This document shows, piece by piece, positions 1-28,636 of a stretch of 28,636 bases of DNA; within the stretch, counting starts at the first letter, position 1; each line of letters starts with the position of its first letter. Source of the DNA: a virus; the IMG/VR virus record IMGVR_UViG_3300042945_000623, positions 1 through 28,636 of that record, one strand, 5' to 3'. The notes below the pieces were generated by a model. The model was not told the origin of the DNA, made no database searches, and saw only the letters and a list, made by a program, of their open reading frames with translations. A program made the position numbers and the translations under genes.

Positions 1-158
1 TGGAACGCATTTATGTTGCATACCGTGCACTCTCAATCGAGAATGTTTCAGTATCAGCAAAGCGTGACGAAGCGACAATGTTCGAAGTATCATTCCGTCT
101 TCTTCCAAATGATGATGCGTCATACGGTAAGATCGTAGACCGCACTATCCCAGCATAA
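1..158 (+). CDS. Major tail (tube) protein, C-terminal 51 residues (5'-partial)
   Basis: Open in the third frame from base 3 to a TAA at 156-158, ending in the peptide GKIVDRTIPA. The start lies outside the window. The fragment alone does not identify the family. The call rests on position: in siphophages the major tail protein gene precedes the tail-assembly chaperones and tape measure, and this one is closed by a strong terminator. All five arginine codons are CGT or CGC, unlike the AGA-rich downstream tail genes, which fits a very highly expressed structural protein. An alternative is another abundant structural protein. Frame is certain; identity is inferred. Confidence 0.6.
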   Translation, partial: ERIYVAYRALSIENVSVSAKRDEATMFEVSFRLLPNDDASYGKIVDRTIPA

Positions 159-176
159 TACAACTTAATATGAGAA

Positions 177-207
177 GCCCAACCCTTCGGGGTTGGGTTT
201 TTCTTTT
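177..207 (+). terminator. Rho-independent terminator with UUCG tetraloop
   Basis: A perfect 8-bp stem (CCCAACCC / GGGTTGGG, 178-185 with 190-197) closes a TTCG tetraloop and is followed by TTTTTCTTTT. It sits 19 nt after the tail protein stop codon and ends transcription of the major tail protein before the chaperone genes. The stem can be extended at its base by G-T and A-T pairs into the T tract. Confidence 0.93.
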
Positions 208-215
208 GGTATACT
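207..215 (+). promoter_or_regulatory. Extended -10 promoter for leaderless chaperone transcript
   Basis: TGGTATACT has the TGn extended -10 element followed by a near-consensus hexamer. The hexamer ends 6 nt before the ATG at 222, so the predicted transcript starts at or within a base of the start codon. No Shine-Dalgarno is present between the terminator and the ATG, which fits leaderless translation, common in Actinobacteria. No convincing -35 box is visible. The element abuts the upstream terminator. Confidence 0.5.
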
Positions 216-221
216 TATATA

Positions 222-905
222 ATGGCTACAGAAGTTTATAAGACAAAAAATATTATTCTAGTTGATGATAGAGAACTAGAGTTGTCGCCATCAAAAATAA
301 AATATCTTAGAATGATTATGAATTATTTTGATAATGTTAGAAACTCTCAAGATGACATTGAGGCAATTACTCACTTAACAGAATGTGCTAGATTTGCAAT
401 GAAGCAGTTTTGTCCAGAGATAGCCGTAAGTCCTGAAGTTTTTGAAAACTATGTAGACATCCATATGGTTTATGAGATATTGGATGTTGCTGCAGGAATT
501 AAAATTAATGAGCAATCAGAAGATACTGTTAAAAAGCAAGCGGTTAAAGGTGGTAGTGCTTGGGAAGATTTAGATTTGGCACAACTAGAGGCAGAGGTAT
601 TTTTGCTGGGGATTTGGAAAGACTATGAAGAACTAGAAAAATCTTTATCTATGGCAGAACTAATGAAGACTCTAGAGGTAAGCCGTGAAGCAGATTATTC
701 AAACAAAAAATTCTTAGCAGCAATGCAGGGGGTTGACTTAGATAAAAATACAAAGAAGAGCAATGCTTGGGAAGAAATGAAAGCAAGGGTATTTAGTGGT
801 GGCGCATCAGGCGATCCAAATGATATACTTGCATATCAAGGAACTAATGCTCAAAAGGCTGGTTTTGGTATTGGGATGGGCCTACAATACGAAAGAGTTG
901 ATTAA
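222..905 (+). CDS. Tail assembly chaperone, fused G-T type
   Basis: 227 residues. Residues about 7-95 are clearly homologous to the next gene's product (shared pattern: LxD, PxKI, EC, KQ, PE and VY[ED]I[LI]DxAxGI). Residues about 113-227 form a second region (SAWEDLDLAQLEAEVFLLGI at its start, ending near AQKAGFGIGMGLQYE) that resembles the T part of actinophage G-T chaperones. Such proteins bind the tape measure and help assemble the tail tube around it. In most siphophages the T part is reached by a programmed frameshift from G; here it is continuous in one frame. There is no Shine-Dalgarno before the ATG, and a -10 box lies 6 nt upstream, so translation is probably leaderless. Arginine codons are mainly AGA, unlike the upstream tail protein. 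Family assignment rests on position and remembered sequence pattern. Confidence 0.75.
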   Translation: MATEVYKTKNIILVDDRELELSPSKIKYLRMIMNYFDNVRNSQDDIEAITHLTECARFAMKQFCPEIAVSPEVFENYVDIHMVYEILDVAAGIKINEQSEDTVKKQAVKGGSAWEDLDLAQLEAEVFLLGIWKDYEELEKSLSMAELMKTLEVSREADYSNKKFLAAMQGVDLDKNTKKSNAWEEMKARVFSGGASGDPNDILAYQGTNAQKAGFGIGMGLQYERVD

Positions 906-920
906 AAATAGGCTCGATTA

Positions 921-929
921 TGGTATAAT
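921..929 (+). promoter_or_regulatory. Extended -10 promoter before G-only chaperone
   Basis: TGGTATAAT, a consensus -10 with TGn extension, lies in the 51-nt gap between the two chaperone genes. A TTGATT at 898-903 is 20 bp upstream, too far for an ideal -35 box. The predicted start near 935 leaves a leader of about 20 nt containing a strong Shine-Dalgarno. Confidence 0.6.
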
Positions 930-956
930 TATTTTACTAACATGGGAGGCATTACA

Positions 957-1274
957 ATGGCAGAAAAAGCAAAAGACAAGAAGAAAGTTACATTAATCGA
1001 CGGAACAGAAATTGCCGTTCAACCACTAAAGATTTCACTTCTAAAACCATTTATGAAGAAGTTTGGAGAGTTGACTGGTGTAGCAGAAGATAACGAAAAG
1101 TCTATGGATGTTCTTCTAGAGTGTGTTCAAATTGCACTCAAGCAGTATAGTCCAGAACTTGCAGAAGATAGAGAGAAGATTGAAGATAACATTGACCTAC
1201 CAACGGTTTATGATATCATCGACGCAGCGTCAGGAATTCAACTTGGCGATTCAGCATCTCTGTTAAATATTTAA
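957..1274 (+). CDS. Tail assembly chaperone, G-only paralogue
   Basis: 105 residues. The ATG at 957 is preferred over the in-frame ATG at 942 because GGGAGG (944-949) lies 7 nt before it and would be inside the gene otherwise. The protein aligns without gaps over its first 36 residues to the preceding chaperone and continues to do so with one gap to residue about 96 (shared EC, LKQ/MKQ, PE, VYxIxDxAxGI), then stops at LLNI. It has no T-like extension, and the -1 and +1 frames after it close within a few codons, so no frameshift extension exists here. It probably acts as the abundant chaperone partner of the fused protein in tape-measure loading. It has its own promoter and strong ribosome binding site. 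Confidence 0.78.
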   Translation: MAEKAKDKKKVTLIDGTEIAVQPLKISLLKPFMKKFGELTGVAEDNEKSMDVLLECVQIALKQYSPELAEDREKIEDNIDLPTVYDIIDAASGIQLGDSASLLNI

Positions 1275-1302
1275 AAAATAAAAAGTAAAGAGGGTGTGAT
1301 GA

Positions 1303-4300
1303 TTGGCTGATGTAAATGCAAATATTGACGTAAATTTAAATACGCAAGAAGCGTTAGCAAATCTACGCAATTTACAGGCAGGCCTCAGCCGATTTAATCA
1401 GTCCCTAACGCAGGGCAATGTTGCTGCTATGGATGCCCAAAAGGGCCTCAACCAACAACTGATACAGTCTATCAATGCTACTGGAAAGTTTGTTGCAAGT
1501 CAAAGAAACGTTTCATCTAGCACGGGGGCATTTACTGAGGCACTTGAGAAAAACAAACTCTCAATGCGAGAGTATTTTAGGTTCACAGCAGCAGCAGCCA
1601 CTGCAAACACAAAATCATTAAAGGGTGTCTTTGCACAAGAAAGAGACATAATCAATCGTGCTCGCAGAGACAGAGTAAAGGCTTTACAGACACAATACGT
1701 TCAACTTACAAATGCCAATGGCGACCTAGTTAAAGTTTTGCAGGTAGTTCCAAAGCACCTTCAGATGGTGAATGGCAAATATACTGACTATGCCACAAGA
1801 GTTCAAATGGCTGCACAAAGGCAGCAATTCCTTAATCAATTACTGAAGCAGGGATCAACACAACTTCTAAACTTTGGTAAGAACACTCAGTGGGCAGGTC
1901 GCCAGTTGATGGTTGGTCTAACTGTTCCACTTACAATGCTTGGGTCATACGCTTCCAAGGCATTTATGGAAATGGAAAAGGCTGTAATTAAATTTACTAG
2001 AGTCTATGGAGACATGACAACTAGTATGGGCGACACTGATGCAGCGGTAAAGCAGATTCAGACACTTGCAAAAGAATTTACAAAATATGGTATCGCAGTT
2101 GTAGATACAGTTACAATGGCTGCAGATGCAGCAGCAATGGGTTTAACTGGAAGCGCACTCACCGCACAGGTTACAGCAGCAACAAGACTTGCTGTTCTTG
2201 GTCAGGTTGAGCAGCAGCAAGCACTTGAAACTACAATATCTTTACAGAATGCTTTTGGAATTTCTTCTGAAGAATTAGCACACAAAATTAACTTTCTTAA
2301 CGCAGTTGAGAACCAGACAGTTCTATCTATTGAGGATTTAACTACAGCAATTCCAAAGGCTGGACCAGTTGTAAAGCAACTTGGTGGATCTGTAGAAGAC
2401 CTTGCATTCTTCATGACTGCAATGAAGGAAGGCGGAATCAACGCATCAGAAGGCGCTAACGCCCTTAAGTCTGGTCTTGCTTCTATGATTAACCCAGCAA
2501 AAAAGACAAGCGAATTTCTTGCTGGTCTTGGAATCAACATTAAAGGCATAGTAGATAATAATGCTGGCAATTTAAAAGGAACTGTTGTTGGACTTGCCCA
2601 GGCACTTGATACACTAGATCCACTAAACCGTGCTAGAGCAATTGAGCAACTATTTGGTAAGTTTCAGTTTTCTCGTCTATCAACATTGTTCCAAAACGTT
2701 GCAAAAGATTCTTCTCAAGCAGCCAGAGCATTAGGATTAGCAGGAGCATCTGTTGAGGAGTTGGCAATTCTATCTGAGCGAGAACTTGGTAAAGTAGAAG
2801 ACTCAGTAGGTATAAAGTTTAAAAAGTCTCTTGAAGATCTTAAACTTCAACTTGTTCCAGTAGGTAAAGCATTTTTGCAAGCAATTACTCCAATTGTAAA
2901 ATTTGCAGGAAAGATTCTTGAAAAGTTTAATAATCTTGGGGACGGAACAAAAAGAGTAATTACAACAATTATTGGCGTTCTAGGATTAGTTGCTCCAGCA
3001 GCCCTTATGACATTTGGTCTTGTTGCTAACGGAGTTGCAAACCTTATTAAGTTGTTTGCAATGATGAGAAATGGTATTGCAAAGTTAAACGGACAAAACA
3101 ACATTCTTGGCGGAGGGTTTGATTATCTTACTCAGGCAGAAACTGAAAACCTTGCACAGTCAAATGCACTTCACCTAACTCACAAAGATCTTATTGATAC
3201 TTTTAACGTAGAAACAGGAGCAGTAAATGCTCTTGCATTAGCATATACAAATGCAGCAAGTCAAGCAAGAACTCTTGCCTCTAGTGCTCCAGGCTTGTTT
3301 AACACTGTTCCAGGTCCTGCAGGTGCTGTTTCAGGATTACCAAAAGTAAAGAAATATGCAGAAGGAATCGTTAGCGTTCCAGGAACTGGTAATAAAGACA
3401 CCGTCCCAGCAATGCTTACACCTGGTGAGGCAGTAGTTCCAGCAGGAATTGCACAGAGTCCAACTGGCAAGGCAATGCTTTCTGCGCTGATGAATGATAA
3501 TGTAAGAAAATATAACGGCGGAACTCTTGGGGTAAACACAAAGCAAACAGCAGAAGAGTTGGTTAGATTAAATAGAGAAGATTTTATAGCAGCAGTTGCA
3601 CAAATGGGTCCAAACCCTACATCCCAGGCTGCAATTGCAAAAGAACTAACAGAAGAACTTACAAAAGCAGCAGAAAGAGTAGGACCAGAGTTTGCAGATA
3701 GACTTAAGACTGCAATTGCAACAGGACTTGCTGAGTTAGAAAAAGTTACAGCAAAGGCAATTGAAAATCTAACAAAACAGACAGACTCCGTAACTGGAAA
3801 ACCATTTAGAGGGCAGTATCACAAAAAGTCTTCAACAACTTTTGAGGACGAAGAATATGTGTTTGCTCACGGGGTTGCTCCACATGAACAAGTTAATGAC
3901 CCAGCAGAGTTAAGAAGACTTAGCAGTCAGTCACAGAGAGTTGCACCAGATGGAACCAGAACAGATACTGGACTTTCAGACGCTTTTGCAGGCGCTGCAG
4001 AAAATGGTGGTCGTGCTTACGGATTAAGTAGTTTTGGATTTATGATGCCTGAAGCAGCAAACAAAAGAGATGCTGGTGGAGGCTTTGAAATGCCAAAGGC
4101 TCAGATTGCTGAGTTATTTACTGGTCCAAATGCAGGAAAAACCTTGGCTCCTGTTTATCAAGAGTGGGCAAGAATTCAGGGAACCACATTAGAGAAAGTG
4201 CTAAAAGATCCAGCACAATTTGCAAGACTACAAGAAAGCATGGATAGTTATGGTGGAATTCTTTCTGAAGAAATTAGCAATCTTCCAGAAAATTTTGGAG

Positions 4301-7300
4301 AAGAAGAGTTTTATGGTGCAGTCGCCAGGGCAAATGAAAGAATAAGTTCTGCAGATGCAACATTAAGGCAGGCAGTAGACAACCTATTAAAGACAACAAC
4401 CTATGCTGTTTTTGACCCAAACGATGGAAGAGATGGTCAGGGAAATAGAATTTCAGTTCCTAAAAAAACTGATGTTCCTTTAAGACAAGAACTTGGATTA
4501 CAAGATGAAGTTCAGGTAGATGGAAAAACTAAGACATCTTTACAAGGAACATACCAAAAGCAAAATATGGCAAGCCTAACAGTTGGGTCTACTATAGATA
4601 AAGCAAGAGCAGACGGAGCCGCTTTAGGAGCAGCAGTTATAGATGGACTTCGTGGTCCAGATGGAACAGATGCATCATCACCCTCTAAAAAGGGTAGAAA
4701 GGCTGGTAAAGAGGTTGCAGATGGTATTGTGGAGGGAATGCGAGATGGAGAAGCAGGAGTAAGGGCTCAATCATCAAGACTTGGAAATTCAGCAGTTCCT
4801 ACGGCAGCAGAAACACAAGCAAGAGTTGACAGAATGGATCTTCCTAATAAGGCATTCTACGATGACCTAAACACTCCAGAATTCCTTGAGCAAAGACAGA
4901 TACTTAAGTCACAAGATAGACAAAGAAGAAAGCGTGGAGCAACTGCAACAGTAGACTCTATGTCCGATACCCCAGTTGCAACACCAACTACATCGTTGAC
5001 TATTGCATCGTCAAAAAGAACATCAGATGCATCCGAGCAATTAGCAATTAAAACAGAAGAAGCAGTGACTGCACAAACTCAAGTAGTTCAGCAGATTAGA
5101 GACGAAAGCAAGTCAAGAGTTACCATTAAGGGTAATACAATCAATGTTCAAAAGGCTCGTGAAGATGCTGATAAGGCTGAGAATGAAGCAGCAATCACCA
5201 GAGCACGTGCAGCAGCAATTGAAAATGAGCAAGCAGCACAAAGAGCAAAGAATTCCCCAACAACAATTACTGATGAGCAAGTAAAGGCTGCAAAAGAAAA
5301 GGCTAATGAGGCAGAACTAAGACATGCTGAAGCAAGACAAAAATGGGCAGAAGCAGAAATTGCTAATGCAGAAAATATTGATATATCTGAAGATGATGTA
5401 AAGAAGCCAGGTAAAATTCAAAAGATACAAGACAAAAATAATGAAATTATTTCTAATGGAACACAAGAGCAAGGCGATGGCCTCAGACGTATTGTTGAAG
5501 GAACAAATGATACAGCAGAATCTACAACCTTAGTTGCAGACAAGACTGATGAACTAGTAGATGCAACATCTGAAACTGTAGATGCACAAACAACCCATGC
5601 AGACAATGTTGTTACAAGTAGTGAACTAGCAAATGCAACATCTAATAATTTAGAAAATGTAGTTAATGCAACACAACAGACTGGCATTTCTCAAGAAGAT
5701 ATAGCAAATTCATCAGAAGAGATATCTCAAACTAATGATAAGATTTCAAAAGAAAAAAGAGAAGCCCTTAGACTTGAAGAAGAGGCCAATAGAAAGAAGC
5801 GAGCAGAACTTGGTCAGCCACCTTTAAGTGGTCCAATTCCACCAGGAAGTCAGGCTGGTAATAAAATTCCTTCAACCTATGTTGATATTGACGAAGCACT
5901 TGCAGAGGCATATGGAACAGATACCACACAGGGATTTACCCAAAATAAAAAGGGACAGATCATACTTGACCCAGAAACTGGACAACCAACAACTCTTAGT
6001 GAGAAACAAGTTCTTAAGAAGAAGCGTGGAATGCGTAGAGAAAAGGCTAGCAAGTTTTCTGGAAAAGCAGCAGGGGCTCTTGGTATGGCAACAATGGTTG
6101 CAGGCACAGTCGGTGCCCCACCAGCAGTAACTGGTGCTCTTGGAACCGCAGCAGGTCTTGCACAAATGGCCCCAATGCTTGCTGGCATGGGTCCTGTTGG
6201 ATGGATTACAGCAGCAATTATAGCGGTTGGCTCTGGACTTGCTTTATTAAATAAAAGACTTCAAGCATCATATGCTGCACAGGCAAAGTTTGTTCGTGAG
6301 ACATCTGCTTCAACGCAAAAGATGAAAGAGATTGGAATGATCACTGGCAAGGTGGGCGCTTCTGAACTTCAGGCTCGAAAGAGAGCAGGGGGAACAACCA
6401 GAGACTACATTACTAGAGAGAGAGCGGGATCTTCTTTTGGCGATACATTTATGCAGTCTGATACTGGCAAAAATATGGCTAAAACGCTTCAAGCCAATGT
6501 TCAAAAATCTGGGGCAAAACAAGCAGCAGAAACATTTGCAACAGAGATTGCAGCATATGTTCAAGATGGAGTTTTAACTGCAGCACAGGCTCAAGACATT
6601 GCTTATCAAATTGGAGTTAATTTTAAAGATACATCGCTTGGAATTAAAATTGATGCAAACCTTGCAGCACTTATAGGTCCAAACGGAGAAGATCTTACAA
6701 AAGACCCTATCATTATTGGAACAAGGCTAATACAGTCTGCAGAAAATAGAGCAGCAGCATCAGTTCTAGATATTGATAAAGCAAAAGGTTATGGTTTGTC
6801 TGGAGCAGTTGAAGCAGCAGATCTTGGTGCAAAAGATGCAGTTGCTATACAGATGGCACAGATGCAGGCAGATGCGGTTGCTAAAAGATATGATGATGAA
6901 ATTAGAACATTAGAAACACAACTTGCACAAACAAAGAACAAAGAAGCACAGATTAAACTTGAAGATGAATTAAGTGCTCTAAAGGAAAAAGCAAATGATG
7001 CAGAATTCCAGATGAACAACCTTGTTGCTAATCAAACAGATAATGCAATGAAGAGGTTTACTGAAAATATTCAATATCAAAATACAACCATCGATGCTGT
7101 AACTTTTGGTCTATATAAACTTTGGGGAGCAGGAAACCAAAGAGAGGCAGCATACACTCAGTCGCTTAATGCAGCGGTAACTGATAAGTATGCAAATACA
7201 GAACAAGCATCACAAGCCGCAACAGTTTCGGACAGACTTTCAAAGTTTGCCGACGGTAAAACTCTGGGCTTTGGAACAAATAATTATGAAGACGCAGGCT

Positions 7301-10300
7301 TTACTAGTGGAATGGAAGCCCAACAGTTTGAAGTAAAGATGAAACTATTAATGGCAAACGGAACACTTACTCCAAACCAAACAACAGCAATGCTTGATTT
7401 ATTTGAAGGCAACCTTCCACAACTTGAAACAGTTTTAGATATTGGAACAAGAATGCATGGGGCTTCTGGAACTGCCGAACTCATGATGATGCTAACAAAC
7501 TTTCAAGATAAAACATATGCACAAGACATTGCATTTGAAATAACAACAAAAGATAATGATACATTTAAAAAACTATCAGACATTATTGGTCTCGCTTCCT
7601 GGCTTGACGGAAAAGAAATCGATATGGAAGTTGTTATTAAAAATGCAGGAGGAGTTCAAGGATTAGAATACTACATCGCCAGACTTGATGAACTTGAGAC
7701 AAAAATAAAAGGGCTTAAGGGTAAACCTATAACACAAGAAGATGTTGCTCAATTTACAAAAGATACAGATGTAAAGGTAACTGATAAATATCTTGACTAT
7801 GTAAATAAAGAGTTTAAGGGTGATTCAAAGAAACAAACAAACGCAATTAGAACATATACACTAATCTATGATCAGATCATGTCAATGGACTACACAAGTG
7901 AAGCAGCAAAAAAATACTTTGAATCACAAGCAGGACAGATAGCCCTTGATAAACTTAATGCACTTAGAAAAGAGGGAAATGCTCCAGCAGACTTTAAGAC
8001 ATATCTAACACAACAAACAAAACTTGAGATTGATGCATTGATTACAAAGGTTAAGTTAGATCCTGCTGCTGTTTCAACTGACAAAGCAATTACTGCACAA
8101 GGAATAAAACCAATAATTGATCCAAATGCAGCAGGACCTGTAAAAACTCCTGGTGGCGGTAAGGCAGACAATCCATTAGACTTTTTAGATGCTCTTGGAA
8201 TGCGTATTAAGATGATCAGAGATCAATCATTTAAAGCAACTAAGTCAGTTGAGTCTATGCTTGCAGCGTTTAGAAGTAAGGCTGCACAAAAAGATGTTTC
8301 CAATATGTTTAAGTTGTTCGACGGATTACAGCAAAGACTTATTGCATTAAAAGCACCAAAAGAATTTAGAGATCATATTGCAGGACTCGACGCAAAGGGA
8401 TTAGAAGCGTTAAAGAATAAGGATGCAGACCCAACTAAAGCAGGTAATCAGTCAATGTTTACCTACGAAACCAAAAAGGTTAAAGGTAAGACCGTTGTTG
8501 ATAAAAGTAGAATTGCTGGTTTCTCTGAAGCAGGCAAAGCATTTATGGCAGCATACAATGAGGCCCCTCTAGCAGAGTTTAACGTTGAACAAGCAGAAGC
8601 AATTCAAAATACAAATAATCAGTATAAGGCTTTTGCAATGCTTAAGGCTGGAGGAGTAGATACTGCAAAGGCTTTAGATGCTGTGTCTAATGCAGCAGTT
8701 GCTGCAGCCCTAACCTCTGGCTTACTTGCAAAGACAGACTTAGATAAGTATATAGCAGATATAAAGACTGCGAATGCTGCATTACAAAAACAAGCAGTAA
8801 TTAATGACTTAATAGCAAAGAATGCAGCAATGGACTTTGCTGCAAAGTCTATGCCTGAACTTGCTTCTGCATTGAAGGCTTCTGGATACTCAGTAGAACA
8901 AATCGCAAATGTGTTAGAAGATCCAAACCTTGCCAAAGAATTAATTGAAGACCTTAAGGATGGCAAGGTTGACTCAAAAGCAATTTCAGATTACCTAAAT
9001 AATATTAAAGGTCAAAAAATTGTTGAGATTAAGGGTAAGTTTAATGCTGGAGATTTTGCTGCAGCAGCAGCACCTGGTATGGAACTTGTTAATAGAATGT
9101 TTGCTGTTCAGGAACAACTTATTAGAACTGGTGTCGACGCTAGATCTACAGAAATGGTTAATCGTTTAAAATCTAACAAGGATGCAAATGAAAAGGCACA
9201 GTTAGATATTCAAAATATTACATTTAAACAGATTGCTCCAATTCAAAAAACAATTGAAGCAGCACAGCGCAAGATGGAACTTGAAATTATTCGTGTTATT
9301 GAAGCCTATCAAGAAGAGATAAGCGACATGCAAAGAGTAATTGAAATGGCATTTGAAAGACCAATTCAAAAGATTAATGAGCAGAACGCACAACTAACAC
9401 ACGATCTTGATGTAATGAATCATGCTGCAGAGCAAATTAATAAGAGTTATGATGATCAGGCTACAGCACTTTCCAAGGTTGCAGAAGTTAATGCTCAGAT
9501 TGTTAATCAACAGAAGCAACAGTTAGGCCTTGCAGATGCCTTGTCACAAGGTGATATTGCAGCAGCAGCCCGTGCTGCACAAGAAATGCGAGCATCTCAA
9601 GCAGATAGAAATGCAGAAAATGCGTCAAAGGCTTTGGAACAATCAAGACAAAACGAACTTAATAATCTTAGAGGAGAAAAGTCTGGGCTTACACGAGAAC
9701 AAATAACAGAGAAGCAATATCAAAATGCTCAAAAGATATATGAACTTGAAAACACAGCAACCACCAAGGTTGGCAATGAAATGCTTACAAGGCTACAACT
9801 CCTCGACAGAATTCAGAGAAAGCAAGATGATATATATACCTTAGAAGAAAAAAGAGAAGCAGCGCAACTTGACATTCGTGCATCAGAAGACGCTATCTAC
9901 AAGATTAATAAGGAGCAGGTTGAGCCTATACAGGATGCTATAGACGCAAGAAATAATCAAATTGCAAATGATGAATATGCAATGCAGCAACTAGTTAACA
10001 ACATTCAGGTTCAGGGACAAACTAGAGACCACTGGGATAGAGTTACGGCAAAGATCGAAGCATCATCCGTTGCAGGGCAAGACTTCGATAACCTTATGGG
10101 ATCAATGCTTGCTTCAGTTGGAGAGATTGACAAAGGCTGGGCAAAAATTAATGAAACAATTGGACTTAATGCTAAGGGCGTAACCGAAGGAGCCAAGGCA
10201 GTAAAGGATGCAATGCTTAAAGAGTCTGCTGGTTATGAACAGGCTCAAGCAGTTAAGATAGCAAATGCTAAAATAGCAGAAGCAGCAGCACAAAAAGAAT

Positions 10301-11775
10301 ATGAAACTAAAATGGCTGCCTATGATGCAGAAGTAGCAAGAATCAAAAGACTCCAAAGTCTTGGACTTCCAAGTCAAGTTGTAAATGATATGACCTCAAA
10401 ATTAGTTAAACCAAAGGCTCCAGTAGTGGGTCCAACAGAGGCAGCGGATAATCCAAATGTTTCTTACAATAATACATCTGTTAATACCGCAGATCAATAC
10501 AGAAAAGATAATCTTAAGGATGTAAAGCCATCAAAATCTGACGGAACTGGAACTGGAACAGGTTCTGGTGGCGGAGGTGGATCAGGTGGAAGCAAAACTA
10601 CTAACACAACTCCAACGCCGACCCCAACCCCAACTCCTACCCCTACCCCTACTCCAACGCCTACACCTAATCAAGTAGTTGTTGGTGGGGTAGTTAAAAG
10701 ATTTGCCCCTATGAGAGCACAGGGAACAACAGCAGCACAGCGAGCAGCAGAAATGGCACTAGCAAATAGTGGCGGAACTAGTGGATTATTAGCCTCACAG
10801 ACGGCTGCAAAAAATACCAGGGACAGAGCACTTGATAGATTAAAAGATTATAAGGGTAAGGATGCAAGTGGAAATATAATAACTGATATAGCATCTAGTA
10901 ATGAAACTGATTATCAAAGACTTACATTGGAGAGTAGGGCAGGCTGGGATAGAATAAATGCAGAATATCAGAAAGCCAAGAAGCAATATGATGATTTCTC
11001 TCGTGACAGTTCTGGTAAAACTGTTTCAGTTGGAGAAAGTAAGGCAGGAGAAGCAATTAAAAAAAGGTCTTTCTCATTGCTTCCACAGTGGATAAAAGAT
11101 TCTATTAAGATTATCAATGAAAGTAAAACTCTATTTGATGAAGATTATAGTAAATTTCTAAAAGCAGAAGAATTATACAATAAAGTTAAAAAAGATAATG
11201 GTTTTGACAAACTTGATTGGTCTGAAATTGTTAAAGATCCAGGCAAACTTAAAATTGTCAAGCCTTCACACGATGCTTATGTTATTGCTCTTAAGCAAAT
11301 GGCAGCAAATAACGACTATGTAGACAAGGCTAGATGGACTCTCAGAGATAGTGGTTTTACAAATACGAATCTTGGTTGGGCAATAGATGGCCCTAATGCT
11401 GCTTATCCATTAAACGAATATTCTGCGTCTGGAGACATAACTCCAGAGTATCTTAGAAAAAAGAAAATGACCTATTATGCAACTGGAGGTTTTGTTGCTT
11501 CTACGTTTGGTCAAAAGAAATTTAGCATGGGGACTGATACTGTTCCAGCAATGTTAACCCCAGGAGAGTTTGTAATGAGTAGATATGCCGTAAATGCTCA
11601 TGGGGCAGAAAATATGAGAGCCATAAATAATGGCACAGCCATTGGCGAATCAGTGTATAATTATAACCTAAGCGTTAATGTAAAATCTGATGCAAACCCT
11701 GACGATATCGCAAGAGTCGTTATGGCACAAATCAGGGGTATTGACTCACAAAGAGTTAAGGGGAATAGATTCTAA
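1303..11775 (+). CDS. Tape measure protein, 3,490 residues
   Basis: This protein sets tail length and is threaded through the tube. The start is TTG at 1303, 6 nt after GAGGGTG (1290-1296). Layout: N-terminal helices; a TP901/PhageMin-type tape measure domain at about 190-540 (AADAAAMGLTG, NASEGANALKSGLASM); a hydrophobic helical segment at about 551-588; a DTVPAMLTPGE motif near 700-710; an unassigned globular-looking region at about 845-1075; an SPSKKGRKAGKEVADGIVEG stretch common in tape measures near 1125; Ala/Glu-rich coiled coil near 1285-1365; a Gly/Ala-rich hydrophobic segment at about 1588-1650; and a long coiled coil at about 2637-2897 containing GLADALSQGDIAAAARAAQE. A Gly/Ser stretch and ten Thr-Pro repeats (3103-3122) follow. 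A second DTVPAMLTPGE lies near 3412-3422. At about 0.15 nm per residue the tail would be near 0.5 micrometre. No known lysozyme or peptidase motif was recognised. Confidence 0.95.
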   Translation: MADVNANIDVNLNTQEALANLRNLQAGLSRFNQSLTQGNVAAMDAQKGLNQQLIQSINATGKFVASQRNVSSSTGAFTEALEKNKLSMREYFRFTAAAATANTKSLKGVFAQERDIINRARRDRVKALQTQYVQLTNANGDLVKVLQVVPKHLQMVNGKYTDYATRVQMAAQRQQFLNQLLKQGSTQLLNFGKNTQWAGRQLMVGLTVPLTMLGSYASKAFMEMEKAVIKFTRVYGDMTTSMGDTDAAVKQIQTLAKEFTKYGIAVVDTVTMAADAAAMGLTGSALTAQVTAATRLAVLGQVEQQQALETTISLQNAFGISSEELAHKINFLNAVENQTVLSIEDLTTAIPKAGPVVKQLGGSVEDLAFFMTAMKEGGINASEGANALKSGLASMINPAKKTSEFLAGLGINIKGIVDNNAGNLKGTVVGLAQALDTLDPLNRARAIEQLFGKFQFSRLSTLFQNVAKDSSQAARALGLAGASVEELAILSERELGKVEDSVGIKFKKSLEDLKLQLVPVGKAFLQAITPIVKFAGKILEKFNNLGDGTKRVITTIIGVLGLVAPAALMTFGLVANGVANLIKLFAMMRNGIAKLNGQNNILGGGFDYLTQAETENLAQSNALHLTHKDLIDTFNVETGAVNALALAYTNAASQARTLASSAPGLFNTVPGPAGAVSGLPKVKKYAEGIVSVPGTGNKDTVPAMLTPGEAVVPAGIAQSPTGKAMLSALMNDNVRKYNGGTLGVNTKQTAEELVRLNREDFIAAVAQMGPNPTSQAAIAKELTEELTKAAERVGPEFADRLKTAIATGLAELEKVTAKAIENLTKQTDSVTGKPFRGQYHKKSSTTFEDEEYVFAHGVAPHEQVNDPAELRRLSSQSQRVAPDGTRTDTGLSDAFAGAAENGGRAYGLSSFGFMMPEAANKRDAGGGFEMPKAQIAELFTGPNAGKTLAPVYQEWARIQGTTLEKVLKDPAQFARLQESMDSYGGILSEEISNLPENFGEEEFYGAVARANERISSADATLRQAVDNLLKTTTYAVFDPNDGRDGQGNRISVPKKTDVPLRQELGLQDEVQVDGKTKTSLQGTYQKQNMASLTVGSTIDKARADGAALGAAVIDGLRGPDGTDASSPSKKGRKAGKEVADGIVEGMRDGEAGVRAQSSRLGNSAVPTAAETQARVDRMDLPNKAFYDDLNTPEFLEQRQILKSQDRQRRKRGATATVDSMSDTPVATPTTSLTIASSKRTSDASEQLAIKTEEAVTAQTQVVQQIRDESKSRVTIKGNTINVQKAREDADKAENEAAITRARAAAIENEQAAQRAKNSPTTITDEQVKAAKEKANEAELRHAEARQKWAEAEIANAENIDISEDDVKKPGKIQKIQDKNNEIISNGTQEQGDGLRRIVEGTNDTAESTTLVADKTDELVDATSETVDAQTTHADNVVTSSELANATSNNLENVVNATQQTGISQEDIANSSEEISQTNDKISKEKREALRLEEEANRKKRAELGQPPLSGPIPPGSQAGNKIPSTYVDIDEALAEAYGTDTTQGFTQNKKGQIILDPETGQPTTLSEKQVLKKKRGMRREKASKFSGKAAGALGMATMVAGTVGAPPAVTGALGTAAGLAQMAPMLAGMGPVGWITAAIIAVGSGLALLNKRLQASYAAQAKFVRETSASTQKMKEIGMITGKVGASELQARKRAGGTTRDYITRERAGSSFGDTFMQSDTGKNMAKTLQANVQKSGAKQAAETFATEIAAYVQDGVLTAAQAQDIAYQIGVNFKDTSLGIKIDANLAALIGPNGEDLTKDPIIIGTRLIQSAENRAAASVLDIDKAKGYGLSGAVEAADLGAKDAVAIQMAQMQADAVAKRYDDEIRTLETQLAQTKNKEAQIKLEDELSALKEKANDAEFQMNNLVANQTDNAMKRFTENIQYQNTTIDAVTFGLYKLWGAGNQREAAYTQSLNAAVTDKYANTEQASQAATVSDRLSKFADGKTLGFGTNNYEDAGFTSGMEAQQFEVKMKLLMANGTLTPNQTTAMLDLFEGNLPQLETVLDIGTRMHGASGTAELMMMLTNFQDKTYAQDIAFEITTKDNDTFKKLSDIIGLASWLDGKEIDMEVVIKNAGGVQGLEYYIARLDELETKIKGLKGKPITQEDVAQFTKDTDVKVTDKYLDYVNKEFKGDSKKQTNAIRTYTLIYDQIMSMDYTSEAAKKYFESQAGQIALDKLNALRKEGNAPADFKTYLTQQTKLEIDALITKVKLDPAAVSTDKAITAQGIKPIIDPNAAGPVKTPGGGKADNPLDFLDALGMRIKMIRDQSFKATKSVESMLAAFRSKAAQKDVSNMFKLFDGLQQRLIALKAPKEFRDHIAGLDAKGLEALKNKDADPTKAGNQSMFTYETKKVKGKTVVDKSRIAGFSEAGKAFMAAYNEAPLAEFNVEQAEAIQNTNNQYKAFAMLKAGGVDTAKALDAVSNAAVAAALTSGLLAKTDLDKYIADIKTANAALQKQAVINDLIAKNAAMDFAAKSMPELASALKASGYSVEQIANVLEDPNLAKELIEDLKDGKVDSKAISDYLNNIKGQKIVEIKGKFNAGDFAAAAAPGMELVNRMFAVQEQLIRTGVDARSTEMVNRLKSNKDANEKAQLDIQNITFKQIAPIQKTIEAAQRKMELEIIRVIEAYQEEISDMQRVIEMAFERPIQKINEQNAQLTHDLDVMNHAAEQINKSYDDQATALSKVAEVNAQIVNQQKQQLGLADALSQGDIAAAARAAQEMRASQADRNAENASKALEQSRQNELNNLRGEKSGLTREQITEKQYQNAQKIYELENTATTKVGNEMLTRLQLLDRIQRKQDDIYTLEEKREAAQLDIRASEDAIYKINKEQVEPIQDAIDARNNQIANDEYAMQQLVNNIQVQGQTRDHWDRVTAKIEASSVAGQDFDNLMGSMLASVGEIDKGWAKINETIGLNAKGVTEGAKAVKDAMLKESAGYEQAQAVKIANAKIAEAAAQKEYETKMAAYDAEVARIKRLQSLGLPSQVVNDMTSKLVKPKAPVVGPTEAADNPNVSYNNTSVNTADQYRKDNLKDVKPSKSDGTGTGTGSGGGGGSGGSKTTNTTPTPTPTPTPTPTPTPTPTPNQVVVGGVVKRFAPMRAQGTTAAQRAAEMALANSGGTSGLLASQTAAKNTRDRALDRLKDYKGKDASGNIITDIASSNETDYQRLTLESRAGWDRINAEYQKAKKQYDDFSRDSSGKTVSVGESKAGEAIKKRSFSLLPQWIKDSIKIINESKTLFDEDYSKFLKAEELYNKVKKDNGFDKLDWSEIVKDPGKLKIVKPSHDAYVIALKQMAANNDYVDKARWTLRDSGFTNTNLGWAIDGPNAAYPLNEYSASGDITPEYLRKKKMTYYATGGFVASTFGQKKFSMGTDTVPAMLTPGEFVMSRYAVNAHGAENMRAINNGTAIGESVYNYNLSVNVKSDANPDDIARVVMAQIRGIDSQRVKGNRF
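10609..10668 (+). repeat. Thr-Pro hexanucleotide repeat inside the tape measure gene
   Basis: Ten tandem ACN-CCN units encode (Thr-Pro)x10, directly after a Gly/Ser-rich segment (GTGTGSGGGGGSGGS). The third codon positions vary, so the repeat is kept at protein level more than at DNA level. It probably forms an extended, flexible linker separating the coiled-coil part from the C-terminal end of the tape measure. Confidence 0.9.
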
Positions 11776-12440
11776 TGGCTACAGCAAACTATATGGCAGG
11801 TCGTAAGAAGTATGCAAGGCCACAGGCTATGCTATTTTCTGAAAACTCAGGAACCCTTGTTGCAGCCCCAACAGCGTCTAATCCAGACTATAAGGTTTAT
11901 ATCCCAAACGGATATGAGATAAATTCTGACCCTGGATCTGAAACTAGCCTATCTATGCTTGATCAATTCCTTATACTATCAGATGATAATAGGTCAGCAA
12001 TTGATATATCTACAACAAGAATTGAAAAGCGTGAGAGAATGATTAATGGTCGAATGAGATCATATCATATTGCAGATAAGTTGACAATCTCAACATCATG
12101 GGAAATGCTACCATCAAGGTCACATTACTTTAATCCTGAATTTGGTAGCGACGGAAAGCCAAAAGAAATAATTACACCATCTTTACAATATACAACTGAT
12201 GGCGGTGCAGGCGGAGTAGAACTTTTAGATTGGTATGAAAATCATATTGGTTCATTCTGGGTATACCTTGCTTACGATAAGTATTCTAATTTTGGCAAAG
12301 ATGATAATGCATACGCACATCTAAACCAATACAATCAGTTGGTTGAGATGTTTATTTCAGATTTTAAATATACAGTTGTAAAGCGTGGAGCAAACAATTA
12401 TGACTTTTGGAATATTAATATAACCCTGGAAGAAGTGTAA
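11775..12440 (+). CDS. Minor tail protein, probable distal tail (Dit-like) protein
   Basis: 221 residues. The ATG overlaps the tape measure stop (TAATG), with AAGGGG (11758-11763) upstream, so translation is probably coupled. The sequence is rich in beta-forming and aromatic residues (KLTISTSWEMLPSR, GSFWVYLAYDKY, FKYTVVKRGANNYDFWNINI) with no membrane segment. Its place directly after the tape measure and before the large hub protein is where siphophages encode the distal tail protein that joins tube to tail tip. A similar alternating pattern is seen in actinophage minor tail proteins. The Dit role is inferred from order; the tail assignment is firmer. Confidence 0.6.
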   Translation: MATANYMAGRKKYARPQAMLFSENSGTLVAAPTASNPDYKVYIPNGYEINSDPGSETSLSMLDQFLILSDDNRSAIDISTTRIEKRERMINGRMRSYHIADKLTISTSWEMLPSRSHYFNPEFGSDGKPKEIITPSLQYTTDGGAGGVELLDWYENHIGSFWVYLAYDKYSNFGKDDNAYAHLNQYNQLVEMFISDFKYTVVKRGANNYDFWNINITLEEV

Positions 12441-15400
12441 TGTTTAATAGCAACGAACTAAAGAAACACTTAGAGACATCTTCTGCTGTAAGAACCCAAT
12501 CCGCAATCATTGCTGAGTGGAATATGAATATACCAAATAACATTCAAAAGATTGGTAACTATAGATATAGGCCATCAACTACAGATTCACCATTTAAAAC
12601 ATTAATTAATTCATATGATAAAAATGATGCAGCGAATGCTTATACAAAAGCAACAGATGCAGATGTAGTTATTGATGGAGGGTTTGAAGATGAGGATATG
12701 ATCCCTATAGTCTTAAAAGAAACAAAAGATAAGATTAAAATGCTTTATTCTTTAGAAGATTGCTTTGGACCGCTTCGACCAAGATCTGGAATCAATAAGG
12801 CCTCATTCTTTTTTGGCTCCTATTTACATCATGCAAATTTAAATATGGCAAAGCGTCCAAGGTATTATATGCCAGACAAAGACGACGGATTTAAATACTG
12901 GACTTCTTATAGAACTGAAAATGGTAAAGAGTATGGAATATCATCTGCACAAGCAAATGGTTCATACTTTATAGAAGATGCTGCACCATTTATTGTTTAC
13001 AAAGAACTTGTTCCAACTAATAGAATTGTTGTAAAAATGCAAACTCATATTGGGACAATCGATCTTGGACCATTTTCTAATTCATCTTCTACATTTTCAG
13101 ATCCACTATACGGACAAGCAAATGCAAAAATTCCTACAAAGTGGAAAATTCAAAAGATGATAAACAATAATTGGTCAGATATTATATCCTTTGATTCTAA
13201 TTCACGAAGAAAAGGTGGGGAGCCTATTATTGGGCCAGACGGATATGTTGAGGTTTCGTATGGTCTTAAAATTCCTAATAAGTATTCTGAAATTTTTATT
13301 TATGCAGAAGAGTATGACTCTGAATTATTTTTACCAGATGAGGCTGTCACTGGATACGCATATTTAATTAAAGCAGATAAAGAAGATGTTGGGACATATT
13401 ACATTTGGTATAACGGTCAGTGGGAAACTTTTACTCCTTCATATGGATGGCAGTTACAAGAGGAAACAGTAGATAGGTTAACTAACTTTGTTACAGATCT
13501 TACTGACCCAGTAATGTTTCAGGATAATGCAGATTTAAAAATTAAGTATAGGGAGTTCGAGTATATTCAGGGTCTAAGAGTTGTGGCAGAAAAAATGAAT
13601 GTTGCAAACGCCTCATTTGATCTTATAGAATTATCTCCAAGACTTTCGGTTAACCTATCTAATCAAACAAAGTCTTTCTCTATTACAAAGAGTGCATCTG
13701 ATCTTGGGATTAGCGGAATGCCAGTTGGACAACTTTTAGCATCTACAGGATCCCTCACTATTTTTGACATTGATGATGCCTTTAACCTAAACAATACGAA
13801 GAGCATTGTCCACAACTACCTAACAAGAAATATTCAGTTTAAGTTCTATGAAGTTATTGTCGATGTAGCAGGGTATGATTATTACATACCAATTAAAACT
13901 TTATACTCAGAAGGATTTCCAAAGATAGATCATAATAGCAAGAAGGTGTCTTTAGAACTTAGAGATATGTTCTTTAGGTTTGAATCTATGACTGCTCCCC
14001 AGATGTTGACAACAAATACATCAGTTAGTTCTGCCGTATCTCTTCTTCTAGACTCAGTTGGGTTTTCAAACTACGCATTTAAAAGATTGCCTAGCGAGCC
14101 AGAACTAATTATTCCATATTTCTTTATCCCACCAAATAAGACTGTGGCTGAGGTATTGCAGGATCTTGCAATATCTACACAAACAGCAATGTTTTTTGAT
14201 GAGTATAATAATTTTGTTATGATGAGCAGAAACTATATCATGCCATCATTAAATGATAGAGCAACAGATATTGGAGTGTATGGCGTAGATGATCAGGCAG
14301 ATACTGGGGTATTGGAAAATGAAACCACTAGATCTGTTCTATCAAATATTATCGGCGTGGCATCTCATGAGAACTCCGTATATAATGGCGGAACAATTAC
14401 ATACGATGTAAGGTATATACAAAGATCGGTTGGATCCATAAAGCAAGCAAGTATGATAGATAACGATAAGGTTTGGGTATATAAGCCTGTGCTTCTTTGG
14501 GAAGTTAGTGGTAGCGAAAATACAAAATCAATTAACCAAGAGGTAGGCGCTCAGTCTAGTTATGTATTAAGTGCAATCCCAATGAACTCATCATTGTCTG
14601 ACGCTGTTCCAACAGTATCCAACCATGTTGTTATAAATAACGTTATTGATTTAGGAGAGGGAGTCTACTGGATCCCAAGATATAATGGATATTTTTATGC
14701 AAATGGGGAGATTATAAAGTTTGATGCAGTAGAGTATAATGTTGCTGGTGTTGGTAACGTATGGATTAACGGTGTAGAAGAATATCAAAACTACTTCTCA
14801 AAACTTCCTTTTAATGGAAAGATCTACCCAACTGGATTAGTCAGAATATATTCAGAACCCAACTACGAAACAATTAATGGAACTACACGCCTTGCTAACG
14901 GGGCTGTATCAAAACATGGTCGTGGTCAGTTTAATACAAAGGTGGTATCTCACGATGCTGGAATAAACGAATACTGGACCAACGATAATAACGTTAGAGG
15001 TTGCGTAATGGACTCAGACCTACTATTTAATTCTGTAAAAGTTACTGCTGACGGAAAAGATTACCAAACAACAAAAACATCTGGACTTACAACTTTAAAG
15101 GAGTTCACATTTGATTTAGAAGATGGGCCTGCTGGAATAAGTATAGACACTGCAAAAAAGTCTTCACGTAATGGTATTATTAAAAACTTCTTATCTTCTT
15201 CTTATAAAAATGAAAATGATGTAAAGTCTTTGCTATCAACACAAAGTGGAACAATTCAGTCTTCCGCACTTGTATTTAACGGTCCAACCTTTAATACTGC
15301 TGAAACATCTGCAAACTATGTTTCATATGTTTACAAAAAACTAACAGATAGTTATAAGAGTTTTGGAACAAGGATGAGAATTGTTGGTAAAATTGAATCA

Positions 15401-16789
15401 AATAAGGATAAAACTCAAAGCATGGTTGGAGGAAGTCAATACTATACCGTTACGGGGCTAACTCCAGATACCGATATTTATGTTACTGGAGGCTCTGGCG
15501 GAATTGCTGTATTGCTAAATCCAGAAACAAACAACGGATATTACTTTGAAATCGGAGCACTTAGCACATACAAGGTTGACTCAACTAATACAAATGTAAA
15601 CAATATATTCTTTTATAAAATTGCAAAAGAAGTTGGATCTTCAGATTCAGATAAGGCCATCCCAATTAAGTTGTGGGAAGGTTTAACAAATATAGTTGTT
15701 GATGATGGAAGATTTACTGGTCAATATAGAATGGTTGCGGAACAAACTCCAACAGTCTATGACTTAAATGTTGAGTATGAAAAAACTTCTAGCGGATTAA
15801 GGTTTTATCTATTTATAAACGGAAACCAAGTTGCAGTAGTTGACGACACAAGCCCACTGCCAGTATACTCAAATATGGCACTTTTTGTCAGGGGATCTGC
15901 AAAGTGTATGTTTGAGCACATATATGCTATTACAAATAACTATACACAAAATACTGCCTATTCTATAGATACACCAGTAAATAAGATTTATGCAGATAAG
16001 GAGATAGATACCAATGCTGCATTCTCTAAGTATGCTATGTCTGGAGTTGTTCAAGGGACATACCTATCAGGTATAAGTCCATACCAGCCACCAGAGCACA
16101 GAATGTATTTTGATGAATTTGGAACAATCATGAGAGAGGCAGCACTATTTGATGTTAAGTATGACAAGGCTTGGCCAGCACTTTTTGCAAAGATGTCGCC
16201 TACTTTTAATAGGCTAAAGGGATACACTGTATCTGGTTTCCGTGCAGGGTCCTATGGTGCAGAGTTTATGGTTTTTAATGCTACAGATACTGCACTTAGT
16301 TTAGACGAAACAACTGGGAACTATCTTAGGATTCAAGGAATTACATTTACTCAAAATTCTCAAAACGATTTAACTGTAGATTCTTATTTTTCTAAAAATA
16401 GCGACTTTTCAAATCCAGAACTTTCTGGAACAACAGTTCTTGTTTCTCCAGAAAAAACAAAACAAGAGTATCAAGACATTAAAATAAGCAGAATGACACA
16501 TGGTAAAAAAGAATTCTCATTAAACGTTCCATATATACAAACACAGGATGATGCTAATAGTTTAATGGGCTGGATGATTAAAAAGATTATGAAGCCTAGA
16601 CAGTCTATTGGCTTACAGATTTTTGCAAACCCAATGATTCAACTTGGAGATATTGTAGAGGTATCATACGTTAAAGATAATATTGATATCTTAGGATCAC
16701 TAGATAAAAGATTTGTCGTATACAATATAGAATATAGCAAGGATGAGTCAGGCCCATCAATGTCGCTATACGTTAGTGAGGTGTTATAA
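12440..16789 (+). CDS. Large tail-tip hub / receptor-binding minor tail protein
   Basis: 1,449 residues, TAATG-coupled to the previous gene. The N-terminal 340 residues are beta-rich. Residues about 376-620 look like a tail hub (gp27/Tal-type) region: RNIQFKFYEVIVDV, then SSAVSLLLDSVGF, then VAEVLQDLAISTQTAMFFDE. The last 100 residues (ANSLMGWMIKKIMKP, then NPMIQLGDIVEVSY) resemble the closing segment of the same hub fold. Between them lies a long insertion, about residues 645-1350. Part of it, near 1100-1170 (LNVEYEKTSSGLRFYLFING, then VYSNMALFVRGS), resembles a concanavalin/laminin-G-like lectin domain. The protein probably plugs the tube and contacts the host surface. No peptidase motif was seen. 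Domain calls are by eye. Confidence 0.65.
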   Translation: MFNSNELKKHLETSSAVRTQSAIIAEWNMNIPNNIQKIGNYRYRPSTTDSPFKTLINSYDKNDAANAYTKATDADVVIDGGFEDEDMIPIVLKETKDKIKMLYSLEDCFGPLRPRSGINKASFFFGSYLHHANLNMAKRPRYYMPDKDDGFKYWTSYRTENGKEYGISSAQANGSYFIEDAAPFIVYKELVPTNRIVVKMQTHIGTIDLGPFSNSSSTFSDPLYGQANAKIPTKWKIQKMINNNWSDIISFDSNSRRKGGEPIIGPDGYVEVSYGLKIPNKYSEIFIYAEEYDSELFLPDEAVTGYAYLIKADKEDVGTYYIWYNGQWETFTPSYGWQLQEETVDRLTNFVTDLTDPVMFQDNADLKIKYREFEYIQGLRVVAEKMNVANASFDLIELSPRLSVNLSNQTKSFSITKSASDLGISGMPVGQLLASTGSLTIFDIDDAFNLNNTKSIVHNYLTRNIQFKFYEVIVDVAGYDYYIPIKTLYSEGFPKIDHNSKKVSLELRDMFFRFESMTAPQMLTTNTSVSSAVSLLLDSVGFSNYAFKRLPSEPELIIPYFFIPPNKTVAEVLQDLAISTQTAMFFDEYNNFVMMSRNYIMPSLNDRATDIGVYGVDDQADTGVLENETTRSVLSNIIGVASHENSVYNGGTITYDVRYIQRSVGSIKQASMIDNDKVWVYKPVLLWEVSGSENTKSINQEVGAQSSYVLSAIPMNSSLSDAVPTVSNHVVINNVIDLGEGVYWIPRYNGYFYANGEIIKFDAVEYNVAGVGNVWINGVEEYQNYFSKLPFNGKIYPTGLVRIYSEPNYETINGTTRLANGAVSKHGRGQFNTKVVSHDAGINEYWTNDNNVRGCVMDSDLLFNSVKVTADGKDYQTTKTSGLTTLKEFTFDLEDGPAGISIDTAKKSSRNGIIKNFLSSSYKNENDVKSLLSTQSGTIQSSALVFNGPTFNTAETSANYVSYVYKKLTDSYKSFGTRMRIVGKIESNKDKTQSMVGGSQYYTVTGLTPDTDIYVTGGSGGIAVLLNPETNNGYYFEIGALSTYKVDSTNTNVNNIFFYKIAKEVGSSDSDKAIPIKLWEGLTNIVVDDGRFTGQYRMVAEQTPTVYDLNVEYEKTSSGLRFYLFINGNQVAVVDDTSPLPVYSNMALFVRGSAKCMFEHIYAITNNYTQNTAYSIDTPVNKIYADKEIDTNAAFSKYAMSGVVQGTYLSGISPYQPPEHRMYFDEFGTIMREAALFDVKYDKAWPALFAKMSPTFNRLKGYTVSGFRAGSYGAEFMVFNATDTALSLDETTGNYLRIQGITFTQNSQNDLTVDSYFSKNSDFSNPELSGTTVLVSPEKTKQEYQDIKISRMTHGKKEFSLNVPYIQTQDDANSLMGWMIKKIMKPRQSIGLQIFANPMIQLGDIVEVSYVKDNIDILGSLDKRFVVYNIEYSKDESGPSMSLYVSEVL

Positions 16790-17280
16790 TGGTTGAAGCA
16801 ACACCTAATTTACCAGTCCCATCTCTTACTACGCCTCCAGAGATGCCAGTAAAAGTTGCAACACCAGACCTTCTAATATTTAGAGACGAAGTTTTGCCTA
16901 TTGAAATAATGACAGATTTAATTTTTGAAGATATTGGTGGACAAGAGTTAATCAATATAGCAAGAAACGATATACTAAATGGAATTGACATTTTGTATAA
17001 TCCAATTAAAAATATCTCAAGTTTATATTTGCAGTATAACCCAAATAACATTTTAGCGCTACAAGGAATCTCTGAGGCATACTTTAGTCAGTTTGCAATT
17101 AATTTTGGATCCAGAGTCCCATCAACTGGAACGGGCCCAAACAGTTCTATCGTATATCTAGATGAAGGTGGTAACTTGATTATAGAGTTAGTAAATATGA
17201 AAGATTCAGAATCTGTAGAAGTCCAGATTCAGGTAAATGGGTCTAAGTTTAGTGATACAATATATGAGGTGAATGAATAA
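16789..17280 (+). CDS. Small tail-module protein of unknown function
   Basis: 163 residues, TAATG overlap with the hub gene and GAGGTG (16778-16783) 5 nt upstream of the ATG. The first 30 residues are Pro/Thr-rich (TPNLPVPSLTTPPEMPVKVA) and probably disordered. The rest mixes helices with a C-terminal beta-rich part (SSIVYLDEGGNLIIELVNMK, SVEVQIQVNG). I do not recognise a family. Its place between the hub and another minor tail protein suggests a baseplate or tail-tip connector. Confidence 0.7.
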   Translation: MVEATPNLPVPSLTTPPEMPVKVATPDLLIFRDEVLPIEIMTDLIFEDIGGQELINIARNDILNGIDILYNPIKNISSLYLQYNPNNILALQGISEAYFSQFAINFGSRVPSTGTGPNSSIVYLDEGGNLIIELVNMKDSESVEVQIQVNGSKFSDTIYEVNE

Positions 17281-18515
17281 TGATAACTAATACTGGAAAA
17301 AATATTTTAGGTAAATACCTAATTGGGCAGGCCCCATCCTATGCCTCATACATAGCCATTGGCTGTGGACCCCAACCAAAGGCCTCAGACCACGTTTTTA
17401 GCCCTTTAGAGAGGGAAGACTACCAGAACAGAACCTCCCTAGAGTTTGAGATGGACAGGTGGCAAATTACATCTCGTGGATACATTACAGAAAATCAGAT
17501 AGTTATTGTAGATGGTGCTGAGGTTGTTGTGCCAGTATCAAAAATAGTTTTTACTACAGAAATCCCTTCAGATCCAAGATACGAAATCACAGAGGTTGGT
17601 GTATTTTCAGCAGGAGCAAACCCAGCAGCAGGAGCATTTGATAGTAAAATGCTTTACTCTTTTACAACATCAGAGACTTGGGAGTATCATAATTCTGAAG
17701 GCAAAGAGGACATTCCACTAATTGAAACTCCCTTGGACTATAACTCAGATACTGATAATAAAGATAATGTTATTGTTGGAGAGTATAACATTTTAAGTGA
17801 AACTGTTCCTCAGTTCTGTCCAGTGTTTAGGGCATATGCAGATGATAGAGTGTTTAATGATGAACACAGGCTTGCTAGGTATGAAAGACCAAGATTTTTA
17901 AATGACGCAATGATGCTTGTCGGAAACCTATCTAATCTTGGAATTGACACAGACGGCAGAATTTCTGTTAATGAAACCAATCCTGGGGGCCACATACATA
18001 ACATTGATCCATCTTTTAACTTAATTAAAAACTCCCCACTAGATGAGATTAAATTAGCATTTTCAGTTGTCAATAAAAATCCAACCAATGCTGAGTTTCC
18101 AGACCAGGTAATACTTATGGCTGAATTTTCTAACTCTGATACTCAGGATCAGGGAGAGTGGTCTAGAATGGAAATCATTATGAATAATGGAACAGATCCA
18201 GGAGAGTATGATTTTACACAAAATAGATATTTCTCAATTTCTAAAAAGTTAAGTGAACTACATTCTAGTATTGGTGCAAACTGGGGAGACGTTTCTATTG
18301 TAAAAATATACGCCTGCACAAAAAAGAATGGTTTGCTATCAGACAACTTCTATATATCTTTAGATGCAATGAGGCTAGAAAATGTTACAAGTTTTAACCC
18401 ACTTTATGGTCTTAGTGGATATTCGGTAATAAGTAATGTTGGATCTCAGCCAATTACAAAAGAGAAGGGAACCACATCCTATCTTGAATTTAGATTTGCT
18501 GTGGATGTTGTTTAA
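17280..18515 (+). CDS. Minor tail / tail-fibre-like protein
   Basis: 411 residues, TAATG overlap, with GAGGTGA (17266-17272) 7 nt before the ATG. The N-terminus (TNTGKNILGKYLIGQAPSYA, then YIAIGCGPQP) and RYEITEVGVFSAG near residue 102 resemble the attachment domain of phage tail-fibre/collar proteins, where AIG and EVGLF-type motifs recur. The C-terminal half (about 250-380: PDQVILMAEFSNSD, WSRMEIIMNNG, DNFYISLDAMRLEN) reads as a jelly-roll carbohydrate-binding-like domain. It probably attaches to the tail tip and takes part in host recognition. Assignment is by pattern; a baseplate structural role is the alternative. Confidence 0.6.
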   Translation: MITNTGKNILGKYLIGQAPSYASYIAIGCGPQPKASDHVFSPLEREDYQNRTSLEFEMDRWQITSRGYITENQIVIVDGAEVVVPVSKIVFTTEIPSDPRYEITEVGVFSAGANPAAGAFDSKMLYSFTTSETWEYHNSEGKEDIPLIETPLDYNSDTDNKDNVIVGEYNILSETVPQFCPVFRAYADDRVFNDEHRLARYERPRFLNDAMMLVGNLSNLGIDTDGRISVNETNPGGHIHNIDPSFNLIKNSPLDEIKLAFSVVNKNPTNAEFPDQVILMAEFSNSDTQDQGEWSRMEIIMNNGTDPGEYDFTQNRYFSISKKLSELHSSIGANWGDVSIVKIYACTKKNGLLSDNFYISLDAMRLENVTSFNPLYGLSGYSVISNVGSQPITKEKGTTSYLEFRFAVDVV

Positions 18516-18946
18516 TGGCTGAGGTAATTAAAAGAGTAAAAATATTAAAAAAAGATCTTCCATTTAGAAATTCAACAACAAACTCATACAACATCAGATA
18601 CAGGATTGTTGATGAAGAGGGCAATAAAAGCAGTCACTGGTCTCCAATCTACAACATATACATACCCAAAGAAAATATTGTAGACGCAGTGTTGTCTTTT
18701 GATCCATCTACAAAGGTATTTAACTTGGTTTGGCAGCCAGACGAGTCTGATATTTCTTTTGATGTTTATATAAGTTATGATAATAGGCAAACTTGGCAGT
18801 ATATAAATACTACCTATTCTCCATATTACTCTGGCATAGTAAACTCTACAGCAACAAATTTTGCTGTATGGGTTCAAAAAACTACTTATCCAAAATTAGA
18901 GTCAGAAAGGGCAAGACTATACGTGTCTGAAATACAGACACTGTAA
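18515..18946 (+). CDS. Fibronectin type III-like small tail protein
   Basis: 143 residues, TAATG overlap with the preceding gene and no obvious Shine-Dalgarno, so probably made by reinitiation. Residues about 20-50 (YNIRYRIVDEEGNKSSHWSP) carry the YxIRYRxxD...SxWS pattern of a fibronectin-III strand pair. A second beta region follows (FDVYISYDNRQTWQYI). Such modules are common on actinophage tails and are thought to aid weak surface binding. The role is inferred from fold pattern and context. Confidence 0.55.
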   Translation: MAEVIKRVKILKKDLPFRNSTTNSYNIRYRIVDEEGNKSSHWSPIYNIYIPKENIVDAVLSFDPSTKVFNLVWQPDESDISFDVYISYDNRQTWQYINTTYSPYYSGIVNSTATNFAVWVQKTTYPKLESERARLYVSEIQTL

Positions 18947-18955
18947 TGGTATAAT
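18947..18955 (+). promoter_or_regulatory. Extended -10 promoter, leaderless start for the next gene
   Basis: TGGTATAAT begins right after the TAA stop of the previous gene and ends 5 nt before the ATG at 18961. The predicted start site falls on or next to that ATG and there is no Shine-Dalgarno. It is the same TGGTATAAT nonamer as at 921-929. No good -35 box is visible. Confidence 0.55.
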
Positions 18956-18960
18956 ATATT

Positions 18961-19404
18961 ATGGCTAAAATTCCACTACCAGAAAGAGGGCAACCGCTAG
19001 ACGTTGCCTACATTTATCAATTAGCAAATGCTATTAATGATTTGGCCTCTCAGTCATCATCATCCACATATAAGTATGTAACTGTAGATACTAAAGACTT
19101 AGGGCCACAATATGTAAAGGTGTCCGAGTCTAGAATTATTGGTGGATATATAGATATCTACAATAATACAAATATTACTGCTAGCGAAGAAAAGCCATTC
19201 TCATATGACTTTAAGGTAGACTTCAAGTATGCTCCGATTGTAACGGCAACAGTAGTCAACAATGGAGATTCTGACCAAGGAAACGATGTATCTGTTGTAA
19301 TTAAAAGAGTTACAACAAGCAAGGTTGATGGCATTGTAAGATTTAATAAGACTGGAAAGATGTCTGTTGGATTAAACATAATCGTAGTTGGTATACCCAA
19401 CTAA
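18961..19404 (+). CDS. Small tail protein, possible lectin-like tip
   Basis: 147 residues. The N-terminus (PLPERGQPLDVAYIYQLANA) resembles a tail-protein attachment helix. The C-terminal half (FSYDFKVDFKYAPIVTATVV, then VSVVIKRVTTSKVDGIVRFN, ending LNIIVVGIPN) has strand spacing like an H-type lectin or receptor-binding tip. It is the last recognisable structural gene before the DNA-metabolism block. Unlike the genes before it, it does not overlap its neighbour upstream: a consensus -10 box sits 5 nt before its ATG, suggesting separate leaderless expression. The lectin idea is a weak inference. Confidence 0.6.
   Translation: MAKIPLPERGQPLDVAYIYQLANAINDLASQSSSSTYKYVTVDTKDLGPQYVKVSESRIIGGYIDIYNNTNITASEEKPFSYDFKVDFKYAPIVTATVVNNGDSDQGNDVSVVIKRVTTSKVDGIVRFNKTGKMSVGLNIIVVGIPN
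19385..19403 (+). promoter_or_regulatory. Perfect 7-bp inverted repeat abutting a start codon; possible operator
   Basis: TAGTTGG-TATAC-CCAACTA is a perfect hairpin with a 5-nt loop that ends one base before the ATG at 19404 and spans the upstream stop. No T run follows, so it is not a terminator. It also contains TGGTATACC (19389-19397), a weak copy of the extended -10 box 6 nt before the ATG. It could be an operator or an RNA hairpin; function is inferred. Confidence 0.4.
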
Positions 19405-19595
19405 TGTTAAAGTGCATAAAGTGTCGTGGAAGAATGTTTATTGATAGGACTCATAGTTCTGTTATGCATCTAGAAACATACTGTATGTCTTGTGGATATA
19501 GAAAATTTTTTAATCCACCTGTAGATTCTGAAGAGGGAAGATGGCTACTAAAAAAGGAACAATTGAGAGCGAAGGTTACAATCTCGCCCCTATAA
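19404..19595 (+). CDS. Zinc-ribbon microprotein
   Basis: 63 residues, one-base stop/start overlap (TAATG) with the tail gene before it. Cys4-x2-Cys7 and Cys27-x2-Cys30 form a clear four-cysteine zinc ribbon (MLKCIKCRGRM ... YCMSCGYRKF), followed by a basic tail. Such small ribbons often bind nucleic acid or RNA polymerase. Its last 55 nt overlap the start of the next gene in another frame. There is no Shine-Dalgarno; translation is by coupling or from the weak leaderless box in the hairpin. Exact function unknown. Confidence 0.75.
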   Translation: MLKCIKCRGRMFIDRTHSSVMHLETYCMSCGYRKFFNPPVDSEEGRWLLKKEQLRAKVTISPL

Positions 19596-20086
19596 TTCCT
19601 GGCAATAAAAAAGTCTGGTTTTTAAATGGGGATCTAGTTCGTTTGCATCATCTCAATAAGTCTAATGGGATCATGTCGGTTTACAACATTACAAAAGATC
19701 AAATTGAAAGTTGTTTAATCAGTGATTTTAAAAATAAAAGAGAACGGGCATACACAGTTGGGCAGACTGCTGATTTAGTTAATCGTCATAAAAAATATAT
19801 GCCATCATTAATGAAACGAGGAGTCATCCCATTTCCAACGGGATCTCAGAAGGGTGGAGCAAGAGGGTTTCAGGTAAGATCATACTACTCAGAATCTCAG
19901 GTCCACCAGATTCGTGATATACTTGCTACATACCATATTGGTAGACCAAGAAAAGACAATTTAATAACAAATGACATCACCCCAAGCCGTCAAGAGTTGA
20001 CAAGGCGAATGGGAGACGGTATACTTACATATACGAGAACAGAAGATGGAAGGTTTATCCCAATTTGGGGTGAATCGATTAATTAA
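19541..20086 (+). CDS. MerR/excisionase-like helix-turn-helix DNA-binding protein
   Basis: 181 residues. Residues about 66-130 (RAYTVGQTADLVNRHKKYMP, then LMKRGVIPFP, then FQVRSYYSESQVHQIRDI) match the winged-helix MerR pattern: helix-turn-helix, a RGxIP-type wing, then RxYxxxQ. The N-terminal part (VWFLNGDLVRLHHLNKSNGI) looks like a conserved actinophage module preceding such domains. GAGGG (19533-19537) is only 3 nt before the ATG, so the start is reasonable but not certain. Lying at the border of tail and replication genes, it is a candidate transcription regulator of that switch. It may instead act in DNA packaging or replication. Confidence 0.7.
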   Translation: MATKKGTIESEGYNLAPIIPGNKKVWFLNGDLVRLHHLNKSNGIMSVYNITKDQIESCLISDFKNKRERAYTVGQTADLVNRHKKYMPSLMKRGVIPFPTGSQKGGARGFQVRSYYSESQVHQIRDILATYHIGRPRKDNLITNDITPSRQELTRRMGDGILTYTRTEDGRFIPIWGESIN

Positions 20087-20102
20087 TCCCTTGGGAGGGA
20101 AA

Positions 20103-20312
20103 ATGGAAAACGATAATACAAAGGTCTCAGTTACATTGGGATATACACTCAACCTAGGAAATTTTCAGTCTTTGAGACTTGACCTTGGTGTAACAGACTC
20201 TAAGCGTGATGGTGAGAACACAGATCAGGCTTTTGAGCGTGTTTACAAGTTTGTCGAAGATAAGTTAACTGATAAGATTAAGGAAGCACAAGCGGAGGCA
20301 TCTGACTCATAA
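20103..20312 (+). CDS. Conserved small phage protein of unknown function
   Basis: 69 residues. The ATG at 20103 is chosen over the in-frame ATG at 20046 because a very strong GGGAGGGA (20093-20100) stands just before it and the extra upstream codons overlap the previous gene. The sequence (VSVTLGYTLNLGNFQSLRLD, then ERVYKFVEDKLTDKIKEAQA) suggests a two-strand sheet followed by a helix, acidic overall. I recall similar small proteins in actinophages but know no function. TCCC at 20087-20090 could pair with part of the Shine-Dalgarno and hide it. Confidence 0.7.
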   Translation: MENDNTKVSVTLGYTLNLGNFQSLRLDLGVTDSKRDGENTDQAFERVYKFVEDKLTDKIKEAQAEASDS

Positions 20313-20620
20313 TGGCAGAACGCAAAGACCGAATGGCTTTGCTTTCACGCTACAGCAAGTTTCATACTGCAAAGTATGAGCAAAAGCCATCACTTAATTT
20401 AAATGTAGAGCAATGGGCTTCCGATGCCCTAATTGAATCTTATGGTATAAGTAAGTGCTATGATTTATTAGAGTATTACTTCTCTGTTGCTCAATCTCCA
20501 TCTTGGAATTATTTTGCATACAATGCTGAAAAGATATTGCAGGCAAGACTTGATAGGGAACAAGATGATAAAGATAGATTAGATAGACGCAAGAAGGCTA
20601 AGGAGTGGCTAAATGGGTAA
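20312..20620 (+). CDS. Small helical protein upstream of the helicase block; function unknown
   Basis: 102 residues, TAATG overlap with the gene before. Helical throughout, with a central segment (LNVEQWASDALIESYGISKC, then YYFSVAQSPSWNYFAYNAEK) and a highly charged C-terminus (RLDREQDDKDRLDRRKKAKE). The position just before the helicase gene and the WxxFxxNAEKIL-type pattern are reminiscent of helicase-loader or replication-initiator C-terminal segments, but this is only suggestive. I do not recognise a family with confidence. Confidence 0.65.
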   Translation: MAERKDRMALLSRYSKFHTAKYEQKPSLNLNVEQWASDALIESYGISKCYDLLEYYFSVAQSPSWNYFAYNAEKILQARLDREQDDKDRLDRRKKAKEWLNG

Positions 20621-21353
20621 CTGGGATAGCACGGTAGTTGCTTTTTTAACGGATGGAAGAAAAGAGTATCTTGAACAGACTGTAAAGTCTTGGGAAGAAA
20701 AATCAGACATACTAAAGGCAAAGCATAGAATTATCTTTGACGACTCTGCAGATAAAGAATATCAGGATTACCTAAAATCAACATATACAAATTACACGGT
20801 GGTTCCAGTAGGGGAAACTAGACTTAGGTTTAACCGTGCAATGCATTCTGCTCACAAGCATGTTAGGTCTTTAAATTGTTCTCATACAGTTTGGATTGAG
20901 GATGATCAAATTCTTTTAGTAGAAATTGATATTTTAGATATGATTGAAATAGTTGACAAGCACAAACTATTTCAGTTGTCATTAGTTCGTGCTCCATTTT
21001 TTTACGATGAGTTGGGTGATAAAAATATAATAGAGACATTGTCAAAAAATGGTTGGCCTATGTCGGATCTTGGAGATTGCACGGTGCACAATGTTATGTT
21101 TGCAGCACACCCACATGTATTCCCAAATAGTATTTTAGAGTGCGAATGGCAACAGGATGATGATGCACTTATGGCTGAGTCTAATTTTGGAAAAAAACTT
21201 TTAAGTTTGTTCCCAAGAGCAAGCAATAACCAAAGGTTTGGATTCTATGGTAATATAGATTCAGAGCCACAAACAAAGCATATAGGTAAGCACGGAAATA
21301 ATACTGTCAAATACTATTGGAACGAAGATGAGGATTGGTTTTTTAATGAATAA
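20613..21353 (+). CDS. GT-A-like glycosyltransferase
   Basis: 246 residues, AAGGAG (20600-20605) 7 nt before the ATG, overlapping the previous gene by 8 bp. The N-terminus (STVVAFLTDGRKEYLEQTVK) matches the first strand and helix of family-2-like GT-A transferases; FDDS at 42-45 and a DxD-like WIEDDQ at 94-99 would hold the metal and nucleotide sugar. The rest has conserved-looking aromatic and acidic patches (ECEWQQDDDA, KYYWNEDEDWFF). It lies within a replication operon, so candidate acceptors are phage DNA bases or a virion protein. No base-hydroxymethylating enzyme is in this window. Acceptor unknown. Confidence 0.68.
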   Translation: MGNWDSTVVAFLTDGRKEYLEQTVKSWEEKSDILKAKHRIIFDDSADKEYQDYLKSTYTNYTVVPVGETRLRFNRAMHSAHKHVRSLNCSHTVWIEDDQILLVEIDILDMIEIVDKHKLFQLSLVRAPFFYDELGDKNIIETLSKNGWPMSDLGDCTVHNVMFAAHPHVFPNSILECEWQQDDDALMAESNFGKKLLSLFPRASNNQRFGFYGNIDSEPQTKHIGKHGNNTVKYYWNEDEDWFFNE

Positions 21354-22572
21354 CACAGAGTCAAAACTTATGTCAGCACTCCTAGAGGACAAACAACTTC
21401 ATGTTTTGCTTCAGGCAAATATAGATTCTTTGCTAAGGACTCATGGAGATATCTGGAATTTTATTCGTCTTTATGCAGAAAATAATGGAGCAGTTCCACC
21501 AACATCACTTGTTGTAGAGAAGTTTAGAGACTTTGAGCCAGTTAAGGGCATAGGGTCCACAAAACATCACCTTGCAGAGTTACAAACAGAATATCTAAAT
21601 GATAGCCTAAAGGATATTCTTAGGGGTGCAGCATCAGAGGTTCAGCAAGGTCAAGGTCCAAAAGCACTAGACGAACTAATTACAAGAACATCAGAGTTAA
21701 AGAAGAACACCTCAAACATACGTGATATTGATGTCACAGATCTTGAATCAGCAGTGGCTTACTTTGAAAACATTAAAGAGCAGCAGGCTCTTGGGCATAG
21801 AGGAATTAAAACTGGACTGCCAGGATTTGACAACTACTTACCTTCAGGAATTATGCCAGGACAACTAGGAGTGTTTCTTGCATATCCAGGTATTGGAAAG
21901 TCGTGGCTTGCACTTTACTTTGCAGTTCAAGCATGGAAGCAGGGCAAGTCGCCAATGGTAATTTCCCTTGAAATGTCTGAGACAGAGGTTCGAAATCGTG
22001 TATTTACAATTATGGGTGAAGGCTTGTGGTCACACAGAAAGATCTCTAATGGAGAGATTGAGTTAGATATGCTAAAGTCTTGGCATGCTAAAAATCTTGT
22101 GGGTAAACCAGAGTTTCATATTATCTCAAATGATAACGGTGGAGAGATCAATCCTTCTGTTCTTCGTGGAAAGATTGATCAGTATAAGCCAGACTTCGTA
22201 ATAGTTGACTACCTTCAGTTGATGAGTCCTAACCAGAAGTCAGATAATGAAACGGTAAGAATGAAGAACCTCTCACGAGAACTTAAACTTATGGCTATTG
22301 GTGATGAGGTTCCCATTATTGCTATCTCGTCTGCCACACCAGATGATGTTAACGACCTCTCTACGGTCCCTACGCTGGGTCAAACTGCATGGTCTAGACA
22401 GATTGCCTATGATGCTGACTGGGTGCTTGCTCTAGGTCGTGGAACTAATAGTGATATTATTGAATGTGCCTTTAGAAAGAACCGTAATGGATTTATGGGA
22501 GACTTCCTAGTCCAGTGTGATTTTGACAAGGGCTACTATCGATACAAGGATTTTGAAGATAAGACGGTATAA
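21346..22572 (+). CDS. dnaB: DnaB-like replicative DNA helicase
   Basis: 408 residues from the ATG at 21346 (8-bp overlap with the glycosyltransferase, like the two other ATGNNTRA overlaps here); an in-frame ATG at 21328 would add six residues. A short N-terminal helical domain is followed by a RecA-like motor. Walker A is AYPGIGKS (about 179-186), with Ala in place of the first Gly. SLEMSETEVRNRV is the typical DnaB segment after it, and Walker B is FVIVDYLQLM with Asp288. The C-terminal CAFRKNRNGFMGDF carries the basic residues of motif H4. It unwinds DNA at the fork and is expected to work with the primase and polymerase encoded downstream. Confidence 0.9.
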   Translation: MNNTESKLMSALLEDKQLHVLLQANIDSLLRTHGDIWNFIRLYAENNGAVPPTSLVVEKFRDFEPVKGIGSTKHHLAELQTEYLNDSLKDILRGAASEVQQGQGPKALDELITRTSELKKNTSNIRDIDVTDLESAVAYFENIKEQQALGHRGIKTGLPGFDNYLPSGIMPGQLGVFLAYPGIGKSWLALYFAVQAWKQGKSPMVISLEMSETEVRNRVFTIMGEGLWSHRKISNGEIELDMLKSWHAKNLVGKPEFHIISNDNGGEINPSVLRGKIDQYKPDFVIVDYLQLMSPNQKSDNETVRMKNLSRELKLMAIGDEVPIIAISSATPDDVNDLSTVPTLGQTAWSRQIAYDADWVLALGRGTNSDIIECAFRKNRNGFMGDFLVQCDFDKGYYRYKDFEDKTV

Positions 22573-22573
22573 T
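22566..22573 (+). promoter_or_regulatory. GGTATAAT -10 box with leaderless GTG start downstream
   Basis: GGTATAAT overlaps the helicase stop codon and ends 5 nt before the GTG at 22579, the same spacing as at 18950-18961. No Shine-Dalgarno precedes the GTG. The TG of an extended -10 is absent (CGG instead) and no -35 is visible, so support is weaker than for its siblings. Confidence 0.45.
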
Positions 22574-22578
22574 ATAAT

Positions 22579-22905
22579 GTGGAAAAATTTCATCATAGAC
22601 CAATTAAAAAGTTTAACCTCAACGGGGTCATTCACGATGACTCTGCTATTGGTAGGCTTAAAGGAGAATATATAAGACTACTAGTCTCAGAAATGAGACT
22701 GTCTGGATATGTTCCAAAATTTGAAATTGATCCAGATTTTACTATAGACTTTAACGAGACAAAAAAATATTTTGAATTTGAGATAACACTATACGGAATA
22801 TATGTAGGGAAAAGGAAAAGCGAATGGATAGCAGGAATAGACGGAAACAAGGCGATATATATACAAAAGAGCAAATCAAACGAATTCTCGCAGGAACAGG
22901 TATAG
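22579..22905 (+). CDS. Conserved hypothetical protein between helicase and primase
   Basis: 108 residues from GTG, with no Shine-Dalgarno and a -10 box 5 nt upstream. It reads as one alpha helix (SAIGRLKGEYIRLLVSEMRL) followed by a beta-rich part (FEFEITLYGIYVGKRKSEWI, then GNKAIYI). I recall similar proteins next to actinophage helicase and primase genes but no assigned role. Its last 82 nt overlap the primase start in another frame. A replication accessory is the obvious guess from its position. Confidence 0.65.
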   Translation: MEKFHHRPIKKFNLNGVIHDDSAIGRLKGEYIRLLVSEMRLSGYVPKFEIDPDFTIDFNETKKYFEFEITLYGIYVGKRKSEWIAGIDGNKAIYIQKSKSNEFSQEQV

Positions 22906-23768
22906 ATGTAGCCTCTGAAGTAGATTCAGACTATATAATTTTTTGCCCCTATCACAATAACCACCATACACCAGCAGGTGAAATAGATAAAACAAAAGGA
23001 ACATTTTTCTGTTTTTCATGTAGAAAGATTGCAGATTTAGTAGAATTTGTTATGCATACTTCTGGTAGAACATATTTTGAGTCTGTTAGATTTATTAAGA
23101 GTAAAGAGCAAGAGCAAGACCTAGAAAGACAGATCAGTCAGCAACTAGTTCACAAGCCAGAGTTTACATTGTTTGATGAGTTAGTATTAAAAAGACTTCA
23201 CAACAACCTATTAAGTTTTGACAGAGCAAAAGAATATCTTAAGTATAGAAAGATTAACTCTCATTCTTGGTCAAAGTTTTCTTTAGGGTATTCAGAAAAA
23301 CAGGATATGGTAACCATTCCAGTTCACAGCCCAGACAACTTGCCAATTGGATTTGTTGGTAGATCTATTGAAGGCAAAGAGTTTAAGAATACTCCAGGTC
23401 TTCCAAAAAGCAAAACCTTATTTAATTTAAATAGGGTAAAGACTTCAAGCAGAGTTTATGTAGTTGAGTCTTCATTTGATGCCATTAGGCTTGATCAAGT
23501 TGGATTTCCTGCAGTAGCAACATTGGGTGCAACAATATCAAATGCACAAGTAGACTTGCTTCAAAAGTATTTCAATGATATCATTGTCATTGCAGATAAC
23601 GATGTCGCAGGCAGCAACATGAAAGACAGGCTTATTGAAAGACTTGGATCTCGTGTTTCTGTTATTGAATTACAAAAACAATATAAAGACATTGGCGATA
23701 TGGATGATGAAGCAATCAAGGAACTTGAGTTCCAGTTTGACAAATCTATATCGTTTATGCTAAACTAA
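22824..23768 (+). CDS. DnaG-type DNA primase
   Basis: 314 residues. A CHC2-type zinc finger uses Cys41, His44, Cys63 and Cys66 (FCPYHNN ... FFCFSCRKIADLVEFV). The TOPRIM catalytic part has Glu215 (VYVVESSFDAIRL) and Asp258/Asp260 (IVIADNDVAG). It makes RNA primers for the phage polymerase. It is about half the length of bacterial DnaG and lacks the usual C-terminal helicase-binding domain, as in other phage primases. AGGAAAAG (22813-22820) precedes the ATG, which lies inside the upstream gene. Confidence 0.9.
   Translation: MDSRNRRKQGDIYTKEQIKRILAGTGIDVASEVDSDYIIFCPYHNNHHTPAGEIDKTKGTFFCFSCRKIADLVEFVMHTSGRTYFESVRFIKSKEQEQDLERQISQQLVHKPEFTLFDELVLKRLHNNLLSFDRAKEYLKYRKINSHSWSKFSLGYSEKQDMVTIPVHSPDNLPIGFVGRSIEGKEFKNTPGLPKSKTLFNLNRVKTSSRVYVVESSFDAIRLDQVGFPAVATLGATISNAQVDLLQKYFNDIIVIADNDVAGSNMKDRLIERLGSRVSVIELQKQYKDIGDMDDEAIKELEFQFDKSISFMLN
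23737..23766 (+). promoter_or_regulatory. Sigma70-like promoter for the ssDNA-binding protein gene
   Basis: A consensus -35 TTGACA (23737-23742), an 18-bp spacer ending in TGC, and TAAACT (23761-23766) form a -35/extended -10 pair inside the 3' end of the primase gene. The predicted start near 23773 gives a leader of about 20 nt carrying AAAGGAG. It is the only promoter in the window with a perfect -35. Confidence 0.5.
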
Positions 23769-23793
23769 TATAACAACACAAAGGAGAAATAAT

Positions 23794-24450
23794 ATGAGCG
23801 TAGTAAAGGGATTAAAAGCAATCAACGCCCTGCTCGACAAGCCAAAGTATGACGAAAACTCACCAAAGGTTAAGTGGCTAAAACTTGCCGATGGTCAATC
23901 AGTAAAGATCCGATTCATTGAAGAGTTGGACGAAGACTCTGCAAACTATAACGAAGAGCGTGGACTTGCACTTGTTGTAAAGGAACACACAAATCCAAAG
24001 GACTATAAGCGTAAGGCTGTAGACACAATGGATACAGAAGGCCGTGACTGGGCTGAAGAAATGCATCGTAAGGATCCAAAGGCTGGCTGGAGAGCACGTC
24101 TTCGTTTCTATTGCAACGTCCTAGTTGACGACGGCATTGAAGCACCATATGTTGCTATCTGGTCAATGGGTATCAGTAAGCAATCATCATTTAATACAAT
24201 TCGTGAGTATGCACTTGAAACAGGAAGCATCTCAAACATTCAATGGAAGTTGAAGCGTAATGGTCAGGGAACTGAAACAAACTATACACTTATTCCATCT
24301 GCTCCAGACAAGGAGCCTTTTAACTGGGGAGAGGTTAAGCCTTATCCTCTAGAACTTGCTTTGCGTAAGGTTCCATATGCTGAACAAGAAGCGTTCTATC
24401 TTGGATTTGATTCACCATCAATCACTTCGTCAACGAATGCTGACTGGTAA
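23794..24450 (+). CDS. Single-stranded DNA-binding protein (phage type)
   Basis: 218 residues. AAAGGAG (23780-23786) 7 nt before the ATG is one of the best ribosome binding sites here. The protein has an OB-like beta-rich core (VKWLKLADGQSVKIRFIEEL, then ARLRFYCNVLVDDGI, then YVAIWSMGIS) typical of gp32-like phage ssDNA-binding proteins, without a bacterial SSB signature. It lies between primase and polymerase. Ten of eleven arginine codons are CGN (mostly CGT) while neighbours favour AGA, as expected for an abundant protein. It would coat single strands during replication and recombination. The family call is by context and pattern, not a clear motif. Confidence 0.7.
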   Translation: MSVVKGLKAINALLDKPKYDENSPKVKWLKLADGQSVKIRFIEELDEDSANYNEERGLALVVKEHTNPKDYKRKAVDTMDTEGRDWAEEMHRKDPKAGWRARLRFYCNVLVDDGIEAPYVAIWSMGISKQSSFNTIREYALETGSISNIQWKLKRNGQGTETNYTLIPSAPDKEPFNWGEVKPYPLELALRKVPYAEQEAFYLGFDSPSITSSTNADW

Positions 24451-24453
24451 TCA

Positions 24454-27400
24454 ATGAACTATGTAGGCTTACATGTCCATACACACTATTCACTATTTGA
24501 TGGTGTCGCTACTCCAGAAGAATACATTGACCGTGCAGTTGAGTTAGGGATGCCAGCAATTGCCATCACTGACCACGGAACTTTATCTGGGCATAGGGAA
24601 CTGCACCGTATTGCAAAAGCGAAGGGTATTAAGCCTATACTTGGTGTAGAAGGCTATATGTGTCAAGATAGATTCGATACAAGAGATAAGTCTGAAAGAG
24701 ACGGAGACCTTGATCTGATCTACAACCATATAGTCCTTCTCGCCAAGAACCAAATTGGTTTAGAGAATCTAAATAAGATTAATGAGATTGCATGGACAGA
24801 GGGGTTTTTCAAGAAGCCAAGGTTTGACTTTGAGATCCTTGAAAAATATGCAGAGGGCATTATTGTTACTTCTGCTTGCCCAAGCAGTGTTTTAGTAAAG
24901 GCACTTGAGAACAATGAGTTTGCTATTGCTAAGAAGCACATTGAATGGTTTAAGCGTGTATTTAATAATGACTACTATATTGAGGTAATGCCACACAATC
25001 CAGCAGAAATTAATAAGCAACTTATTGCTTTGGCTGATGAGTTTGGAGTCCAGATTGTTGTAACTCCTGACTGTCACCACAGCACAACAGATCAAAAAGA
25101 AATTCAAGAATTTAAACTTCTTCTTAATACACACGTAAAAATTGACAAAGAACATACATTTGAAAAATCTAAAAAGCAACCAGATATGATGAAGCGTCTT
25201 GATTATTTGTATGGCGAAGATAGACAGATCACCTTTAATAAGTTTGATATTCATTTGCTCTCTTATGAAGAAATGAAATCTGCTATGGAAGCACAGGGAA
25301 TTGACCGTCCAGATATCTACTCTAATACGCTTGCTATTGCTGAAAAAGTTGGGGACTATGGAATTCAAGAAGGACTAAACCTACTTCCAGTTCAATATAA
25401 GAATCCAGATAAAGAGTTAAAAGAGATTGCCCTAGAGGGATTGATTCAAAGAGGCATTGTAGATAACCAGGAATACCTAGATAGACTAGACGAAGAACTC
25501 TCAGTCATTAAAGATAAAAAGTTTGCTCCATACTTTCTTGTAGTTAGAAATATGATTGCCTGGGCCAAGAAGGAAGGAATTATGGTTGGTCCTGGCCGTG
25601 GTTCTGCTGCAGGATCTTTGTTATGCTACGCACTAAGCATTACAGATATTGATCCAATTAAGCACGGACTTCTCTTCTTCCGTTTTATTAATCCAGATCG
25701 TAATGACTTCCCTGATATCGATACAGACATTCAAGATTCTCGTCGTGAAGAGGTTAAAGATTATCTAGTTAGACAGTATAGGCACGTTGCATCTATTGCT
25801 ACTTTTCTTTCCTTTAAAGACAAAGGTGTTGTAAGAGATGTTGCAAGAGTTTTAAACATTCCACTTACAGATGTTAATAAGGTTTTAAAGTTAGTTGATA
25901 CTTGGGATGATTTTTGCACATCAAAAACAACACGTGAGTTTCGTGAAAAATATCCAGAGGTAGAGATTTATGGAGAGCAACTCCGTGGTCGTATTAGAGG
26001 CACTGGAATTCACGCTGCTGGTGTTGTTACTAGTAAAGATCCTATTTTTAGATTTGCACCAATGGAGACCCGTTCTTCTACAGGTAGCGATGAGCGCATT
26101 CCCGTTGTTGCGGTTGATATGGAAGAGGCAGAAAGAATTGGTCTGATTAAGATTGATGCTTTGGGTCTTAAGACTTTATCTGTTCTTAAGGATACCGTAG
26201 ATATGATTAAAACAAATCATTACAAAGACATTAACTTGTTGGAGATTGACATGTCAGATGCCAATGTTTATGAGATGCTATCTAGTGGTTATACAAAGGG
26301 TGTGTTTCAGTGTGAAGCAACGCCATACACAAACCTTCTTGTTAAGATGGGTGTAAAGAACTTTAATGAACTTGCTGCATCTAATGCTCTTGTTAGACCA
26401 GGCGCTATGAATACAATCGGAAAAGACTATATTGATCGTAAACATGGTCGTCAAAATATTAGTTATACTCACCAAGTATTGAAAGAATTTACGGAGGAAA
26501 CTTATGGTTGTATTCTTTACCAGGAACAAGTTATGCAAGCATGCGTATCGCTTGGCGGTATGTCCATGTCGGAAGCAGATAAAGTTAGAAAAATCATTGG
26601 AAAGAAAAAAGATGCTAAAGAGTTTGACCAGTTTAAAGACAAATTTGTCGAAGGTGCTTCTCGTTTTGTTTCTCCTAACACTGCTCGTGATTTGTGGCAT
26701 GATTTTGAAGCACACGCAGGGTATTCATTTAATAAGTCTCACGCAGTAGCATACTCTACACTATCTTATTGGACAGCATGGTTAAAGTATCACTATCCTC
26801 TAGAATTTATGTTTGCCCTTCTGAAGAACGAAAAGGATAAAGATGGTAGAACTGAGTATCTGATTGAGGCAAAGCGTATGGGAATTTCTATCAAACTTCC
26901 ACACATCAACGATTCAGATGCAGACTTTAAGATTGAAGGCAAGGGCATTAGGTTTGGGCTGACTGGAATTAAGTATATATCTGACAACATTGCCAGCAAG
27001 TATATTGCAGGAAGACCTTTTACATCTTACAAGCAACTAGAAGAGTTTACCTTTACTAAGGGTAATGGAGTAAATAGTCGTGCACTCCAGGCACTAAGAG
27101 TTATTGGAGCAGCAACATTTACAGACAATCCAAGAAACGACAATGAGATAAAAGAAAATCTATATGAATACTTAAACTTGCCAGAGTTTAATCTGGTCGT
27201 TCCTTCACACTACTATGCGTTTATACAGGATGTAGAGGAGTTTGAGGAAAAGGGATCCTACATTTTACTTGGCATGGTAAAATCAATTAAGAGAGGAACG
27301 GGGTGGTCACGAGTTGAAGTTTTGGACAAGACTGGCAGTATTGGTATATTTGACGATGAAGCAACCACTATTGAGACTGGTCGTAGTTATCTTATTCTTG

Positions 27401-27726
27401 CAAACGATAATCGGATTGTATCTGCAATACCGTCTGACGAGATAAATGGATCATCAAATGCGTTGGTAAAGTTTTTAAATTATAAGCAGTTACCTTTTTC
27501 AGAAGATGAGATGTTTGTTATTTCTTTTAAGCCAAGAATTACTAAGGCTGGAAAGAAGATGGCATCCTTAACACTTGCAGATACGTCTAGAGATCTTCAC
27601 TCTATTACCGTATTCCCTACTGCTTTTGCAAAAGCATATATGAAGTTAGAAGAAGGAAAGTCTTATAAGTTTAGTTTCGGAAAGACTAAAGATGGAACAG
27701 TTATATTGGAGGATATAAATGCTTGA
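24454..27726 (+). CDS. dnaE: DNA polymerase III alpha subunit (DnaE-type) with PHP domain
   Basis: 1,090 residues, slightly shorter than bacterial DnaE. The N-terminal PHP domain keeps all nine metal ligands expected for an active site: His7, His9, Asp16, His41, Glu66, His92, Cys142, Asp206 and His208. The polymerase core has GPGRGSAAGS, catalytic Asp423 and Asp425 (FPDIDTD) and the third Asp568 (IKIDALGLKTL). Helix-hairpin-helix and OB-like regions follow at the C-terminus. It is the phage replicative polymerase. It starts 4 nt after the ssDNA-binding protein stop with no clear Shine-Dalgarno, so translation probably depends on reinitiation. No separate proofreading exonuclease gene is in the window. 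Confidence 0.96.
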   Translation: MNYVGLHVHTHYSLFDGVATPEEYIDRAVELGMPAIAITDHGTLSGHRELHRIAKAKGIKPILGVEGYMCQDRFDTRDKSERDGDLDLIYNHIVLLAKNQIGLENLNKINEIAWTEGFFKKPRFDFEILEKYAEGIIVTSACPSSVLVKALENNEFAIAKKHIEWFKRVFNNDYYIEVMPHNPAEINKQLIALADEFGVQIVVTPDCHHSTTDQKEIQEFKLLLNTHVKIDKEHTFEKSKKQPDMMKRLDYLYGEDRQITFNKFDIHLLSYEEMKSAMEAQGIDRPDIYSNTLAIAEKVGDYGIQEGLNLLPVQYKNPDKELKEIALEGLIQRGIVDNQEYLDRLDEELSVIKDKKFAPYFLVVRNMIAWAKKEGIMVGPGRGSAAGSLLCYALSITDIDPIKHGLLFFRFINPDRNDFPDIDTDIQDSRREEVKDYLVRQYRHVASIATFLSFKDKGVVRDVARVLNIPLTDVNKVLKLVDTWDDFCTSKTTREFREKYPEVEIYGEQLRGRIRGTGIHAAGVVTSKDPIFRFAPMETRSSTGSDERIPVVAVDMEEAERIGLIKIDALGLKTLSVLKDTVDMIKTNHYKDINLLEIDMSDANVYEMLSSGYTKGVFQCEATPYTNLLVKMGVKNFNELAASNALVRPGAMNTIGKDYIDRKHGRQNISYTHQVLKEFTEETYGCILYQEQVMQACVSLGGMSMSEADKVRKIIGKKKDAKEFDQFKDKFVEGASRFVSPNTARDLWHDFEAHAGYSFNKSHAVAYSTLSYWTAWLKYHYPLEFMFALLKNEKDKDGRTEYLIEAKRMGISIKLPHINDSDADFKIEGKGIRFGLTGIKYISDNIASKYIAGRPFTSYKQLEEFTFTKGNGVNSRALQALRVIGAATFTDNPRNDNEIKENLYEYLNLPEFNLVVPSHYYAFIQDVEEFEEKGSYILLGMVKSIKRGTGWSRVEVLDKTGSIGIFDDEATTIETGRSYLILANDNRIVSAIPSDEINGSSNALVKFLNYKQLPFSEDEMFVISFKPRITKAGKKMASLTLADTSRDLHSITVFPTAFAKAYMKLEEGKSYKFSFGKTKDGTVILEDINA

Positions 27727-28042
27727 TAGTTTAGCAGTTGATTTACATAAGGTTGCAGTTGAAAAAGGATTTTGGCCAAAGACAGAAGATGTGGATGACA
27801 TCTTTGTTGCAAAACAAATGATGATGATCGTATCAGAGGTTGTTGAGGCAATGGAAGCAATTCGCAAAGACAAGGGTGAAGAAGAGATTACAAAAGAGTT
27901 TGCTGATATTTTTATTAGAACTCTAGATCTCTATGCAGGACTTGTTGAAGCAGGGTATACTAGATTATCACTAGATCATGTATTAAAAGAAAAATCAGAA
28001 TTTAATCAGACTAGACCAGAGAAGCACGGAGTAAGATTCTAA
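27719..28042 (+). CDS. MazG-like nucleotide pyrophosphohydrolase
   Basis: 107 residues, GGAGG (27708-27712) 6 nt before the ATG and an 8-bp overlap with the polymerase gene. The MazG signature ExxE-(16)-ExxD is complete: Glu40, Glu43, Glu60 and Asp63 (VSEVVEAMEA ... KEFADIF). Single-domain proteins of this type hydrolyse nucleoside triphosphates to monophosphates; in phages they may clean the dNTP pool or alter host signalling nucleotides. Its place in the replication operon favours a nucleotide-pool role. Substrate not deducible. Confidence 0.85.
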   Translation: MLDSLAVDLHKVAVEKGFWPKTEDVDDIFVAKQMMMIVSEVVEAMEAIRKDKGEEEITKEFADIFIRTLDLYAGLVEAGYTRLSLDHVLKEKSEFNQTRPEKHGVRF

Positions 28043-28636
28043 TGACAGTAACAGTTGAAGAAGCAATGGCGTCACTTGACCCAAAGTTAAGAAAAAAATT
28101 GGGGACTGGAGTTGGAGTTAACTATGAATATCAGCCAACACCTAGTTATGGTTTAAACCGTGCTCTAGGCGGTGGACTTCCTTACGGTAGACAAGTTCTT
28201 ATCTGGGGTTCAAAGTCGTCTGCAAAGTCCTCTATGTGCCTTCAGATGATTGCTTTAGCCCAAGCAGAAGGCAAACTATGTGCATGGATTGACTCAGAGA
28301 TGTCATACTCAGAAGACTGGGCAAGATCTTTGGGAGTTGACCCAGAAAAATTAATCTACTCACAAGCAAGAACTATTAGTGATATGGTAGATGTCGGTGT
28401 TGGACTTATGAACGCTGGCGTTGACTTAATCGTAGTAGACTCAATTACATCAATGCTTCCTGCAATCTATTTTGAAAAAGATACAGATGAAATGAAAGCC
28501 TTAGAAAATACCAAACAGATTGGAGCAGAATCCCGTGACTTTAGTAACGCATGGAAAATGCTTAACTATGCAAACAATAAAGTTAAGCCAACTTTGCTTG
28601 TTCTTATTTCTCAGTCTCGTAACAATATCAATGCTA
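28042..28636 (+). CDS. recA: RecA-like recombinase, N-terminal part (3'-partial)
   Basis: 198 codons are visible before the window ends. TAATG overlap with the MazG-like gene. Recognisable RecA features: YGLNRALGGGLPYGRQVLIW leading to the P-loop at 56-63, GSKSSAKS, where Ala61 replaces the usual second Gly; CAWIDSEMSYSEDWARSLGV after it; Walker B in DLIVVDSITSM; and LVLISQSRNN, matching the region before loop L2. It would catalyse strand exchange for phage recombination and repair. Whether the altered P-loop lowers ATP hydrolysis cannot be told from sequence. Confidence 0.88.
   Translation, partial: MTVTVEEAMASLDPKLRKKLGTGVGVNYEYQPTPSYGLNRALGGGLPYGRQVLIWGSKSSAKSSMCLQMIALAQAEGKLCAWIDSEMSYSEDWARSLGVDPEKLIYSQARTISDMVDVGVGLMNAGVDLIVVDSITSMLPAIYFEKDTDEMKALENTKQIGAESRDFSNAWKMLNYANNKVKPTLLVLISQSRNNINA

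Follow-up and report, generated by a model that had tools for sequence, protein, structure and literature searches.

How does a long-tailed phage make both of its tail assembly chaperones when the gene for the short one and the gene for the long one are separate? Few features of long-tailed phages are as conserved as the frameshift by which one gene gives rise to G and GT. In lambda, for example, a -1 frameshift yields gpG and gpGT in a proportion of about 30:1 (review PMC5009743). The locus considered here resembles that of lambda in having a short G and a longer G-T form beside the tape measure gene, and the action of the proteins is assumed to be alike; however, lambda obtains its two forms by frameshifting and the present phage has two genes for them. 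The window, i.e., the whole stretch of DNA analysed, comprises 28,636 bases, and its features are as follows.

1-28,636: viral contig IMGVR_UViG_3300042945_000623, the whole of which is the window
3..158, + strand: C-terminal end of the major tail protein gene, by homology to Streptomyces phage genes
172..203, + strand: intrinsic terminator between the major tail protein gene and GT, with a 14-pair stem and a T tail
207..215, + strand: predicted extended -10 promoter of GT, TGGTATACT, ending 6 nt before the ATG at 222
222..905, + strand: GT gene (227 aa), an in-frame fusion of G and T, by PHROG matches, census, dN/dS and AlphaFold2
about 222-518, + strand: G domain within GT, by its phrog_10504 match
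about 555-902, + strand: T domain within GT, by its phrog_10474 match
921..929, + strand: predicted extended -10 promoter of G2, TGGTATAAT, its TATAAT being kept in relatives
944..949, + strand: Shine-Dalgarno sequence of G2, GGGAGG, with GGAGG or a related motif kept in relatives
957..1274, + strand: G2 gene (G only, 105 aa), by its phrog_10504 match, structural match and dN/dS
1303..11775, + strand: tape measure protein gene (3,490 aa), with a TTG start and GAGGG upstream

The order of major tail protein, GT, G2 and tape measure genes is kept across the relatives. The partial gene at 3..158 shares 52-58% identity over 52 aa with its counterparts in Circinus, Jay2Jay and Genie2, and Circinus gp33 and Genie2 gp58 are annotated as major tail protein. 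The terminator that follows has an RNA fold of -24.2 kcal/mol (z -6.9), and a stem-loop occupies its place in most relatives as well. The tape measure protein matches the Pfam family PhageMin_Tail (E 2e-27) and is 31% identical over 604 aa to that of Circinus. When judged on the tail module only (major tail protein, chaperone domains and tape measure), the phage appears to be related to the Stanwilliamsviridae. Tails usually measure 0.15 nm per tape measure residue, and the 3,490-aa protein would at this rate predict a tail of ~520 nm.

The relationship between the two products is slightly closer than in the preliminary description, which had put it at about 90 residues with the first 36 gapless. 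BLASTP aligns the ORFs 222-905 and 957-1274 over 100 residues with 32% identity and 59% similarity (E 2e-18), and the alignment has one 1-residue gap, after residue 40. G2 matches phrog_10504 (E 1.8e-19), which is matched also by the G part of GT. The T-like extension that had been described in frame on the first ORF is indeed a T domain, as the 3' part of this ORF (about residues 112-190) matches phrog_10474, the -1-frame T ORF of Streptomyces phages, at E 1e-16. Hence, the C-terminal half of the first protein is homologous to the domain that frameshifting relatives place in the -1 frame, rather than unrelated to T. Homologues found by tblastn belong to the Stanwilliamsviridae (Streptomyces phages) and to a few Rhodococcus phages, and many of them are labelled tail assembly chaperone. 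The AlphaFold2 model of GT has a mean pLDDT of 78, with values above 90 in the G part, and the secondary-structure elements of the G part follow in identical order in the GT and G2 models. Foldseek matched the G2 model to an annotated tail assembly chaperone (TM 0.75, E 8e-7) and to others more weakly. The profile searches and structure predictions proposed earlier for both proteins thus return G and T families and a chaperone-like fold for G2.

The locus therefore has the marks of tail assembly chaperone genes, which include a short and a long protein with a common N-terminal G domain, a site between the tail tube and tape measure genes, and homology and fold similarity to known chaperones. 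It could be argued that the products are not chaperones, given that Pfam searches with both proteins gave sub-threshold matches only, that sequence and fold searches of the PDB with both gave no convincing match and that phrog_10504 and phrog_10474 are PHROG families without assigned function. The gene site, the annotated homologues in cultured phages, the Foldseek E-value and the G/G-T layout make such a view extremely improbable. It is highly likely that the long chaperone (GT) of a siphovirus-like phage is encoded at 222-905 and the short one (G) at 957-1274, the full explanation through duplication and start signals, set out below, being included in this assessment.

The prevalence of the arrangement was assessed on a set of more than 400 related loci from viral contigs and annotated phages. 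G and T profiles were built, every forward frame was scored with them, and identical regions were removed before counting. The two-gene arrangement, i.e., G and T fused in frame and followed by a separate G, is found in 235 deduplicated loci (215 complete and 20 cut by the contig end), and GT is kept in a single frame in every one of them. The single-gene arrangement, in which T lies in another frame than G, is found in 65 deduplicated loci; the remaining loci are truncated, chimeric or damaged. A frameshifted G/T accompanied by a second G was found in no locus of the census, and a fused GT alone in no intact one. Two candidate exceptions were rejected. In L047, which has GT without G2, an unrelated frame on the opposite strand, presumably that of a queuosine-type epoxidoreductase-like protein, joins right after the G2 start (L047:3734-4100), and the contig is probably a chimeric assembly. 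In L236, the G2 is broken over two frames by what looks like a single-contig indel. The two-gene viruses are a large aquatic group, with actinobacteria as the probable hosts, and their soil relatives appear to be set up for programmed ribosomal slippage, which would give both forms from a single gene. A search of the GTDB genomes with the GT profile for host assignment found no relative.

Every single-gene locus examined has its T domain in the -1 frame. For example, five Streptomyces phages of the Stanwilliamsviridae (Jay2Jay, Circinus, TunaTartare, Annadreamy, and Genie2) share the homologous G and T domains and the gene site with the window, but they have one G gene, a -1-frame T overlapping the end of G and no second G, where the window has an in-frame GT and a separate G. 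The G/T of TunaTartare is annotated as a joined CDS. Most of these phages carry CCCAAAT; Jay2Jay and Genie2 are without any of the tested heptamers. Across the single-gene representatives, an in-frame C_CCA_AAY or G_GGA_AAC is present in the G/T overlap of 22 out of 28, and the further single-gene loci that were listed beyond these 28 all carry CCCAAAY or GGGAAAC. The other six representatives are Jay2Jay/Genie2-like and have GAC CCG GAA at that place. GAC CCG GAA replaces C_CCA_AAY at the G end, with T in the -1 frame, in L081, L085, L094, L131, L133, and L138. On the strength of sequence and annotation, the single-gene relatives are expected to frameshift.

CCCAAAY and GGGAAAC are absent from the GT junction and from the G2 end in all 57 two-gene representatives. 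The window likewise has no slippery heptamer at either position, and thus lacks the signal of a lambda-type frameshift. The preliminary description had named a frameshift product of the second gene as evidence that would overturn it; the slippery heptamers of the relatives occur in neither the second ORF nor GT. One could still suppose that a hidden frameshift persists in GT or G2 and that the second gene is a spare copy, since A-rich heptamers occur at the GT junction of 9/57 two-gene loci and TTTAAAY at the G2 end of 5/57. However, these heptamers are scattered, unlike those of the single-gene phages, and the window has none of them. The second ORF also ends at the G part, as had been claimed, and T-like sequence is absent downstream of it in every forward frame, both in the window and in the two-gene relatives. 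Moreover, synonymous divergence between close pairs shows no dip at the GT junction, and a hidden second signal is unlikely there because this divergence is not reduced. The persistence of a frameshift is, hence, very improbable.

The start signals of the two genes are those given in the preliminary description, with TGGTATACT at 207-215 and no Shine-Dalgarno sequence before GT, and with TGGTATAAT at 921-929, GGGAGG at 944-949 and the ATG at 957 for G2. The automatic ORF list gives 942 as the start of G2; position 957 was taken on the basis of the Shine-Dalgarno sequence and the homologues. A -10-like hexamer, mostly TATACT, precedes GT in 57/57 distinct two-gene loci, with a TG extension in 55/57, and lies 6 nt before the ATG in 45/57 and 6-9 nt before it in 56/57. 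A Shine-Dalgarno-like motif before GT is found in one of these loci. In the window as a whole, such a box stands 5-9 nt upstream of just 1.5% of the ATGs. The spacing between box and ATG predicts that transcription of GT begins at or next to the ATG, giving a leaderless mRNA. The G2 gene has TATAAT in all 57 distinct loci, in 56 of them with a TG extension, and the box usually stands 24-27 nt ahead of the ATG; the Shine-Dalgarno sequence of G2 is GGAGG in 48 loci and a related motif in the other nine. Both promoters are predictions from consensus sequences. The separate expression of GT and G2 that had been proposed is reflected in a leaderless GT and a leadered, Shine-Dalgarno-bearing G2 in 57 distinct loci, and the two-gene features are not due to chance, as they are kept in more than 50 distinct relatives.

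In the single-gene phages, G usually has a leader, and its spacing and Shine-Dalgarno sequence resemble those of G2. G2 appears to share its transcript with the tape measure gene, because a -10 box between the two was found in none of 55 two-gene loci. Among the single-gene loci, a TGnTATAAT box of the tape measure gene's own is found only in close relatives of the two-gene phages (L140, L153, L169, L243, L258, L366, and L425/L437). The first 30 codons of GT (222-311) show the lowest synonymous divergence between close pairs, 0.19-0.20 against 0.25-0.55 in most of the gene, which is perhaps a signal of leaderless initiation. Elsewhere in the window, the gene at 18961-19404 (147 aa) also looks leaderless: a TGGTATAAT box (within 18947-18961) ends 5 nt ahead of the ATG, and a Shine-Dalgarno sequence is lacking. 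Similarly, the GTG start at 22579 has a TATAAT at a distance similar to that of the gene at 18961-19404.

The G:GT ratio would in such phages be set at initiation. The promoter of GT, mostly TATACT, would give a leaderless mRNA; G would have a TATAAT promoter of its own, a leader and a Shine-Dalgarno sequence. Read-through from the GT promoter would add to G2 only, so that G would be transcribed at least as often as GT. As in lambda, the tape measure protein may then be coated by G, and GT, as the rarer form, may recruit the tail tube protein through its T. A leaderless start need not mean less protein, since leaderless and leadered transcripts of M. tuberculosis show no overall difference in mRNA:protein ratio (PMC3898074). 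In the same bacterium, median RNA levels are higher for genes with a Shine-Dalgarno sequence, and the TGN extension is associated with stronger promoters (PMC3898074). An excess of G protein over GT is thus plausible, though not proven.

The two genes may instead encode a duplicated pair that assembles together, with G1, the G domain of GT, as a specialised form and G2 as the bulk partner. The start signals would then fix no ratio, and surplus or missing chaperone would be tolerated or corrected by degradation. G1 and G2, being ~32% identical and members of separate clades, need not be interchangeable. Yet 57 distinct loci retain the contrast between a leaderless and a leadered start, and the ratio is reported to matter in lambda (review PMC5009743), which renders this account rather unlikely.

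The sequences of both genes are informative about the origin of the arrangement. Purifying selection on G1, T and G2 is strong, with median dN/dS over 44 close pairs of 0.05, 0.035, and 0.05, respectively. The distances of G1 and G2 are correlated (r 0.48), and none of 500 shuffles gave a value as high. In the G tree, G1 forms one clade (100/99) and G2 another (99/92), and the G of the aquatic single-gene phages joins G2 (99/90). An earlier tree with Streptomyces frameshift phages only had left the three G groups unresolved, and the addition of the aquatic frameshift phages placed G2 with these. As the single-gene G joins G2, the latter would be the copy close to the ancestral G and the G1 in GT the diverged copy, the direction of change being inferred from midpoint rooting. 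In addition, the survey of relatives for intermediate forms, which had been suggested as a check, yielded no intact arrangement beyond the two but brought up L153, a single-gene locus with GGGAAAC and a -1-frame T, the C-terminus of which resembles that of the two-gene phages. In form, L153 may be close to an ancestor. It carries an TGATATACT box (L153:2660-2684) 8 nt before an in-frame ATG that lies 24 nt upstream of the homologous G start, and this box might be a step towards a leaderless start.

These observations are consistent with the following succession of events. An ancestor would have made G and GT by -1 frameshifting. Its G gene would then have been duplicated, and one copy fixed in frame with T would have diverged into the G1 of GT. 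The other copy, G2, would have retained the ancestral G sequence and the start with leader and Shine-Dalgarno sequence, and would be transcribed together with the tape measure gene.

The T domain tells a less simple story. In the best T tree, two small single-gene groups (L293/L317/L330/L333 and L214/L243/L258/L425) nest within the two-gene set, which hints at an exchanged cassette, several switches, or a reversal; T, or the cassette as a whole, may have passed between phages. The two-gene arrangement may accordingly have been gained or lost repeatedly, or may move as a recombining cassette, rather than stem from one switch. Against this, the G tree has a single supported clade for G1 and another for G2, and the G of the nested groups falls just outside G2. 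Besides, a single two-gene clade on T is not rejected (p-AU 0.42), and an earlier T tree with fewer single-gene rows had one two-gene clade (94/89), which is not the best tree on wider sampling. Repeated origin or cassette movement is thus conceivable but doubtful. A single switch is fairly probable, in which the aquatic clade replaced -1 frameshifting once by duplication and in-frame fusion and ratio control moved to two unlike start signals (a leaderless GT, and a leadered G linked to the tape measure gene), while close sisters kept the slippery site.

Separate genes for a short and a long chaperone are reported also for T4-like phages, and in T4 the pair is taken to be gp26 and gp51. These two proteins are homologous (E 2e-6), and their genes lie back to back on opposite strands, whereas those of the window are in tandem on one strand with leaderless and leadered starts. 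As candidate distant relatives of the window proteins, gp26 and gp51 were not supported, with hhalign probabilities of 0.6 and 2.8, obtained with single T4 sequences and of limited sensitivity. According to the account in PMC10885494, Vladimirov, Gautam and Davidson (2022, Virology 566:9-15) have already proposed that T4-like phages use separate genes for the short and long chaperones, a precedent absent from the preliminary description. The present two-gene phages differ from the T4-like case in having frameshifting sister lineages, and their arrangement probably arose independently. A limited literature search returned no report of such an arrangement in phages that are siphovirus-like or infect actinobacteria.

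With the frameshift missing from a large natural clade and present in its close relatives, a direct comparison can address whether the ratio or the slippage itself is important, and also by what route a recoding event may be lost. For annotators and frameshift predictors, an adjacent pair of chaperone genes need not represent one frameshifted gene. Likewise, the conserved pair of leaderless and leadered starts would be a natural design to fix the ratio of two related proteins.
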